NCBI GenBank assembly: GCA_004028775.1
Contig: RXGA01000001.1
Location: 248,001 to 312,000 of the forward strand
DNA: 64,000 nucleotides
From: Candidatus Methanosuratincola subterraneus
GTDB lineage: Archaea > Thermoproteota > Methanomethylicia > Methanomethylicales > Methanomethylicaceae
Direction: 5' to 3'
The notes beneath the pieces were generated by a model. It was given only the letters and a program-made list of their open reading frames with translations. It searched no databases and was not told the origin of the DNA. Made by a program: the position numbers and the translations under genes. Positions 1 through 64,000 of this stretch are shown piece after piece. Each line of letters starts with the position of its first letter. The first letter of the stretch is position 1.

Positions 1-40
1 ACAGAAATCGATTGGAAGCTCAATTCTGTCTCATATAACC

Positions 41-48
41 TTTAAAAA
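41..48 (+). promoter_or_regulatory. Box A (TATA) for the first small gene
   Basis: The sequence TTTAAAAA lies about 30 bp upstream of the ATG at 80. Transcription would start near 68-75, which favours that ATG over the upstream TTG at 62. Confidence 0.5.
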
Positions 49-79
49 GACTGCGGGGGAGTTGATTTCTGGTGCGCTT

Positions 80-400
80 ATGCGGTCTGCGACCAGGATC
101 CTCTCCGAGTCTGCTGCCGATGCGGGCGCTGCGGTCGGCGAAGTTGCGTTCGGGCTTCGGTCACTAAGGGCCCTGGTCGGGGAGCCTGGAAAGAGGCGGT
201 CCTTGGGCAACCTCAAGAAGGTCGGCACTGCCCTGCTGCTGACGCCAACCCCTGAGCCGTTCAGCGATATCGCAGGGCTTGCACTCATTGGGATCGGGGC
301 TTTGGCTGAACGGTGGGGCTGCCCAATGACCGTCTCTGAAATGTCCAAGGAGGCAGGGGCAGTGTTCCGGTCGATCCTCCAGCCGCCTGGTCCGTGGTGA
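80..400 (+). CDS. Hypothetical small protein (107 aa)
   Basis: I do not recognise a family with certainty. The frame runs from an ATG at 80; a TTG at 62 is also possible, but the box A at 41-48 places transcription start too close to it. The protein has a basic N-terminal half, then a hydrophobic Gly/Ala-rich helix (around GLALIGIGALAER), then an amphipathic C-terminus ending in PPGPW. It could be a small membrane-associated protein. It precedes nrdD by about 200 bp and nrdD has its own promoter, so no functional link is implied. The reverse frame over the same DNA looks like a shadow because it is rich in Ser and Pro and has no upstream signals. Confidence 0.5.
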   Translation: MRSATRILSESAADAGAAVGEVAFGLRSLRALVGEPGKRRSLGNLKKVGTALLLTPTPEPFSDIAGLALIGIGALAERWGCPMTVSEMSKEAGAVFRSILQPPGPW

Positions 401-528
401 GCCTTTCTTTATTTTGGCACATTGATTATTCATGCTGGCTTTGCCCGGATTTTATTTGCCCAAGTGAAAATGCGCCATATTGTGTTCTACAGATATCAAT
501 TTTTTTAAATATTTTACTCTAAAAAAAC

Positions 529-536
529 CTTATAAG
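529..536 (+). promoter_or_regulatory. Box A promoter of nrdDG
   Basis: CTTATAAG follows an A-rich stretch, which resembles an upstream BRE. It predicts transcription start near 556-560 and a leader of roughly 45 nt carrying a GGGGG ribosome-binding sequence just before the ATG at 603. Confidence 0.5.
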
Positions 537-602
537 CGCTGGATCCGATAGGAATAAAATGCCCGTAAATGTTAGAGATGAGCTCGTATCGGGGGTCTGG
601 TT

Positions 603-2774
603 ATGACAGAAGTAATAATTAACGGCAAACTCCCTCCACCCGTGAGGCGGAGCGACGGAGTAATAGTCCCATTCAACAAGGATCTGATAGTGAAGAGCCT
701 GCTCAAGGAAACCCAGCTCGTCAAGGAGCTCTACAACGAGCGCCCCCTCACCGAGGCGGAGGCCAGGGTGATTGCCGACGAGGTGCAGGACGAGATACTG
801 GGGATGCGCTTAAAGATGCTCAGCGGCCCCCTGATACGCGAGATAGTCAACGTGAAGCTCTTGGAGCATGGGTTTGCCAAGCAGAGGAACGTCTACACCA
901 GGGTCGGGATGCCCCTGTACGAGGTCTACAAGATAGACAACTCCGACGGCTACGAGTCCAGGGAGAACGCGAACCTCCAGCCGAACCCTGAGACATTCCA
1001 CAAGAAGAAGGCAGACTTCCTCAGCAAGGAGTCTTACCTCCTCATGATCCCGTCGCACATTGCCGACGCGCACCTTCGTGGTGACATCCACCTCCATGAC
1101 TTGGAGTACTGGGGGACTCGCCCCTTCTGCCAGGACTGGGACCTCAGGTACTTCTTCTATTACGGCCTCATGCCGGACGGGACTGGGACGCACACCTCGG
1201 TCGCGGGACCCGCGAAGCATGCAGAGGTCGCGATCCTCCACGCCGCGAAGGTCCTCGGGGCTGCCCAGACCAACTTCGCTGGAGGGCAGGGCTTCTTCAA
1301 CTTCACCGTCTTCATGGCTCCGTACCTGAAGGACTTCGACGCGAAGCGGCTCCACCAGACCGCGCAGATGTTCCTCTACGAGATGACCCAGCTCTACGTC
1401 GCCCGGGGCGGCCAGCCCGTGTTCTCGTCGATACAGATCGAGTCAGGCGTCCCGAAGGTCTGGCAGGATGCGCCCGTAGTGTCGCACGGCAAGAAGTGGC
1501 CAGACCTGAGGTACGGCGACCTCGAGGACACGGTCCACGCTTTCGCAGTCGCGCTGCTCGAGGAGTATCTGAAAGGCGATGCGATGGGCAAGATGTTCAA
1601 CTTCCCGAAGCCTGAGGTCGTCCAGAGGGCGAGGTACTGGGACGACAAGGAGTTCGAGGACGTGATGCTCAGGGCAGCCGAGCTCTCTGCGAAGTTCGGC
1701 TCTACATACTACGACAACATGATCCCTGCCTACAGGGGAGGGGAGGATGGCGTCTCATGCTTCCAGTGCTGCGCGTACTCGTTCTCGGAGGACGGCAAGT
1801 CTGAGAACTTCCAGAAGAAGGTGATGTTCGAGGACGGGGCCCACTTCTCGATGGGCGGGATGCAGGTGGTCACAGTCAACCTCCCGAGGGTCGCGTACAA
1901 GTCAGGGGGAGACGAAGCGCGCCTCCTGGAGGTGCTGAAGTCCACAATGGACATCGCGAAGGAGGCCCTCATGCTCAAGAAGGCGACGATAAAGCGTCAG
2001 TTCGAGAGGGGCCTCATACCGTTCGCGTCACAGCGCCCCCGCGGCGCCCCGCCGGCAGTCGACATCGACAACCTCTCGCTCACTATAGGGTTCGTCGGGA
2101 TGAACGAGCTCGTCCAGCACATGACGGGGTACGAGATTCACGAGGACCCGTCAGCCCAGAAGCTGGCCCTCAAAGTGCTGATCGAGATGGACAAGATAAG
2201 GAAGTCCTATAGCGAGGAGACTGGGGAGAAGTTCTCAATCGCAAGGACGCCTGCAGAGTCCGCCGCGCAGCGCTTCGCGGTGGCCGACCTGATACACTAC
2301 CCCAAGTTTGCGAGGGATCTGGTAAAGGGCGACCTTGAGAAGGGGCTGTCCCTGCTGAACGAGACGAAGGACGTCCCGGTCTACTACTCCAACGGCGCGC
2401 ATGTTAACGTCGCTGCGCAGCTGCCATTGGACCAGCGCCTCTTGATCGAGCAGAGGTTCTTCCCGATACTCAAGGGAGGGGACATATTCCACGTATGGCT
2501 CGGCGAGGCTAACCCAGACCCAGAAGCCCTGATGAAGCTCAACATGCGGCTCGCGAAGCAGTCATGGGTCGGCTACTGGTCCCACACGAAGGACATCACC
2601 GTCTGCAGAGACTGCGGATATGTCGGCGGCGGGCTGAATTCGAGTTGCCCGACCTGCGGCAGCGCCTCTGTGAGGAACTACTCCAGGATAACGGGCTACT
2701 ACCAGGATGTCAGCTCATGGAACGCTGCCAAGAGGCAGGAGCTCAAGGACAGGTACAGGGTCAGGCTTTCATGA
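603..2774 (+). CDS. nrdD: Anaerobic (class III) ribonucleoside-triphosphate reductase
   Basis: Reduces ribonucleoside triphosphates to deoxyribonucleotides with a glycyl radical, without oxygen. An N-terminal ATP-cone domain (about residues 12-105, beginning VRRSDGVIVPF) senses ATP/dATP. The catalytic barrel includes the FQCCAYSF cysteine region near residue 390. At the C-terminus, four cysteines in CRDCG and CPTCG form the usual zinc site, followed by the glycyl-radical loop RITGY with Gly698. The length of 723 aa is normal. Its stop overlaps the start of the activase gene by 4 nt (ATGA), so the two are translationally coupled. It is the only ribonucleotide reductase in the window and implies anaerobic DNA precursor synthesis. 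Confidence 0.96.
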   Translation: MTEVIINGKLPPPVRRSDGVIVPFNKDLIVKSLLKETQLVKELYNERPLTEAEARVIADEVQDEILGMRLKMLSGPLIREIVNVKLLEHGFAKQRNVYTRVGMPLYEVYKIDNSDGYESRENANLQPNPETFHKKKADFLSKESYLLMIPSHIADAHLRGDIHLHDLEYWGTRPFCQDWDLRYFFYYGLMPDGTGTHTSVAGPAKHAEVAILHAAKVLGAAQTNFAGGQGFFNFTVFMAPYLKDFDAKRLHQTAQMFLYEMTQLYVARGGQPVFSSIQIESGVPKVWQDAPVVSHGKKWPDLRYGDLEDTVHAFAVALLEEYLKGDAMGKMFNFPKPEVVQRARYWDDKEFEDVMLRAAELSAKFGSTYYDNMIPAYRGGEDGVSCFQCCAYSFSEDGKSENFQKKVMFEDGAHFSMGGMQVVTVNLPRVAYKSGGDEARLLEVLKSTMDIAKEALMLKKATIKRQFERGLIPFASQRPRGAPPAVDIDNLSLTIGFVGMNELVQHMTGYEIHEDPSAQKLALKVLIEMDKIRKSYSEETGEKFSIARTPAESAAQRFAVADLIHYPKFARDLVKGDLEKGLSLLNETKDVPVYYSNGAHVNVAAQLPLDQRLLIEQRFFPILKGGDIFHVWLGEANPDPEALMKLNMRLAKQSWVGYWSHTKDITVCRDCGYVGGGLNSSCPTCGSASVRNYSRITGYYQDVSSWNAAKRQELKDRYRVRLS

Positions 2775-3628
2775 GCGCTGGCAGCGGCAGTAGCCGAAAT
2801 TACACTTCAGGCAGGGGCGGAGGAAAAGGAAGGGGAGGCGGTCTCGGAGTGGGATCGAGTGCCGAAGCCTACGCCCCCGAAATCATGCCCCTCTCCCTAT
2901 GCGACTTCCCTGGGGAGCCGGCCATAGTCATCTTCTTCTCCGGGTGCAACTACCGGTGCGGGTACTGCCAGAACTGGAAGATAAGGGAGCAGGACAGGTC
3001 GCACTTGACAAGGATTGACCGGATCGAGCGCCTCTTGGAGGGGGGGAAGCTGATCAATGCCTGCAAGGTAACCGGCGGGGAGCCTCTACTCCAGCCTGAG
3101 GCCCTGATGAGGATTGCCAAGAAGGCGAAGTCGCTCGGCTACAAGTTCGGGATCGACACCAACGGCACACTCCCGGAGCGGCTCAGGGGAATGCTGCCAA
3201 TGCTCGATCTCGTATCGATCGACGTCAAGACCGCCCTCAACGACTTCGAGTACAGGAAGGTGACTGGGGTGGACAACCCGATGGTGGACCGGGTGATCGA
3301 GTCGATAAGGATCGCGCTCGCCTCGAGCGCATTCGTGGACCTGCGCATGGTTGTGATCCCAGGGGTGAACGACAGCCTGGAGGTTGTCAGGTCGATAGGT
3401 CTTGACCTGAACAGTATGGGATACGGGGAGAAGGCCTCAGCAGGCGGTGCGAGTTTCACCTTGGTTGAGTTCGTCCCCGAAAACGCCGGGAGCAGGGAGT
3501 ACTCGATGATGCGGAACCCGTCGGTTGAGGAGCTCGCAAGGCTGGCTAGGGCGGCGCCCCTCCGCAATGTGCGGATCTCGCACCGTGCGCTAGGATACTG
3601 CGTGAGCGTAGAGAAAATTCAGCTCTGA
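2771..3628 (+). CDS. nrdG: Anaerobic RNR-activating radical SAM enzyme
   Basis: Radical SAM activase that would install the glycyl radical on the upstream reductase. The motif CNYRCGYC supplies the CxxxCxxC ligands of the [4Fe-4S] cluster, followed by the VTGGEPLL SAM-binding motif. The chosen ATG at 2771 overlaps the nrdD stop as ATGA; a longer open frame begins inside nrdD but is only the shifted reading of that gene. The first 30 or so residues are a Gly/Ser-rich low-complexity extension before the family start at about APEIMPLSLCDFPG, which is unusual. The 285 aa protein resembles the longer NrdG2/TIGR02495-type activases more than short bacterial NrdG. Confidence 0.92.
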   Translation: MSAGSGSSRNYTSGRGGGKGRGGGLGVGSSAEAYAPEIMPLSLCDFPGEPAIVIFFSGCNYRCGYCQNWKIREQDRSHLTRIDRIERLLEGGKLINACKVTGGEPLLQPEALMRIAKKAKSLGYKFGIDTNGTLPERLRGMLPMLDLVSIDVKTALNDFEYRKVTGVDNPMVDRVIESIRIALASSAFVDLRMVVIPGVNDSLEVVRSIGLDLNSMGYGEKASAGGASFTLVEFVPENAGSREYSMMRNPSVEELARLARAAPLRNVRISHRALGYCVSVEKIQL

Positions 3629-3696
3629 TTCCTCCACCAGCCAGCTTTGGTGAAATGAAAAATAAGACAGAAGGGGAAAAAGGCAAAGGAGAAAAA

Positions 3697-5466
3697 TCAC
3701 TGGAGCGGAATCGCCTTTATCAGGTCCAGCGTCCCGAAGTTGCTTATCCGCACTTGGTCGTTGGAAACAGTATAGAGGGCTTCCTCGATGTAAAGGATTC
3801 GCCTGACCGCCAGGCTCCAGTAGCTCTGGGCCATGTCTGAATGATGCACTATTATGCCCCTAAGGACAAACCCCTCCTCGACGCTCGCGTTGAAGACGAA
3901 CGCACCTTGGGAGTACATCCATGCGCCGTAGCCTTCAGTCCACCCGACGGGTATGGCGAGGATCTGCCTTCCCGCATTGAAGAGGAACGCCTTCGGGTCG
4001 TAAAGTGCCTCCGAGTCTGAGTAGGTATAGTTGAGCCCGAACTTCGCTACCTCCTTGGGCGCGCTCACGTCCTCCACATTGAACAACGAGAGCTTCAGGT
4101 TGTTCCCTTCCTTGCCGAGACCAATTATGTGATCCTCATCCAGCGGGTGGAGGTAGCTGGAGTAACCTGGGATCTTCAGGTAGCCGAGCACTGAGGGATT
4201 GAAAGGATTGCTGAGGTCGATCACGAAGAATGGGTCGACCTGCCTGAATGTGACTAGGTAGCACCTGTCGCCCATAAACCTGGCCGAATAGATCCTCTCG
4301 CCGGGGGCTATCCCTTCGATCGACCCGACAATTTCCATTTTCATGTTCAGCACGTAGATCGCGTTCTTGCTCCCGTTCGATGTCCACTCGGTCGTAGCAA
4401 CCCTGAAGTACCCGTTGTGTTCGTCCATGCTGTACTGGTTCAGTATCCCGCCTGGCACCGTGCCGCTGGCCTCGAGAGCAACTTTCCCATCCTTCAGGTC
4501 CAGCCTGTAGACCAGCGTCTCCTCCTTCCAGTCCTCAGCGCTTGTGCTGGGGGAGATAATCATGATCCTCACAGGGTAAGAGCGGTGGGCAACAAGGTAC
4601 ATGTTCTCAGGCGAGACGTACATTGTGGATGAGACGCCAGCCAAGAATGTCTCATCCGACGGAGGGATCGAGTCATCGACCACATTCAGGGAGATGACGG
4701 TCATGAACCAATAGTAAGACTCCTGGGACTCTATGTAGTAGATCTCCTCGGGCTTTATCTCCTTGGTAGTGCCGTCGCACGCATAGGCTGGGAGCTCGAT
4801 CCTGTAATCCTGGCTTTCGAAGTCATACACGTACGGGTACTCCTGCGAGACTATGTACACGTAGTCGCCTATCATCCTCGAGCCGCTGATTGTGCCGTTC
4901 AGAACGAGCTCTCTTGCAAGTTCAGGGGAGGACCTGTTGGTGATGTCGTAGACCCTGACGAATGAGTTGGCAACCGAGACCGGGTAGCCTTTGTAAGCAA
5001 ACGCCGAATATCCGCTCCCGATGACCACCAGCCGGTTGCCGTTGATGTAGAGATCCTGCGAGTATGAGTTGTTGATCACGATCTTGGAGACGACCCTCGC
5101 ATCCTCGGGCGGGTAGGCCTTCACGATGTAGACCGTGTCCCCGGAGGCGATGTAGAGGTACTCGCCATCGCTCTTGACAATGTCCGCCTCGTCCACGCCT
5201 GCTACCTGTATGTTTGTAGTCGAATAGTCCTTCAGCCCCCCTTCGGCGGTAGTAGCCTGAAATGCAAAATCCCTGTTGAAGTAAAAGACAGGCCACCAGG
5301 AGGGGGATCCGCCCTTCAGGTAGGCCTCGATCTCGTCCATGCTGGAGAACCGCTTGAGGTTCGGGTCGGGGGGCTGATTTATTGCGTATGCTGCCGCGAC
5401 AAAGGCAATGAGAACCAAAGGGACTGACACGATAATGGCTTTTTTGTAGGATGAAAGCTGCCTCAT
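3697..5466 (-). CDS. Membrane-anchored beta-propeller protein (Beta_propel family)
   Basis: An extracytoplasmic protein of the archaeal/bacterial family annotated as secreted protein with C-terminal beta-propeller (PF09826). An N-terminal hydrophobic segment (IIVSVPLVLIAFVAAAYAI) follows a short basic stretch and is a signal anchor. The mature part starts with a MDEIEAYL region, then repeated blade-like segments such as VDEADIVKSDGEYLYIASG, GDRCYLVTFRQVDPFFVIDL and LHPLDEDHIIGLG. I chose the ATG at 5466 (MRQLSSYKK); an in-frame ATG ten codons upstream at 5496 is possible. The substrate is unknown. It is convergent with nrdG and divergent from the pilin gene. Confidence 0.82.
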   Translation of the reverse strand: MRQLSSYKKAIIVSVPLVLIAFVAAAYAINQPPDPNLKRFSSMDEIEAYLKGGSPSWWPVFYFNRDFAFQATTAEGGLKDYSTTNIQVAGVDEADIVKSDGEYLYIASGDTVYIVKAYPPEDARVVSKIVINNSYSQDLYINGNRLVVIGSGYSAFAYKGYPVSVANSFVRVYDITNRSSPELARELVLNGTISGSRMIGDYVYIVSQEYPYVYDFESQDYRIELPAYACDGTTKEIKPEEIYYIESQESYYWFMTVISLNVVDDSIPPSDETFLAGVSSTMYVSPENMYLVAHRSYPVRIMIISPSTSAEDWKEETLVYRLDLKDGKVALEASGTVPGGILNQYSMDEHNGYFRVATTEWTSNGSKNAIYVLNMKMEIVGSIEGIAPGERIYSARFMGDRCYLVTFRQVDPFFVIDLSNPFNPSVLGYLKIPGYSSYLHPLDEDHIIGLGKEGNNLKLSLFNVEDVSAPKEVAKFGLNYTYSDSEALYDPKAFLFNAGRQILAIPVGWTEGYGAWMYSQGAFVFNASVEEGFVLRGIIVHHSDMAQSYWSLAVRRILYIEEALYTVSNDQVRISNFGTLDLIKAIPLQ

Positions 5467-5564
5467 AACATTTACCTGACATAACGTTATCGCCATGTGA
5501 TTTTATGCTATTGATCTGAACGCCCATTCTAAGGATTAGAACACCCCGCCCAAAGGGGGCAGGA

Positions 5565-5574
5565 TTTTTATAAC
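5565..5574 (+). promoter_or_regulatory. Box A of the pilin gene
   Basis: TTTTTATAAC ends 22 bp before the ATG at 5596, predicting a nearly leaderless transcript. Confidence 0.45.
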
Positions 5575-5595
5575 ATCCAAGTCTTCCGAGGAAAA

Positions 5596-6012
5596 ATGTC
5601 CGCAAATAGGAACAGAGGCAGAATTAGAAGCAAAAGAGGGGAGATCTCGACCCCAATAATAACAATCCTGGTGACTGTAGCCGCTCTGGCTGTCACTGGG
5701 ATCGCGGTCAGCTGGATGCTCTCCACCGGCGCAGCGGCTGCGAACCAGGGCGCCCTAATGATCGTGGGATCCCCTGTGGTCCAGAATGATACGCTGTACT
5801 TGACCGTCAGGAACATAGGGAACGCAAACGCGTCGATCTCGTCGTGCCTCCTAGGGGGCCAGAATGCAACTCGCAGTGATGTGATCCAGGCAGGGAAAAG
5901 CATGGTGCTCAACATCACTTTCAGCGGGGCCAACTTCACCACCGGGACTATTCTCAAGGGTTCATTGAACACAGACCAGGGAATCTTGCCTTTCAGCGCC
6001 TTCGTCCAGTAA
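5596..6012 (+). CDS. Type IV pilin/archaellin-like protein
   Basis: A 138 aa protein with a class III (prepilin peptidase) signal. A basic N-terminus ends in KRG, followed by Glu16 and a long hydrophobic helix (ISTPIITILVTVAALAVTG). Cleavage is expected after Gly15. The rest is a small Ser/Asn/Gly-rich beta domain with NxS/T sites typical of archaeal surface proteins. Directly downstream lie the secretion ATPase and the TadC platform protein, which are the expected assembly machinery, so this is probably a structural pilin or minor subunit. The exact appendage (adhesion pilus or other) cannot be told from sequence. Confidence 0.78.
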   Translation: MSANRNRGRIRSKRGEISTPIITILVTVAALAVTGIAVSWMLSTGAAAANQGALMIVGSPVVQNDTLYLTVRNIGNANASISSCLLGGQNATRSDVIQAGKSMVLNITFSGANFTTGTILKGSLNTDQGILPFSAFVQ

Positions 6013-6064
6013 CTCCCTCTTTTTTATTTCCATCTGTTCCATCCAGTCGGGAAGTGGTATACGT

Positions 6065-7786
6065 TTGCAATTGATCGGCAGGCGAAAGGACAGGGGCGGT
6101 ATCGACTCAAGATCCTTCGAGAGCCTCGAGGATGAAGTCATTGAAGGGATAGAGCGTCGCTACAGCTCCCCAAAGGGAAGGTTTGACCTGCCTGCCTTCA
6201 GCATCAAGACCTCGTACGTGCGCCTCTCGAACTATGAAGTCGTTGAGAGCTATACTGTCGGGCTATCGACAGTCTACATAACAAAGGACATGGAGTACCT
6301 GATCAACGACCCTCCTCTGACCCCGGAGGAGCACAAGAAATTGAGTGACATCGCCTCAAGGCTACTCTTCATCATGCCAGCCTCGGCTGTCGGGGACGAG
6401 CGGCAGTTCGAGGAGTACCTTAAGAGGGCTGGGCTCAGCGACCAGCGGTACAAATACTTCCTCAAGAGGGAGATTGTCGGCTACGGCCTCCTGGATCCGA
6501 TGGTCTCTGACCCGAAGGTCGAGGACATTGTCGTCGCCTCCTCGAGCAGCCCCGTCTCGTGCAGCCACTCCGACTACGGTACCATGCCGAGCAACGTCCG
6601 GTTCAGGCCGGATGAGATCGACAGGTACGTGGAGAAGCTGGTCCACCTCTCCGGAAAGTCCGTCTCGCTCTACAAGCCAATCCTGAGCATAAGGCTCCCG
6701 AACGGGTCTAGGCTCTCAGCCTCCTACAAGAGGGAGGTCTCGGTCGAGGGGTCTAGCTTCATAATCCGCAAGTTCCCAGAGAAGCCCTGGTCAATCACCT
6801 CCCTGATGCTCATGAACACCCTCTCCCCTGAGATCGCAGCTTGGCTGATGATGCTGGAGGAGCACCGCAAGGCGTTCCTCGTCTGCGGGTCAATGGGCAC
6901 GGGAAAGACCTCGACAATAAACGCCCTATGCAACCTCATACCTGAGAGGGCGGTGATAGTCACCATAGAGGACACGCCCGAGCTCAGGCTGGCGCACCCG
7001 AACAGGTTCTCGCTGGTCGTCAGGGAGTCGTCGACCCTGGACGAGCGCGGCGAGATAGGGATGTTCGCGCTGGTCAAGGAGGCGCTCAGGATGTCCGCCG
7101 ACTATATCATAGTGGGGGAGGTGAGGGGCGAGGAGGGGAGGATCTGGGCCCAGGCGATAATGACCGGCCACGGGGGCATCACATCCCTCCATGCCGAGAG
7201 CCCATCCTCTGCACTCGAGCGCCTCCTCTCCCCGCCCATCTCGGTCGAGAGGGGCGCACTGAAGTCGCTGGCAGGCATACTCTGCCTGGGGAGATCGACG
7301 TATTTCGCCGAGGGTCGCCAGAGGCAGCGGAGGCGGGTCCTCAACTACTACGACCTGAACCCTGATCTGACACTTACGCCAGTCTTCTCCTACTCATGCG
7401 AGGGGGATCGGTTCGGTCACGACGAGTCGAGGATCCTCTCCTCCAACTCCGCAAGGAGGATAATGCAGGAGACTGGCTTCTCTGAAAAAGCCTTCCTCGA
7501 GAGGTACCATAGGCGGGTGGCTTTTCTCACCAGGCTGCTCCAGATCGCAAAGGTAAGGCCAGAGTACAGGGAGTACCTGCTGGTTGCAAAAGCCGTGTGG
7601 CTCTTCCAGTCTTCCCCAGATGACTTTGACCCTGAGGACCTGATATACTCCGGCGACTCATTCAAGGCTGGCTCAGAAGCTCTCTCAAAATGCCTGAACG
7701 TGAATGTGAAACTGAATGACGGGATAGGGGTTCGCACATCAATGCCCAAAGGGACCCATGGGCGGGTGAAGGCCTTTGACTGCTGA
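6065..7786 (+). CDS. Type II/IV secretion (TadA/GspE-like) ATPase
   Basis: Hexameric cytoplasmic motor that powers pilus assembly. The N-terminal half carries the region GYGLLDPMVSDPKVEDIVV typical of CpaF/TadA proteins. Walker A is GSMGTGKTS at about residue 280, the Asp/Glu box is VTIEDTPEL, Walker B lies in ADYIIVGEVRGEE, and the His box is MTGHGGITSLHAES. A roughly 170-residue C-terminal extension beyond the motor has no motif I recognise. The start is a TTG at 6065 or 6071, supported by an upstream GGGAAGTGG. The gene overlaps tadC by 11 nt, so the two products are probably made in fixed ratio. Confidence 0.9.
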   Translation: MQLIGRRKDRGGIDSRSFESLEDEVIEGIERRYSSPKGRFDLPAFSIKTSYVRLSNYEVVESYTVGLSTVYITKDMEYLINDPPLTPEEHKKLSDIASRLLFIMPASAVGDERQFEEYLKRAGLSDQRYKYFLKREIVGYGLLDPMVSDPKVEDIVVASSSSPVSCSHSDYGTMPSNVRFRPDEIDRYVEKLVHLSGKSVSLYKPILSIRLPNGSRLSASYKREVSVEGSSFIIRKFPEKPWSITSLMLMNTLSPEIAAWLMMLEEHRKAFLVCGSMGTGKTSTINALCNLIPERAVIVTIEDTPELRLAHPNRFSLVVRESSTLDERGEIGMFALVKEALRMSADYIIVGEVRGEEGRIWAQAIMTGHGGITSLHAESPSSALERLLSPPISVERGALKSLAGILCLGRSTYFAEGRQRQRRRVLNYYDLNPDLTLTPVFSYSCEGDRFGHDESRILSSNSARRIMQETGFSEKAFLERYHRRVAFLTRLLQIAKVRPEYREYLLVAKAVWLFQSSPDDFDPEDLIYSGDSFKAGSEALSKCLNVNVKLNDGIGVRTSMPKGTHGRVKAFDC

Positions 7787-9488
7787 GGGCGGTTCTGGCT
7801 TGCTTGCGAGGCTCTCCAGCCCGATCGCAAGCCGCCTCTGCCTCCGCCTCTACCAGGGCGAGCTCGGGGTCTCTCCTGACTCATACGGCAGGAAGATAGC
7901 CCTTGCCGTCCTGCTCTCATCCGCCCTCTCGTCTGTATCCATGGCGCTACTGGCGCTGCGGCTATGCGGTCTGGCAGCCGCGCCTCCTGAACTCTTGCTT
8001 GCAACTGGGGCTGCTAGCCTCTCTTCATGGGCGATCCCTGCATATCTGTCCTTGAGGCCTGCCCTCTCTGCTCTGGGGAGGAGGCGCGCCTGTGAGAGAG
8101 AACTCCCATTCTTGACGGCCTTCCTCGCAATCGCCTCAGCCTCTGGCATCCCTATCCAGGTTGCGCTTGAGAGGCTCAGGCGTTCAGCATTCCTCAACGC
8201 GTTCAGGAACGAGGCACAGAGGATCGAGAAGGTCAGGCGCCTCTATGCGCTCCACCCGTACGATGCATTGGTCTTCGAAGCAAGGCAACACCCCTCCGAA
8301 CGCGTAAGGGATCTCTACTTCTCTGTTGTCGCCGCCCAGAGGCAGGGTGATGCCGTGCCCTCGGTGCTCAGGGATGAGCTGATGAAGGTCTTCTCGCACC
8401 TGCAGGGCACGATAAAGACCCTCTCGGACAAGTTCTCCATGATCGCCTCTGCAGAGATGATCGCTTTCATACTCGTCCCCATGGGGGCTCTCACGCTCGG
8501 CACAGTCTTCAGCTCGGCGGTATCGCTGCCCACCCTATTGGCTGCCTGCATTGGTCTCCCGAGCGTTACCGCAGTCCTGCTTAGTGTAATGATCGACTCC
8601 TCGCTCCCCAAGGAGCTCACGACTCCCGTGCCGCTGAAAGGGTTCTCAATAGCGCTTGCAGCCCTCCCTATGGGTGTGGCACTGGCTGCAATTTTTTGGG
8701 TGGCAGGGATTCCTGTGCCCGCTTACCTTGCATTCGGGGGAGTTCTGCTCTCCTCGCTAGCCGCAGCCTCTTTGTACTACCGCCCTATGCGGAGGGAAGT
8801 CAGCCAGGTTCTTGCCGCCCTCCCTGCCTTCACCAGGCTCGTCGCCGAGGAGGTAAAGAAGGGGAGCTCACCTGGTATGTCCATAATACACTTTTCTGAG
8901 GCAAGGGCTTTCAACCAACACTTTGACAGGTTCCTGCACAGGATATCAGCATTCCTGAAGATAGGAGTCCCGGTATCAGAGGTCGCAGAAGCCGTACGCG
9001 CCCCCTGGGTAGTCAAGGCAACATTCGAGCTGATAGACGAGTCCGAGAGGATGGGATCTGAGCCGAAGAGCCTGGACCACCTTTCCGAGCTCGTCTCGAG
9101 CCTTACCCTCTGCATGAAGGCGCTCTCGTCCCAGACCCGGCTCTTCACCGCTGTAAGCTACATGAATACGCTCGTGCTGACTTTCACTACGGTTGTTGCG
9201 GTCGACGTGATCGGGAGGCTATTCGCTGGAGCCCTCGGCGGCGTGAGCATTAGCCTGCCATTCGGTCTCTCCTTCATGACGGGATCCCAATTCGAGCTCG
9301 CAGCTGCAGTTGCGTACCTCGCAGTCATATACGACGCCTTCTTGCTCGGGATTGTCGGCGGCAAACTCAGCAGGGGAGGATCGGTCGCGGACGGATTGAT
9401 GCCCGCAGCTGTATGTGTCGCCCTATCAATTGCAGGATTCTTGGCGTTCAGGGAACTGGGTTTGATAAGGTTCATTTTCGGGGTTTGA
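7776..9488 (+). CDS. TadC/GspF-type pilus assembly membrane protein
   Basis: Polytopic inner-membrane platform with two type II secretion F-like halves. The first cytoplasmic region (ELPFLTAFLAIASASGIPI) and the second (VLAALPAFTRLVAEEVKKG) each precede hydrophobic segments. There are several membrane helices near residues 45-85, 225-270, 285-330 and 455-570. It works with the upstream ATPase to extract and polymerise pilin. The start codon is a TTG inside the end of the ATPase gene. The length of 570 aa fits the archaeal double-domain form. Confidence 0.85.
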   Translation: MTAEGGSGLLARLSSPIASRLCLRLYQGELGVSPDSYGRKIALAVLLSSALSSVSMALLALRLCGLAAAPPELLLATGAASLSSWAIPAYLSLRPALSALGRRRACERELPFLTAFLAIASASGIPIQVALERLRRSAFLNAFRNEAQRIEKVRRLYALHPYDALVFEARQHPSERVRDLYFSVVAAQRQGDAVPSVLRDELMKVFSHLQGTIKTLSDKFSMIASAEMIAFILVPMGALTLGTVFSSAVSLPTLLAACIGLPSVTAVLLSVMIDSSLPKELTTPVPLKGFSIALAALPMGVALAAIFWVAGIPVPAYLAFGGVLLSSLAAASLYYRPMRREVSQVLAALPAFTRLVAEEVKKGSSPGMSIIHFSEARAFNQHFDRFLHRISAFLKIGVPVSEVAEAVRAPWVVKATFELIDESERMGSEPKSLDHLSELVSSLTLCMKALSSQTRLFTAVSYMNTLVLTFTTVVAVDVIGRLFAGALGGVSISLPFGLSFMTGSQFELAAAVAYLAVIYDAFLLGIVGGKLSRGGSVADGLMPAAVCVALSIAGFLAFRELGLIRFIFGV

Positions 9489-9584
9489 GGGTTATGTGCT
9501 GAGCTGCCTTGCGCTGCATCATGATGGCAGGCATTGCGCATCCTGAGCCATTCCTGCAAACGCCAAAGTTTTTGACCTTAAATT

Positions 9585-9848
9585 TCAGAGTGCAGAGATT
9601 ATCATGCTCACTATCAGGAGGGCCCAGCCCAGGAGTATAATTATCCCGAGTATCTTCTTTCCCGCGCTCACCACCACGAGCAGAATGTATGCTGCGGTGA
9701 GCGAGACGAGCAGGGCTATGGTGCTCGCAAACGCCTCTGAGAGTTCGGGGTTTACCTTGAAGAGCGTCATGCTCAATATGCTCTCTATTGCCCACCTCAG
9801 CCCGTTGAACGCAATTCCTATCAGGTTTATTATCCATCCGAATTCCAT
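9585..9848 (-). CDS. Small membrane protein of unknown function
   Basis: An 87 aa protein made up almost entirely of three hydrophobic segments (WIINLIGIAFNGLRW, STIALLVSLTAAYILLVVV, ILGIIILLGWALLIVSMII) with a short charged loop after the second. I chose the ATG at 9848, which has GGATC a few bases upstream and an AT-rich box (CTTTATTAAA) further up; the frame is open 13 codons more. It sits tail-to-tail with tadC and might belong to the pilus locus, but there is no direct evidence. The plus-strand frame over the same DNA is a shadow. Confidence 0.55.
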   Translation of the reverse strand: MEFGWIINLIGIAFNGLRWAIESILSMTLFKVNPELSEAFASTIALLVSLTAAYILLVVVSAGKKILGIIILLGWALLIVSMIISAL

Positions 9849-9949
9849 TTTGATCCGTTTTAATAAAGCGCAGATGCAATATAACACTAACGGAGGTCCA
9901 ATCCTGGGGTCCTGATCCCCTGCAGGGAATACTGCTGGGCATCATTGCG

Positions 9950-10462
9950 TCAAAAAGTCAAATCCTTGCCCTTTTCCTTCCTGACCTTTTCCCTCATCTC
10001 GTTGAACCAGGAGGGGAGCCTGATCTCGCCCCCGAGGTCTTGCGGCACATGCGGCTTGATGTCGAGCACAGGCGTCCCGTCGTACAGGTCGAGCCCCTCG
10101 ACCTCCAAGACATTCCCAACCCTCCTTACAAGCCTGACCACGCTCAAGGCGATAGGGTTCGGCCTATGGGGGGACCGGGTATTGAATACTCCGACCTCAG
10201 GGACTTTTTTGGGGTCGTCGGCATACTTGGCAAGCCACTTCGGCCTGACCTTCAGCACCTTCCTCTCAGCGGCTTTGACCCTGTCCAAGAAGGCGACTAC
10301 TATTATGTGCGAGAATCCCTCTATGCCTTCGAGCCCCTCGGAGTACTCATTGAAGATCTCGATCCTCCCTGGGACCCCATCGAAGCTTTCGCCCACTTCT
10401 GAGTCGGCGCATCCTGTCCTGACGATGCCGATCGGACTGATCACAATCTCCTTGAGCCTCAT
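9950..10462 (-). CDS. trmO: TrmO-like tRNA methyltransferase (t6A37 N6-methylation)
   Basis: TrmO/UPF0066 family, which methylates N6-threonylcarbamoyladenosine at position 37 of tRNA using SAM in a small beta-barrel fold. Visible family motifs are SPIGIVRT near the N-terminus, GFSHIIVV, the signature TRSPHRPNPIALSVV and LDIKPHVP. I chose the ATG at 10462 (MRLKEIVISP); an in-frame start at 10507 would add 15 residues with no family similarity. The gene follows the thioredoxin-like gene on the same strand with a 63 bp gap and may be cotranscribed. Confidence 0.88.
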   Translation of the reverse strand: MRLKEIVISPIGIVRTGCADSEVGESFDGVPGRIEIFNEYSEGLEGIEGFSHIIVVAFLDRVKAAERKVLKVRPKWLAKYADDPKKVPEVGVFNTRSPHRPNPIALSVVRLVRRVGNVLEVEGLDLYDGTPVLDIKPHVPQDLGGEIRLPSWFNEMREKVRKEKGKDLTF

Positions 10463-10525
10463 TGAGCGCAAACCCCCGAGTCCGCCATGCCCAGATCCGC
10501 CGCGCAACCCTTTGCTGTCCCAATA

Positions 10526-10822
10526 TCACGCAAGCGCCTTCGCTTTTTCGCTTATCTTTTTGCACAGAAACTCGAAGAACTCGTCCCCGATCTTGCCCAT
10601 GTACCTCTTCCCGGAGACGAAGACTGCAGGGGTCGACTCGACGCCCATCTTCTCAGCCTCCTTGAACCCCTCTTCGGTATCAATGTCGTACTTGATGAGC
10701 CTGACGGCCTCTTGGCTCGAGTTCAGCTCGCTTACCTTGGAGGAGATTATCCTGTCTGCAGCCTGGCAGCCCGCGCAGTTCTCGGACTTGAAGAGGACGA
10801 CCTCTATCGGGAGCCCTGGCAT
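10526..10822 (-). CDS. Thioredoxin-like small redox protein
   Basis: A 98 aa thioredoxin-fold protein with the active-site pair Cys16-Ala-Gly-Cys19 (SENCAGCQ) and the cis-proline region ESTPAVFVSG. The CAGC centre differs from the CGPC of true thioredoxins and is nearer to archaeal glutaredoxin-like or dimeric redoxin types, so the substrate is open. The gene starts in a divergent promoter region shared with the ZPR1-like gene. Confidence 0.72.
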   Translation of the reverse strand: MPGLPIEVVLFKSENCAGCQAADRIISSKVSELNSSQEAVRLIKYDIDTEEGFKEAEKMGVESTPAVFVSGKRYMGKIGDEFFEFLCKKISEKAKALA

Positions 10823-10849
10823 TTGCGGTCACATTGATCGTTCTGTGCA

Positions 10850-10860
10850 AACCATATATA
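10850..10860 (+). promoter_or_regulatory. Box A of the ZPR1-like gene
   Basis: ACCATATATATC is centred about 22 bp before the ATG at 10875, so the message should be leaderless or nearly so. Confidence 0.5.
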
Positions 10861-10874
10861 TCTTGTTTTGATAA

Positions 10875-11396
10875 ATGCCTCTGGTCGATATGGGAAAGCG
10901 CGAGCATCTTTCATACAAGGCAGTCTGCCCGGGCTGCGGCGAGGATACCCTTGCGGTCGAGGAGCTCTACGACGAGATCCCGGGGCTGGGCATGGCCGTC
11001 TTGGTCTCGATGTTCTGCCCGAAGTGCGGTGTTAGGGCATACCACGAGATCCCGCTTGAGAGCAGGGGCATAAAGAAGATAGAATTCCGGGTCTCGGGCG
11101 GGAAAGACCTCAGCGCGAGGGTGATAAGATCACCCAGCGGGAAGATCCTGATACCAGAGCTGGGGCTAGAGCTTAGCCCTGGATCCAGGCCAGTCGGTTT
11201 TGTCACAAATGTCGAAGGTGTACTGCAGCGTTTCCTCGAGGTCGCCGAGCAGCTCGCGGGTATCGCGGAGGGCCCGAAGAAGGAAGAGGCAGAATTGGCG
11301 GTAAAGAGGATAAAGTCGGCAATGGGCGGATCCCTGCCCTTCACGATTATAATAGAGGACGACCTCGGGAACAGCGCTATAATACCGCCCGAGTGA
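10875..11396 (+). CDS. ZPR1-type zinc finger protein
   Basis: A single-domain archaeal member of the ZPR1 family. Four cysteines form one zinc ribbon (Cys18-Cys21 in CPGC, Cys48-Cys51 in CPKC), followed by the family beta-domain (ESRGIKKIEFRVSGG and FVTNVEGVLQRF). The ending LPFTIIIEDDLGNSAI is typical of ZPR1 domains. Eukaryotic ZPR1 has two such units and binds eEF1A; the archaeal role is not established. The 173 aa length is normal for archaea. Confidence 0.85.
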   Translation: MPLVDMGKREHLSYKAVCPGCGEDTLAVEELYDEIPGLGMAVLVSMFCPKCGVRAYHEIPLESRGIKKIEFRVSGGKDLSARVIRSPSGKILIPELGLELSPGSRPVGFVTNVEGVLQRFLEVAEQLAGIAEGPKKEEAELAVKRIKSAMGGSLPFTIIIEDDLGNSAIIPPE

Positions 11397-11399
11397 CTC

Positions 11400-12536
11400 T
11401 CATGCAGCAGCCAAAGCCTCTTCTAGATCCGCGATCAGGTCTTCTGTGTCCTCAAGCCCGACAGAGAGCCTGACGAGCCCATCGGTAATTCCGAGCTCTC
11501 TACGCTCCTCGGGGCTTATGTTCTTGTGCGATGACGACACTGGGTGGGTCACCAGCGTCTCTGCCCCTCCGAGGCTCGGGGCAGTCTTTATCAGCTTGAG
11601 CCCGCCCAGGAACCTCATCGCGCTCTCCATGTTTTCGAGCTCGAATGAGACCACGCCTCCGAACCCCCTCATCAGCTCCTTTGCCCTCTCGTGGTTGGGG
11701 CTGGATTCCAGTCCGGGGTAGTGGACCTTCTTTACCTTCTGGTGCTGCTCAAGGAACTCTGCTATAAGCTGCGCCTTCCTGTTCTGCTCCTCAACCCTGA
11801 GCTTCAGGGTCTTCAACCCCCTTATCACAAGGTATGCTGCGAATGGATCCAGGCTCCCCCCAAGGTTCCTCCTCCACTCCCAGGCGTTGTCTATGCCCTC
11901 CTTCGGTCCGATCAAGACCCCGGCGATCGCGTCGTTGTGGCCGCCCAGGTACTTAGTCGCGCTGTGCACCACATATTTTGCCCCTGCTTCGATCGGCCTG
12001 AAGTTTATGGGCGTGGCGAATGTGTTGTCGACGACCAAGGTGGCCCCATTCCTGCGGCAGGCCTCGGCGATCCCTTTGATGTCAGGCACATTCAAGGTCG
12101 GGTTGGTGATCGACTCGACGAAGACGAGCTTGGTCTCGCTGCCAATCTCCCCCTCCAGCTTGTCGTTCAGGACGCACTTGACCCTGATGCCGAACTTCTC
12201 AAGAGACCTCATTAGGATGAGGCTTGCCCCGTAGACCTCCTTCGAGGTAACAATTGTATCCCCTTGCCGTGTCAGGCTGAGCAGGAGGGTCGAGATCGCT
12301 GCCATTCCTGAAGAAAAAGCCAAGCAATCCTCTCCACTTTCAAGGGCTGCCATCTTCCTCTCGAGCAGGTTGACAGTCGGGTTGTCCTCCCTGCTGTACT
12401 TGAGGTCCCTGCCCCGTATCTGCTTCCCATTCGGGTGCTTGAAGATAGCTGTCTGGTAGATTGGCGGTATTATGTCGTCGCCCTCTGCACACCCGTGGTG
12501 GATCGCGGTAGTGCTCAAGCCCCTCCTTCTTGCCAT
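11400..12536 (-). CDS. Cys/Met metabolism PLP enzyme (cystathionine gamma-synthase/lyase family)
   Basis: PLP-dependent enzyme acting on sulfur amino acids. The motif HSATKYLGGHND carries the Schiff-base lysine (about residue 195), and SSGMAAISTLLLSL and VVDNTFATP are cofactor-binding regions of the fold. Cystathionine gamma-synthase, gamma-lyase, methionine gamma-lyase and homoserine sulfhydrylase are not separable here by eye. I chose the ATG at 12536 because a strong GGGGTG lies 8-13 nt upstream; a GTG three codons further out overlaps that signal. The gene stands alone, divergent from RNase HI. Confidence 0.87.
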   Translation of the reverse strand: MARRRGLSTTAIHHGCAEGDDIIPPIYQTAIFKHPNGKQIRGRDLKYSREDNPTVNLLERKMAALESGEDCLAFSSGMAAISTLLLSLTRQGDTIVTSKEVYGASLILMRSLEKFGIRVKCVLNDKLEGEIGSETKLVFVESITNPTLNVPDIKGIAEACRRNGATLVVDNTFATPINFRPIEAGAKYVVHSATKYLGGHNDAIAGVLIGPKEGIDNAWEWRRNLGGSLDPFAAYLVIRGLKTLKLRVEEQNRKAQLIAEFLEQHQKVKKVHYPGLESSPNHERAKELMRGFGGVVSFELENMESAMRFLGGLKLIKTAPSLGGAETLVTHPVSSSHKNISPEERRELGITDGLVRLSVGLEDTEDLIADLEEALAAA

Positions 12537-12678
12537 GTTCGGCACCCCGCATTATACTAACGATATTATATTTTAATCTATCTATTTATTATTATCAGTA
12601 ATAGAATCCCATTCTCGTGCCTTCCAGCCCGCAAGGTTTAAAGCCTAACCTCCCAACTAACGGGCGAGTGGAACCCCT

Positions 12679-13143
12679 GTGATCACGCTCTATTTCGATG
12701 GCCTCTGCATGCCAAAAAACCCGGGTGGCGTGGCCACTTTTGGGTATGTTATTTATTCAGATGGAAAGAAGCTCAACGAGGGATGCGGCTTCGTCGGGGC
12801 GGGAATGCTAGGCGACGACGTCTCAAACAATGTCGCGGAGTACCACGCGCTGATCAGGGGTCTTGAGCACCTCCTCTCCATAGGCTACGGCGGCGAGGTC
12901 GAGATAAGGGGCGACAGCCAATTGGTCATAAACCAGCTCTCCGGAAAGTATGCGGTCAGGGCCAGGCGTCTGGTGGCTCTCCACAGGAGGGCGGAGGATC
13001 TCCTTAAGCGCTTCAGCAAAGCCACCCTCAAATGGGTCCCAAGGGAGGAGAACGAAGAGGCAGACCGCCTGAGCAGGGTGGCTTTCGAAGAATTCCTTAG
13101 GGGGCACTATGCTGAGTACAAAAGGTACTATGGATCGTCGTGA
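12679..13143 (+). CDS. rnhA: Ribonuclease HI
   Basis: Type 1 RNase H, which cleaves the RNA strand of RNA-DNA hybrids. All four metal-binding acids are present: Asp7 (YFDGLC), Glu54 (NNVAEYHAL), Asp79 (RGDSQLVI) and Asp129 (EEADRLSR). It starts with GTG; a box A (GGTTTAAAGC) lies near 12634-12643. The length of 154 aa is normal. It lacks the basic handle region of E. coli RNase HI, as do most archaeal forms. Confidence 0.9.
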   Translation: MITLYFDGLCMPKNPGGVATFGYVIYSDGKKLNEGCGFVGAGMLGDDVSNNVAEYHALIRGLEHLLSIGYGGEVEIRGDSQLVINQLSGKYAVRARRLVALHRRAEDLLKRFSKATLKWVPREENEEADRLSRVAFEEFLRGHYAEYKRYYGSS

Positions 13144-13241
13144 ATTCCAGCCTTAAAAATTCCAAATCGATTTGAACGCATAAATAAATTCTTTAGAAAG
13201 GGTTATAACAAAAAACGACTTTTATGATTAGTGTGGTATTG

Positions 13242-15689
13242 ATGCAGCGCAAGGCACTACTGGTCGCGATTCTGCTGTTGCTCTTTCTCAACAGCATTGC
13301 CCTGCCTATGGATTTAGGGCTTGATGAATCTCCCATTGAGTCGTATATTGTGATCGAGAACGCCTCTGTCGCCGTCTCTGGAGATAACGGTGTTGCCTCG
13401 ACGGCAACGTCCAATTTGGGGGATTTCTCAATAATTGATGGGCTGGCAGCCGGCACTTATGACGTGGAGGTCTCAGCCCCCGGGTACATCAGCACTTACC
13501 TAAGCGGGGTGAACATTTACGCTGGGTACCTGAAGGACCTTGGCGTGATCAACCTGAGCCCATCTGCACGAATCGAGGGGATGGTTGTCGGGCCGAATGA
13601 CGAACCTATATCCAACATATCTTTGCGCCTTGTTGACGAAGGGAGCGGTTCGGTTGTGGCATTCGCCCGATCTTCCGCCTCAGGGGCATTCGCCTTTGAT
13701 TCGAACGTTAGGAGTGGCAATTATTCAATAATCGGGTACATAGATCCTTACTTCCCCGCGTCTGGCTTTGGTTACATTACTGGATCTGTCAGCGGCATCG
13801 CTGCGGTTGAGGGGCAAACGACATCAGGGGTCCTTATCCGCCTCAACCCATCGGGCATAATTGTTGGCACGGTCAAGGATGAAAGCGGATCGCCTGTGGC
13901 GGGGGTGACGTTGAGGGCTTTCAGCATCGACGGGCAATCTAGGTTCGCTTTCGCAAAGGCCGACAGCCTAGGGCGGTTCAACATATCGACGAACCTCCCC
14001 AGCGGCAGGTACAACCTGACGATATACGATGTAACCGGTTTTGTCTTTGATCCGATCTCGGACTCCGCCACTGTGAATTTGACTGCAGGATCTACATCGA
14101 CCGTTAACTTCGTACTCAAGCGCTCTGGGATCATCTCGGGTAGGATCGTTTATTCGGATGATTCTCCGGCTGGATCAATACTCGTCTATGCCTTCAGCGG
14201 CGACAACAGGTACTTCGGCTATGCCTACTCGAATTCAGACGGTACTTACTCGATAAACACAGGGCTTGGTACTGGAAACTATACCGTCATTGCCAACAAC
14301 GAATTCTCGAAATCCAAGACTGTGCTCGTTACGGCTGGTCATGAGACAAAGAATATTGACTTCAAGCTCTCCACGATTGGGGCTTCAAAAGTAATGATCT
14401 CCGGGAGGGTGCTCGACTCCATGAACAGGCCAATATCTTCAGCCATGGTATTTTCCCCTTCGGACTACACGTCGAGCTCGGATGATGGGAGCTATACAAT
14501 CGAGATTGCCCTGCCCGCCGGTCAAAGTTCTATTGCTGTGCCACTGACGGCATCGAAAAGGGGGTACTATGACGGCGAGATTAACGTCACTGTCGTTGCT
14601 GGTCAAGGGGAAGTCCGGGCAGACATAACCCTGGTCGAGATGCCGAAGGGTTCCATTGCTGGAAAAGTTGTCTACGGACCCCCAAAGGAGAGCACGGCGC
14701 TCACCATAGGTTCTGAGTATGCAAACGTCATGGCAGGCCAAGAGGTAACTGTTTTCGGTTCGTCCCCGGCTTCAGGAGACGGCACAGTGGTGTATTTTGT
14801 GTCCAAGAACGGTACGGGTTTCATGTACGCGGGGAACTCATCAATGACTGACGGCAGGTTCGCATTCAGCTTCGTCCCAGATGCCCCTGGCATGATATGG
14901 ATAAGGGCATACTGGTCAGGCGACAATCAATACAACCCCGTCGAGTCAAACACATTGTCCATCGAGGCGTTCTCCCCCTCCTCGAAGACCCCTGTGGAGA
15001 TAGCGATGTCTTCGCCGGCTGCCAGCGTCCCCCCTGGATCAAGGATCAAGTTGACCGGGACCGCCGCCCCGCTGAAGGATGGGGTGTTGCGGCTATACGG
15101 GTCGGTGAACGGCTCGGGCTTCAATCAAATCGCCAACCTTACCCTGATCGAGGGTACCTTCTTCCACACAGTGGCGCTCAATGAGGGTGGCGTCTACTCA
15201 TTCTACGCAGTCTGGCCGGGCAATGCCAGCCATTTCGCCAACAAATCAGGGGTCGTCACTGTTACGGTGACCCCAGGTTTGAAGGTGACCCCTACAGTTA
15301 CGCTAAATTCATCCAAGAGAACGGTCACTCTCTCAGAGAATGTGACCTCGGTTCCTGTTGCCATCTACGGCAGGATTTACCCGCCGATCGCCGAGACCCA
15401 GGTTATAATCACCGTCACCGACCCCACAAACGTGAAGACGAATATGACCGTGAACACGAACGACTCTGGGTTCAGCCTACAGCTTAACTTGAACAAACGC
15501 GGGACCTGGTCCGTGGTAGCCGGCATACCTGAGGGGCAGATATACGCCTCGTCCGCCTCTTCACCCCTAGCGATCACCGCTGAATATTCTGGGGGCGCAG
15601 ACAATACGATGATTTACATCATCGGGGTTGGGATCGTAATCCTGGCGCTCGCAGTCGTCCTCTTCATCGTATTCTCCAAGGGCAGGTGA
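13242..15689 (+). CDS. Large surface protein with carboxypeptidase-regulatory-like repeats
   Basis: A secreted or cell-wall protein of about 815 aa. It begins with a hydrophobic signal (ALLVAILLLLFLNSIALP), continues as repeated beta-sandwich modules, and ends with one membrane helix (MIYIIGVGIVILALAVVLFIV) and a basic tail. Modules near residues 50-440 resemble CarboxypepD_reg domains (repeated patterns such as ISGRVLDSMNRPISSAMV and GTVKDESGSPVAGVTLRA). Later modules at about 470-780 are Ig-like, with many NxS/T sites. I chose the second ATG (13242) because GTGGT precedes it; 13224 is possible. It is probably a structural or adhesive envelope protein. Confidence 0.75.
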   Translation: MQRKALLVAILLLLFLNSIALPMDLGLDESPIESYIVIENASVAVSGDNGVASTATSNLGDFSIIDGLAAGTYDVEVSAPGYISTYLSGVNIYAGYLKDLGVINLSPSARIEGMVVGPNDEPISNISLRLVDEGSGSVVAFARSSASGAFAFDSNVRSGNYSIIGYIDPYFPASGFGYITGSVSGIAAVEGQTTSGVLIRLNPSGIIVGTVKDESGSPVAGVTLRAFSIDGQSRFAFAKADSLGRFNISTNLPSGRYNLTIYDVTGFVFDPISDSATVNLTAGSTSTVNFVLKRSGIISGRIVYSDDSPAGSILVYAFSGDNRYFGYAYSNSDGTYSINTGLGTGNYTVIANNEFSKSKTVLVTAGHETKNIDFKLSTIGASKVMISGRVLDSMNRPISSAMVFSPSDYTSSSDDGSYTIEIALPAGQSSIAVPLTASKRGYYDGEINVTVVAGQGEVRADITLVEMPKGSIAGKVVYGPPKESTALTIGSEYANVMAGQEVTVFGSSPASGDGTVVYFVSKNGTGFMYAGNSSMTDGRFAFSFVPDAPGMIWIRAYWSGDNQYNPVESNTLSIEAFSPSSKTPVEIAMSSPAASVPPGSRIKLTGTAAPLKDGVLRLYGSVNGSGFNQIANLTLIEGTFFHTVALNEGGVYSFYAVWPGNASHFANKSGVVTVTVTPGLKVTPTVTLNSSKRTVTLSENVTSVPVAIYGRIYPPIAETQVIITVTDPTNVKTNMTVNTNDSGFSLQLNLNKRGTWSVVAGIPEGQIYASSASSPLAITAEYSGGADNTMIYIIGVGIVILALAVVLFIVFSKGR

Positions 15690-15756
15690 TCCCTTCCTGC
15701 CATACCCAATCTTTTTAAAGATCGCCATTATAGACTCTGAAACCGCAGGTGTCGCT

Positions 15757-16659
15757 ATGAAATTCGCCACATTCGAGCAAGGCTCAAAACTCTTCCCCGG
15801 CGTCGTTGCCGGAGAATACCTGGTCCGCCTGGACTCCTTCGAGCCGATCAAGGAGATCATAGGAGGGGCAGATCTCAGCCTCCTCTCCTTCATAGAGCTC
15901 GCAGACGGGGCCCTCCTCTCGTCTCTTAAGGGAGCGGTTGATTCCCTTTCCGGATCCGACCTGATCGGAATGGAGGAAAGGCGAGAAGCAGTCAGGCTGA
16001 ATGAAGCACGCCTGAGGGCACCGATCACGAGGCCCCCTGCAGTATTCTGCCTCGGCTTCAACTTCAGGTCGCATGCGCCCGAGCTAAAGAGGCCTGTCCC
16101 TGAAGTTCCGGTCGTGTTCATGAAGCCTTCGAGGTCTGTCGTCGGTCCTGGCGATGAGATCGTGCTGCCCAAAGCCTCAGCGAGAGTTGACTACGAGGTC
16201 GAGCTCTGCGTCGTGATCGGGAAGGGCGGGCGATACATCCCGAGATCCGAGGCATACTCGAGGATCTTCGGGTATACTGTCCTCAACGACATAACAGCGA
16301 GAGACATACAGCAGAGGGACTTCTCCCTCGCCCGACCGTGGCTGAGGTCGAAAGGCTTCGACACATTCGCCCCCATCGGGCCCTTCATTGTCACCGGAGA
16401 TGAGATCGGAGATCCGATGTCGCTCTCCCTTTCATTGAGCGTGAATGGTGAGGTCAGGCAGAGCTCGAGGACAAGCGAGATGATCTTCGATGTCCCATCT
16501 GTGGTCGAGTACATCTCCTCTTTCACGACCCTGGAGCCTGGGGCGCTCATTGCAATGGGGACGCCTGAGAAGATAGGGCAGCTCCACGACGGGGACGTTG
16601 TCGAGGCAACAGTCGAGAGGATAGGGACGCTCAGGAACAGGGCAGTGCTGGAAAGATGA
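15757..16659 (+). CDS. Fumarylacetoacetate hydrolase family enzyme
   Basis: FAH-fold hydrolase/isomerase acting on 2-oxo or acylpyruvate-type acids with a divalent metal. The core carries the family motifs FCLGFNFRSHAPE, DYEVELCVVIGKGGRYI (metal-binding acids), GYTVLNDITARDIQ and GFDTFAPIGPFIV. The length of 300 aa fits the single-domain fold with an N-terminal extension of about 85 residues. Homologues include acylpyruvases, oxaloacetate decarboxylases and HpcE-type isomerases; the substrate cannot be chosen. A TTTTTAAAG box A lies about 40 bp upstream. Confidence 0.85.
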   Translation: MKFATFEQGSKLFPGVVAGEYLVRLDSFEPIKEIIGGADLSLLSFIELADGALLSSLKGAVDSLSGSDLIGMEERREAVRLNEARLRAPITRPPAVFCLGFNFRSHAPELKRPVPEVPVVFMKPSRSVVGPGDEIVLPKASARVDYEVELCVVIGKGGRYIPRSEAYSRIFGYTVLNDITARDIQQRDFSLARPWLRSKGFDTFAPIGPFIVTGDEIGDPMSLSLSLSVNGEVRQSSRTSEMIFDVPSVVEYISSFTTLEPGALIAMGTPEKIGQLHDGDVVEATVERIGTLRNRAVLER

Positions 16660-16666
16660 CCATGGA

Positions 16667-16677
16667 TTTTTATATAG
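16667..16677 (+). promoter_or_regulatory. Box A of the geranylgeranyl reductase gene
   Basis: TTTTTATATAG lies about 35 bp before the ATG at 16711, giving a leader of around 12 nt. Confidence 0.45.
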
Positions 16678-16710
16678 AAGCGGGATTATCGTTTACGGGG
16701 GCTTAACGAA

Positions 16711-17874
16711 ATGGACTATGATGCCGTGGTCGTGGGCGCTGGCCCTGCAGGACTGATGGCTGCGAGGAAGATCGCTTCCAAGGGCTTCTCGGTTTTGATC
16801 CTTGAGAAGGAGAAAGACCTCGGGACTAGGGCATGTGCCGAGGCAGTCTCGGTTTCGGCCTTCGAGACTGCTGAGATCCCTCCGTCCTCATCCCTCATCT
16901 CCAACACAATAAACGGGGCATACGTCTTCCCTCCCGACGAGACAAAAGGCGTCAAGATCTCTGGGGGGGACTACCGCGGGTACATACTCAACAAGCAGCA
17001 GTTCCTTTACGCCTTGGCAAGCCAGGCGGTCTCCGCGGGTGCCGACCTCGAGATGCGATCCGAGGTCAAGGACGTCAAGATGGAGGGCGGGGTTGCAAAG
17101 AGCCTGATTTATTCCCACAAGGGCGAGGACAAGGAGATCACGTTCAAATACCTCGTTGGCGCGGACGGTGTCGGATCAAGGGTCGCCAAGTCATGCAGTT
17201 TCGACCTTTCAGGCTTTGAGATCATCCCTACTATACAGTATGTGATGGTGAATTGCAAGGTCCCAGAGAAAGACATCATACGCATCTACATGGGCAATGA
17301 AGTTGCCCCTCTAGGGTACGTCTGGATATTCGCAAAGAACGAGTATGTCGCCAACGTTGGGATAGGCGTCAGGGGCAAGCCAGCGAAGCCATACCTCGAC
17401 AGGTTTATCGCCTCCCACCCCGATATTTTTGAGGGATCAAGGGTCGTGAAGGAGGGGGGCGGCGGGGTTCCGGTCGGCGGCCAGATCAGGGAGATTGTAA
17501 AGGGTAACGTCCTACTCTGCGGGGACTCTGCTGGGCAGGTGATCCCGATCACAGGCGGAGGCATCAGGACAAGCATGGGGGCAGGGAGCATAGCAGGCGC
17601 CTGCGTCGCGGAGGCGCTGGAAGCAGGAGATTCCGGGGCGCTCAGGAAATACCCTGCCTCGTATGGCGAGTACTGGGGGGCGAGGATAAGCAGGAGCCTC
17701 AAGGTGCTCAGGGCGCTCGAGACACTCGGAGATGACGACCTGAACCTCCTCGGTTCGATGATGAGCGGCGATGACATCGTCGACCTGGCGAACGGCCTCG
17801 ATGTGAAGAGGGTCGTAGCGAAGTTCTCGAGGCACCCCATCCTCGCGATGAAGATTGCCTCAAAGATACTCTAA
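16711..17874 (+). CDS. Geranylgeranyl reductase family flavoprotein
   Basis: FAD-dependent reductase that would saturate the isoprenoid chains of archaeal lipids (digeranylgeranylglycerophospholipid reductase group). The N-terminal dinucleotide motif is VVVGAGPAGLMAARKIA, followed by EKEKDLGTRACAEAVS. The second FAD motif is VLLCGDSAGQVIPITGGGI, and YLVGADGVGSRVAK lies between them. At 387 aa it matches the family. Paralogues that reduce quinones exist in archaea, so the lipid role is likely but not certain. A T-rich stretch right after the stop may end transcription. Confidence 0.85.
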   Translation: MDYDAVVVGAGPAGLMAARKIASKGFSVLILEKEKDLGTRACAEAVSVSAFETAEIPPSSSLISNTINGAYVFPPDETKGVKISGGDYRGYILNKQQFLYALASQAVSAGADLEMRSEVKDVKMEGGVAKSLIYSHKGEDKEITFKYLVGADGVGSRVAKSCSFDLSGFEIIPTIQYVMVNCKVPEKDIIRIYMGNEVAPLGYVWIFAKNEYVANVGIGVRGKPAKPYLDRFIASHPDIFEGSRVVKEGGGGVPVGGQIREIVKGNVLLCGDSAGQVIPITGGGIRTSMGAGSIAGACVAEALEAGDSGALRKYPASYGEYWGARISRSLKVLRALETLGDDDLNLLGSMMSGDDIVDLANGLDVKRVVAKFSRHPILAMKIASKIL

Positions 17875-17876
17875 AT

Positions 17877-17893
17877 ATTTTTTTATGTTTTAC
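17877..17893 (+). terminator. T-rich terminator candidate after the reductase gene
   Basis: The stop codon is followed by ATATTTTTTTATGTTTTAC. Archaeal RNA polymerase often terminates at such oligo-T runs without a hairpin. Confidence 0.35.
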
Positions 17894-17970
17894 AGTTTTT
17901 GCACAAATATGACAGTAGAAAGTTTAATTAATGGTTTGTATTTATAATCATAACGAAGGAACGGGTCCTG

Positions 17971-19092
17971 ATGCGAAGCGATCGCCTGATCTATCCTGTC
18001 GCGGCATCCGCTGCCTTCGCCCTTTCCGCTGCTTGGTTATCGATCTTCCCGATTGATGCACAAATCAACTACAGCAGCCTCTTCATGGAGGGCGTTATAC
18101 TGGCGGTGCTGCTGGCGGGCAGCCTGCTCTCGCGCGAGATGGGTGCCTACCTGAAGTTCGGGTTGGCCGCTCTTTTATTGGGCTTCCTTGTGGGACTGCT
18201 TGGCGAATTCACGGCGGAGCCCGAAATCTTTGGCGCCTTCTTGAGCGGCCTGCTCAAAGCAGTGGGTTTTGTCTCAATACTCTATGGATTGGCAGAGTTG
18301 CGCGGGAAAATTAACGAGGCGTCGCTGGAAAGAAGGCCGCCGGGGCCACCGAAATCCAGCGGTTCGATCCTTGCAGATGTGCCCGAGGATGAAAATTCCA
18401 GCCTTGAAGAAGTCAAGCGCCTCGCGGCAATAGGCAAGGTCGCGGCAATGGTGGGCCACGACCTGAGGAACCCTCTTCAGGCAATTGTTTACTCGGTTTA
18501 CAACACCGAGGAGGAGATAAAGAGCCTTCCTGAGAGTGCGAAAAAAATGCTTGAGGAGCACGGCTTCATCGCTTTCCTCGAGAAGCTGAAGAAACAGGTC
18601 AGCTTCATGAACAAAATGGTGGCTGATCTCCAGGATTACGCCAAGTCCACAAAGCCCGCATTCTTTGCGGTGGACCTGCGCGAGATCGTCGAGGATGCGT
18701 TGAAATCAGTGAGCAGACCCGAGGGCATTTCCGTTGTGGTGAATGCCGATCCAACACTGGGCATGATAAAGGGCGACCCCCAGCTCATCAGGAGGGTTTT
18801 CACAAATCTGATAATCAATGCCTTCCAGGCCATGCCCGGGGGCGGATCCCTCGAGATCTCGATGGTGAGGGAAGGGAATTACGCCAAGGCATCCTTCAGC
18901 GATACTGGGATTGGGATATCCCCTGAAAACCTCAAAAAACTCTTCGATCCCTTCTTCACCACGAAAGCAAAGGGGATGGGGCTCGGCTTGGCCATTTGCA
19001 AAAAGATGATAGAAGCACACCGCGGATCAATAGAGGTGCAGAGCGAGCCGGGCAAAGGCACGCGCTTCACAATCAGGCTCCCCATCGGATAA
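17971..19092 (+). CDS. Membrane sensor histidine kinase
   Basis: A two-component kinase. Four hydrophobic segments fill residues about 8-110, then a short Pro-rich linker. The HisKA helix follows with the phosphoacceptor His163 in GHDLRNPLQAIVYS, and the HATPase domain shows the N box (NLIINAFQAM), G1 (DTGIGISPENL), F box (FDPFFTTK) and G2 (GMGLGLAICKKM). There is no PAS or extracellular domain, so the signal is probably sensed within the membrane. No response regulator gene is adjacent. The start at 17971 is supported by the immediately upstream GGTCCTG. Confidence 0.88.
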   Translation: MRSDRLIYPVAASAAFALSAAWLSIFPIDAQINYSSLFMEGVILAVLLAGSLLSREMGAYLKFGLAALLLGFLVGLLGEFTAEPEIFGAFLSGLLKAVGFVSILYGLAELRGKINEASLERRPPGPPKSSGSILADVPEDENSSLEEVKRLAAIGKVAAMVGHDLRNPLQAIVYSVYNTEEEIKSLPESAKKMLEEHGFIAFLEKLKKQVSFMNKMVADLQDYAKSTKPAFFAVDLREIVEDALKSVSRPEGISVVVNADPTLGMIKGDPQLIRRVFTNLIINAFQAMPGGGSLEISMVREGNYAKASFSDTGIGISPENLKKLFDPFFTTKAKGMGLGLAICKKMIEAHRGSIEVQSEPGKGTRFTIRLPIG

Positions 19093-19174
19093 TGGGATCA
19101 GTTCGGAATAACGGATACAATCCTTATTAGACAAATTTGGTAATAGTTTATTTGTTGCATTGCAGGGTGTCATG

Positions 19175-19597
19175 ATGAGTGCATTGAACGAGCTTATAAC
19201 GCGAGGGAGGATCCACCTCGAACTCGGCAAGAACGAGGACGCGATCGTCTATTTTGATCTTGCCCTTGAAATGGATCCCGAGAACGCGGTGGCTTGGGGA
19301 GGAAAGGGAATCGCCTTTGTGAACCTCGGCATGTACGATGAGGCCCTTGAATGCTTTGACAAGGCAATCTGTTACGATGCTGAGCTCGCCTTTGCCTGGG
19401 AGGGCAAGGGGATCGCCCTCATGAGGAAGGGCCAGGTCGAGGAGTCAATCCCGTTCTTCGACATGGCACTGAAGATAGAGCCAAAGTTCGCGAGGGCCGC
19501 TCAGAACATGGCAATCGCGCTCGAGAAATTGGGCAGGAAAGAAGAAAGCGAGAGGTACCGTTCGCTAGCCGAGTCCCTAAAGTCCCGCTCGGGATGA
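19175..19597 (+). CDS. Tetratricopeptide repeat protein
   Basis: A 140 aa protein made of about three and a half TPR units. Repeated patterns such as GKNEDAIVYFDLALEMDPEN, GMYDEALECFDKAICYDAEL and GQVEESIPFFDMALKIEPKF show the TPR Trp/Leu/Gly/Tyr/Ala/Pro spacing. It should be a protein-protein adaptor. I chose the second of two adjacent ATG codons because GGGTG lies six bases before it; the frame also has a TTG at 19160. It follows the histidine kinase on the same strand after 80 bp and may bind it, which is only a guess. It converges on YjbQ with a 5 bp gap. Confidence 0.82.
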   Translation: MSALNELITRGRIHLELGKNEDAIVYFDLALEMDPENAVAWGGKGIAFVNLGMYDEALECFDKAICYDAELAFAWEGKGIALMRKGQVEESIPFFDMALKIEPKFARAAQNMAIALEKLGRKEESERYRSLAESLKSRSG

Positions 19598-19602
19598 GCG
19601 AA

Positions 19603-20025
19603 TCACTCGCCCATCACTTGGACGATGACCCTCCTCCCCGTCCGTGGGCCGTCCAGCTCGAGGAAGAATACGCTCTGCCATGTGCCGAGGGCAAGCCTGC
19701 CACCCATGACAGGAATCGTCACCGAAGGCCCGAGATAGGCCCCGGCCAAGTGCGCATCGGCATTGTCGTCTATCCTGTTATGTGCCCAAGCCCTGCTCTC
19801 CGGGAAGTCCTCTGCGGTCTTTTTGAGAATGTCCGATTTGAGCCCTTCCTCATCCTCATTGACTATTATTGCGCTCGTGGAGTGGGTCGTGAATGCCAGA
19901 CAAATCCCGGAGCGGATCCCGCTCTCAGTCACTGCGCCTTGGATCTCCCCGGTGATGTTGATTGCTTCCCTTCTCTTACCCGTGTCGAGGACCAGGTTCT
20001 TTGTGAAAACCTTCAGATTTGACAC
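19603..20025 (-). CDS. YjbQ/UPF0047 family protein (secondary thiamine-phosphate synthase)
   Basis: A 140 aa protein of the YjbQ family, whose E. coli member has weak thiamine-phosphate synthase activity while the natural role is unclear. Conserved signatures are FTTHSTSAIIVNEDE, the NADAHL segment with its metal-type His, and the C-terminal GTWQSVFFLELDGPR. It stands alone on the minus strand. A link to the thiamine transporter at 44 kb is possible but unsupported by proximity. Confidence 0.85.
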   Translation of the reverse strand: MSNLKVFTKNLVLDTGKRREAINITGEIQGAVTESGIRSGICLAFTTHSTSAIIVNEDEEGLKSDILKKTAEDFPESRAWAHNRIDDNADAHLAGAYLGPSVTIPVMGGRLALGTWQSVFFLELDGPRTGRRVIVQVMGE

Positions 20026-20071
20026 CAGGAATAATTAGGGGAAGGTGACGTAAAAAGTTGAGGATCCACCA

Positions 20072-20782
20072 TCAGATCTCGAGTGCCTTGCGCAAGTCCT
20101 CAATGACCTTGGCAAGGTCTTCCACCACGGCAGACATCAGCTCTTCGCCCTTCTCCTTGGTCGCTTTCTTGGCGTCCCCGGTGAGGGCGATCTCGTAGAG
20201 CCTCTCGTCTATCTTCTTCGAGTATATCTTAACCTCAGGGTAAGTCACCTCATGCCTTCCCGCGAGGTATATGTTGACCTTGCCCTCGTCCACAGCCAGC
20301 ATTGCGCTCGTCTCATCCTCCCCTGCGTGGCCGGGGGAAGAGAAGAGGCTCTTTTTACTATTCCCGAGGTCCTTCCACCAATCGAGCACCACCACTGAGA
20401 GCCCTGTCCTGCTGGCTGCCTGCCTGGCTGCCATCTGAATAGGGGTTGCGTTGCCTCCATGGCCATTCAGGACAACGACAAGCTTGATGCCGTTGCGCCA
20501 CGCCTCCTCGAGGATGCATTCGATGTATTTGAAGAGGACCTCCGAGTCTATGTCGAAGGTCCCGGGGAATCCGCGCATCGCATGGCAGGACCCGTAGAAT
20601 ATTGTCGGCATCACTATGGCGCCGGTCAGATCTGCAGCCCTGCGAGCGATGTGCTCGGGGAGCTCGCTGTCTGTGCCCAGGGGCAGGTGATCGCCATGCC
20701 TCTCAATGCTCCCGACAGGGAGTATCGCTACAGATTTGTCCACTTTTTCAAAGTCAAACCCATTCATGTCCTTAAGGATCAT
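20072..20782 (-). CDS. Creatininase-family amidohydrolase
   Basis: Metal-dependent amide hydrolase of the creatininase/formamidase (ArfB-like) superfamily. Metal ligands are visible in GSIERHGDHLPLGTD and in GHAGEDETS, with the family motif VVVLNGHGGN between them. In archaea such enzymes include ArfB of the F420/riboflavin pathway, so a role in deformylating a pyrimidine intermediate is one option; creatinine itself is unlikely. I chose the ATG at 20782, preceded by GAGGGTG; the frame is open 17 codons further. About 236 aa, normal length. Confidence 0.8.
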   Translation of the reverse strand: MILKDMNGFDFEKVDKSVAILPVGSIERHGDHLPLGTDSELPEHIARRAADLTGAIVMPTIFYGSCHAMRGFPGTFDIDSEVLFKYIECILEEAWRNGIKLVVVLNGHGGNATPIQMAARQAASRTGLSVVVLDWWKDLGNSKKSLFSSPGHAGEDETSAMLAVDEGKVNIYLAGRHEVTYPEVKIYSKKIDERLYEIALTGDAKKATKEKGEELMSAVVEDLAKVIEDLRKALEI

Positions 20783-20903
20783 CACGGGGCACCCTCTGAC
20801 ATAGCTCTGCAGGCAGGCGTATAAAAAAGGCACCGTTCAGGCCCAAATTTTGGCACGCAAGGTAATATATCGGTCGACGCCGGTTATTAATTGAGGACTG
20901 CTT

Positions 20904-22121
20904 ATGGTAAGGATCGGCATCATAGGGAAGACCAACGCCGGCAAGACGACCCTCTTCAATGCGATCACAATGATGAACGCAGAGGTCTCGAACTATCCCT
21001 TCACCACGAAGGAGCCGAACGTAGGCATCGGGTACGTCAAGACTGCATGCGTATGCAAGGAGCTCGGGGTGAAGGACAATCCGCAGAACTCTGTCTGCAT
21101 CGATGGCTGGCGTTTCATACCCATTGAGGTGGTGGATCTGCCAGGGCTTATTAAAGGGGCATCGGAAGGCCTCGGGCTCGGCACCCGCTTCCTTTCGGTC
21201 GCAGCCCAGGCAGACGTGATCCTGCATGTCGTTGACGCCTCGGGGAGCATAAATGCGAATGGGGAGATCTGCGAGCCGGGGTTGGGGTCGCCCTTGGCTG
21301 ACTACTACGACATAGAGGAGGAGCTGGTGAAGTGGTACACCAAGAACCTCCTGGAGAACGCCGACAAGGTGAGGAGGGCCATACAGAACAAGGCCGTAAC
21401 GCTGGCAGCGGCGCTATATGACATACTCTCCGGGATAAAGGTCACCTACCCGCAGATCAAGGAGGCCCTTTCCAAGACCAGGCTCGAGGGCGTGCCGTTC
21501 GAGGACTGGGAAGAGGAGGAGTTCAGGGCATTCGCGACCGAGATAAGGTACCTCTCGAAGCCAACGCTCATAGTCGCGAACAAGATGGACATGCCTGTGG
21601 CAGAAAAGAACCTGGCTGGGCTGGTTGAGACCTTCGGCAGGAGCTTTGTGATCCCTGTCTCCGCAGAGGTCGAGCTCCTCCTGAGGCGCGCTGAGAAAGC
21701 GGGGGCAATATCTTACACGCCAGGGGACGAGAAATTCGTCGTGAAGGACGCCAGCAAGCTTACGCCCAAGCAGAAGTGGGCACTCGAGTATGTCCAGTCA
21801 AGGATCTTCGACAAATGGCTACGCACCGGGGTAGACCTTGCGGTGACGACAGCAGTGCTCAAGTTGCTCAGGGTCAATGTCGTGTACCCCGTAGAGGATG
21901 CGAAGAAGTACTCAGACAGGAAGGGGAACGTGCTTCCTGACGCATACCTGATGCCTCAGGGATCTACGCCAAAGGACCTCGCAAGGCAGATCCACTCCGA
22001 GCTCTACGACAACTTCCTGTATGCAATCGACTCTGTTAGCGGAATCCGCCTACCCAACAACTACGAGTTGCGTGACCGTGACGTCATCACGATAGTCACA
22101 ACCCGGAAGAGGAAAACCTGA
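20904..22121 (+). CDS. YchF/OBG-type archaeal GTPase with TGS domain
   Basis: P-loop NTPase of the OBG family that binds ribosomes. The G1 loop is GKTNAGKTT at residues 8-16, G3 is DLPGLIKGASEGLGLG, and G4 is NKMD. The C-terminal TGS domain ends in YELRDRDVITIVTTRKRK. The insertion with several cysteines (ACVCKELG) between G1 and G3 is characteristic of the archaeal group. Some YchF proteins prefer ATP because of an altered G4; here a normal NKMD is seen, favouring GTP. A TAATATAT box A lies about 40 bp upstream. Confidence 0.9.
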   Translation: MVRIGIIGKTNAGKTTLFNAITMMNAEVSNYPFTTKEPNVGIGYVKTACVCKELGVKDNPQNSVCIDGWRFIPIEVVDLPGLIKGASEGLGLGTRFLSVAAQADVILHVVDASGSINANGEICEPGLGSPLADYYDIEEELVKWYTKNLLENADKVRRAIQNKAVTLAAALYDILSGIKVTYPQIKEALSKTRLEGVPFEDWEEEEFRAFATEIRYLSKPTLIVANKMDMPVAEKNLAGLVETFGRSFVIPVSAEVELLLRRAEKAGAISYTPGDEKFVVKDASKLTPKQKWALEYVQSRIFDKWLRTGVDLAVTTAVLKLLRVNVVYPVEDAKKYSDRKGNVLPDAYLMPQGSTPKDLARQIHSELYDNFLYAIDSVSGIRLPNNYELRDRDVITIVTTRKRKT

Positions 22122-22171
22122 AAACCAATTTTTATTAATCCTTGACCCATTATTCTCAAAAGGGATGGATT

Positions 22172-22864
22172 ATGGAGTATGAGATAAAGTACAAACCTTC
22201 CTATGCGATGGCCGTGCTGAAGCTGAAGGATGGAGAGTCCGTTGTCGGGGAGTCTGGCGCAATGACGTACATGACCCCGAACATCGAAGCCCGCACACGG
22301 ACCAGGTCAGGGATACTTGGCTCTCTTGGGCTGAAGCTGCTCGGCGGGCAATCATTCTGGGTAACCGACTACTCCGCGAAGGGCGGCCCGGGCGAGGTCG
22401 CATTCGTTTCCGCCCCGCTTGGGGACATCGAGCACCTCGCGCTCGACGGGAAGAACGGCTGGATCATACGGAAGGAGTCCTACGTCGCATCTTCGCCTAC
22501 CGTCGATTTAGACATAAAATGGGAAGGCTTCTCGAGGGGGCTGTTTGGTCAAGGGCTATTCATGATAAAAGCCTCAGGCACAGGCGATCTATTCATCAAC
22601 ACATTCGGTGCAATTGATCGGCATGCCTTGGGCCCCGGCGAGCAGCTCATAGTCGACAACTTCCACCTTGTCGCATTCAACAACACCTGCACATACAGGG
22701 TCGAACGCTTCGGGGGCATGAAGGAGACGCTGCTCAGCGGCGAGGGCCTGGTCACCCGCATTACAGGGCCTGGGGAAATCCTCCTCCAGACAAAGAACCC
22801 GAGGGAATTTGCAGACTGGATATGGACCCTGATCGAGCCGCGCGTGCAGTCCAGAGCGAGATGA
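22172..22864 (+). CDS. AIM24/TIGR00266 family protein
   Basis: A 230 aa beta-rich protein of the AIM24 family (DUF124), whose biochemical role is unknown; the mitochondrial member affects inner-membrane structure. Characteristic parts are the N-terminal YAMAVLKLKDGESVVGESGAM, the GILGSLGLKLLGG segment, and the Gly-rich C-terminal half with LFINTFGAIDRHAL. I chose the ATG at 22172 with GGGATGG upstream; an in-frame TTG at 22142 has no such signal. Its stop overlaps the next gene's ATG (ATGA), so it is coupled to the NUDIX gene. Confidence 0.83.
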   Translation: MEYEIKYKPSYAMAVLKLKDGESVVGESGAMTYMTPNIEARTRTRSGILGSLGLKLLGGQSFWVTDYSAKGGPGEVAFVSAPLGDIEHLALDGKNGWIIRKESYVASSPTVDLDIKWEGFSRGLFGQGLFMIKASGTGDLFINTFGAIDRHALGPGEQLIVDNFHLVAFNNTCTYRVERFGGMKETLLSGEGLVTRITGPGEILLQTKNPREFADWIWTLIEPRVQSRAR

Positions 22865-23409
22865 GGGTGCCCTCATTGGAAGAGGTCGTCTCATCCTCCC
22901 ATATTTTTTCCGGCAGGGCAATAAGCCTCAAAGTCGAGGATGTACGCTTGCCAAGCGGAAAGCTCGCCCGCAGGGAAACTGTTGTCCACCCGGGGGCCGT
23001 GGCCGTCGTGGCCTTGGAAGGCGGAGATATCCTCCTTGAGCGGCAGTACCGTCATACGGCGAAGAGAGTGATCTGGGAGATCCCGGCTGGGACGATCGAA
23101 AAAGGCGAGGATCCAGAGGAATGCGCCAGGAGGGAGCTGGCTGAGGAGACGGGATACACGGCGGACAAGATGGATCGGGTATTCAGCTTCTACGTTGCGC
23201 CCGGATACAGCACAGAGGTCATACACCTCTTCCTAGCCAAGGGGCTGAAGAGGTCATCGAAGAGGCTTGATTATGACGAGGAGATAGATGCGGTATTCGT
23301 CCCGATCTCGAAGGCCCTTGAGATGGTCAGAGACAACGAGATAGAGGACGCAAAGACTGCGATAGGGATACTCTTCTTCGAGAGGTTCTTGGCGAATGCC
23401 AGGGGATGA
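22861..23409 (+). CDS. NUDIX hydrolase (ADP-ribose pyrophosphatase-like)
   Basis: Hydrolyses nucleoside diphosphates linked to another group; the closest type is ADP-ribose pyrophosphatase. The complete Nudix box is GTIEKGEDPEECARRELAEE followed by TGY, and the upstream RETVVHPGAVAVVAL strand fits ADPRases. The start at 22861 overlaps the previous stop by 4 nt; earlier in-frame ATGs lie inside the AIM24 gene. The stop again overlaps the ATG of the resolvase gene, giving a three-gene coupled cluster. 182 aa, normal. Confidence 0.88.
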   Translation: MRVPSLEEVVSSSHIFSGRAISLKVEDVRLPSGKLARRETVVHPGAVAVVALEGGDILLERQYRHTAKRVIWEIPAGTIEKGEDPEECARRELAEETGYTADKMDRVFSFYVAPGYSTEVIHLFLAKGLKRSSKRLDYDEEIDAVFVPISKALEMVRDNEIEDAKTAIGILFFERFLANARG

Positions 23410-23948
23410 TGGGTTTGGGAGACGACAGCGTTCACATCTCCCGGATCAGGAAGAGCAGGGGACAGGGATTCGAGCGCGATCTTGTGAAGAGGTACCGCGC
23501 GGCTGGGTGGTGGTCGTACAGGACTGGGGGGAACAGCGCATACCTCCCGGACGTGATGGCCACAAACGACAGCACCGGCGAGCTCGATGTGGTTGAGGCT
23601 AAAGCAGGCGCAAAGGATCACCTTTATGTTGAATGGGACCAGATCGAAAGGGACATCTTCCTCATAAATGGGTTCAAGCTCTACCCGAAGCGTAGGATAG
23701 TGCTTGCCTTCAAATTCCTCTCAAAGAAGCGTAAGGGGGATGGATACCTCAGGAGGGAGCTCAGGGAGTTTTACAAGCTTGTGCCAGAGGAGTTGTGGGA
23801 CTCTCTCAGGGGGCAGACGATATGCTGCCACTATGAGAGGGGAAACGACCTGCCCGACTACTCGCCGCCGTTCAAGATCAAAGGTAAGAAGGGGAAGGGT
23901 GCAGTCCAAGAGGGTAGCGAAGAAGGCGATGAGATCGGCGAAGAGTAG
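23406..23948 (+). CDS. hjc: Hjc-type Holliday junction resolvase
   Basis: Structure-specific endonuclease of the archaeal Hjc group, acting on four-way junctions in recombination. The nuclease residues are Glu23 (GFERDLVKRY), Asp49 (AYLPDVMA), Glu64 and Lys66 (DVVEAKAG). Usual Hjc proteins are about 130-140 aa. This one has roughly 45 extra C-terminal residues that are lysine-rich then strongly acidic (EEGDEIGEE). The start is one of two adjacent ATGs overlapping the NUDIX stop. Confidence 0.83.
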   Translation: MMGLGDDSVHISRIRKSRGQGFERDLVKRYRAAGWWSYRTGGNSAYLPDVMATNDSTGELDVVEAKAGAKDHLYVEWDQIERDIFLINGFKLYPKRRIVLAFKFLSKKRKGDGYLRRELREFYKLVPEELWDSLRGQTICCHYERGNDLPDYSPPFKIKGKKGKGAVQEGSEEGDEIGEE

Positions 23949-24103
23949 TGCACCAGCGCCTTTTCTTGATCCGACCGATCGGATATTCGATGCGCCATTC
24001 ACCTCAAATCGTCGCCCTTGTGCCCAAAAAGGCGTGGGTTGATGGATATCAGTATTAAAAGCTTATTTCTGACCCGCTATAATTATCTCGGAGGGTATGC
24101 GAA

Positions 24104-24499
24104 ATGGCCTCTGACTCGGACGACGAGATCGAGATTATAAAAAAGCGCAAGCTCCTCGAGATGGAGCGCAGGCTCGCAGCAATGAAAAAGACGCAGGCTG
24201 AGACGCCAAGGAAGGTCGAGGAAGATCCGCTCTCAATCGTGAAAAAGCGCCTGATCGGGAGGGGACCAGAGGTCTTGGAAGCAGCCCTCTCCCAATACCC
24301 CCAGGCAGCAATGGAGGTCGTGAAGTACATCGCCAACCTGTACAGGACGGGCAAGCTCAACGAAGACATACCCGGGGAGGACCTTTACGAGCTCTTCTGC
24401 AACTTGGGGATGCCCGTGAGGCTCGAGACCTCGATAACATACATAAAGGACGGGAAGCGCGTCCCCCTCAGCCAGAAGTTCAAGGCCAAGGATGATTGA
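24104..24499 (+). CDS. PDCD5-like DNA-binding protein (tentative)
   Basis: A 131 aa protein with an acidic N-terminus, then a long basic helix (IIKKRKLLEMERRLAAMKK) as in the PDCD5/TFAR19 dsDNA-binding family. The C-terminal half (SIVKKRLIGRGPEVLEAALS, then a sheet-like tail) resembles longer homologues I associate with Thermoproteota. GGAGGG precedes the ATG by nine bases and a box A (TATTAAAAGC) lies near 24052. The family assignment rests on pattern similarity only; a crenarchaeal protein of unknown function is the alternative. Confidence 0.5.
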   Translation: MASDSDDEIEIIKKRKLLEMERRLAAMKKTQAETPRKVEEDPLSIVKKRLIGRGPEVLEAALSQYPQAAMEVVKYIANLYRTGKLNEDIPGEDLYELFCNLGMPVRLETSITYIKDGKRVPLSQKFKAKDD

Positions 24500-24541
24500 C
24501 CCAAGTTCGCAGCAAAAAGAAAAATAGGGAAGAATGAAAGC

Positions 24542-25651
24542 CTATTTTTTGAGGCTCTCGAGCACAAGCTGCGAGAGCGTCTTTATTGGCGGGTAACCAG
24601 CCTCCTTGGGCAGGCCGCCCATGTGGTACATGCAGAATGCGCACCCTACGCCGACCTCTGCGCCCTTCTCCTTCGCTTCGGACATCAGCATCTCCGCCAG
24701 CTTGTTCGCGATATCAGGGTAAAGCGGCTTCACGCCCGCGGGAGCGCCGCAGCAGACTGCCTCCTTCCCGCTCTCTTTGTATTCGACCAGATCGCCGATC
24801 CTTCGCAAGACCTCCCTCGGGGGCTGGATCGTCCCGGTCCTCCTGACCAGGGGGCAGGGATCCTTGTAGATTATCCTTTTGCCTTGTGCTGCGCTGGGGC
24901 TGATCCTCCCTTCCTTGACAAGCTGATCCAGCAGCTCAGAGATGTGCACGACCTCGTACTCCGGCTTCCTGAACAGCGCAGGGTACACGTTCTTGAAGAC
25001 ATCGTAGCATGAGGGGCACTCGGTGACGACAGTCCTGGCGCCTGTGGACTCGAAGAGCACCGTGTTCTTCTCTGCAAGCTTCTTGGCCTCCTCTAGCATT
25101 CCGGTATCTATGAGAAAGAGCCCGCAGCACCACTCTTTCTCCCCGAGGGTTGTGAAATCTAAGCCGGACTTGATCAGAAGCTCAATAGTCGCCTTCGCAG
25201 TCTCGGGAAGCTTGATCCCTGACCAGCACCCAGGCACATAGAGGTACTTTGCCTTCTCAGGGGGCTTGAACCCTTCCGGCAGGCATGCGGTGCGCTTCTC
25301 GGGAGGCGCCGCCATCGGCGATCCCATCTTTATTATGGCGTCTGCTATCGTCTTGTACTTCTCAGGCACCATGTTCCTTTTCCGCAGCTCTGCCCTCGCA
25401 GCCTGGACTACGACGGAGATTGGTATGTCCATCGGGCAGGAGCTGTGGCACCCGTCGCACCTGGTGCACAGGAACAGGGTCTTCAAATCCTCCTCATTGA
25501 GATCCTTGCCCTCGAAGAGCGAGATTGCCGCCTCGACCTTGGCCATGGCCCCGTACTTGGGGTTGTTCGTCGCCTTGAAGAAGGGGCACACCTCGACGCA
25601 GGCTCCGCAAAGGGTGCATGTCGAAGCAATTTCTGCGATATTCTTTGACAT
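24542..25651 (-). CDS. HdrD/GlpC-like Fe-S oxidoreductase subunit
   Basis: Electron-transfer protein with two [4Fe-4S] ferredoxin motifs near the N-terminus (CTLCGACVEVCP and CTRCDGCHSSCP) followed by two cysteine-rich CCG domains (around GCWSGIKL...WCCG and DPCPLV...VCCG). This is the layout of HdrD, GlpC and LutA/DLD-associated subunits. In methanogens such proteins serve heterodisulfide or lactate/glycolate oxidation; no membrane HdrE is nearby. I chose the ATG at 25651 because GGTG lies six bases before it; an adjacent ATG at 25654 is possible. It is divergent from grpE. Confidence 0.85.
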   Translation of the reverse strand: MSKNIAEIASTCTLCGACVEVCPFFKATNNPKYGAMAKVEAAISLFEGKDLNEEDLKTLFLCTRCDGCHSSCPMDIPISVVVQAARAELRKRNMVPEKYKTIADAIIKMGSPMAAPPEKRTACLPEGFKPPEKAKYLYVPGCWSGIKLPETAKATIELLIKSGLDFTTLGEKEWCCGLFLIDTGMLEEAKKLAEKNTVLFESTGARTVVTECPSCYDVFKNVYPALFRKPEYEVVHISELLDQLVKEGRISPSAAQGKRIIYKDPCPLVRRTGTIQPPREVLRRIGDLVEYKESGKEAVCCGAPAGVKPLYPDIANKLAEMLMSEAKEKGAEVGVGCAFCMYHMGGLPKEAGYPPIKTLSQLVLESLKK

Positions 25652-25730
25652 CATATACACCTGTGATTCATTCCTCATACAAACTCTTATCCTTTGGCTG
25701 TGAGCGCATCATCCTGCCGGACATGCGTGA

Positions 25731-25742
25731 GATATATATATT
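25731..25742 (+). promoter_or_regulatory. Box A of the grpE-dnaK operon
   Basis: GAGATATATATATTTG precedes grpE. Transcription should begin near 25762, leaving a leader that contains two possible starts, a TTG at 25784 behind GGGGGG and the ATG at 25811 behind GGGGCG. Confidence 0.45.
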
Positions 25743-25810
25743 TGACTGCGATATAATTGACTGCTTTTTGCGGGGGGCACACATTGCGAACCGAAGAGTC
25801 TAGGGGCGAT

Positions 25811-26389
25811 ATGCAGGCAGAGGGCAAGGCCAAGGCTCAGGAGCCCTTGGAAGATCAAAAGGGCAAGGAACTGGAGCGGCTTCAGGAAGAGCTATGCATG
25901 TACAAGCAGCAGCTGGGCGCCCTCCAGCGGGAGCTGGATGAGTCCAAGAACAGGCTCAAGTACATGCAGGCGGATTGCGAGAACATAAGGAAGCGATCAG
26001 AGAGGCAGATGGAGGAAGCAAGGCTCTTCGCCACTATGCCGCTGTTGTGCGACCTGCTCGAGGTTATAGACGAGCTCGAGCTCGCGCTGAGGAGCGCCTC
26101 CGGATCAGACCAGAATGGAGCAGTCCTGCAGGGGGTTGAGATGACCCTCAAGAAAATGAAGAAGATCCTGGAGAAGCACGGTGTCTCCCCGATCGAATGC
26201 CTCATGAAGCCGCTGGATCCAGAGAGGCACATGGTCGTCTCCAAGGAGGAAAGGGATGACCTGGAGGAGCACACGGTTATAGAGGAGATAAGGAAGGGCT
26301 ATCTCCTAAGGGATCGGGTAATCAGGCCGAGCGTAGTGAAGGTCTCGGTGAAGCCTTCAAGGTCAACAAAACCAAAGGAGGAGAATTGA
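25811..26389 (+). CDS. grpE: GrpE nucleotide exchange factor
   Basis: Releases ADP from DnaK. The N-terminal part is a long coiled coil (residues about 15-90, through [25 protein letters not shown]), followed by the four-helix region with [13 protein letters not shown] and the C-terminal beta-wing ([15 protein letters not shown]-like and [17 protein letters not shown]). I chose the ATG at 25811; a TTG at 25784 with a strong G-run upstream would add nine residues. The gene ends one base before dnaK, so the two are cotranscribed. Confidence 0.9.
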
Positions 26390-26390
26390 T

Positions 26391-28277
26391 ATGGCATCTA
26401 ACATACAGCCAGGAGAGAAAATTATAGGAATAGACCTAGGAACAACCAACTCTGCGGCAGCCGTCTTCGAGGGCGGCAAGGCGACTGTAATACCGAGCGC
26501 TGAAGGTCCGACTGCTGCAGGGAAGATGTTCCCTTCAGTGGTTGCATTCACCAAGGACGGGCAGCTGCTCGTCGGAGAGCCTGCAAAGAGGCAGGCGGTA
26601 GCCAACCCGGAGGGGACTGTATTCGAGATAAAGAGGAAGATGGGCACCGACTACAAGGTCAATATATACGGGAAGGAATACACGCCGCAGCAGATCTCCG
26701 CCTTCATTCTGCAGAAGATAAAGAAGGATGCCGAGACATATCTCGGGACAACGATCAAGAAGGCTGTAATCACAGTGCCGGCGCACTTCAACGACAACCA
26801 GCGCCAAGCGACTAAGGACGCTGGCGAGATCGCAGGCTTCGAGGTGCTCCGGATCATAAACGAGCCTACTGCTGCGTGCTTGGCCTACGGCGTCGACAAG
26901 CTTGACAAGGAGCTCAAGATACTTGTCTTCAGCTTCGGCGGCGGCACGCACGACGTCACGATAATGGACTTCGGAAAGGGCGTATTCCAGGTGCTGTCCA
27001 CGAGCGGCGACACAGAGACTGGCGGTGCCGACATCGACAAGGCCCTCATGGATTACATCATTGACGAGTTCAGGAGGCAGACCGGTGTCGATCTCAGGGG
27101 TGACCGGATGGCAATGGCGAGGCTGAAGGAGGCTGCCGAGAGGGCAAAGATCGAGCTCTCGACGCTCCTCACAACCGACATCGATCTCCCTTTCATCTAT
27201 GCAGACGCATCTGGACCGAAGAACCTCCACATGACGATAACAAGGGCGAAGCTCGAGGAGCTTGCAGCCCCGATCGTGCAGAAGACCGAGCGCACGATCA
27301 TGAGGGCGCTCGAAGACGCGAAGCTGACGCCTTCCCAGATCGACAAGATAATCCTCATCGGGGGCACGACCAGGATGCCGCTAGTCCAGCGCTTCGTCGA
27401 GAAGATGCTGGGTAAGCCTGCCGAGCGGGGCGTGGACCCGATGGAGTGCGTAGCGATCGGGGCAGCGATACAGGGGGCTGTGCTCTCTGGCGAGGTGAAG
27501 GACATCCTGCTCCTTGACGTCACGCCGCTGTCGCTCGGCGTGGAGACCCTAGGGGGCGTCTTCACCAAGATAATCGAGAGGAACACCACCATCCCCACGA
27601 GGCGCAGCCAGATCTTCACAACTGCTGCCGACTTCCAGACTGCGGTCACAATTCACGTCCTCCAGGGAGAGCGCGCGATGGCGAAAGACAATGTCTCGCT
27701 GGGTATGTTCAACCTCGAGGGCATACCCCCGGCGCCGCGCGGCGTCCCCCAGATCGAGGTGACATTCGACATCGACGCGAACGGGATCCTCAATGTCACG
27801 GCAAAGGACTTGGGGACGAACAAGGCTGCCTCGATCAGGATAACCGCCTCGACCAAGCTATCGAAGGAGGAGAAGGAAAGGATGATCAAGGAGGCGGAGC
27901 AGTTCGCCGAGCTGGACAGGAAGAAGAAGGAGGAGGCCGAGCTCAGGAACAACGCAGACAGCCTGCTCTACACGGCGGAGAAGACAAAGAAGGACCTTGC
28001 TGACAAGCTAAAGCCTGAACAGGTGAGCAAGATCGACGCCGCTGTGGCCGCCCTCAAGGAGGCGCTTGCAGGCACTGATGTAGAGAAGATAAAGGCGAAG
28101 TCAGAAGAGCTGACAAAGATCTTGCAGGATGTTGGCACCGCCATATACCAGCAGGCTGCAGCCGAGTACCAGCGGCAGCAGGCGCAGTCAGGGGCCCAGC
28201 AGGGGCAGCAGCCTCCACAGGGAGGGCAGCAGGCGCAGGATAAGAAAGTCTACGATGCCGACTTCAAGGTCGGCTAA
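26391..28277 (+). CDS. dnaK: DnaK (Hsp70) chaperone with altered phosphate-2 motif
   Basis: Hsp70 chaperone that binds unfolded proteins in an ATP-driven cycle. The phosphate-1 motif GIDLGTTNS (Asp15), the connect-1 Glu158 in INEPTAA and the adenosine motif LIGGTTRMP are normal, and the C-terminal substrate domain and Gln-rich tail are complete. The phosphate-2 motif reads [12 protein letters not shown] instead of the usual xxDLGGGTFDV, so the first Asp (Asp199 in Hsc70) is Ser181, while the second Asp (Asp188) remains. The nucleotide codon is AGC at 26931. The gene is intact, sits in grpE-dnaK-dnaJ order and was probably acquired by archaea from bacteria. Confidence 0.95.
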
Positions 28278-28351
28278 CCCTTCCCCATCATTTTTAGGGA
28301 AATTGGGCAAAACGCTGAAATACCAACCCCGCAAGCTGAGGATCGGTAGAG

Positions 28352-29470
28352 ATGGCAACAAAAAGGGATTATTACGAGATTCTTGGCGTCCCCAGGGACG
28401 CGACGCCTGAGCAGATAAAGGACGCATACCGGAAGCTGGCTCTCCAGTACCATCCGGACAGGAACAAGTCCCCGGACGCTGAGGAGAAGTTCAAGGAGAT
28501 CTCTGAGGCTTATGCCGTCCTATCCGATCCTCAGAAGAGGAGCCAGTACGACATGCTCGGCAGAGCCGGGTTCAACCAGCAGTACACCCAGGAGGACATC
28601 TTCAGGGGCGCCGATTTCGAGACCATATTCAGGGACTTTGGCTTCGGAGACCTGTTCGAGATGTTCTTCGGCGGGGGCAGGGGGTATGGCGGCTTCGGGA
28701 ACAGGAGGATGAGGGGCAGCGACCTTGTCTCCGAGGTCAGGATCACCCTTGAAGAAGCCCTGAAGGGGACTGAAAAGGAGATCGAAATACCCCGGAGCGA
28801 GACGTGCAAGCAGTGCTCAGGGTCCGGGGCAGCCCCTGGCTCTTCGCCGAGGACATGCGCAAGCTGCGGCGGGACGGGTCAGGTCCAGCGCGTCCACTCG
28901 AGCGGTTTTGCAAGGTTTGTCCAGATAACCTCCTGCCCCACGTGCAAGGGATCTGGATCAATAATTGAAAAGCCATGCAGCGCCTGCAAGGGATCGGGTG
29001 TTGCCAAGGTCAGGAGGCGGATCACGGTCAGGATCCCGCCCGGGGCGGAGGACGGGATGCAGCTGAGGCTGAGGGGCGAGGGAGATGCATCCCTTAACGG
29101 TGGCGCACCCGGGGACCTCTACGTCAATGTTACGGTAATCCCGGATCCGCGTTTCAGGAGGGAAGGCCCGGATCTCTACTATGACCTCAAGATAGGCTTC
29201 CCTCAGGCCGCGCTGGGGGCCGAGGTGACCGTACCGACGCTTGAAGGTCCTGTGCAGATGGTCATCAACCCGGGGACTCAGCCTGGCACAATCCTCCGCC
29301 TCAAAGGCAAGGGTCTGCCCAAGCTCGACGGCTTCGGGAGAGGCGACCAGTTCGTCGTTGTAAACGTGACAGTCCCAGATAGGCTCACGCCGAGGCAGAG
29401 GGAGCTCCTGAAGGAGCTGGCAAAGGAATTCGAACAGCCCCTCAAGGAGAAGAGGAGGTTCGGATTTTAG
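28352..29470 (+). CDS. dnaJ: DnaJ (Hsp40) co-chaperone
   Basis: Stimulates DnaK ATPase and delivers substrates. The J domain (residues 5-70) contains the HPD motif in QYHPDRN. A Gly/Phe-rich linker ([12 protein letters not shown]) precedes four CxxCxGxG zinc repeats ([32 protein letters not shown]), followed by the two C-terminal beta domains. It is a full-length type I DnaJ of 372 aa. A 74 bp gap separates it from dnaK without a clear new promoter. Confidence 0.95.
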
Positions 29471-29552
29471 CACCGCCTGGATCAAACCGTGCCATTCGAA
29501 AAGGTGCAATGCTTTAATACCACCTTGATGGAATTTATCGGGTCTGATCAGC

Positions 29553-30272
29553 ATGCCTGATAGCATACTTTACTGGAAGGGGTGCATGTCGCGCCTCAGG
29601 ACGAAGAGCATCTCTGATTCGACTATGGAACTTTTCCGAAGGATGGGAGTCGAATTCAAGACCCTCGGGGAAAGCGAAGGTTGCTGCGGCTCTGTGCTGC
29701 TCAGGACTGGGCAGATCGAGGCTGCAAAGAAGGTGGCCGAGTCAACCATAGACCGGATCTCTTCAGCCGGTTTCAAGGAGGTTGTTACCGCTTGCCCGGG
29801 CTGCTTCAGGACCATGGCCTCGGAATACCCGATCATTGCAGGCCAAGTCCCATTCCGGGTCCGCCACATATCCCAGTTTTTGATAGAGAGGAGATCTTCA
29901 CTCGAGGGCAAGTTCCGCAGAACCGATGTGAAGGCTTGCTACCATGATCCGTGCCACCTAGGGAGGCACATGGGCGTGTATGAGGAGCCCAGGGATCTCA
30001 TCAGGATGGTGCCCGGGGTTGAACTGGCCGAGATGAGGGACAACCGGTCTAAGGCGCTCTGCTGCGGATCAGGCGGGGGCGTCCGATCGGCATACCATGA
30101 GCTCTCGAGGGAGGTCGCCAGGAGCGTAGCCGGCGGTCAGGTTCCTGACGGCGTCAAGCTATTGATAACTGCGTGCCCATTCTGCAACTACAACTTCAAG
30201 GATGCCTGTTCAGGGCAGCAGATCAGGGTGGTGGACCTGCCTGAACTGCTCCTTTCTGCTTGGAGGGGATGA
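29553..30272 (+). CDS. LutA/HdrB-like CCG-domain Fe-S protein
   Basis: A 239 aa protein with two cysteine-rich CCG domains: YWKGCMSRLR...GCCGS and YHDPCHLGRH...LCCGSGG, plus TACPGC and TACPFC. This matches LutA-type subunits and HdrB-like noncubane cluster proteins. Together with the next gene (LutB-like) it forms the core of a lactate or other 2-hydroxyacid oxidising complex, or an unknown heterodisulfide-type complex. No LutC follows; the LUD domain is fused into the next gene. Start at ATG 29553. Confidence 0.82.
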   Translation: MPDSILYWKGCMSRLRTKSISDSTMELFRRMGVEFKTLGESEGCCGSVLLRTGQIEAAKKVAESTIDRISSAGFKEVVTACPGCFRTMASEYPIIAGQVPFRVRHISQFLIERRSSLEGKFRRTDVKACYHDPCHLGRHMGVYEEPRDLIRMVPGVELAEMRDNRSKALCCGSGGGVRSAYHELSREVARSVAGGQVPDGVKLLITACPFCNYNFKDACSGQQIRVVDLPELLLSAWRG

Positions 30273-30277
30273 TTGGG

Positions 30278-31570
30278 ATGGGGAGCGATGACTGGCTGGC
30301 TTTCAAGCGTGAAGAGTTCAAGAGGTGGATGGAGGACGAGAGGCGTAGGACTGGGCTAAGCCGGGCGGTCGCTGCTTACACGTCCGCCAAGGCGAAAGCG
30401 CTCTCCCGCCTGCCTGAGCTCGAGGAGATTCGCAGGGAAGTCCGGAAGATCAAGGAACGATCAATACAACAAATGGACGAGCTCGTGAAGATCACAATGG
30501 ACTCCGTGAGGGAAGTCAAGGGCGAGGCGTACCTCGCGAGGGACGCCGAGGAGGCCAGGGAGATTGTTTCGGACCTTACCGGAAACGGGAAGCTAGTCGT
30601 CAAGTCAAAGTCGCTGACAGGGGACGAGATCGGTATAAACGAGGCCCTCGAGGAGAGGGGAAACAGTGTGTACGAGACCGACCTTGGCGAGTTCATAATA
30701 CAGCTGAGGAAGGAGAAGCCCACCCACATAATAAACCCGTCAGTGCACGTCCCGAGGGAAGAGGTCGCGAAGACCTTCTCAGAGCTCTTGGGAAGGCCGG
30801 TAAGCTCTGAAATACCAGCCCTTGTAGGGATCGCGAGGGATTACCTGAGGGAGAAGTTCTGCCATGCTGATGTCGGGATCACCGGGGCAAATGTGGTTTC
30901 TGCCAAGACGGGCACGATCTTCATTGTAGAGAACGAAGGCAACGCAAGGTTCGTCAGCAATGCGCCGCCGAAGCACATATGCCTAACTGGGATAGAGAAG
31001 ATTGTCCCGACCCTCTCTGACGCCTTCAAGGTGCTCCAGGTGCTGCCGCCGTATGCCACAGGCGTGTTCATGTCCGCTTATGTTTCCATGATAACGGGTC
31101 CGAGCAAGACAGCGGACATCGAGAAGACGATAGTCTACGGCGCCCATGGCCCGAAGGAGCTCCACTTGGTCCTACTCGACAATGGTCGCAGTAGGATGGC
31201 CGAGGACGAGGCATTCCGAGAGGCCCTCTACTGCATCCGCTGCGGGGGCTGTATGTACGAGTGCCCAGTGTACCGGATTATCGGGGGGTCATTCGGAAAC
31301 AACTACTTCGGGGGGATCGGGTTGATATGGAGCGCGTTCACTACTGGCGACGAAAAAGTAGCTGCCGCAGTGGACGCCTGCACCAAGTGCGGGAGGTGCA
31401 AGGAGGTCTGCCCGCTCGAGATTGACACGCCCCGCATGGTCGAAAGGCTGAAGCAAAGCCTCGTCAAGGGGGGCTTTGTGCAGCCAAAACACGCGGAAAT
31501 AATGGAGAGCATACTTAAAAAGGGGAACCCTTTCAACGAGGATGAAAGGGAGGATCGATCTAGAGGCTAA
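30278..31570 (+). CDS. LutB/LldF-like LUD-domain ferredoxin protein
   Basis: Iron-sulfur protein of lactate-utilisation type. The N-terminal three quarters are a LUD domain (about residues 60-300, with FIVENEGNARFVSNAPPKH). Two [4Fe-4S] motifs follow (CIRCGGCMYECPVY and CTKCGRCKEVCPLE). The C-terminal DUF3390-type tail of bacterial LutB is absent or short. Starts at 30269 (overlapping the previous stop) and 30278 are both possible; the GGAGGGG sequence is best spaced for 30278. Its end overlaps the convergent cdvB gene by 4 bp. Confidence 0.83.
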   Translation: MGSDDWLAFKREEFKRWMEDERRRTGLSRAVAAYTSAKAKALSRLPELEEIRREVRKIKERSIQQMDELVKITMDSVREVKGEAYLARDAEEAREIVSDLTGNGKLVVKSKSLTGDEIGINEALEERGNSVYETDLGEFIIQLRKEKPTHIINPSVHVPREEVAKTFSELLGRPVSSEIPALVGIARDYLREKFCHADVGITGANVVSAKTGTIFIVENEGNARFVSNAPPKHICLTGIEKIVPTLSDAFKVLQVLPPYATGVFMSAYVSMITGPSKTADIEKTIVYGAHGPKELHLVLLDNGRSRMAEDEAFREALYCIRCGGCMYECPVYRIIGGSFGNNYFGGIGLIWSAFTTGDEKVAAAVDACTKCGRCKEVCPLEIDTPRMVERLKQSLVKGGFVQPKHAEIMESILKKGNPFNEDEREDRSRG

Positions 31571-32205
31571 ACGAGTCCGTCCCAGCATCCATCCCTTTCC
31601 CTCAAACCTCCTTTCTTGTCAAACTCGGGGATCTTGGGGAGCGTACGTTCGAGCTCGGACTCGGCCCTCATCTGCGCCTCCTGCATTATCTCCTCTGACC
31701 CCTCCATGGCAGCCACGCCGCCTCCGACCGCCTCCGTGGAAGCGGCATTTACCATCAGCTCGTCCATTATCTCATTAAGCCTTGAGAACGCCTCTCCCGA
31801 TTCAGACATTATTGTCGGGACGCTACCGCAGACAAGGTCGAGCGAGGCCCTGGCAACCGAGATGTCTCTTGCGAAATCCCCATACTCCTTGACCGTCCTG
31901 AGCCTTATCGCTATCTGCTCGAGCGCAAGGGAAGCCGCGGTCATTGCCTTGATGAGCTTCCTAACCTCGCCGAGCTCGTTCGCATACATCTTTGCCCTCC
32001 TGAGGTCCCTGTTCTGGTAGTGCTGGACGACCCTCTCGAACAAGACTCTGTCATAATTCCTTATCCTCGAGAGTTTTATGTTCAGGGCGATCTGCTGCTG
32101 CGTCAGGATCCTTATTGCCTCTTCAATCATCGGGCGTATGGGCCCCTTGATTTTTGTTTTAGGCGCACCAAAGCCGCTCTTTCTTAGCAGGCCCATCTGC
32201 CTCAT
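31567..32205 (-). CDS. cdvB: ESCRT-III (CdvB/Snf7 family) cell division protein
   Basis: Archaeal ESCRT-III subunit that polymerises on membranes during cell division in TACK archaea. The protein is mainly charged helices: helix 1 is basic (RILTQQQIALNIKLSRIRNY), helices 2-4 contain QNRDLRRAKMYANELGEVRK, and the C-terminus is acidic. Near the end, LPKIPEF resembles the MIM2 motif that binds the CdvC ATPase, although no CdvA or CdvC gene lies next to it. I chose the ATG at 32205 because a TATA element at 32224-32238 predicts transcription start close to it; the frame extends 29 codons upstream. Confidence 0.82.
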   Translation of the reverse strand: MRQMGLLRKSGFGAPKTKIKGPIRPMIEEAIRILTQQQIALNIKLSRIRNYDRVLFERVVQHYQNRDLRRAKMYANELGEVRKLIKAMTAASLALEQIAIRLRTVKEYGDFARDISVARASLDLVCGSVPTIMSESGEAFSRLNEIMDELMVNAASTEAVGGGVAAMEGSEEIMQEAQMRAESELERTLPKIPEFDKKGGLRERDGCWDGLV

Positions 32206-32223
32206 CGTAGATAATTTTTCATT

Positions 32224-32238
32224 CTTATAGTATAAAAG
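32224..32238 (-). promoter_or_regulatory. Box A of cdvB
   Basis: On the minus strand the sequence reads CTTTTATACTATAAG, ending about 20 bp before the ATG at 32205, so the message is nearly leaderless. Confidence 0.45.
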
Positions 32239-32316
32239 CTTCGCAGCGGCTCCGCAAGGAAGAATGCGAATAGTACATATACCCCTGCGCACAACTAATT
32301 CCAGAGGTCAACGGCG

Positions 32317-33000
32317 ATGCTTGGCTCCGGGCACATCGGTTTCTGGTTAGGGCAGAGGAGCGAGAAAGAGGCAATTTCTGCCTGCGAGAAGCACCTGGAA
32401 AAGATATTCGCGATCGTTAACAAGTTCAAGCTATTCATAGACGCTTACTTGAAAGGCGACCTGGAGAAGGCGAAGGCCTTGTCCATCGAGATCATCTCTC
32501 TTGAGAGGGAAGCCGACAAGGTAAAGGAGGATATAATCAACGATCTTATGAAATCATCGCTCCATCCGATGGACCAGGATGAAATAATACGCCTAGTGAT
32601 GACTTCTGACGACATTGCAGCCCATGTAAAGTCAGCAACTAGGAAGATCCAATATACCCACCCGAAGGACATACCTGATGAAGTGAAGTTCAGGATCCAA
32701 GAATTGGTGGGGGTCCTGCTCGAGGAAGCGGTGAGCCTGATGGACACGATCCAATCGCTCCTGAAGAGGGACGGCGGAGTTGTCTCGAAGGCAGAGAAGA
32801 CCGAGCGACTCGAGGAGAAGATCGATGACCTCCGTGTCGACCTCATTGCGAAGATCCTCATCTGGGGAGACTCTGCTGAGCATGTGAGCGACTGGCTCAT
32901 GATAAAAGAGGTCGTGGAGAACATAGAGTCAGCGTCTGACCGCATGGAAGATACCGCGGATCTCATAAGGACTATTGCAGTCCTCAGGAGCCGGGGCTGA
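32317..33000 (+). CDS. DUF47/PhoU-like phosphate transport accessory protein
   Basis: An all-helical PhoU-fold protein (227 aa) of the DUF47/Pit-accessory family, which commonly regulates low-affinity PiT phosphate transporters. Typical segments are EISLEREADKVKEDIINDL and LEEKIDDLRVDLIAKILIWG, with conserved acidic residues that bind metal clusters in PhoU homologues. AGAGGT lies nine bases before the ATG. The PiT transporter gene is only 770 bp downstream on the opposite strand, so a regulatory pair split across strands is likely. Confidence 0.87.
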   Translation: MLGSGHIGFWLGQRSEKEAISACEKHLEKIFAIVNKFKLFIDAYLKGDLEKAKALSIEIISLEREADKVKEDIINDLMKSSLHPMDQDEIIRLVMTSDDIAAHVKSATRKIQYTHPKDIPDEVKFRIQELVGVLLEEAVSLMDTIQSLLKRDGGVVSKAEKTERLEEKIDDLRVDLIAKILIWGDSAEHVSDWLMIKEVVENIESASDRMEDTADLIRTIAVLRSRG

Positions 33001-33081
33001 AGAAATCAATGCATGGTGCAATTAAAAATAAAATCAACCCATTCTGTTTTTCATCATTAATGAGTTGCCGAATGCATCTGC

Positions 33082-33531
33082 TTATCCTCTCAGGTTTATC
33101 CTTCTCTTGACTAGGGTCCAGTAGCTGTAAAATGCCAACCAAGCAACGGTCACAGGCAAGATGATGGCATACCAAGGTGCGTAATCGTTCATTTGACTTG
33201 CAGTCAAAAGGGCACCAACATTCAGCAAAACACAGGCTATCAGATTCAAATAAAATGACCTTCTTTGCGCTGATCGCAGCCTATGGTATTTTGCCGCTCT
33301 CTCAATTGTGGTGAGTGCCGCGTACCCCCTTTCGGTCAGGTAATAACAACCTTCTCCGTTTACTGCTATCAAATCATCCAGCTTCTTGAGGTGGAAGTCC
33401 AAGAGGCCGCTGCTGCTGATTTTCAGCTTCCGCTTTAGGTCGGCGAAGCGCAATGGTTTTTCTGCCAGTGCCTTCACAATTTCGATTCTTATTGGATGCG
33501 ACACAGCCTCAAACAGCGTGTCTGAACTCAT
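33082..33531 (-). CDS. ArsR-like winged-helix regulator with two membrane helices
   Basis: The N-terminal 80 residues are an ArsR-type winged helix (LFEAVSHPIRIEIVKALAEKP, recognition helix near SSSGLLDFHLKKL). Two hydrophobic helices follow (LNLIACVLLNVGALLTASQ and AIILPVTVAWLAFYSYW). It is probably a membrane-bound transcription factor. A perfect 6-bp dyad (TCAACC, 6 bp, GGTTGA) overlaps its own promoter at 33546-33563, consistent with autoregulation. It lies between DUF47 and PiT and may control phosphate uptake, which is an inference from position only. Confidence 0.75.
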   Translation of the reverse strand: MSSDTLFEAVSHPIRIEIVKALAEKPLRFADLKRKLKISSSGLLDFHLKKLDDLIAVNGEGCYYLTERGYAALTTIERAAKYHRLRSAQRRSFYLNLIACVLLNVGALLTASQMNDYAPWYAIILPVTVAWLAFYSYWTLVKRRINLRG

Positions 33532-33545
33532 GCCCGATCAACCAA

Positions 33546-33563
33546 TCAACCATTTGCGGTTGA
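33546..33563. promoter_or_regulatory. Inverted repeat in the arsR-like promoter (operator candidate)
   Basis: TCAACC-N6-GGTTGA lies between the TATA-like ACTATATTTTT (minus strand, about 33562-33575) and the start codon at 33531. Such a position is typical of repressor sites. Binding is not shown. Confidence 0.4.
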
Positions 33564-33608
33564 AAAATATAGTTCTATCATCCTTGACTGAACTGTCTGG
33601 CATTTCAG

Positions 33609-33635
33609 ACCGCCAATTTTTTATTTATTGGCGGT
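33609..33635. repeat. Perfect 9-bp inverted repeat between PiT and arsR-like genes
   Basis: ACCGCCAAT and ATTGGCGGT are separated by nine A/T bases. It could be a terminator hairpin for PiT on the minus strand or a distal operator of the ArsR-like protein. Confidence 0.45.
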
Positions 33636-33769
33636 TCCTGAAGTTGGACCAAAATATAAAGAACCTGATACCAACAAACGTGAAAATCTGCAACCACTCA
33701 GTGATAAAGCCAATCCAGCCTTCGGCGCCGAAAAGATCAACCGAAGCAATGTGCTTTTTTACGTATGGC

Positions 33770-34780
33770 TCAAACCACGAGCATTTTTAGCAGGTAGACA
33801 ACAGCCCCGCTCAACAGAATATTCGCTGGGACTGTGATCAGCCAGTAAGAGATCAGGTAGACTGATGTGTTCTTGCTCAATTTTTTCTTTGCCGCGATGC
33901 TGGCGCCCAAGATTGCCCCGACGGCAGCGTAAGAGGTGGATATTGGTAGCCCGTAGCCGAACAGAATGTAAGGCACCGTCGTAAAGAGGTAAACCACCAT
34001 TGCATTCGAAAGGCTGGCCGCGAGCCCTGTGGGGAGATCGAGCCTAGTGACTCTGAACGCCAAGGTCCTGATCACCTTCGGACCGAAGAGGACTGCACCC
34101 AATATTATGCCAATTGTCCCAAAGACGGCTAGCTCGACCATTGCCAGCGAATCCGGAATATGCCCCATCTGCGAGGCTATGGTTACGTAGACCCCGGTCG
34201 CATTGGCAACGTCGTTCGCGCCGAAAGAATAAGCGCTGAAGCAGAGCGACCCGATCAGGAGGTAGCTAAAGAATTTCTGAATTTTCGCCTCTTCGTTTCT
34301 GTCCGCATAACTGTCGATCATCTTGAAGAGCAAATAGGCAAGCGCAAGGCTACAGAGCGGAGAGGCGATCCAGCTGAGCACTATGGTCCCCAGTACGCCT
34401 AAATTTATGCCGCCGAGTCCGAACTCCACGAGGCCGTACCCGATGACTGCGCAGATGATCGAGTGTGTCGTCGAAATGGCCATCCCTCTCATCGTCGCTG
34501 CAAAGATCCATATGTTCGCAGACAGTATTATCGCGAAAGCGCCCACAATGTCGATCTCTGGCACAATCCCTTTGCCTATCGTCTTCATGACCATTGATCC
34601 TTGGAGGACTGCCCCTAGAAAGACAAAAATGCTAAAGAACACTAGGGCCCTCTTCAGCGTCAAGACTCCTGAACCGATGGCTGCACTCGTGGGATTTGCG
34701 GCGTCGTTCCCTCCGAGGTTCATGGACATCACAAAGGCGAGGAGAAGTCCAAGCGCTAGCAGGATAATTGAGATGTCCAT
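33770..34780 (-). CDS. PiT-family inorganic phosphate transporter
   Basis: Membrane symporter for phosphate. The two inverted PiT signatures are both present: GGNDAANPTSAAIGSG near the N-terminus and GANDVANATGVYV in the second half, within about ten membrane helices. I chose the ATG at 34780 (MDISIILL), preceded by CAGGGTGG; the frame is open 17 codons further. At 336 aa it is a compact PiT without the large central loop. The DUF47 protein nearby is the usual partner. Confidence 0.9.
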   Translation of the reverse strand: MDISIILLALGLLLAFVMSMNLGGNDAANPTSAAIGSGVLTLKRALVFFSIFVFLGAVLQGSMVMKTIGKGIVPEIDIVGAFAIILSANIWIFAATMRGMAISTTHSIICAVIGYGLVEFGLGGINLGVLGTIVLSWIASPLCSLALAYLLFKMIDSYADRNEEAKIQKFFSYLLIGSLCFSAYSFGANDVANATGVYVTIASQMGHIPDSLAMVELAVFGTIGIILGAVLFGPKVIRTLAFRVTRLDLPTGLAASLSNAMVVYLFTTVPYILFGYGLPISTSYAAVGAILGASIAAKKKLSKNTSVYLISYWLITVPANILLSGAVVYLLKMLVV

Positions 34781-34903
34781 GCAACCACCCTGAACCGGAT
34801 GTACTGCTTGACGTCTAAAGCTATGATCCATTAAAAAGATTTCTTAAGGCGTTTTTTCGGTGCCCGATCGGATTGCAACAACAGCAACAACAAAAAAAGG
34901 AAA

Positions 34904-34929
34904 GCTCAATGGTGGGAACCGTATTGAGC
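34904..34929. repeat. 7-bp inverted repeat in the PiT/HTH intergenic region
   Basis: GCTCAAT and ATTGAGC flank a 12-base loop. The surrounding 34781-35067 stretch carries the PiT promoter (TTTTTAATGG on the minus strand near 34830) and a CAACA-rich tract; I see no gene in it. Confidence 0.3.
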
Positions 34930-35067
34930 CCTCCAAGCGCCGATAATGACTCCCTGTCTGGATAAAATAAGTTATTCTGGAATTGAATTCAGATTTGGGA
35001 TTGGTAAAAAAATTGGATGAATCAGGTTCTGATTTAGTAGTTCAATTCCTTGGCAACACCCTATCTT

Positions 35068-35316
35068 TCATTCCTTTTCCTCTTGAACAATCAATGTCTC
35101 AAAGATCTTCTTGATTATCGGTTCGTCTTCAGAAAGCCGGTGGTCGCTTGCCCCGCCTTCAATTGCGATCAGATCTGACTCGCTTATTCCCGTCCTTGCA
35201 GAAAGCTCCTCGATCGTCATCCCTTTGCTGTACCTGAGCGTCCTGAGCATTAGCCCTGGCTGGCCGCTCTTCCTGTATACTGCGATAAAATCTTCCCAGG
35301 TAGCCTTGAAAACCAT
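35068..35316 (-). CDS. Small helix-turn-helix protein
   Basis: An 82 aa protein whose central part (KGMTIEELSARTGISESDLIAIEGG) is a clear XRE-type helix-turn-helix. The N-terminal 25 residues and an acidic C-terminal helix flank it. It is probably a small DNA-binding regulator. It is alone on the minus strand between PiT and the HD gene, and no toxin-like partner is visible, so an antitoxin role is not supported. Confidence 0.7.
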   Translation of the reverse strand: MVFKATWEDFIAVYRKSGQPGLMLRTLRYSKGMTIEELSARTGISESDLIAIEGGASDHRLSEDEPIIKKIFETLIVQEEKE

Positions 35317-35394
35317 TTAACACACCATATATCATTGCGTTGCCCTGCAAAAAAGCCTTCCCCCTGCGGATTGGCCATGCAGCCCAGCGAAGGA

Positions 35395-36180
35395 TCAGAA
35401 CTCGAACTTCCTTATTATGTTCTTCTCCTCGGCTCCGGTGATCTCTGCAATGACATGGATGTAATTTCCCAGGCCTGAGCTCTCAATCCTGGGCTTAAGA
35501 AGCTCGTCTATCTGGAAAATCCCTGCGGAGTTCGACAATGAAATCCTAACTATCACCGGCTTCTCTGGCGCGATCCCTTCCTGTATCCTCACCTTTTCCA
35601 CGCTCAGTGCCGAGACCGAGTGGATGTCGATCTTCCCTGCCTCAAATGGGAGCCTGGCCCTCCCCTTTTCCATGTCGAGGGCATCTGCCACCTTCACCAC
35701 GCCCCCCTCCAAAGTCAGCGGTCTGTGCGGCTCTTCATGTGACACGATCGCATGCATCACTTCTGAAGTCACAACTGTTGCGTCATAGGGGCTGTAGATG
35801 CCATCAAGTATAGCCGACAGCGCATTCATCGCGACAGCCGCACCGAACAGCTCGTGCCCCTGCCTGGCTACGATCATGCCCGCATCATGGAAGAGGGCCC
35901 CAAGGACGACCACAACCTCCGCATCCTCTTTCCCCATCGCATAATCCTTCATTATGCCCGGCACAACGCCGTTTTTCATGAGGATCCTGAGTATCTTAAG
36001 AGCCGAATTCGCGACTATCTTGACATGCGTGACTCCGTGATCGGTATACCCGAGCCGCTCGATGGCCATTATGTTCGAGCACTTCCAAATTGCCTTGAGC
36101 CTCTCATCCTTCTCGATCTTCTGGACTATTGCCCTCAGCTTTTCGTTGCCTCCGCAAGGCAGGCTGAAATCAAGGGACAT
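35395..36180 (-). CDS. HD-domain phosphohydrolase
   Basis: A 261 aa metal-dependent phosphohydrolase of unknown substrate. The HD motifs are TDHGVTHVKIVAN, ALFHDAGMI, HAIVSHEEPH and VKVADALDMEKGRA. A C-terminal beta-rich domain of about 80 residues (VRIQEGIAPEKPVIVRISLS) follows. This layout occurs in a conserved archaeal family often annotated as metal-dependent phosphohydrolase. I chose the ATG at 36180, which has GGAGGTCT just upstream; the open frame extends 24 codons more. It follows marC after about 50 bp and may be cotranscribed. Confidence 0.8.
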   Translation of the reverse strand: MSLDFSLPCGGNEKLRAIVQKIEKDERLKAIWKCSNIMAIERLGYTDHGVTHVKIVANSALKILRILMKNGVVPGIMKDYAMGKEDAEVVVVLGALFHDAGMIVARQGHELFGAAVAMNALSAILDGIYSPYDATVVTSEVMHAIVSHEEPHRPLTLEGGVVKVADALDMEKGRARLPFEAGKIDIHSVSALSVEKVRIQEGIAPEKPVIVRISLSNSAGIFQIDELLKPRIESSGLGNYIHVIAEITGAEEKNIIRKFEF

Positions 36181-36229
36181 ATTCAGACCTCCATTAAGAC
36201 ATAGACAGTTAGCCGTGCAGCCGCGGACT

Positions 36230-36826
36230 CTACCCTCCAATATATGCTCCAACCAGCCCGCTCCTTATCATGCCTATCGCGATTGCAGATAGTATGAATG
36301 CCATTACCCTTGATATAATCGTTGATCCCGCCCTTCCAAGCACCTTCATGAGCTTGTTGGAGGATCTCAGGAGCGCCCACTGCAGGATGACATTCGTTAT
36401 TATTGCGAAAAATGCCACCAAAGGACCGTTTGGAGGCTGCATCAAATACATGACCGTGTAGATGCTGCCCGGGCCTGCCATGAGTGGGGTAGCGAGGGGG
36501 ACTATTGCTACATCTTCCCTGTTCATCCAGCGCCCCTCCTCCTTGCCCAAGAGGCCCTCGATGGACATTATGAACAGGAGCACCCCGCCAGCTATCTTGA
36601 AGTCGTTCATCGATATGTTGAAAAAATCGAGTATGTAGGTCCCTATAACCGCGAAAACGGCTAAAATTATGAATGCAACCTTCACCGAGTCGTTCAGTAT
36701 TTTGATCTTCTTCTGCGCCTCAAAAGAGCTCGTGAAGGCATGGAAGAGCGGGACATTGCCTATGGGGTCAAATATGATGAACAGCGTCAGAAAACCCTGG
36801 AGGTACACCCACAAAGTGTCGGCCAT
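36230..36826 (-). CDS. MarC-family integral membrane protein
   Basis: A six-helix membrane protein of the MarC/UPF0056 family. Characteristic features are LFIIFDPIGNVPLF in the first helix and PLATPLMAGPGSIYTVMYL in the middle. The function is unknown; the old link with multiple antibiotic resistance was withdrawn. The 198 aa length is normal. It is divergent from the aminotransferase. Confidence 0.88.
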   Translation of the reverse strand: MADTLWVYLQGFLTLFIIFDPIGNVPLFHAFTSSFEAQKKIKILNDSVKVAFIILAVFAVIGTYILDFFNISMNDFKIAGGVLLFIMSIEGLLGKEEGRWMNREDVAIVPLATPLMAGPGSIYTVMYLMQPPNGPLVAFFAIITNVILQWALLRSSNKLMKVLGRAGSTIISRVMAFILSAIAIGMIRSGLVGAYIGG

Positions 36827-36852
36827 GCACAGTCACTTTCATCTCTGCCGAA

Positions 36853-36862
36853 GTTATATATC
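36853..36862 (+). promoter_or_regulatory. Box A of the aminotransferase gene
   Basis: GTTATATATC lies about 28 bp before the ATG at 36886, predicting a leaderless message. Confidence 0.45.
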
Positions 36863-36885
36863 AGTATTAGCTGAAGAAGATAGTG

Positions 36886-38079
36886 ATGCCCAAAGAAAGG
36901 TTTGGTAAAATCTGCCCGTCGCCGATCTCGTTCCTGGAAAAGGGCTGCGCCCCCCCAGTTGGAGTCATAAGGTTTGATGTGGCAGAGCCTGATTTCCCGC
37001 CCCCAGAGGAGGCTGTGGAGGCTACAAGGCAGGCATTGTCGAATGGGAAGTTCAGGTACAGCCCGAGCTGGGGCATTCCAGAGCTCAGGGAGGCATTGGC
37101 AGCCTTCCTCAAATCGACCCGGCAGATCGAATATTCCATGGACGAGATCCTTGTCACGACAGGGGGAAAGTTCGCGAACTACGCCTTCTTCGCCTCGCTA
37201 CTTTGCCCGGGAGACTCTGTCGTGCTCATAAAGCCTTTCTGGACCAGCTTCAAGGCAGTGCCTGAGATGCTTGGGATAAGGACAGTTGAGGTGTGGGCAG
37301 AAGCTCCATTCCATCTCGACGAGGAGGCGCTCAAGTCCGCGGTCGATGGGAGGACGCGCGCCATCGTCCTGAACTCGCCGAACAACCCCACCGGGGGCAT
37401 TCTTGACGAGTCAGACCTGAGGCTGGTCAGAGATTTGGCAGAGGACCATGACTTGCTCGTCCTTTCCGACGAGATAGATTGGGCTTATGTCTACGGCGGC
37501 AGGCGCTTCGTATCTCCCGCTTCAATAGAAGGCCTAAGGGATCGGGTGGTAGTGACTGACGGCTTCTCCAAGGTCTTCTGCATGACCGGTTGGAGAGTGG
37601 GTTTCGCAGCAGGGCCAAAAAAACTGGTAGATCGCCTGCACATGGTCCAAGAGCACGCAGTGAGCTCCCCATCGACATTCGCCCAATACGGCTGCCTGCG
37701 GGCGCTTGAAGTCTACCGGAAATACCTTGAGAGAAACCTTGCGGACTGCAGGCGCAACCTGGAAATTGTTTTGGACAGGTTGAACTCCACCGGCGCGATA
37801 GCATGCCCCGAGCCTGAGGGCGGATTTTATGCCTATCCGAAGATAGACCCTGCCTTCTGCTCTAGCTTGGAATTTTGCGAGGTACTCTTGGAACGCGAGG
37901 GGGTGGCCGTGATTCCTGGCGAGTATTTTGGAGACGACAGGAACCACTTCAGGCTCTGCTATGCAGTCCAACGGGAATTGTTGGAGGAGGGTCTCGAGAG
38001 GGTGGTCAGGTTCGCTGAAGGCCTGAAAAGCAAGAAAGAAAGCAGACCAGTGGAAGGAAATGATATAAAAATAAAATAA
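36886..38079 (+). CDS. Class I/II pyridoxal-phosphate aminotransferase
   Basis: Aspartate-aminotransferase-fold enzyme. The Schiff-base lysine lies in DGFSKVFCMTGWRVGF; other cofactor motifs are NSPNNPTGGILDE and SDEIDWAYVY. Amino-donor choice (aspartate, aromatic or alanine) cannot be read off. I chose the ATG at 36886; a GTG one codon upstream is equally open but the promoter makes it the first transcribed base at best. 397 aa, normal. The C-terminus ends in a lysine-rich tail (ESRPVEGNDIKIK). Confidence 0.88.
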   Translation: MPKERFGKICPSPISFLEKGCAPPVGVIRFDVAEPDFPPPEEAVEATRQALSNGKFRYSPSWGIPELREALAAFLKSTRQIEYSMDEILVTTGGKFANYAFFASLLCPGDSVVLIKPFWTSFKAVPEMLGIRTVEVWAEAPFHLDEEALKSAVDGRTRAIVLNSPNNPTGGILDESDLRLVRDLAEDHDLLVLSDEIDWAYVYGGRRFVSPASIEGLRDRVVVTDGFSKVFCMTGWRVGFAAGPKKLVDRLHMVQEHAVSSPSTFAQYGCLRALEVYRKYLERNLADCRRNLEIVLDRLNSTGAIACPEPEGGFYAYPKIDPAFCSSLEFCEVLLEREGVAVIPGEYFGDDRNHFRLCYAVQRELLEEGLERVVRFAEGLKSKKESRPVEGNDIKIK

Positions 38080-38099
38080 AAAAGAAATAAAATAGAAAA

Positions 38100-38243
38100 T
38101 TACTTTGATGAGGCCCTAAAGAAAGCCCCGCAGCTTGGGCACTTGTAAAGCCCGACAGTTACTGCCTTCTTGCCCTTGGGTGCTAGCGTCCAAGTTTTTT
38201 CTGGTTTTGCGACCTCAGTTCCACACTTTGAACACTTTGCCAT
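38100..38243 (-). CDS. Cren7-like zinc-ribbon chromatin protein (47 aa)
   Basis: A very small protein: MAKCSKCG, a linker, then [25 protein letters not shown] and AFFRASSK. Two CxxC pairs form a zinc ribbon. The middle and C-terminal part aligns with the Cren7 core as I remember it (W-LAPKGRKGVKIGLFK, P--GK-FR), so this looks like a Cren7-related SH3-like fold in which CPSCG replaces the loop DPETG. GATGGT lies upstream of the ATG and a box A (CTTTTAAG) at 38283-38290. It converges on the aminotransferase with 20 bp between stops. Known Cren7 proteins of Thermoproteota coat and bend DNA; I infer a related role here. Confidence 0.8.
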
Positions 38244-38282
38244 TTTTACCATCTCTGGATTTCTCATTAACATGGGTCTGAG

Positions 38283-38290
38283 CTTAAAAG
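38283..38290 (-). promoter_or_regulatory. Box A of the Cren7-like gene
   Basis: CTTTTAAG on the minus strand predicts a start near 38262 and a leader of about 20 nt carrying GATGG. The remaining DNA up to 38508 holds only the promoter of the next plus-strand gene (AATATTATAACAT near 38468-38480) and AT-rich sequence. Confidence 0.45.
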
Positions 38291-38508
38291 GTTTACCAAA
38301 ATCTGCTGCACCGATCTTCCATCAATTTTTGCATGCATGTAATGACAGTTCTTGCTTGCGCCCCAAACGAATATTGTTTACCAGTTTACTTTTATATAGA
38401 GAAGCTAGAGGGGAAATTTAAAAAATTGCACAATTTGATGATCTCATTTTGCCCCGCCAAAAAAAGGAAATATTATAACATGCATCAGTTCAATCTAATC
38501 TGATCCTA

Positions 38509-38877
38509 ATGGCTACTTCGTTCGTTCTGGACTCAAACGTGTGCAACCACAAAAGCAGGGTGGTTGCCACATTCGAGGCTGGATCAATCTCGTTTGTTGT
38601 CGAGTCGTCCTGCCCTCTCGTGAATGACTTTGGCAAGGCTTTGTCCTCGTCACCGCTGAAGGTAAGGGAGATCACGAGGAGGATCTGCGAGAACCCCATT
38701 TACGTCAAGGCCACCGAGAACAACGTGCACCCGAACTGCATTGTGCCCTGTGGCGTGGCGATGTGCGGATGGACTGAGGCAGGTTTGGTCTCAAAGACGC
38801 TCCTGGAGAGGTTCCCTTCGCAGTGCGTTACTTATGAAAGGGGCGGAGGAAGGGAGATCGATCTCAGTAAGTCTTGA
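38509..38877 (+). CDS. Cysteine-rich conserved protein (possibly DUF6951)
   Basis: A 122 aa protein with spaced cysteines: Cys12 (SNVCNHKS), SSCPLV, RICENPIY, PNCIVPCGVAMCGW and QCVTYE. The pattern SxVC, then SSCPLV, NPIY and a C-terminal VPCGV with an EAGLVSK helix matches small archaeal/bacterial proteins I recall as DUF6951, of unknown function. Metal or cluster binding is plausible. The transcript should be nearly leaderless given the box A near 38470. Its last 14 bases overlap the convergent ACT gene. Confidence 0.6.
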   Translation: MATSFVLDSNVCNHKSRVVATFEAGSISFVVESSCPLVNDFGKALSSSPLKVREITRRICENPIYVKATENNVHPNCIVPCGVAMCGWTEAGLVSKTLLERFPSQCVTYERGGGREIDLSKS

Positions 38878-39241
38878 TCCCCGCCTCGGATAGCGCATTC
38901 TTGGCTTTCGACTCGTCGTCGACCTTTATAACTATCCTGCCCAAGTCCATTGTGTACGCATAGTCGACATTGATGCCTTTCTCGCCGAGGACCTTGACCG
39001 CGTTGTGGAGATCTTCCATGTCTATTATTAGCACTTCGACCAGGTTCACTGCAGTGTTGGCGTTTCTAAGCGCTTCTACAGCCTTCTCCGGGGCATCCAG
39101 TATGCACCTCACGATGCCATAGTTCCCCGCCTCGGCTATGCCCATTGCGAGGACCCTTATCTGGTTCCTTTCAAATAAATCGATCAAATTCGAGAGCCTT
39201 CCTGGCTTGTTCTCGAGGAATATGCTGAACTGCTTGACCAT
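38864..39241 (-). CDS. ACT-domain protein paired with the CoA ligase
   Basis: A 125 aa protein with two ACT domains in tandem (VKQFSIFLENKPGRLSNLID and a second beginning near GRIVIKVDDESKAKNAL), a ligand-binding fold usual for amino-acid sensing. The ATG at 39241 follows GGGGGAT with ideal spacing and begins 11 bp after the ligase stop. Such ACT proteins regularly follow PaaK-type ligases in archaea and may regulate them. The longer open frame upstream is the shifted reading of the ligase gene. Confidence 0.85.
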   Translation of the reverse strand: MVKQFSIFLENKPGRLSNLIDLFERNQIRVLAMGIAEAGNYGIVRCILDAPEKAVEALRNANTAVNLVEVLIIDMEDLHNAVKVLGEKGINVDYAYTMDLGRIVIKVDDESKAKNALSEAGIKTY

Positions 39242-39252
39242 CAAAAATCCCC

Positions 39253-40545
39253 CTAAATCTTCCTTAGGTCTATTATCCTTTGAGCTTTTCCTTCGCTCCT
39301 TGGCAGCGTCCTCGGCTCTGTGAGCTCGACCGCTGCGCTTATGCTCAGCACATCCCTTAGCTCTTCCTCGAGGCGCTTCTGGAGGTCGACTATTTCTGTC
39401 AGCCTGTCGCTCTTGAAGTTCTCGGACACTTCCACCTTCACAAGCAGGCGGTCCAGCGGGCCATCTCTGTCGACTACGAGCTGGTAGAATGGCGTTAGCC
39501 CCTCGAAGCCCGATATGACCTCTTCGATCTGGCTCGGGAAGACGCAAATCCCCCTGATCTTCAGCATATCGTCGGTCCTGCCAAGGATCTTCTTTATCCT
39601 TGCATGAGCCATGCCGCACTCGCAGACCTCGTCGTCCAGTATTGTTATGTCGCGCGTCCGGTACCTGAGGAGCGGCATCCCCTCCTTCTCCAGCGTCGTG
39701 ACTACCATCTCCCCTTTCTCCCCGGGCTCGAGAACTTCACCTGTGTTGGGATCGATTATCTCCACGAAGTAGTGGTCTTCCCAGACGTGCAAGCCGTTCT
39801 TCTTCCTGCACTCTATTGCAACGCCTGGACCATTGAGCTCCGACATCCCATAAATGTCATGCGCAGACTGGACGAATTCCTCCTCCAGGACTTTCCGCGT
39901 GCTCTCCGACCAGGGCTCTGCCCCCAATACTCCAACCCTCAGCTTAAGGTCTTTCTTCGGGTCAATCCCTTCCTCCTTTGCGCTCTCCGAAAGGAAGAGT
40001 GCATACGACGGCGTGCACGCCAGCACTGTTGTGCCCAGATCTTTCATCAACTTGAGTTGCCTCTTCGTGTTGCCTGTGCTCGCGGGTATTACCTTGGATC
40101 CTAGACGCTCTGCCCCGTAGTGGAGGCCGAGCCCGCCGGTGAAGAGACCATACCCGTAGGCCACCTGCACTACGTCGTCGCTCGTGACCCCACAGACCTC
40201 GAGGCACCTCTTGTTAAGCTCAGCCCAAGCGTCTATGTCCCTCTTGGTGTATGCCACCACTGTCGGGTTCCCTGTGGTGCCTGAAGATGCATGCATCCTC
40301 ACGATCTTGGACTTATCGACTGATATGAGCCCGAGCGGATAATTGTCGCGCAGATCGGTCTTGGTCGTGAACGGGATCTTCCTGATGTCTTCAGGACGGA
40401 AGTTTGTGATGTCGATCCCTGCCTCCTTCAGCCTCCGCCTATAGAAGGGCGAGTTCTCGTAGACCCTGGCGACGACTTCTTTAAGCTTCCTGGACTGCAC
40501 TTCCTTGATCTCTTTTTTACCCATTGAATACGCTTGGATGGACAT
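39253..40545 (-). CDS. paaK: Phenylacetate-CoA ligase family enzyme
   Basis: AMP-forming acyl-CoA synthetase of the PaaK type (430 aa). The nucleotide-binding P-loop is ASSGTTGNPTVVAYTKRD, followed by AYGYGLFTGGLGLHYGAERLG and IYGMSELNGPGVAIEC; the C-terminal AMP-binding domain contains GRTDDMLKIRGI. The pairing with an ACT protein is typical of archaeal arylacetate activation linked to aromatic amino-acid fermentation through 2-oxoacid oxidoreductases, but the acyl substrate here is not determined. Start ATG at 40545; an internal ATG seven codons in is possible. Confidence 0.88.
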   Translation of the reverse strand: MSIQAYSMGKKEIKEVQSRKLKEVVARVYENSPFYRRRLKEAGIDITNFRPEDIRKIPFTTKTDLRDNYPLGLISVDKSKIVRMHASSGTTGNPTVVAYTKRDIDAWAELNKRCLEVCGVTSDDVVQVAYGYGLFTGGLGLHYGAERLGSKVIPASTGNTKRQLKLMKDLGTTVLACTPSYALFLSESAKEEGIDPKKDLKLRVGVLGAEPWSESTRKVLEEEFVQSAHDIYGMSELNGPGVAIECRKKNGLHVWEDHYFVEIIDPNTGEVLEPGEKGEMVVTTLEKEGMPLLRYRTRDITILDDEVCECGMAHARIKKILGRTDDMLKIRGICVFPSQIEEVISGFEGLTPFYQLVVDRDGPLDRLLVKVEVSENFKSDRLTEIVDLQKRLEEELRDVLSISAAVELTEPRTLPRSEGKAQRIIDLRKI

Positions 40546-40665
40546 ACTGCTCAGCGGAAATTATGGCGGGTGCACCAATTTTATTCCTTTTGGCTAAAAA
40601 TTCTCGACCACCGTCTGCCCTACATTAAAATACTATGCTGTCTTAGATGATCAAGGGGGGTTTGG

Positions 40666-42042
40666 TTGAAGGTTGCTCTCGTCAATCCTCCTGCCCACCA
40701 GAGTTTCGAAATCCAGTCTGCATTGGGCCTGAATGCACCGCCCTTGGGGCTGGCGTACATTGGCGCGGTCCTTGAAAGGGACGGCTATGATGTGACTATG
40801 ATTGATGCACCAATCTCATGCGAATCACAAGAAGGCGTGATTAAAAAGTTACAGTCGATGAAGCCAGATGTGATAGGAGTCACATCAACGACTCCAAACA
40901 TAGGCAATGCTGTGAGTTTAATCACAAAAATAAAACAAAAGATGCCAGGCACAGTTACAGTACTCGGAGGCTGTCACATCACGTTCCTGCCCGAGGAGAC
41001 AATGGGCATGTGCCCCGCGATCGATGTCGGGGTGATCGGCGAGGGCGAAGCCACAATGCTGGACCTCGTGCGTTCTGTCGAGGATGGAAGACCGCTGGAT
41101 GCAGTCGACGGGATTGCGATTAGGGAAGGGGGGAAGATCCGAAAGACCAGGCCGCGCCGCCTGATCGAGGATCTTGACAGCCTCCCTTTCCCTGCGAGGC
41201 ATCTGTTGCCGATGGAGCAGTACACAGCGCTCGGCGAAAGGACGCCCATAGGGAATGTGATCACGAGCAGAGGGTGCCCGTTCAGGTGCATATTCTGCGC
41301 TTCTTCTAGGATCTATGGCAACACATTCCGCGCGAGGAGCCCTGAGAACGTGGTCGAGGAGGTCAGTGAACTGGTGGACAAGTACCGGATAAATTTCATT
41401 GAGTTTGTAGACGACACATTCACAATAAACAAAAAGCGTTCTTTCCGATTGGCAGGGCTGCTCCGGAAACTTGACATCTCCTGGGCATTCGGTTCCAGGG
41501 TGGACACGATCTCCAGCGAGGTTCTCCAGGCATTCAGGCGTGCCGGGGCACTGATGTTCTACATGGGCATCGAGTCCGCCTCTGAGAGGGTCCTGCGCAT
41601 AATAAGGAAAGGCATAACGCTGGGGCAGGTCAGATCAGCCATCTCTTCAGCCAAGAAAGCAGGTCTGGAGGTGACCGGATCGTTCATAATCGGGACCCCT
41701 GGAGAGAGCAAGGAGGAAGCGATGGAGACCATAAAATTCGCGATCCAATCGGGGATTGACTATGCGCAGTTCACGGCGATGACCCCGTACCCTGGAACGG
41801 AGGTTTACGATTTCGCCAAAGCGAACAATCTCCTGGAAACTGAAGACTGGTCGAAATTCACCACGATCAAGCCGGTCATGCGGACTTTCGAGATGACTGC
41901 TGAGGAGATCCGCTCGCTAGTCTCGATGGCTTACAGGAGATTCTACCTGCGGCCGAAGTTCTTGATCATGCAGGTTGCCAAGAGGCGGATCCTCATGCTG
42001 AAGCCGATCCTGAAGCGGTACTTGGCGAAGAGGAGTAGCTGA
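40666..42042 (+). CDS. Cobalamin-binding radical SAM enzyme
   Basis: A B12-dependent radical SAM protein (458 aa). The N-terminal Rossmann domain (VALVNPPAHQ...PPLGLAYIGAVLERDG) is the B12-binding type, though the His-on motif DxHxxG is not visible. The radical SAM core has GCPFRCIFCAS with CxxxCxxC and later GIESASERVLRIIRKG. Family members methylate unreactive carbons or modify lipids and cofactors; the substrate is unknown. It begins with TTG, six bases after a run of six Gs that serves as ribosome-binding site. Confidence 0.86.
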   Translation: MKVALVNPPAHQSFEIQSALGLNAPPLGLAYIGAVLERDGYDVTMIDAPISCESQEGVIKKLQSMKPDVIGVTSTTPNIGNAVSLITKIKQKMPGTVTVLGGCHITFLPEETMGMCPAIDVGVIGEGEATMLDLVRSVEDGRPLDAVDGIAIREGGKIRKTRPRRLIEDLDSLPFPARHLLPMEQYTALGERTPIGNVITSRGCPFRCIFCASSRIYGNTFRARSPENVVEEVSELVDKYRINFIEFVDDTFTINKKRSFRLAGLLRKLDISWAFGSRVDTISSEVLQAFRRAGALMFYMGIESASERVLRIIRKGITLGQVRSAISSAKKAGLEVTGSFIIGTPGESKEEAMETIKFAIQSGIDYAQFTAMTPYPGTEVYDFAKANNLLETEDWSKFTTIKPVMRTFEMTAEEIRSLVSMAYRRFYLRPKFLIMQVAKRRILMLKPILKRYLAKRSS

Positions 42043-42088
42043 CAAGCAAGGCTGCGCGGGAAACTCGAGTAGCTCAGGGACCACCCCA

Positions 42089-42634
42089 TCATCCGCCAAT
42101 CGACTTGATCAGCTCCTCCTTGAGGCTCCTCTGCAAAATCTGCTGGTAAGCGCTTACCCCCTTCGAGGATCTCTGTCCCAAGATCTTCCTGCAGATCGAG
42201 GGGTCCCGCACAGTCTCCAGCAGCCGGATCGCGAAGGCATGCCTCCAACTAGCGACCCTTATCCTCCTCCCGAGGATCATCTCGGTGTACTTGTGGTTTA
42301 TGTTGAGCGCTTGCCTGCGGGTCAGCCCAAAGATCCTTTCCTCTGCTTTCTTGTCCTTTGCATGGTCCTTGAGATAGGGCAGTATCGAGGGCATTATCAG
42401 AACCTCGCGCTTATCCCCCTCCTGCCCGACACGGACTACCCCCTGCTGGAAATCAATGTCCCCTTTCCTGATCGAGAGAAGCTCGGATGTCTTCATGCCT
42501 GTAGTCGGATAGAGGCTCATCAGGACGAAGTCCCTGAGGCTTATCTCCTTCTTCCTGTACAGGGCCCTTATCCTGTCCAGGAACTCGCCGACTTCCGACC
42601 AAGTTGGGACATCATCAAGTTTCAGCTTTGCCAT
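42089..42634 (-). CDS. Degenerate tyrosine-recombinase paralogue
   Basis: A 181 aa protein clearly related to its upstream neighbour (shared TTGM/IRTSELL, RRQ-LNI-H-YT, GRRIR, RHA-AIR-LE). Several catalytic positions of a tyrosine recombinase are lost: the first Arg is Lys48 (TTGMKTSE), the HxxR His is Ala128 (VASWRHA) and the GHS His is Gln154 (ILGQRSS). Arg131 and Tyr163 are kept. It may be a DNA-binding accessory or inhibitor rather than an enzyme. It follows the intact copy by 24 bp. Confidence 0.78.
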   Translation of the reverse strand: MAKLKLDDVPTWSEVGEFLDRIRALYRKKEISLRDFVLMSLYPTTGMKTSELLSIRKGDIDFQQGVVRVGQEGDKREVLIMPSILPYLKDHAKDKKAEERIFGLTRRQALNINHKYTEMILGRRIRVASWRHAFAIRLLETVRDPSICRKILGQRSSKGVSAYQQILQRSLKEELIKSIGG

Positions 42635-42658
42635 TTTTGATTACCGTCATACCTTTAG

Positions 42659-43222
42659 TCAGTTTATCTTTATCGCATCTGAAACCTCTTTCATCCTGTC
42701 GCCTATCGTGAAGTCCAGATAGATCTTAACGGTCTCCAGCCTCGAGTGACCGATCAGCCTCCTGCAGAGCTCTATATCCCTGGTCTTCTCGAGGATACGT
42801 ATTGCGTAGGCGTGGCGCAGGGCGTGGCTCCTGATGCGCCTGCCCAAAAACCTCTGCGTGTACCTGTGGGTTATGTTGAGCACCTGGCGCCTGCTCAGGT
42901 CGAAAACCCTCTCGTCCCCTATCTGCTTGAAGTACTCTTTGACGTATGCCTTCAAGTCCTGGCTGAGGATAGTCTGCCTGGCGAATTCGTCCTTCTTCTT
43001 CAGCTGGGTTATCGTGATGATGTTGGTCTCGAAGTCAAAGTCGGACTTCTTGAGGAGCAGGAGTTCAGAGGTCCTTATCCCGGTCGTGGCGAGCAAGCCT
43101 ATGACGCAGAGGTCCCTGAGCGGCGCCTCGCCTTGCCTGTAGGCCTTGATCATCGAACTGACGAGGAGCTCAACTTCCCTCCAGGACGGGACATCCCTCA
43201 GCTCCAGCCTCTGCTTGGGCAC
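42659..43222 (-). CDS. Tyrosine recombinase (integrase) catalytic-domain protein
   Basis: A 187 aa protein containing only a short N-terminal segment and the catalytic domain of a phage-integrase/Xer-type recombinase. The expected residues are present: Arg50 (TGIRTSELL), His133 and Arg136 (SHALRHAY), His159 (IGHSRLETV) and Tyr168 (KIYLDF). It lacks the usual arm- or core-binding N-terminal domain of XerA-length proteins. No phage genes, att repeats or tRNA are seen around it, so it may be a resident chromosomal enzyme or a remnant of an element. Confidence 0.85.
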   Translation of the reverse strand: MPKQRLELRDVPSWREVELLVSSMIKAYRQGEAPLRDLCVIGLLATTGIRTSELLLLKKSDFDFETNIITITQLKKKDEFARQTILSQDLKAYVKEYFKQIGDERVFDLSRRQVLNITHRYTQRFLGRRIRSHALRHAYAIRILEKTRDIELCRRLIGHSRLETVKIYLDFTIGDRMKEVSDAIKIN

Positions 43223-43273
43223 GCATTACACCCTGTTTCCCTAATATGTCGGATCGGAGGGTATAAAATCTTT

Positions 43274-43837
43274 TCAAAGATCCAAAACAACATCGAACAA
43301 ATCCATCAGCTTTCCAAGCTGCCGTCTTTCCTTGTCGTTTATTCCAGATCCCTTGTCGTCGAAGAAATCCCCCCAGTATGCAGTCCCGACAAAGGTCTCC
43401 GCCAGGGCCACTGCTTCACCGATCAGATCTGCGCTTCCGCATTGGAGGTAGATCGTAATGTCGTTCGCAAAAAGCACAGGCGTAGGCATTGCAATGTACT
43501 GCGATAAACATGGCTCGATCGCCAAGGCGTTCTGCTTGGCCAGGCGCACAACTTCTTCTGCGGTCGCACCCTCCAGGCGGGGCGCGACTATATGCCCCGG
43601 AGCGGCGTACCGTATCCGCACCCTTGTAGAAGCGGGGATGGCAAGCCGCCCGCCCACCTTTCTCCCCTCCACGGACCTCTCTCCTGGGGCCATCTCGATC
43701 ACAGTTATTGCGCCGGGCCCTTCCGACTCGGCAGCCTCAGCCAGGAGGCGGCTGAGCAGGACGGTCTTCCCTTTCCCGACCTCCCCGCGTATCAGCGTCT
43801 TCTTGCCCTTGATCGCCGCGTAGCTAATCACCTTCAA
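43274..43837 (-). CDS. P-loop NTPase of unknown function coupled to thiW
   Basis: A 187 aa protein with a Walker A motif GEVGKGKTVLL at about residues 18-28. A possible Walker B strand is AITVIEMAPG, and a Cys/Tyr-containing region lies near ALAIEPCLSQYIAM. It lacks the LSGGQ signature, so it is not the ABC ATPase of an ECF transporter. Its start overlaps the thiW stop by 14 bp, so translation is coupled and it should be controlled by the same TPP riboswitch. I do not recognise the family. A GTPase/ATPase used in thiamine uptake or salvage is a guess from context. Confidence 0.75.
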   Translation of the reverse strand: MKVISYAAIKGKKTLIRGEVGKGKTVLLSRLLAEAAESEGPGAITVIEMAPGERSVEGRKVGGRLAIPASTRVRIRYAAPGHIVAPRLEGATAEEVVRLAKQNALAIEPCLSQYIAMPTPVLFANDITIYLQCGSADLIGEAVALAETFVGTAYWGDFFDDKGSGINDKERRQLGKLMDLFDVVLDL

Positions 43838-44405
43838 TTACGCCCCTCCTCTTGAGGGCCAAAACTACAAGATAACCCATGAGTGCCCCGGGGATGCTGC
43901 TCATCAGGAAAAAGATTGTGAACAGCTGCCACTGGGCAGTCAGCCCGAGAAATGGGGGCAACTGGGCTGCACCAATGGCTGGCGCAACCAGGAACGCACT
44001 CAGCAAAGCCCCGATCGCCGTACCCAACGGCTCTGTGAGGGCGACCGCGTCTTTCCTAACTAAATAATTGTAAACCAAACCGACCACCAATGCGCCTGGG
44101 ATCCCGCCTGGCAAGGCGAAAAAAGTGCCTGTCCCTATGCCTATCCTTATTATGCCGATCAGCCCGGCCACAACGCCCGCGTTCAGCGGACCGAGCAGGA
44201 TCCCCGCGACCACATTTATCATGTGTTGGAAAGGGAAGACCTTTGTTGGCCCCGCTGGGAATGCCCCTGGAAAAATCGATAAAGAAACACCGAGCGCGAC
44301 AAATATTGATGAAAGGACTAACCGGTAAGTTGGAGTTTTTAAATGTATTATTTTCTTATTGCCGTAATTAGGCTCATTCACAAGATTTTGCCTTTTTGAA
44401 TACAA
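43824..44405 (-). CDS. thiW: ThiW-type ECF transporter S component (thiamine precursor uptake)
   Basis: A five- or six-helix membrane protein matching ThiW: FVALGVSLSIFPGAFPAGPT, KVFPFQHMINVVAGILLGP, IRIGIGTGTFFALPGG and the C-terminal FFLMSSIPGALMGYLV. ThiW is predicted to bring in the thiazole moiety or thiamine. It begins just after a TPP riboswitch. The likely start is a TTG at 44405 placed ten bases after the riboswitch sequence GGAGG; a GTG at 44381 is the alternative. No EcfA or EcfT genes are nearby, so shared energising subunits would be elsewhere. Confidence 0.87.
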   Translation of the reverse strand: MYSKRQNLVNEPNYGNKKIIHLKTPTYRLVLSSIFVALGVSLSIFPGAFPAGPTKVFPFQHMINVVAGILLGPLNAGVVAGLIGIIRIGIGTGTFFALPGGIPGALVVGLVYNYLVRKDAVALTEPLGTAIGALLSAFLVAPAIGAAQLPPFLGLTAQWQLFTIFFLMSSIPGALMGYLVVLALKRRGVIEGD

Positions 44406-44408
44406 ACA

Positions 44409-44505
44409 GCATATCCCTCCGCTGGAATTGCCCAGTTCAGGTTCAAAGGGTCGGCGACGGATCCAGTCGCCCTCTCAGCCCCTTTCCAGGAGCTCCCCCT
44501 TTGCA
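44409..44505 (-). ncRNA. TPP (THI-box) riboswitch
   Basis: Reading the minus strand, the conserved THI elements occur in order: a stem AGCTCC/GGGGCT with loop TGGAAA leading into CTGAGAG; a variable stem GGCGAC/GTCGCC; then ACCCTTTGAACCTGA; then CTGGGCAATTCCAG; and finally CGGAGGGATATG. These match the TPP-sensing pyrimidine and pyrophosphate pockets. The element begins about 25 bases after a TATA sequence (GCTTATAAAC, 44523-44532) and ends directly before thiW. TPP riboswitches are known in only a few archaea, upstream of thiamine-related transporters. Confidence 0.9.
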
Positions 44506-44522
44506 CTCCAAATTTCCCGTAA

Positions 44523-44532
44523 GTTTATAAGC
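44523..44532 (-). promoter_or_regulatory. Box A of the TPP riboswitch-thiW transcript
   Basis: GCTTATAAAC on the minus strand places transcription start near 44503-44505, right at the 5' edge of the aptamer. Confidence 0.5.
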
Positions 44533-44821
44533 GTTCCTATTACCTGTTTATAGGGATGGATAACTTTTTTTATTTTAATGGTTGAAAAAGTTTATATAAA
44601 CAATAACATTTTTTATTTTTTGATTTTTTACCATAATTATAGGTATAATTAATAACATTTTACCTTATATTCCTTTTCTTATCTTATTGAAGTTGTTGCT
44701 AACTAAATCAGTAAATATTGAAATTTTTTCTAAAAATAAAAGTTATGGATATTTTAGAAAATAATGCAAAGAAATTAATTAAAGCTGGACGGTTGCACTC
44801 CACCATCAAATCGCGTGCCCT
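44533..44821. other. AT-rich intergenic DNA
   Basis: About 290 bp, strongly A/T-rich, mainly runs of T and A. It contains a perfect 12-bp palindrome GTTTATATAAAC at 44590-44601, which could act as a two-way TATA element. I see no coding frame and no RNA gene. Its composition contrasts with the GC-rich genes around it, which suggests foreign or decayed DNA. Confidence 0.6.
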
Positions 44822-45088
44822 GTGCGGAAGCCAATATTTTTCTGCGCCTCAGGGGCGATCAGCGCAGTGGGCGTGAAGGGTTCGGCACTGGCGAGTGAAA
44901 AAGTCTGTGCGGAAAGAAATATCCTTGCGGTTTGGGAAGTTGAAGGGGAAGACGATCCGAATTTTGTTGACCTGGGGTCGCCGTTTCTTATCATTTCCCA
45001 ATCTCACCTAGAATGGGAAATGGTGCGACAATGGGATTTGCAGAAATTTTTCCTTTTGGTTTCTTATTATGGAAAAATTGGGAAATAA
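44822..45088 (+). CDS. Doubtful ORF, possibly a gene remnant
   Basis: An 88-codon frame starting with GTG. The first 55 residues (for example SEKVCAERNILAVWEVEGED) have protein-like composition and the DNA there is GC-rich, while the last 30 codons are AT-rich. No ribosome-binding sequence or promoter is clear and I recognise no family. It may be the remains of a larger gene. Confidence 0.22.
   Translation: MRKPIFFCASGAISAVGVKGSALASEKVCAERNILAVWEVEGEDDPNFVDLGSPFLIISQSHLEWEMVRQWDLQKFFLLVSYYGKIGK
44992..45022. repeat. Perfect 9-bp inverted repeat
   Basis: CATTTCCCA and TGGGAAATG enclose a 13-base loop, within or just after the doubtful frame. The following stretch to 45384 is AT-rich and holds only the promoter of the next gene (AAATTATTATATGAC near 45340-45354). 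Confidence 0.4.
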
Positions 45089-45384
45089 AGAGTTGCCCCG
45101 GAAGTTTTTAGTCTCCAAAGACGGCCTGCAGGTTTGCCCAAAACATTTATATCAAAAAGAAATTAATATTTTAATTCAAAAACTACATTATTATTTAAAT
45201 TATTAATTAGTTTGACTTTATATTTTCCAAAAGACTCCTCCGGCAGTTTTGTAAATTAGTTTACTATGAACGCTAGAATCTAGATCTAAGCGAAAGAACT
45301 GTTGGTATCAGATATCTTGAGATATTTGCTAAAAAACCATAAATTATTATATGACAAAACTCACCATTAACACAGGCGAGTGCA

Positions 45385-46188
45385 ATGGTCTTGACGTTCC
45401 AAGCACTGGTTGGGGGATCGCAGGCAAGCAAAGTCAACGCCACGCTCCCCTGGATAGTGGCATTCTATGAACCTGGTCCGCCACCCGTCGTGGCGGACAT
45501 GCTCACCAGCGCCCGGAAGGGTGCTTTTTACGAGGAGATTGTAAAGCTCTCTGACATACGACAGAGGCTCGACGCCAGGTCCATACTCGTATCCCCCAGG
45601 AGACGGATCGGGGTGGATGAAGCGCGGTTGGCAACCTCTTTCGGAATATACGTCGTACTTGAAGGCGACCACGATGGTCTGAGCATGGCCTCTAGTGGGG
45701 CTGATATAGGCGAGGTCAACTCTCGCTTTGTTGAGACTATCCTGAAGAATAGGAGCAGGAGGGTGGCTTCGGAGTGCAGGTCTGCCATAGTCGAACTGCT
45801 CCGGGAAAAGTGGCTCACTCCTGAGGAGCTGGTCTCTGAGCTCCGCCTTTCGTTCGATGCCAGGACGGTGACCGCCCAGCTAAGGTCCCTTGCGAGGGGC
45901 GGCGCCGTGCGCCTGCTAGCAAGGACTGTGAAGGGCGAGGGCATATATGGCCTGCCAGGCATCCAATACCCAGCGAGAGGCGACTTGTCAAGGCCGTCGA
46001 GGCTCGAGTACCTGGAGAGAACAGTGACAGAGATGCTTTCTAACTGCGACCGACCCCTTACTTCGACCGAGATGAGCGAAAGGATCAATGTAAGCCAGCA
46101 CCAGATCAGATCAATTATGCGAAAGTTGGCTGGCGCGCAAAAAGCGGCAAGGACTGGTGATGGATGGGTTTTTTCAGGCAAAAAGTAA
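45385..46188 (+). CDS. Double winged-helix protein with unknown N-terminal domain
   Basis: A 267 aa protein. Residues about 130-190 (SAIVELLREKWLTPEELVSE) and 210-265 (SNCDRPLTSTEMSERINVSQHQIR) look like two winged-helix DNA-binding units. The N-terminal 120 residues have an alpha/beta pattern, including LDARSILVSPRRRIGVDEAR followed by GIYVVLEGD, faintly like a degenerate restriction-nuclease fold, but no catalytic set is visible. The message is leaderless or nearly so. I cannot assign a function beyond probable DNA binding. Confidence 0.6.
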   Translation: MVLTFQALVGGSQASKVNATLPWIVAFYEPGPPPVVADMLTSARKGAFYEEIVKLSDIRQRLDARSILVSPRRRIGVDEARLATSFGIYVVLEGDHDGLSMASSGADIGEVNSRFVETILKNRSRRVASECRSAIVELLREKWLTPEELVSELRLSFDARTVTAQLRSLARGGAVRLLARTVKGEGIYGLPGIQYPARGDLSRPSRLEYLERTVTEMLSNCDRPLTSTEMSERINVSQHQIRSIMRKLAGAQKAARTGDGWVFSGKK

Positions 46189-46335
46189 TAAATTAATTTC
46201 GAAAATCGCCTAGATTAGGCAAAAATTGGTTATTTTTCATTATTGGATTTTCAAACAGCTTAAATGCGAAAAAAATCCCAAGCCTTAAAAAATATCCCTG
46301 CAGAAGGTAATAATTGAATATGTGCGTGCAAACTT

Positions 46336-47130
46336 ATGATGCCCGTCCATATCAACGACATATACTATGAACCGGAAAAACAATTTTGTGGACTGTACAT
46401 AGCCGCTAAAATAACTATGCCTGACTTTGATCCTACTCTAGAACTCCTGAGGATATTAAATGAAAACAAAATTTGTTTTTTAAGCATATCTTCTCATAGA
46501 AGCGAAGACACTGTTCATAACTTCATAACTTTGGACCTTACAGATGCCCCTGAATTGAAAGAGGAAATGATAAAAAATATAAAAGAAAAATTTGGGTCGC
46601 GGCTAGTTTACCTCGAGTGCGCCGATTCTGGCGTCCCCGGGCTGATCTACAACGTGAACGGTTACCCGGTGATACTGAACATCTCCGGTCGCCCTATGCA
46701 GGTGGCTGCGATGACAACTTCGGGCTGGAAGAACCTCGTGATGGGGATGATCAGGAGATACAAGGGCGACGCAATGCTGATGCTCTGGAACATGGGCAAC
46801 GACTTCGGGGAGGCGCACGGGAAGACCCTACTTGAGATGAAGGGTCTGAGCGACAGGCACCGCATCAAGATCGGGCTCGCAGTGCTCCAGGCGCTGGGCT
46901 GGGGGAAGTTCGAACTTGCAGAGTGCGATGAGTTCGGGAAAGTGGTGGTCATAAGGGCGACAGAGAACTTCGAGGAGCTCATAACATGGGAGCTGCTCGA
47001 CTACGAGAACCGCTTCCTGCTTGGGTTCTTCGTTGGGCTGGTCAGCAAGGTATTCGACAAGGCATGCAGGGGTACTGAAGTGAAGTGCATGAAGCTAGGA
47101 GACCCATATTGCGAGTTCGTGATCAGATGA
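46336..47130 (+). CDS. ACT-like/V4R-domain protein
   Basis: A 264 aa protein. The N-terminal 95 residues resemble an ACT fold (FCGLYIAAKITMPDFDPTLE, NKICFLSISSHRSED). The C-terminal part from about residue 120 is a V4R (4-vinyl reductase-type) domain ending in the metal-binding pattern CMKLGDPYCEFVI. V4R domains bind small hydrophobic ligands and often regulate. The stop is immediately followed by the stop of the convergent marker-8 gene. The first half of the gene is more AT-rich than the second. The start may be either of two adjacent ATGs. Confidence 0.72.
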   Translation: MMPVHINDIYYEPEKQFCGLYIAAKITMPDFDPTLELLRILNENKICFLSISSHRSEDTVHNFITLDLTDAPELKEEMIKNIKEKFGSRLVYLECADSGVPGLIYNVNGYPVILNISGRPMQVAAMTTSGWKNLVMGMIRRYKGDAMLMLWNMGNDFGEAHGKTLLEMKGLSDRHRIKIGLAVLQALGWGKFELAECDEFGKVVVIRATENFEELITWELLDYENRFLLGFFVGLVSKVFDKACRGTEVKCMKLGDPYCEFVIR

Positions 47131-48012
47131 TCAAACAAGCGGATCCGGGCACTTCTCTGCCGCATACGGGATCTTCTCGACCTTGATAAGGAACTTTTGC
47201 CTGCTCGCCTTCACCTTCTCCAGGACTAGGCATTTCCCCCTCTCCGTGAACGCGAAAACTGGGACTGCTGAACCCGCCTGAATCAGCGCCTTCTCGGCAG
47301 CCGCCTCCCTGATCCACTTGGATGCGCAACCCGACACCAAGTCCGCAACCTCGACCATCCTGAAGGCATCATCCTTCCCGATCCCCGTCAGGTGGACTCC
47401 GAATATGAGCGTGTCTGGATGCTTTGCCCTTATCCTCTCACCATCTGCGGGGTCGGTTATAGTGACGGCAACATCCGAGTATCCCTTCCGGTACGCGAGA
47501 TCAGTCCCCTCCACCTGGTCGATCCTTGCGGTCTCGCGATCAAGGACAGCCCCGCCAATTGCCTCTATCCTTTCGATGAGCCTTGGGATGGGCGAAGTCG
47601 AAACCAGCCCGGACATCCTCCCGCCTATCCCTTGGACCAAGTCCGGATTCAGTGTTATGACTGTCCCTGCACCCTCGCAGACTATCACAGCTGCGCCCAA
47701 GACCTTCGACCTTAGCCCTTGGCTTATAATTTCGGATGCGCCAAAGGTGACAAAGTCCTGCGATGACTCGAGCAAACGGTCCCCGGTGCACATTCCATAC
47801 GATCTGATCCTGCCCTCTATGTTTTTGCGGACCTTCTCTGGGGTGATTATGTCTACTGGGGTGGAGAACTTCTTCGCGAGCGGGCATTCCCTGATCATGG
47901 GCGAGCCAACCTCGATCACCAGCCCGTCCCTGATCACAATGCGTGACCTGCCTATCGCTTCAATAACGTGCTCGTCTTGATCGGGCATATTCGCATCGAA
48001 AAGTTGATACAC
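47131..48012 (-). CDS. Methanogenesis marker 8 (DUF2099) family protein
   Basis: A 293 aa protein with the features I associate with TIGR03275/DUF2099: DEHVIEAIGRSRIVIRDG with a Cys-containing segment (RECPLAKKF), YGMCTGDRLL, the Gly-rich AAVIVCEGAGTVITLNPDLV followed by QGIGGRMSGLVSTSPIP, GVHLTGIGKDDA and SGCASKWIREAA. The family is found essentially only in methanogens, and its biochemical role is unknown. The start is a GTG at 48012 or an ATG at 47988. It is convergent with the V4R gene with no gap. Confidence 0.82.
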   Translation of the reverse strand: MYQLFDANMPDQDEHVIEAIGRSRIVIRDGLVIEVGSPMIRECPLAKKFSTPVDIITPEKVRKNIEGRIRSYGMCTGDRLLESSQDFVTFGASEIISQGLRSKVLGAAVIVCEGAGTVITLNPDLVQGIGGRMSGLVSTSPIPRLIERIEAIGGAVLDRETARIDQVEGTDLAYRKGYSDVAVTITDPADGERIRAKHPDTLIFGVHLTGIGKDDAFRMVEVADLVSGCASKWIREAAAEKALIQAGSAVPVFAFTERGKCLVLEKVKASRQKFLIKVEKIPYAAEKCPDPLV

Positions 48013-48206
48013 GCCTTCGGATAATATCTCTTTTGCCGATGAAGATAGTCATGCAAACCGATGGGAAAGATGAGGGCCCCTAGGGTATCTGAGGCATTTC
48101 CCATACAATATCCAATTAGAGACGGCGGTTTTCGATTCAAGCCGCGTTCTGCCATTATTTGCATGAAGTTCCTGAAAATGCCCAACAAAACAGGGTGTGG
48201 ATGGGC

Positions 48207-48377
48207 TTAGATCCGCCTTCTCGACTCTGCCTCGCTCTTGAGCAAGTACCTGATCACATAGTCCATTGTCTTCCTGCGCCTGTCTTGGCTGTCCTGGAAC
48301 CTCAGCGTCTTCTGCAGCTCCAGCAGGCTGATGTAAGTGTCCTCCTTTACCCTGATCAGAAAAGTCCTCTCTGGCAA
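48207..48377 (-). CDS. Small helical protein downstream of the pyrophosphatase gene
   Basis: A 56 aa protein reading MPERTFLIRVKED, then TYISLLELQKTLRFQDSQDR, then RRKTMDYVIRYLL and a basic end. One beta-strand followed by two helices is the shape of a ribbon-helix-helix DNA-binding protein, though this is only pattern-based. The start is a TTG at 48377, chosen because AGGTGG lies six bases upstream; a GTG at 48386 would overlap that site. It begins 23 bp after hppA and is likely on the same transcript, past an oligo-T run. Confidence 0.6.
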   Translation of the reverse strand: MPERTFLIRVKEDTYISLLELQKTLRFQDSQDRRRKTMDYVIRYLLKSEAESRRRI

Positions 48378-48399
48378 AAAGCCCACCTGTAAAAAAAGA

Positions 48400-50460
48400 T
48401 TAGAGGAGAGAGTACATAAGGATTAAGGCAATGAAGAGTATCGAGATCGTGTTCATCACTTTGATGAGCGGGTTGATCGCAGGGCCTGCAGTGTCCTTGA
48501 ATGGGTCTCCGACCGTGTCCCCGACTACCGCAGCAGCATGGGCCGGGCTCTTCTTGCCGCCGAAGTTGCCGAGCTCGATGTACTTCTTTGCATTGTCCCA
48601 CATAGCTCCCCCTGTGGTCATGAGCAGCGCGAGAAGCACCCCAGACAGGATCACTCCCATGAGCATCCCTCCGAGAGCCCTCTCGTTGAGCAGGAACCCG
48701 ACCAGCAGGGGCGAGAGTATCGCAATGAGCGCAGGCGCCGCCAGCTCCTTCAGTGCAGCCTTGGTCACTATGTCGACCGCCCTGCCGTAGTCCGGCTTAG
48801 CGGTCCCTTCCATGATGCCCTTGATCTCGCGGAACTGCCTCCTGACCTCCTCGACAATCTGGAATGCTGCCCTCCCGACAGCAGTCATCAGCATCGATGC
48901 GAATAGGAAAGGTATTGCAGCGCCCAACAGGAGACCAGCAAGCACAAACGGATCCTCTATCGAAAGCACCACAGATCCAACCCTCTTGACAATCTCATCC
49001 TTGTATGCCGCAAACAGCGAGAGGGCTGCGAGTGCAGCAGAACCGATCGCGTATCCTTTGGTCACAGCCTTCGTTGTGTTCCCGACCGCATCGAGCGGAT
49101 CCGTCACGTCTCGGACTTCCTTCGGGAGGTTTGCCATCTCTGCGATCCCTCCTGCATTGTCCGTTATCGGTCCGTAGGCATCGATCGAGACTATCATGCC
49201 GGTTGTGGACAGCATAGCTGCTGCAGCGATTGCAATGCCATAGACTCCAAGCTCTGGAGAAGATGCGCCGCCGGCGATGAAATAAGAGGCCAGTATGCCT
49301 GCAACGATGACGATTACAGGGAGGAATGTGCTCCGCATGCCCATCCCAAGCCCTGCTATGAGGTTGGTGCCCGCGCCGGTCTTGGAGGCTTCAGAGACGA
49401 AGAGCACTGGCTTGTGCGAATACGATGTGAAGTAGTCTGTTATAACCACCATGCATACCATCACAACGAGCCCGACTATGGAGCATACGTAGACGCCGAG
49501 ATCCCCTCCCATGAAGTAGTAAGTGACGATGTAGAAGGCGACCGCCGAGACGACGATCGTGGCAGCAAGCCCCTTGTAAAGGGCGTTCATTATCTTCCCT
49601 TCCTTGCCGAGCCTCACGAAGAAAGTCCCTATCACCGTGGCGAAGATGGCCATGGCGCCGATCACCAGCGGCAGGGCGATTCCGCTCGCCCCGAATTTCG
49701 CGAGGACTGCTGGCGATGAAGCCAAAAGCATCGCGGCCAGCGCGGTCACAACATAGGTCTCAAACAAGTCAGCTCCCATGCCGGCGCAGTCGCCCACCGC
49801 GTCGCCCACGTTGTCAGCGATAACGGCTGGGTTGCGCGGGTCGTCTTCGGGTATCCCTGCCTCGACCTTGCCGACCAGGTCTGCACCTACGTCTGCCGCT
49901 TTAGTGTAGATTCCGCCGCCGACCCTCGCGAAGAGGCTTATGAGGCATGCGCCGAAACCGAATCCTACGAGAAGGTTAGCGTCGCCGAAGAGGATGTAGA
50001 ATGACGTAAGCCCCAGCAGCGCGAGCCCGACGATCGTGAATCCGGAGACTGCACCGCCTTTGAATGCCAGCGAGAGGGCTGCCTGCAAACCCTGCTTCGC
50101 CTTGTTCGCCGTCCTGACGTTCCCAGCAGTCGTCATCTTCATGCCCACGTAACCGCAGAAGGCTGAGAGCGTCGCGCCGACCGCGAAGCCGAACGCAGTC
50201 TGCCAGTTGATGGCCAGCACCAGGACAACTGCGATCACGGCGGCGAAGATTGCGACCGTCTTGTACTGGCGGTTGAGGTAAGCGTTGCCGCCTTCCCGGA
50301 TTGCTTTAGCAATCCTCTTCATTTCGTCAGTGCCCTCGTCCTCCCTGATCACGCTCATCGCAAGGTACCCTGCGTAGAGCAGCGCGACCACGCCTGCCAC
50401 TAGCGGGAGCATGGTCTCTATGTTGAGTCCGACCATAAGTGGTGTCCATATCTCACTCAT
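48400..50460 (-). CDS. hppA: Membrane-bound H+-translocating pyrophosphatase (K+-independent type)
   Basis: Sixteen-helix ion pump that uses pyrophosphate hydrolysis to move H+. Active-site motifs are [39 protein letters not shown] and [18 protein letters not shown]. The sequence [16 protein letters not shown] has Lys at the position where K+-dependent enzymes have Ala, so this should be a K+-independent H+ pump. I chose the ATG at 50460 with AAGGGGGAAA upstream; the frame is open 32 codons further. 686 aa. A box A (GCTTAAATAT) lies at 50509-50518. Confidence 0.96.
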
Positions 50461-50508
50461 GAATTTTCCCCCTTGCTTCTGATGTTTATGGAGTGATTCA
50501 GGCGGGGG

Positions 50509-50518
50509 ATATTTAAGC
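50509..50518 (-). promoter_or_regulatory. Box A of hppA
   Basis: GCTTAAATAT on the minus strand gives a start near 50485 and a leader of about 25 nt containing the strong ribosome-binding sequence. Confidence 0.45.
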
Positions 50519-50618
50519 GATTCGATATTTGGAGCTAAAATTATTGCAAAAAACAAATGCCCGCGTAAAATCTCTAAAGTTGGCTGGAAAAAGAAAAAAT
50601 GGATTTTGTTTTAGCGTT

Positions 50619-52247
50619 TCATTCGACAGGGATGTAAGCCACTTCGCAGTTGCCTTCCTTGAGCGCGATGACAGTGCGCTTCATCCATTTTTCGTCTTCT
50701 TTCGGGAAATCAGCCCTGTAATGCGCCCCCCGGCTCTCCTCCCTGAGCGATGCAGCCATTGCAGTCACTTCCGCCATGTCGAGCATCATCTGGACGAGCG
50801 TCAGTTCCAAGCTATTTTCGGTGCGTATGCCATCCTCCCTGATCCGGTTGAATGTAGCCAATGCCTCCTGAAGCCCCGTTGCGTTCCTTATGATCCCGAC
50901 ATCCTTCCACATCGTCTCCCTGATTGTGCTGATCGCATCCTTTGCAAGCACTTTGCCCTCTCCGTATGAGCCTTGGTAGGGAAACTCAGGATCTGCTTTG
51001 AACGCGCCGGGATCGCCCTTGTCGACCGTGCTCGCATGCATCGAAGCAGCCATTCCGGACCTGAACCCGAATGCTATGGCAGCGGCGAATGCGTTTCCGC
51101 CGATCCTGTTCGCCCCGTGAGGGCCGCCGACCGACTCGCCAGCGGCAAATAGCCCCTCCACTGACGTGGCCCCGTTTGCGTCCGTTTTTATCCCGCCCAT
51201 CATGAAGTGGGCATAAGGCGAGATCGAGACCTTCTCTGTCCTGAGCGGGACTCTCCTTGACTCAAGATCCTTTACGGCTGCCCTCAAGGCAGGGTTGCCT
51301 TCCAGATCGCTGTCCTTGATAGCCCTGCAGTCCAGGAAGACCTTCCTCTCCCTGCCGCCGGAGAGCATCTCCTTGGCTATGAGTATCGAGAAGGCGTCCC
51401 TCGTCATCTTCCACGGCTCGCTTATTCCGTTCTTCTTGAAGATCGAGTTCCCTTCCTCGTCCAGGACGTCCCCGCCGTTCCTTAGGAGCTGGGAATACTC
51501 TATGAAGAGCTTGGGGAGCCCTTCCTGGGCGACCATCATGGGGTAGAACTGGACAAACTCCATGTCCACCAGCTCGGCCCCTGCCCTGAACGCCAGGCTG
51601 CACCCGTAGCCAGACGACCCTGCAGGCATCAGGGTCTTCGAGTAGATCTCCCCTGATCCGCCCGTGGCAACCACGATCGATTTGGCCTTCATCACGACGG
51701 GCTCGCCGGTGTCGGTCTTTGCGCCTATGGCTCCGACCGCCCGTTTTCCATCTTTCACGATCCTTGTGACCATGGTCCTCTCGAGGAATTTGACGCCAAG
51801 CCCCTCTGCCGTCGACCGAAGGACTTTTTGGAGGGCGGTCGCCTTCCCCTTCATGTAATACGACCTGGGCTTGGAGTGTCCTGGTATTGGGTACGCCTTG
51901 ATCTCCCCGTTCTCCTCCTCAAACTCCACCCCAAGCTCGACGAGGCGCGAGAAGTACTTCGAGATGTCATTGGCCATTGTCCTGGCAAGCTTCTTGTCGT
52001 TGATCATGCACCCCCCTCGAAGCGTGTCCTGGAAATGCAGATCCGTGCTGTCCCCCGGGTCGCCGAACGCAGTCACGGCTGAGAGTATGCCCGCAGCCAT
52101 GGAGGTCGTGTTCGCCCCGCCGACCAGAGTCTTTGTGACTATTGCCGTCCTTGAGAGGTCTGATGCTGAGGAGATCGCCGCGCAAAGCCCTGCGAGCCCC
52201 CCGCCTATCACCAAAACGTCTGTTTCGAGTTCCATTTTGTTCACCAT
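50619..52247 (-). CDS. Succinate dehydrogenase/fumarate reductase-type flavoprotein (TfrA-like)
   Basis: FAD-dependent oxidoreductase of the SdhA/FrdA/NadB superfamily (542 aa). The FAD motif is VLVIGGGLAGLCAAISSA. Further motifs are GGANTTSMAAGIL, SIVVATGGSGEIYS, SISPYAHFMMGGIKTD (active-site region), GLFAAGESVGGPHGANRIGGNAF and a C-terminal HYRADFPKEDEKWM. In methanogens the homologue TfrA with TfrB reduces fumarate using coenzymes M and B; no TfrB/SdhB is adjacent here. The gene follows the MoaD-like gene by 38 bp on the same strand. The start is ATG 52247 or, with GGTGA well placed, 52235. Confidence 0.85.
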   Translation of the reverse strand: MVNKMELETDVLVIGGGLAGLCAAISSASDLSRTAIVTKTLVGGANTTSMAAGILSAVTAFGDPGDSTDLHFQDTLRGGCMINDKKLARTMANDISKYFSRLVELGVEFEEENGEIKAYPIPGHSKPRSYYMKGKATALQKVLRSTAEGLGVKFLERTMVTRIVKDGKRAVGAIGAKTDTGEPVVMKAKSIVVATGGSGEIYSKTLMPAGSSGYGCSLAFRAGAELVDMEFVQFYPMMVAQEGLPKLFIEYSQLLRNGGDVLDEEGNSIFKKNGISEPWKMTRDAFSILIAKEMLSGGRERKVFLDCRAIKDSDLEGNPALRAAVKDLESRRVPLRTEKVSISPYAHFMMGGIKTDANGATSVEGLFAAGESVGGPHGANRIGGNAFAAAIAFGFRSGMAASMHASTVDKGDPGAFKADPEFPYQGSYGEGKVLAKDAISTIRETMWKDVGIIRNATGLQEALATFNRIREDGIRTENSLELTLVQMMLDMAEVTAMAASLREESRGAHYRADFPKEDEKWMKRTVIALKEGNCEVAYIPVE

Positions 52248-52285
52248 TACAATATATTGCTCTTCTGGCTGCGGATCGGTTAAGG

Positions 52286-52570
52286 CTAGCCCCCGAAGGG
52301 CGGGAGGCCGATAAGCACCTCCGATCCGTCGGAGATCGGATTCTTCATGTCTGCCTTCGAGAGGAGGACGCCGTCCAGCGTTATCATGATCCCTTGCTCG
52401 ATCTCTGAGTCGGTGAGCAGGCGCCTCACCTTCTCACCGTATTTCTCGATCAGGAAGCCAATGAGGTCCTCGACTGTCGAGCCCTCCTCCAGCTGGATCT
52501 CCTCCTCCTTCACGCCTGTCGCGTCCCTGAGGATGGAAAGGTAAGAGACCTTGACCCGCAAGCCAGCCAC
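52286..52570 (-). CDS. MoaD/ThiS-like ubiquitin-fold protein
   Basis: A 94 aa beta-grasp protein ending in the diglycine of LPPFGG, which is adenylated and thiocarboxylated in this family. The rest (VSYLSILRDATGVKEEEIQL, STVEDLIGFLIEKYG) matches archaeal MoaD/SAMP proteins. It could be a molybdopterin synthase small subunit, a sulfur carrier for tRNA or a protein modifier. It starts with GTG and lies between the FBPase and flavoprotein genes in one apparent operon. Confidence 0.85.
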   Translation of the reverse strand: MAGLRVKVSYLSILRDATGVKEEEIQLEEGSTVEDLIGFLIEKYGEKVRRLLTDSEIEQGIMITLDGVLLSKADMKNPISDGSEVLIGLPPFGG

Positions 52571-52602
52571 CGGTCTTCCAATCGGAGCAGCGCCGCGCTG
52601 CG

Positions 52603-53700
52603 CTACTCCTCCTTCTTGCCCCTCGACTTGAGCTTTTCAAGCACCTGGGGCATCGTGGTGTATTCCATCTCCTCTGGTCCAAGCCGCTCTGGCATGAACG
52701 GGCCGTGCCTCCTCATGTAATCGGCTATCTCGCATGCCTTTGCCCTGGTCATGTCGAATGCAGGGTCATCGAAGAGATCGGATGGACCTGTCAGCCTGCC
52801 GTTCTTGATCTGGAAGCCCAGCGCTATGAGCCTCGGCGGGCCGTCGAACCTTGTGCACCGGGCGTTCCTCTGCGCCACGGGCATGATTGGGCCGTAGTGG
52901 GATCCGCGCATCCATCCCGCGACTAGGTGCGGGAACGCAAAGGGCTCCAGGATCTCCCCGACCGCCGGGAGGCCGTGCTGCGCCCTGACTATCGCGACGG
53001 GGTCGTCCTTCCCGACATACCTGCCGGCTATGAGGCAAAGCCTCGTGATGCTCACTTTGGAAGCAACAGTCCCGTCCTTCTTGCTGATCTTCTTTAGGAT
53101 GTACCTCCCCGTGGTCCCGATGAGCGCAAGGAGGTCGTAGGACTCCTCAGGGGTCTTCAGCTCGAAGGAGGTGCCGTCCAGCACGTCCAAGACTTGGAAA
53201 TTAAACCCGTCGTGCATCGTCGGGTCGATCACAAGCCCGGCTGTTGAGAACGGGTCGGCGAAGACCTTGTAGAGCGGGAGGTTGAATGCCCCCGGTTCGG
53301 TCTTGTCTGCCATGAACACGACTACGGGCTCGCTCTTCCTCTCCTCGAACTCCATCTCGGCGTATCCCGGGCCCAAGCCTTTCAGGTTCCCGGAGAACGC
53401 TTCGCAGAGGAGGTCCTGCCCCGCGGCGTAGAGCCCCAAATCTTCAGCGACCTTTGCCGCCTTCTTGAAGGTCTCCCACGCCAGGTTGTGTATCTCGGGG
53501 TTGTCCTCCCCCTTCTTGTGAGTGATGATCAGCTCGATGTCATCACCGCAGTTTGTGACATGGAAGTCGCTTATCAGCCCAGAGTCTTTAGCCTCTTTCA
53601 TGGCATCCTGGGCAGCCTTCAGCTGCATCGGGTGCACGACATGGTGCCCCGCAAGAGAGCCAACATCCGCCTTGAGCACGCTCAACGTCGTCTTAACCAT
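52603..53700 (-). CDS. fbp: Bifunctional fructose-1,6-bisphosphate aldolase/phosphatase
   Basis: The archaeal class V FBPase that joins triose phosphates and removes the 1-phosphate, making gluconeogenesis one-way. Family landmarks include the N-terminal TLSVLKADVGSLAGHHVVHP with metal-binding Asp and His, TNCGDDIELIITH, ADPFSTAGLVIDPTMHDGF, and the Lys/Tyr-bearing HYGPIMPVAQRNARCTRFDGP. I chose the ATG at 53700 (MVKTTLSV) behind GGTGTC; another ATG four codons upstream is possible. 365 aa, normal. A box A lies near 53735-53743. First gene of the operon with MoaD and the flavoprotein. Confidence 0.95.
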   Translation of the reverse strand: MVKTTLSVLKADVGSLAGHHVVHPMQLKAAQDAMKEAKDSGLISDFHVTNCGDDIELIITHKKGEDNPEIHNLAWETFKKAAKVAEDLGLYAAGQDLLCEAFSGNLKGLGPGYAEMEFEERKSEPVVVFMADKTEPGAFNLPLYKVFADPFSTAGLVIDPTMHDGFNFQVLDVLDGTSFELKTPEESYDLLALIGTTGRYILKKISKKDGTVASKVSITRLCLIAGRYVGKDDPVAIVRAQHGLPAVGEILEPFAFPHLVAGWMRGSHYGPIMPVAQRNARCTRFDGPPRLIALGFQIKNGRLTGPSDLFDDPAFDMTRAKACEIADYMRRHGPFMPERLGPEEMEYTTMPQVLEKLKSRGKKEE

Positions 53701-53814
53701 ACAAGACACCAATTGTCTATCAGCCCTCTCCTCTTAAAAATCCTGTTGTCGTTCTGCAGAGCAACGGGTGAAGGGTGCGGGCTTCGCAATGATGTGACTT
53801 GATGGCTTGCGTGA

Positions 53815-54069
53815 TTAACTTATCCGCAAAAAACTCCCTATCACAAGCATCATTATCACATATGCAGCAAGGAAGAAGAAAGGGTACTCCTTGCGGGCAA
53901 GGAAGTATGCCCCTGCCATCAGCACGCGCATGAAGGGGGTAAGTATCAGGATGAGGACGCCTGCCCAGGCGAGATCCGCGGATAAGAAGAACCCCAGGGC
54001 CGTTATGGCGACTCCGCTGAGCACCCCTATCCTGAGGACCCACGAGATCAGCTCCTCCACGGTCACCAA
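53815..54069 (-). CDS. DUF1634 membrane protein
   Basis: An 84 aa protein with three hydrophobic helices (ISWVLRIGVLSGVAITALGFF, AWAGVLILILTPFMRVLMAG, PFFFLAAYVIMMLVIGSFL), typical of DUF1634. The family is nearly always next to TauE/SafE transporters, as here, where it overlaps the upstream gene by 7 bp. It is probably an accessory subunit. Confidence 0.85.
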   Translation of the reverse strand: MVTVEELISWVLRIGVLSGVAITALGFFLSADLAWAGVLILILTPFMRVLMAGAYFLARKEYPFFFLAAYVIMMLVIGSFLRIS

Positions 54070-54935
54070 GCCAGGATCCCCCCAGCCTTAAGAATCAGGA
54101 CTGCGCCGAAGAACGATAACACCACTGCCAGGACCTTCCTTACCACTGCGGATCTCGACTTTGCTAGGAGCCTGGTGCCAATGTAAGCCCCTATCATGAT
54201 GCCCGTTATTGTCGGGGCTGCCAGCTTCAGGTCGACAAGGCCGCTCTCAAAGTAAATCACAGCACTGGCTGCGGCAGTCACGCCTACCATGAAGTTGCTC
54301 GTCGCAGCGGCAGCCTTGATTGGTATCTTCATCACAAGGTTCATTACCGGCACCTTTATCACACCGCCCCCTATGCCGACCATCCCGGAGACGGCGCCTG
54401 CGATGAAACTTGTGACCGAGCCCAGCTTGAGGTTCTTCACACCATAGCTCACAGTCGCAGATGACTGCTCGTCATAGAAGCTACCATCCAGGACCGACCC
54501 CCTCCCGCCCGCCCCTTCTCGGGGCGCAGTCTCGGAGCCGTCCGGGTCAACCTTCCTCTCCCTGAACATTGTGATCGAGGTGTAAAAAAGCACGCACCCC
54601 AGCAGGGCCTGTATTACCCAGACGGGCATTCCTATCGCGAGGTATGCCCCTGCTACCGCGCCCGTCACCGTGAATGCCTCGAGGACCATCGCCAGCCTCA
54701 AATTCGTCATCTTGTCCTTTATGTAGACGCTGCCTGCCATGCTTGAGCTTGCTATGACCGCTATAAGGCTCAGCGCGACCGCTTGGTGCGCAGGGAGGTT
54801 CAGCGCGAGCAGGAGGAAGATGATCATCAGCACCCCGCCGCCGAGGCCGAGCATTGCGCCTAGGCTGCCCGCGAATACGCCGAAGAGGAGGATTAGCAGA
54901 GCCATCAGGTAGAGGTCCGTGGAGAAGCCCCCCAC
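54063..54935 (-). CDS. TauE/SafE-family anion exporter
   Basis: An eight-helix membrane protein of the TauE/SafE (COG0730) family, which moves sulfite, sulfoacetate or similar anions. The repeated half motifs are GAMLGLGGGVLMIIFLLLAL and SGMVGIGGGVIKVPVMNLVM. A hydrophilic loop near residues 120-160 is longer than usual. It starts with GTG at 54935 just at the predicted transcription start; an ATG ten codons in is the alternative. Cotranscribed with DUF1634. Confidence 0.87.
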   Translation of the reverse strand: MGGFSTDLYLMALLILLFGVFAGSLGAMLGLGGGVLMIIFLLLALNLPAHQAVALSLIAVIASSSMAGSVYIKDKMTNLRLAMVLEAFTVTGAVAGAYLAIGMPVWVIQALLGCVLFYTSITMFRERKVDPDGSETAPREGAGGRGSVLDGSFYDEQSSATVSYGVKNLKLGSVTSFIAGAVSGMVGIGGGVIKVPVMNLVMKIPIKAAAATSNFMVGVTAAASAVIYFESGLVDLKLAAPTITGIMIGAYIGTRLLAKSRSAVVRKVLAVVLSFFGAVLILKAGGILAW

Positions 54936-54960
54936 ATTTGTTTAGCCCGTTGGTCAAAGT

Positions 54961-54970
54961 GTTATATATC
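54961..54970. promoter_or_regulatory. Shared two-way TATA element between tauE and ilvD
   Basis: GTTATATATC reads as a box A on both strands. Its distance to each start (about 30 bp) fits both divergent genes, and no second TATA is visible in this 65 bp gap. Confidence 0.45.
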
Positions 54971-55000
54971 GATTCTTTTCAAATGGACTCTGTGGTATCT

Positions 55001-56650
55001 ATGCGCTCGGACGTCGTCAAGAAAGGCATCCAGAAGGCGCCGCACAGGGCACTCTTCAAGGCCCTCGGGCTGATAGACGAGGAGATATCTCGCCCGATAA
55101 TTGGGATAGTCAACTCGTGGAACGAAATCATACCGGGCCACGTCCACCTGAACAGGATTGCCGAGGCTGTGAAGGCCGGCGTCAGGATGGCTGGCGGCAC
55201 GCCCCTCGAGTTCAACACGATAGGCATATGCGACGGGATAGCGATGGGGCACGAGGGGATGCGGAGCCCTCTAGTCAGCCGGGAGATCGTTGCGGACTCG
55301 GTCGAGGTGGTCGCGAATGCGTACTCCTTCGACGGGCTTGTCTTCGTCTGCAGCTGCGACAAGATTGAGCCTGGGATGGTGATGGCAGCGCTCAGGGTCG
55401 ATGTCCCTTCCATTTTCGTTACCGGGGGGCCGATGCTATGCGGCGTGCACAAGGGGAAGCGCCTGTCTCTCGACATGACCTTCGAGAGCATAGGGGCGTA
55501 CCTCAACGGCAAGATGAGTGAGGAGGAGCTCAAGGAGATAGAGGAGTACTCCTGCCCTGGCCCAGGGTCATGCGCCGGGATGTATACTGCAAATACGCTC
55601 GCATGTCTCATCGAGGCGATGGGGCTATCGCTGCCGGGCAGCGGCACCGTCCCTGCTGTCGACGCAAGGAGGCTGAGGCTGGCTAAGCATGCCGGGATGA
55701 AGATAATTGATCTCATGAAGGCAGGGATAACGCCAACGAAGATAGTGACCGAAGCATCATTGCGGAATGCCATCACGGTCGACGTCTCGATGGGCGGCTC
55801 CACGAACGCGATACTCCACCTGATGGCGATCGCGCACGAAGCCGGGGTGCCTCTGAAGCTCGAGACATTCGACGAGATAAGCAGGAGGACTCCGCAGCTC
55901 GTGAGCATGATGCCTGCCGGGGACGTGCCGATGGAGGATCTCGACAGGGCCGGCGGCGTGATGGCGCTGATGAAGCAGCTCTCTCAGTTGGGGCTAATCG
56001 ATCCGAAGCCGCTCACCGTGACAGGTGAGAGCATAGGCAAGAGCGTCGAGCGGGCATCCGTCATCGGGGGCACGATCAGGCCTGCGCTTGACCCCATAAG
56101 GCCGACTGGGACACTGGCTGTGCTGAGGGGGAACCTGGCGCCCGACGGGGCGGTCATAAAGACCGCAGGGTTGAAGAGGCTGAAGTTCGAGGGGAGGGCA
56201 ATAGTATTCGACAGGGAGGAGGACGGCATCGCCGCGGCAACGGAAGGCAAGATCGCCGAGGGGACCGCAGTCATCATAAGGTATGAAGGGCCAAAGGGCG
56301 GCCCTGGGATGAGGGAGATGCTCCAGCTCACATCCATGCTCGTGGGCATGGGCATCGGCGAGAAGGTTGCGATGATAACGGACGGCAGGTTCTCTGGCGC
56401 GACTCATGGCATGATGATTGGGCACGTCTCCCCGGAGGCTGCCGAGGGCGGTCCAATTGCGGCCGTCAGGGACGGGGACCTGGTGAGGATTGACGTGGAG
56501 AAGAGGCTCCTCGAAGTGGATCTGAGCGACGAGGAGATCAGGTCAAGGCTCTCGAAGTGGGTGCCGCCTGAGCCGAAATACAAGAAGGGGGCGTTCTACA
56601 GGTACAGCCGGATGGTGACTTCAGCCTCCACAGGCGCGGTCCTGAAGTGA
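55001..56650 (+). CDS. ilvD: Dihydroxyacid dehydratase
   Basis: Fe-S dehydratase of valine, isoleucine and CoA-precursor synthesis. Cluster and metal residues lie in TIGICDGIAMGHEGM, FVCSCDKIEPGMVMA and CPGPGSCAGMYTANTLACLI. The C-terminal half has GRFSGATHGMMIGHVSPEA. I chose the ATG at 55001 because the box A at 54961-54970 puts transcription start near 54990; an ATG at 54983 is just upstream of that. 549 aa, normal. It stands alone, apart from other branched-chain genes. Confidence 0.95.
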   Translation: MRSDVVKKGIQKAPHRALFKALGLIDEEISRPIIGIVNSWNEIIPGHVHLNRIAEAVKAGVRMAGGTPLEFNTIGICDGIAMGHEGMRSPLVSREIVADSVEVVANAYSFDGLVFVCSCDKIEPGMVMAALRVDVPSIFVTGGPMLCGVHKGKRLSLDMTFESIGAYLNGKMSEEELKEIEEYSCPGPGSCAGMYTANTLACLIEAMGLSLPGSGTVPAVDARRLRLAKHAGMKIIDLMKAGITPTKIVTEASLRNAITVDVSMGGSTNAILHLMAIAHEAGVPLKLETFDEISRRTPQLVSMMPAGDVPMEDLDRAGGVMALMKQLSQLGLIDPKPLTVTGESIGKSVERASVIGGTIRPALDPIRPTGTLAVLRGNLAPDGAVIKTAGLKRLKFEGRAIVFDREEDGIAAATEGKIAEGTAVIIRYEGPKGGPGMREMLQLTSMLVGMGIGEKVAMITDGRFSGATHGMMIGHVSPEAAEGGPIAAVRDGDLVRIDVEKRLLEVDLSDEEIRSRLSKWVPPEPKYKKGAFYRYSRMVTSASTGAVLK

Positions 56651-56724
56651 ACTAAATTTTTTCCATTTGCCATTTTTTGCTGATCCAAGAAGGGCAAGAG
56701 ATTAAAAAAAGCCGATGTTGCGTC

Positions 56725-57425
56725 CTAAGATTGCTTGGGGCACCTGATGCCAATTATCGTGAGCAGATCATCGTCTTTCAATGAAGGGAATTTTGCGTCT
56801 TCTTGAAGCTGCTCAAGAATAGAGATTTCATCTCTTGCAATCATTTTGACCTTTTCTAGCAGTTTTTGATAATCATCTTGTACAAACAACATGCTCGTGC
56901 CCGTGGGCGAGTATCGAATAGTTGCGCTTCTTGAGGAGATCTTTAAGCTGTCGGTCCTCATATTTTTCGCCCAATGGGTCTCTTAGATCCTTAAGAAGCG
57001 CATATTTCTCTTTGAGCTATCTCCATCCTGCCTTCCTTTATCTTGTCCTTCCATTTGTCCCTGATCTGCACTGGAAGGTTGCATTCATCGATCTTATCCA
57101 GCATTATCCCCAGTTTTCTCAGCTTGTATTCAGCAAGCATCTCAATTGCGCGGTAAAGCCTTGCAACAGCATCGTCGAACTTGCTCTCTTCACCTCTCCG
57201 TTCAGCATTATTCAGCAAATCGGCTATCAGGTACACGTATTTCTCACACTCGCCGCTGTTCCTAAGCCTCTCCAGGAAGCCTCTATTCCTGCATAGCATT
57301 TTGTAGAGATCCGTTTTGCTGAAGCTTTGTTTCAGGCAATCGGCGCTCTTCTTCAGATGCTCGAGCGCATCGTTGTGCATGAATTTGTCCCAGCAGTCAT
57401 AGGCGTTTGCTATATACTTTGTCAT
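56725..57425 (-). pseudogene. Decayed CRISPR-associated HEPN nuclease (Cas02710/Csm6-like)
   Basis: Reading the minus strand with two frame changes gives one continuous protein tail. Frame one starts at 57425 (MTKYIANAYDCWDKFMHNDA, then VARLYRAIEMLAEYKLRKLG) and stops at 56991. Frame two resumes near 57004 with KYALLKDLRDPLGEKYEDRQ and KKRNYSILAHGHEHV. Frame three continues as QDDYQKLLEKVKMIARDEIS and ends at 56725. RNYSILAH is the HEPN RNase motif (R-x6-H). The pattern fits the C-terminal domain of TIGR02710/PF09670 CRISPR ancillary proteins. The N-terminal CARF sensor domain is missing, so the gene is truncated and frameshifted. Confidence 0.72.
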
Positions 57426-57428
57426 AAA

Positions 57429-57464
57429 GTCTAAGTGAAAATTCCATTAAAACAAGGATTGAAG
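57429..57464 (+). CRISPR. Single orphan CRISPR-like repeat
   Basis: A 36-bp sequence whose second half reads CCATTAAAACAAGGATTGAAG, nearly the canonical ...ATTGAAAC end of many type I/III repeats. It lies four bases beyond the start of the decayed HEPN gene. I found no second copy in the following 80 bp, so there is no array in this window. It could be the last repeat of a lost array. Confidence 0.5.
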
Positions 57465-57547
57465 TCTCTTCATTCAAGCAGATTCCTACAAAGGCCTAAG
57501 ATTTGGCTGGAAACAATTATGGCAATCATCTGCCTTTGACGTCCACA

Positions 57548-57988
57548 TCACTTGACTACCATTACGGAAGTCTTGGCGTTTCTCAGCACCCCTTCTGAGG
57601 TGCTCCCCAAAAGGAAGGCCTGCAAGTGTCCCATGCCCCGGCTTCCAAGCACTATTAGGCGGGCATTCATGGATTCGGCGAATTCGCATATCTTTTTAAC
57701 CGGATCGCCGTGCAAAACTTTTGATTCGACCAGGAGTTTGGTATCCGAGAAGTACTTCGTAATCAACGAATTGTGCAGAACCGCATATGAATCGCCTTGA
57801 GCACGGATCTCTTTGCTGTCGACATCGCTCTCGGACATGACCAAGGAAGGCACAGGTATGACACTTATAACATATACGTCGGATGACAGTGAGCGGGCTA
57901 TCTCGGCTGCTTCCCTCATCACAGTTTCTGAAATAGGGGATGCATCGATCGCAACGATTATTCGGTTTGCCTTAGAGCCCATTTTCAT
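57548..57988 (-). CDS. Universal stress protein (UspA family)
   Basis: A 146 aa single-domain Usp with the ATP-binding signature GSRGMGHLQAFLLGSTSEGV and the N-terminal strand IIVAIDASPISETVMREAAE. It lies 91 bp downstream of the antiporter on the same strand and is probably expressed from the same fluoride-controlled transcript. Usp genes have been reported behind fluoride riboswitches in other organisms. The starts at 57988 and 57982 are both possible. Confidence 0.88.
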   Translation of the reverse strand: MKMGSKANRIIVAIDASPISETVMREAAEIARSLSSDVYVISVIPVPSLVMSESDVDSKEIRAQGDSYAVLHNSLITKYFSDTKLLVESKVLHGDPVKKICEFAESMNARLIVLGSRGMGHLQAFLLGSTSEGVLRNAKTSVMVVK

Positions 57989-58079
57989 CGACCTTCAATA
58001 CGATAATTTGGCTGCCCCTGATTTAACTTCTTTGGATGCATCGCAATAAAGAAGCGGCAGTCGGGCATTTCATGTCGCC

Positions 58080-59186
58080 TCATATTTTTTTAGGGATATA
58101 CTTCTTTGCGATAATTGTTGGCACAATCGCGCTCAGGATTACCGAAATTACGATTATCGAAAATTGAGTCCGGTCCAGCAGGCCAAGCTCGAACCCTAGC
58201 GTGGCGGTTATTATCCCGACCGTCAATCCTGTGGAGAACATGAGAGTCGAAAATGCCGCGCCTTCTGGGATCCACTTCTTGCAAAGCAGGTAAGTCCCAG
58301 CGAACTTTGACAAGAGCTTCGCGGCTAAAATTCCCAAAACCAGGGCGATGTTGTTTGCAACCGTTGGCAGGCTTATCAACAGGCCTGCCTTTATGAAAAA
58401 TGCGGGCGACAGCAAGGCGAATGTGATTGTCCTCATCTTGGACCTTATCTCATCGTATTTTTGAATGCTGTTTGCAAAGAGAAACCCAAGCAAAAAGACG
58501 CCGAAAACGGCATGCAGCTTGCCCACATCGGCAATTAGCGCAACGCCCAGGATTAACGCCAAGATTAGCCTCAATTCTATTTCGACAGATCTTCGCCCAT
58601 ATTTGATAAAGACGTATTTCAGCATCCTCGGGATGATTAATATCATTGACAGAATTATTGCGAAGAACAACAGGGTATAGAGATTGAAGGAGGGGCTCAA
58701 GATGTTGATTCCAATAAGCGTCATTATGTCGTTTACAAAAGTGACTGCGATTATTACAGACCCTATCTGCAATTTCAGCAAATCGTATTCGGTCAAGACT
58801 GCATAGACCACAGCCACTGAAGTCGTTGTAAGCGCCAAACTGGCAGCTACTTTGGTTATTAGCGGCCAATCAGTGAATATCGTCAGGAAAAACACAACGC
58901 CCAGCAAAGGCGCTAAGAAAGACATGGTGCCTATGACAAGGCTTGGCTTCAGATTCTTTTTCATCAGCCTCGTCTCGATTTCAGCCCCTGCGAGGAATGT
59001 CAACATGAGCCCCCCGAATGTCCCAAGGAAGTCTAGCCAGCTTTCAATCTGGACGCCCAGAAAATTGCTGAGGATAATCCCAGCTGTTACCTCAAAGATT
59101 GCTGAGGAGACGCGAAACCTGATGCTCAATATTGCTGCAAGCGCTATTGATGTCGAAACTAAAGCCGCGGAGTAGAGATCCACCAT
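58080..59186 (-). CDS. CPA2-type cation/proton antiporter under a fluoride riboswitch
   Basis: A 368 aa membrane protein with about eleven helices, of the KefB/GerN/NapA (CPA2, Na_H_Exchanger) family. Family-like segments are GGLMLTFLAGAEIETRLMKK (helix with acidic residue), ASLALTTTSVAVVYAVL, FVNDIMTLIGINIL, GVFLLGFLFANSI and a C-terminal half without the NAD-binding KTN domain. The fluoride riboswitch in its leader suggests a role in fluoride tolerance, perhaps by pH or ion homeostasis or direct export; direct F- transport is not shown by sequence. Confidence 0.87.
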   Translation of the reverse strand: MVDLYSAALVSTSIALAAILSIRFRVSSAIFEVTAGIILSNFLGVQIESWLDFLGTFGGLMLTFLAGAEIETRLMKKNLKPSLVIGTMSFLAPLLGVVFFLTIFTDWPLITKVAASLALTTTSVAVVYAVLTEYDLLKLQIGSVIIAVTFVNDIMTLIGINILSPSFNLYTLLFFAIILSMILIIPRMLKYVFIKYGRRSVEIELRLILALILGVALIADVGKLHAVFGVFLLGFLFANSIQKYDEIRSKMRTITFALLSPAFFIKAGLLISLPTVANNIALVLGILAAKLLSKFAGTYLLCKKWIPEGAAFSTLMFSTGLTVGIITATLGFELGLLDRTQFSIIVISVILSAIVPTIIAKKYIPKKI

Positions 59187-59199
59187 ATTTATGCCTCTG

Positions 59200-59272
59200 C
59201 AACATTGCTGCAGGCGTCATCAGCCTCAATGAGGCAGTTCAGGCTATGCCTTGGTGGACACCATCACCGGTG
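59200..59272 (-). ncRNA. Fluoride riboswitch (crcB motif)
   Basis: On the minus strand the leader contains, in order, GGTGATGGTGTCCACC, a short spacer, AACTGCCTCATTGAGGC and TGATGACGCCTGC. These are the conserved elements of the fluoride aptamer: the GGnGATGG...UCCnCC stem-loop, the AACxGC stem, and the TGATGACGCCT end that forms the pseudoknot. A second hairpin CTGCAGC/GTTGCAG with loop AAT overlaps the 3' end of the aptamer and abuts AGAGG before the ATG, so control is probably at translation. Transcription should start near 59273. Confidence 0.88.
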
Positions 59273-59290
59273 ATTTTAGAAAAAAATTCG

Positions 59291-59304
59291 CCAAATATTT
59301 AAAC
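59291..59304 (-). promoter_or_regulatory. Box A of the riboswitch-antiporter transcript
   Basis: GTTTAAATATTTGG on the minus strand predicts initiation about 25 bases later, at the 5' edge of the fluoride aptamer. Confidence 0.5.
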
Positions 59305-59359
59305 ATTCTGAGGGGGGCTGCTTGCACTCTCCACTTCCAGTTGCGCTGCCATCCGCCAA

Positions 59360-60577
59360 TCAGTCGTGCCTGAGGGCGACTACGGGGTCCATCTTCGACG
59401 CGCGCCTGGCAGGGTAGAACCCGGCGAGCAGCGCGACCGCTATTGCGAACAAGAGCACAAGGGCTGCTATATCCGGCCTTATTATCGGGGTGTAAGAGAA
59501 TGACTGAGCGGATCCGAAAGACCCTGCTGTCCTGCTGATTCCCGCGGAAAGGAGGATGGGTATCACGTAAGATATGCCGGATCCTACCAATATCCCGAGG
59601 ACGCCTCCGATCACTCCCATCACGGTCGCTTCGGACAGGAATATGAGGAGCACGTCGTTGTTGGTGAAGCCCAGCGCCTTGAGCACCCCTATCTCGCGCG
59701 TCCGCTCTATCACGGATACGAACATTATGTTCATTATCCCAAGCCCTGCCACGAACAGGGAGATCGCAGCGATCGCCCCGAGCAGGACTGTGAGCTGACC
59801 CGTGATCGTTGACACGATCTGCGTGATCTGCTTGACGGTGAGTATGCTGAGCCTGGTCCCGTAGATCGCCTTGACATTCTCGACGACGTAATCGACAGAG
59901 TCCACGTCCACCGTCTTGACGAAGAGGGCGTTGTAGCTGCTCCGACCCGTGAGCGCCATCGCGCCCTTCAGCGACATGAAGAGGCTGTCGTCAACCGAGA
60001 CTAGAGCGGACGTGCCGTAGGGCTCTAGGACGCCGACAACCTGGACGGTCTTCCTCACCGGGTTCACAAGCCCGATCTCAACGGTTGCGGACTGCCCCAC
60101 CGCGACCATCGGGTATGTGAGGTCTTGGGGCTGCCTCACGGAGGACCCGACCGTGACCTCGGAGTAGCTCAGAGGCTGGTAAAGCCTCCCCTCAGCGTAC
60201 TTCACGTCGCTTATCAGTATCTCGAACTCTGCGCTGTCGACGCCAACGAGCGTGAAGAGGCGCGACGTACCCCCGCCGTAGACCCTCACCGGAGCAGTCA
60301 CCACCGGCACGACGTACTCGACCCCGGGTATCTGCAGGATCTTGTTGACGTCGGTCTGCGTCAAGACCACCGCGCCCGACGCTGGCCTGATGCTGATCGT
60401 GTTAGGCCCGAGCTTGTTCACCTGGTCGATGATGCTGGACTGTATCCCCTCGGTCTGGGAGACTAGCGCGATCACTGCCGCAGTGCCCACCATTATCCCC
60501 AGTATCGTGAGCGCTGCCCTAAGCTTGCGCTGCCTTATGCCGCGCAGACCCCATTTGAGGATGTCGGAGGATTTCAT
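59360..60577 (-). CDS. ABC exporter permease (MacB/FtsX type)
   Basis: A 405 aa membrane protein with the MacB layout. A first helix (RAALTILGIMVGTAAVIALV) is followed by a 220-residue external domain and then three C-terminal helices (AAISLFVAGLGIMNIMFVSVIERTREIGVLKALGFT is the family hallmark). It works with the ATPase two genes upstream. Its ATG overlaps the stop of the surface-domain gene by 4 bp. It probably exports a peptide, lipid or drug; the substrate is unknown. Confidence 0.9.
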   Translation of the reverse strand: MKSSDILKWGLRGIRQRKLRAALTILGIMVGTAAVIALVSQTEGIQSSIIDQVNKLGPNTISIRPASGAVVLTQTDVNKILQIPGVEYVVPVVTAPVRVYGGGTSRLFTLVGVDSAEFEILISDVKYAEGRLYQPLSYSEVTVGSSVRQPQDLTYPMVAVGQSATVEIGLVNPVRKTVQVVGVLEPYGTSALVSVDDSLFMSLKGAMALTGRSSYNALFVKTVDVDSVDYVVENVKAIYGTRLSILTVKQITQIVSTITGQLTVLLGAIAAISLFVAGLGIMNIMFVSVIERTREIGVLKALGFTNNDVLLIFLSEATVMGVIGGVLGILVGSGISYVIPILLSAGISRTAGSFGSAQSFSYTPIIRPDIAALVLLFAIAVALLAGFYPARRASKMDPVVALRHD

Positions 60578-62367
60578 TGGGCGCTACCACGCTTCCTCCG
60601 CTTCATGTATATGGCAGCGGCCGCGATCGCAACAGCCACTGCGACGAGATACGGCCAATAAGTGCCAAGGAAGGCGGAATACGCGGGCTGGGACGGCTGC
60701 TGCGAACCGTTGTTTGCCTCAGCCACCTTCAGGTTCAGGGGCACCAGGAGGGAGGATGTTTGGATCTGGCCGAGGCTGTCCTTGTAGGTGTACGAGAGGT
60801 TCAGCGTGTAAGCCCCGGATGTGATGTTCTCGCCCACCATGCTCAGGGTGAACGAGGAGGGAACGTCAACCGCAATGTCGCCTATGAATATCCTGTCGCT
60901 CGAGGTGGGCCTGAGTCCGCCGTTCCCAGATGGCGAGAGGATGGCGCTCTTGGCTGGCGCAGATCCGATGTTTATCATCGTGACCGAGACCGAGAATGGC
61001 TTGCCCAGTGTGATGTTCTGCGGGAACGTTGAGGTCTCGAGGACCACGAGGCTCACCTCCCCCTTGACCAGGATCCCGAGCTGCTTAGTCTCCTGCCTGG
61101 ACCTTGAGAGAGAGTCAGTGTAGTAGAGTGAAGTGGAGAGCGATGTGATTGATCCCGATGCCGAGGCCGGGACGTAAACATTCAAATTGACTGCTTTCTC
61201 CTCGCCCGGAGCCATGCTCCCGAGCACCCATGTGCCATCGCTGCCGATGAGCGCGAGCGAAGAAGACGACGACGGGATTGAGATCGACCCGGATGTGGTC
61301 TGCGAGAGCCCGATGCCCAAGACGACCCCGCTCGCCTGCCCAGCGCCCACATTCTTCACCCTCATCTCCAGCGAATTCACCCTGCCTGCCACCAGCTCCT
61401 GCGTGCTGAGCTGGATGCTGAAGCTCGTCGCCTCAGACGGGGCAGGGAGTGCCCTTGTCCCGGCGTACCTAGTCTCCTGCACGTATGTAAAGCCGTCAGT
61501 GTAGGAGAGCTGGACGGGGAAGAGGAAGACAGATCCTGCAGTCGAAGGGAGCGCATACAGCGTGACTGGAATTTCAACAGTCCCGTTCGCGTCTATCGAG
61601 TCGATTATCCACCTCCCCGAACTGTCGTATATGATGAACTGGGAGGATCCTTGGACGGTCCCCGTAGGGGTGGTTGTGAGCGCGGTCAGTATTGAGGATG
61701 TGCCTGCCTGCGAGGCCCCTGCGCTGCTGCCAGGGTACCCCAAAGAGACGGAGATGTTGGTCGCTCCCCTCTTCCCGACATTGTCTATCGCCAAAGTGAG
61801 CGTGTTGTTCTGCCCTGGGTTGATCTCGCCAGGCACGATCCTTGGCACCAGCGTCGCCGAGCCCAGGTCTCTGTTGGAGACGCTGAAGCCGACGGATCTG
61901 GTCACGGATGTGGTCGCGACGGCGCTCTCGTTCCTGTAGCTGATCGTGAAGGAGATCTGGATTATCTGCCCGACTGCAGAGGGGGAGACGTAGACTGTCA
62001 TGTTGAACTGGGACTCCTCCCCAGGCCCTATTGTCGAGAGGTTGTACCTGCCGTCCCCTCCGACGATCATGAGCAGGTTCCCTCCGGTGAGCGAGGTCCC
62101 AATGGATGCAGATGCCACCACCTCGTTCGCGGTGTTGTTGCCGGTGTTCGCCACCGTGAATCTTATGGTGTTCTCAGCCCCGGCGACGAGCACCTGCGTG
62201 TCCGACCTGAGCGTGATGTTCACTGCGCCCTCCGCAGGCGGCAAAAGCGGCATCATGATCGCAACCAGCAGGGCGATTGCCAAAGCAGGCTTCAGCCCAT
62301 TCAAACGCGGCACAGCGATTGCACCGCAATATTGTCGATTAAGACATTTATTATGCTTACTTTGCAT
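60574..62367 (-). CDS. Surface-anchored CARDB/S-layer-domain protein of the ABC operon
   Basis: A 597 aa extracytoplasmic protein. It has an N-terminal hydrophobic signal (ALAIALLVAIMMPLLPPAEG) after a basic stretch and four related beta-sandwich repeats, each with a NxGxxxAxxV core (VANTGNNTANEVV, AIDNVGKRGATNISV, VKNVGAGQASGVVL, MINIGSAPAKSAIL). It ends in one membrane helix (YLVAVAVAIAAAAIYM) and an arginine/lysine tail. This is the COG1361 type. Lying between ATPase and permease with overlaps on both sides, it probably serves as the external partner, as MacA does in bacteria. The start at 62367 follows GAGGTCAGG. Confidence 0.8.
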   Translation of the reverse strand: MQSKHNKCLNRQYCGAIAVPRLNGLKPALAIALLVAIMMPLLPPAEGAVNITLRSDTQVLVAGAENTIRFTVANTGNNTANEVVASASIGTSLTGGNLLMIVGGDGRYNLSTIGPGEESQFNMTVYVSPSAVGQIIQISFTISYRNESAVATTSVTRSVGFSVSNRDLGSATLVPRIVPGEINPGQNNTLTLAIDNVGKRGATNISVSLGYPGSSAGASQAGTSSILTALTTTPTGTVQGSSQFIIYDSSGRWIIDSIDANGTVEIPVTLYALPSTAGSVFLFPVQLSYTDGFTYVQETRYAGTRALPAPSEATSFSIQLSTQELVAGRVNSLEMRVKNVGAGQASGVVLGIGLSQTTSGSISIPSSSSSLALIGSDGTWVLGSMAPGEEKAVNLNVYVPASASGSITSLSTSLYYTDSLSRSRQETKQLGILVKGEVSLVVLETSTFPQNITLGKPFSVSVTMINIGSAPAKSAILSPSGNGGLRPTSSDRIFIGDIAVDVPSSFTLSMVGENITSGAYTLNLSYTYKDSLGQIQTSSLLVPLNLKVAEANNGSQQPSQPAYSAFLGTYWPYLVAVAVAIAAAAIYMKRRKRGSAQ

Positions 62368-63040
62368 TCCTGACCTCCTCCCTCTCAATCTTGCCGTCCC
62401 TGAAGAACCATGTCTTGTCACAGTAAGATGTCAACTCCAGGTTGTGCGTGACCATCACAATCGTAACCCCCTTCTCCTCGTTGAGCCTCCTCAGGATCTC
62501 GATTATCTCGTGGCTAGACTTCGAGTCGAGGTTCCCGGTGGGCTCGTCTGCCAGGATTATCTGGGGCTCGTTCGCAAGCGCCCTGGCGATGGCTACCCTC
62601 TGCTGCTGCCCCCCGCTGAGCATCGACGGGCGGTTCCTCTCGAAGCCCTTCAGCCCGACCATCTCTAGTAGCGCATAGGATCGCCGCCGCCTCTCCTCTG
62701 GGGGGACGCCGGCTGCGATGAGCGGCGTCTCGACATTCTCTGCCGCGCTCATGTAAGACAGGAGGTTGAATGTCTGGAAGACGAATCCTAGCTTCCTGTT
62801 CCTAAGCTCCGCGAGCTTCTTGTCGTTGAGCTTCGAGATCTCGACGCCGTCTATCATCATTTTCCCCTTCGTGGGCCTGTCGAGGGCGCCCATGAGGTTC
62901 AAAAGGGTCGACTTTCCGCTGCCTGACGGCCCAACTATCGCGATGTACTCGCCCTTTTTGACGCTGAAGCTGACCCCTCGGAGCGCGGGGTAGTCGATCT
63001 GCCCGAGACGGTACACCTTCCAAAGGTCCTCCGCCACCAT
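62357..63040 (-). CDS. ABC exporter ATPase (MacB/LolD type)
   Basis: Energises the MacB-like exporter. Walker A is GPSGSGKST, the signature is [15 protein letters not shown], and Walker B with the family extension is [12 protein letters not shown], then a conserved H-loop TMVTHN-like VMVTHN. I chose the ATG at 63040 ([13 protein letters not shown]) with GGAAGTC upstream; in-frame ATG and GTG codons up to 63073 are possible. First gene of a three-gene operon with a box A (CCTTATATACTG) at about 63122-63132. Confidence 0.93.
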
Positions 63041-63121
63041 GACTTCCAAAGAACCGGCCCCAGGCATGCGCACAACCGCCTAAACATCTTTTTCCTGTTG
63101 TTGAATAGAACCGCCTCCTTC

Positions 63122-63133
63122 AGTATATAAGGA
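63122..63133 (-). promoter_or_regulatory. Box A of the ABC exporter operon
   Basis: CCTTATATACTG on the minus strand gives transcription start near 63100 and a leader of about 60 nt containing GAAGGAGG. The remaining gap to 63347 is purine-rich on the plus strand; I see no gene there. Confidence 0.45.
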
Positions 63134-63347
63134 ATGCCGTGTGGTGGCTGGAAAAGGCAGCAACGCAGAGGTGCCAGAATGCCAAGGCGATAAAAAGGAA
63201 AGCCGCCATATAGGTGGATTGGCAAGGAAGCAAGACAGGCGAATTGTTTCAAAGGCAAAAAAAGGAAGAGGAAAAAGAAAGATTCTGGCAGAGCAGGCGA
63301 AATTGGAAGGATAAGGATATTATATTGCACGCAAGACCTTCTTAACG

Positions 63348-64000
63348 GTGGTATTTTTGCCCGTAGATGCTGGTAGAGACCACGGAGACGCAAGGGAAGG
63401 GGAAGAAAGAGGCAATCGGATCTGGAAAAATTCATTCGTAGATCATTGCGCTTCGCTCAGCGGAGCCACCAGGCTTGACGGCGACTTCATCTATGTTGCA
63501 CCCTTCGTTGAGACGAAAGGCGAGGTTTCGATAGGGGGAGGATCGAACCTCCAGGACGGGGCAAGGGTCGAAGGGCCTGCCGAGATCGGTTCGCTCGTGA
63601 GCGTGGCGCACAGGGCTGAGGTAATTGCATCCAAGATTGGCGACTTTTCGTTCGTCGGGTTCAACGCCAGGGTCGCGAATTCGGTCGTGAAGCAGGGGTG
63701 CTTCATCGGGCACGGCGCCAGGATAGAGGGGATGGTCCTCGAGGAGGGATCCTACGTCCCGCCGGGCGGGACTGGGCCGGCAGGGGGCGTCGACGAGGCG
63801 CTTACCGCTTTCAAGGAGGAAGTCCTCGAGGTGAATGCAGAGCTCGCGCTCGGATATGTCGACATTTACAGCGATCTGGATGGCAAGGCTGGGATGATCT
63901 CGCCCTCCCCAAAGACAAGCTGGTCTGACCGACCAGCGGTCCCCAAGGCGGATCGTATCGCCATCAGTGGAAGGGCCAGGGTAATAGGGCACGTCGAGTT
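63348..64000 (+). CDS. Gamma-carbonic-anhydrase-like left-handed beta-helix protein (cut by window end)
   Basis: The frame is open from a GTG at 63348 to the last base. After about 40 hydrophilic residues it shows hexapeptide-repeat pattern: YVAPFVETKGEVSIG, GSNLQDGARVEG, IGSLVSVAHRAEVIASKIG, FVGFNARVANSVVKQGCFIG, YVPPGG and a helix ENAELALGYVD-like VNAELALGYVDIY. The order matches Methanosarcina Cam, but of the three zinc histidines only the middle one (VAHRAE) is kept; the others read Glu and Ile. A second set of repeats seems to begin at RIAISGRARVIGHVE. A box A (GATATTATAT) lies near 63316. Confidence 0.65.
   Translation, partial: MVFLPVDAGRDHGDAREGEERGNRIWKNSFVDHCASLSGATRLDGDFIYVAPFVETKGEVSIGGGSNLQDGARVEGPAEIGSLVSVAHRAEVIASKIGDFSFVGFNARVANSVVKQGCFIGHGARIEGMVLEEGSYVPPGGTGPAGGVDEALTAFKEEVLEVNAELALGYVDIYSDLDGKAGMISPSPKTSWSDRPAVPKADRIAISGRARVIGHVE

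Follow-up and report, generated by a model that had tools for sequence, protein, structure and literature searches.

The antiporter gene on the minus strand of this archaeal contig is preceded by a short leader that resembles the crcB motif, which raises the question of whether the leader is a genuine fluoride riboswitch and, if so, which genes it controls and at which step of expression. All coordinates below refer to the window, the 64-kb stretch of DNA that was analysed, and its features are collected in Table 1. A search with the Rfam 15 covariance model RF01734, proposed as a check of the original prediction, returned an end-to-end match (model positions 1-64) on the minus strand at 59277-59204 with a score of 53.8 bits and an E value of 1e-13, where the gathering score is 34 bits. 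Every motif on which the prediction was built was recovered on that strand, with GGTGATGGTGTCCACC at 59268-59253, AACTGCC at 59239-59233 and GGCTGATGACGCCTGC at 59225-59210. The fluoride aptamer has been described with the core pairs A6-U38 and A40-U48 (PMC11586693), and the A, U, A and U that form them are all present; the nucleotides that donate phosphates are conserved too. These results confirm that the element is, by identity, a fluoride riboswitch aptamer. A match to SNORD46 was below its own cut-off and was treated as chance. Across the window, one other element exceeded its gathering score, a TPP riboswitch (RF00059, 68.8 bits) at 44397-44509 on the minus strand; the gene immediately behind it, at 44405-43824, encodes a small membrane protein resembling ThiW-type thiamine transporters.

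Table 1. Features of the antiporter leader and the genes that follow it (window coordinates).
Feature	Position	Strand	Evidence or remark
TATA element TTTAAATA of the leader promoter	59296..59303	-	8/8 match; spacing as in orthologues
Fluoride riboswitch aptamer	59204..59277	-	RF01734 match above gathering score
Aptamer stem P1 (GGUG/CACC) and loop AUGGUGUC with 5' pseudoknot strand GGUGUC (59262-59257)	59253..59268	-	Covariation in 89 archaeal aptamers
Second aptamer stem GCCUC-AUU-GAGGC	59223..59235	-	Sequence and Rfam alignment
3' pseudoknot strand GACGCC, partner of GGUGUC in the fluoride-bound form	59213..59218	-	6/6 pairs standard
Expression-platform hairpin CUGCAGC-AAU-GUUGCAG	59197..59213	-	Core -8.9 kcal/mol
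Shine-Dalgarno GAGG within GAGGCA	59192..59197	-	Complementary to aptamer strand UGCCUC (59236-59231)
Cation/proton antiporter, 368 aa, NapA-like fold	58080..59186	-	PF00999, E 1.5e-42
Universal stress protein (UspA family), 146 aa, probably second gene of the unit	57548..57988	-	PF00582, E 9e-32

The GGUGUC/GACGCC pseudoknot forms six standard pairs out of six at the window locus. Over 89 archaeal aptamers these six pairs were standard in 99-100% of loci, with two-sided changes at five of them, and the pairs of stem P1 also covaried. Because the pseudoknot pairs remain standard while varying on both sides, the bound form is well supported. The window RNA would be expected to bind fluoride. 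A separate group of variant aptamers carries a coupled change of A6-U38 to G-C; a pattern search found them in 9 of 300 genomes (reversed pattern, 0), six before crcB-like genes, two before the antiporter and one before neither. A further aptamer of this kind, in genome G320, precedes a broken antiporter. RF01734 scores these variants low or misses them.

The original prediction also had transcription beginning at the aptamer, and the promoter layout agrees. The TATA element starts 35 nt upstream of the first G in P1, a distance that is identical in the two closest orthologues (G014 and G001), and a TATA-like octamer occurs 28-42 nt upstream of 43% of the 89 Thermoproteota fluoride aptamers compared with 9-10% in control intervals. 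The antiporter start codon lies 17 nt 3' of the aptamer, which places the aptamer in the predicted 5' leader.

Termination control is the subject of most of the fluoride riboswitch mechanism papers that we found, and the best-studied examples, those of Bacillus cereus and T. petrophila, are transcriptional according to published work. Given these precedents, a real riboswitch that acts on transcription, through termination or processivity, was weighed against one that acts on translation. We consider transcriptional control unlikely, as a U-tract terminator is absent (the stretch from aptamer to start codon contains no run of at least six T at any of 88 Thermoproteota loci), the T7 run in the window (within 59289-59278) lies upstream of the aptamer, the leaders are very short, and pairing to the Shine-Dalgarno (SD) sequence is specific to each leader's own partner. 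This last property was measured in 50 dereplicated Thermoproteota loci, where the duplex between pseudoknot strand and SD reached -9.1 kcal/mol with its own partner and -7.4 kcal/mol with swapped partners (permutation p 5e-5), and the own-partner preference appeared again when whole-aptamer strands were paired with the SD in 45 loci (p 1e-4). Many leaders contain a hairpin with the pseudoknot strand as its 5' arm and the SD as its 3' arm, for example GUCUACC...GGUAGAC-AA-AUG. Of the 88 loci, 72 have an SD that matches over at least 4 nt, and the median distance from aptamer to start codon was 20 nt.

At the window locus the expression platform is energetically coupled to the aptamer. At 55 C the SD-AUG region takes 8.0 kcal/mol to open when the RNA is free and 2.2 kcal/mol when the aptamer is formed; this difference of 5.8 compares with a shuffled mean of 0.05 (sd 1.1) and was equalled by 0 of 300 shuffles, the OFF structure being defined here by secondary-structure energies, which cannot represent the pseudoknot itself. 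The lack of a U-tract, the SD matches, the own-partner anti-SD pairing and the opening energies in the window together argue for translational ON control, to the extent that pairing energies predict behaviour in cells. It is therefore likely that, on entry of fluoride into the cell, this RF01734 riboswitch activates translation of the cation/proton antiporter and, probably, of the universal stress protein (Usp) too.

The duplex seen in many Thermoproteota leaders is unexceptional in the window, where pairing between pseudoknot strand and SD ranked 0.37 among swaps, and it was rejected as the sole OFF structure of this leader. Because that duplex alone is average, SD sequestration in the window rests on several weaker pairings together, namely UGCCUC:GAGGCA, CUGCAGC:GUUGCAG and UCCACC:GGUGGA. 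The first uses an aptamer strand that otherwise builds the second aptamer stem. The second is the expression-platform hairpin, which shares C59213 with the pseudoknot strand at its 5' end and overlaps the SD by one base at its 3' end. The third, at the start codon, is kept in G014 and G001; since the G272 group lacks it and the conserved Met-Val-Asp start may by itself account for it, it was set aside as a conserved device and counted as supporting only. In the proposed mechanism, UGCCUC would pair with the SD region GAGGCA when fluoride is absent, with the CUGCAGC/GUUGCAG hairpin beside it and UCCACC on the start-codon region GGUGGA, and these pairings would bury both the SD and the start codon. 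Mg2+-fluoride would then lock the pseudoknot and both stems and free the ribosome-binding site, so that fluoride entry would switch on translation of the antiporter and probably of the Usp.

The protein encoded behind the leader scored 146.3 bits with PF00999 (Na_H_Exchanger; gathering score 26.2). A PDB search identified NapA as its closest solved structure (E 2e-10), and a modestly confident AlphaFold model (mean pLDDT 66, pTM 0.67) aligned with NapA at a Foldseek TM of 0.75. The positions of NapA Asp156 and Lys305 are kept, and Asp155 is replaced by Asn, giving an Asn-Asp rather than an Asp-Asp motif. The protein had been called a CPA2 antiporter; CPA2 does stand as the nearest class, but the score with TIGR00932 was 104 bits against a cut-off of 238.3, so the label denotes nearest class and not formal membership, and the protein is filed under PF00999 only. 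Its role in fluoride stress would most likely be to counter the acid load from HF entry and the cation imbalance, and a role in pH and cation balance is the reading given for the bacterial cases (PMC11139923).

The second gene scored 110.9 bits with PF00582 (gathering score 24) and is separated from the antiporter by 91 nt. Both genes had been named as the regulated ones. For the antiporter this is supported, as a PF00999 exchanger directly follows the riboswitch with the Usp downstream, and the order recurs elsewhere; Usp control is stated with more reserve because the 91-nt gap could hold a weak promoter of its own. The riboswitch might then govern the antiporter only, a reading to which we give some, but not much, credence: weak TATA-like octamers do occur in the gap, the best matching 7/8 at 58054-58047, but none is a full TATA match, and the pair is conserved, its genes overlapping or closely spaced in several bacteria and about 16-98 nt apart in archaea. 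We infer that the Usp is carried on the antiporter transcript and would act as the stress partner of the antiporter. A 144-aa protein lies 3' of the Usp at 56991-57425 on the minus strand; it has a Csm6 HEPN domain match (PF09670, E 2e-16), aligns with just the later part of the TIGR02710 model, and is possibly a remnant of a CRISPR-associated CARF protein.

The association of riboswitch and antiporter was counted among close relatives of the antiporter with a readable leader. A fluoride aptamer precedes the antiporter in all 12 archaeal loci (ten above the Rfam cut-off and two of the variant type) and in nine of the ten bacterial loci. The antiporter is in turn followed by a Usp gene in seven archaeal loci (the window, G272, G207, G349, G401, G425 and G430) and seven bacterial ones. 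The order riboswitch, antiporter, Usp is thus shared with other families of archaea and with bacteria and is no peculiarity of this genome. That the three stay together in two domains suggests that they form a defence module and are not neighbours by chance. In the antiporter tree the archaeal sequences form one clade (support 97/97) that is sister to the bacterial ones, and a recent transfer from bacteria to the window species, considered as an explanation, is unsupported by these separate sister clades. Antiporters and Usp genes had been named as reported partners of this riboswitch, and the literature bears this out: among partner classes, Na+/H+ antiporters rank directly behind exporters in frequency (PMC11139923), and work in Enterobacter has dealt with an operon that contains uspA, has a fluoride riboswitch and is induced by fluoride (PMC5533749). 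On a plasmid of Methylocystis sp. MJC1 (L158) the order is aptamer, antiporter, Usp and crcB, and another fluoride aptamer lies some 2.9 kb beyond.

As originally noted, neither crcB nor a CLC gene adjoins the riboswitch, whose neighbours are the antiporter and the Usp. No CrcB/Fluc (PF02537) was found in the whole 1.51-Mb genome (97% complete) or in 25 relatives. The one CLC (PF00654) is on contig C2, far from the locus, and looks chloride-type by its GSG motif, which we take to be the chloride-type signature. With no recognised exporter and an antiporter so tightly linked to fluoride sensing, the antiporter might itself move fluoride, for example by proton coupling, in place of CrcB or CLC-F. 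We regard this as quite improbable, given that it has the fold and the key residues of a cation/proton antiporter and that the bacterial relative in Methylocystis MJC1 adjoins crcB, which indicates that the antiporter does not simply replace CrcB. A cation/proton antiporter under fluoride control is the reading that we retain.

Among the 22 genomes of the window's family, riboswitch and antiporter co-occur in exactly the same three. That the leader is a decayed, functionless relic is scarcely credible: a distribution of three in 22 is patchy, as a relic might be, but no core position or pair is lost, the promoter sits at its proper distance and the expression platform remains coupled to the aptamer. 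In G004 the model gave a weak score of 26.8 bits, which was not counted as an aptamer because it falls within a coding gene. The genome has a second, weaker fluoride aptamer on contig C6 (41 bits) before a 282-aa protein. The other two genomes of the three carry a divergent, back-to-back pair of aptamers separated by about 100-120 bp; the antiporter lies behind one and a homologue of the 282-aa protein behind the other. This protein type, found behind the second aptamer in all three genomes (L032:4153-5001 on the minus strand, L034:1409-2259 and L033:7964-8345), gave no Pfam hit and possibly has ribbon-helix-helix-like repeats.

Over the phylum, the commonest first gene after a Thermoproteota fluoride aptamer encodes a prenyltransferase-type alpha-alpha toroid protein (PF00432; 29 of 89 hits, at L037:4087-4971, L046:5176-6033, L049:5056-6009 and 26 more), against 21 for CrcB. 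Our literature search returned no paper joining the terms 'fluoride riboswitch' and 'prenyltransferase'.

The aptamer, its partner genes and the translational mode are each already known; the new part is an archaeal module with an anti-SD architecture, compared over a phylum. The literature searched yielded no experimental study of a fluoride riboswitch from archaea, and the window locus together with the 50-leader comparison offers a concrete, testable translational mechanism in archaea. We tentatively suggest that Thermoproteota in general use their fluoride riboswitches as translational ON switches whose aptamer strands double as anti-SD strands, and that, in a lineage without a recognised fluoride exporter, the riboswitch-bound antiporter clade could be the main fluoride defence.

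Compared with the family described by RF01734 (crcB motif), the window element has the same stems, pseudoknot and core nucleotides, matches over full length and occupies the 5' leader of a fluoride-stress gene; it differs in having G at A49 (CCUGC), an archaeal promoter and SD, and a locus-specific expression platform. Translational fluoride riboswitches are known in bacteria from Pseudomonas syringae and Burkholderia pseudomallei (PMC13273304), and the window riboswitch probably resembles them in acting on translation and not termination, whereas its host is archaeal. The antiporter shares its fold and the Asp156 and Lys305 positions with NapA (4BWZ, 5BZ2) but is about 20% identical to it, has Asn at Asp155 and is known here from sequence and a model. 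The closest counterparts of the whole unit are those of Rubrobacter, Klebsiella, Enterobacter, Caulobacter and Methylocystis plasmids and a deltaproteobacterium, which have the same aptamer-antiporter-Usp order and antiporters about 32-39% identical; the bacterial units often add mutS or crcB, whereas the archaeal antiporters form a clade of their own.
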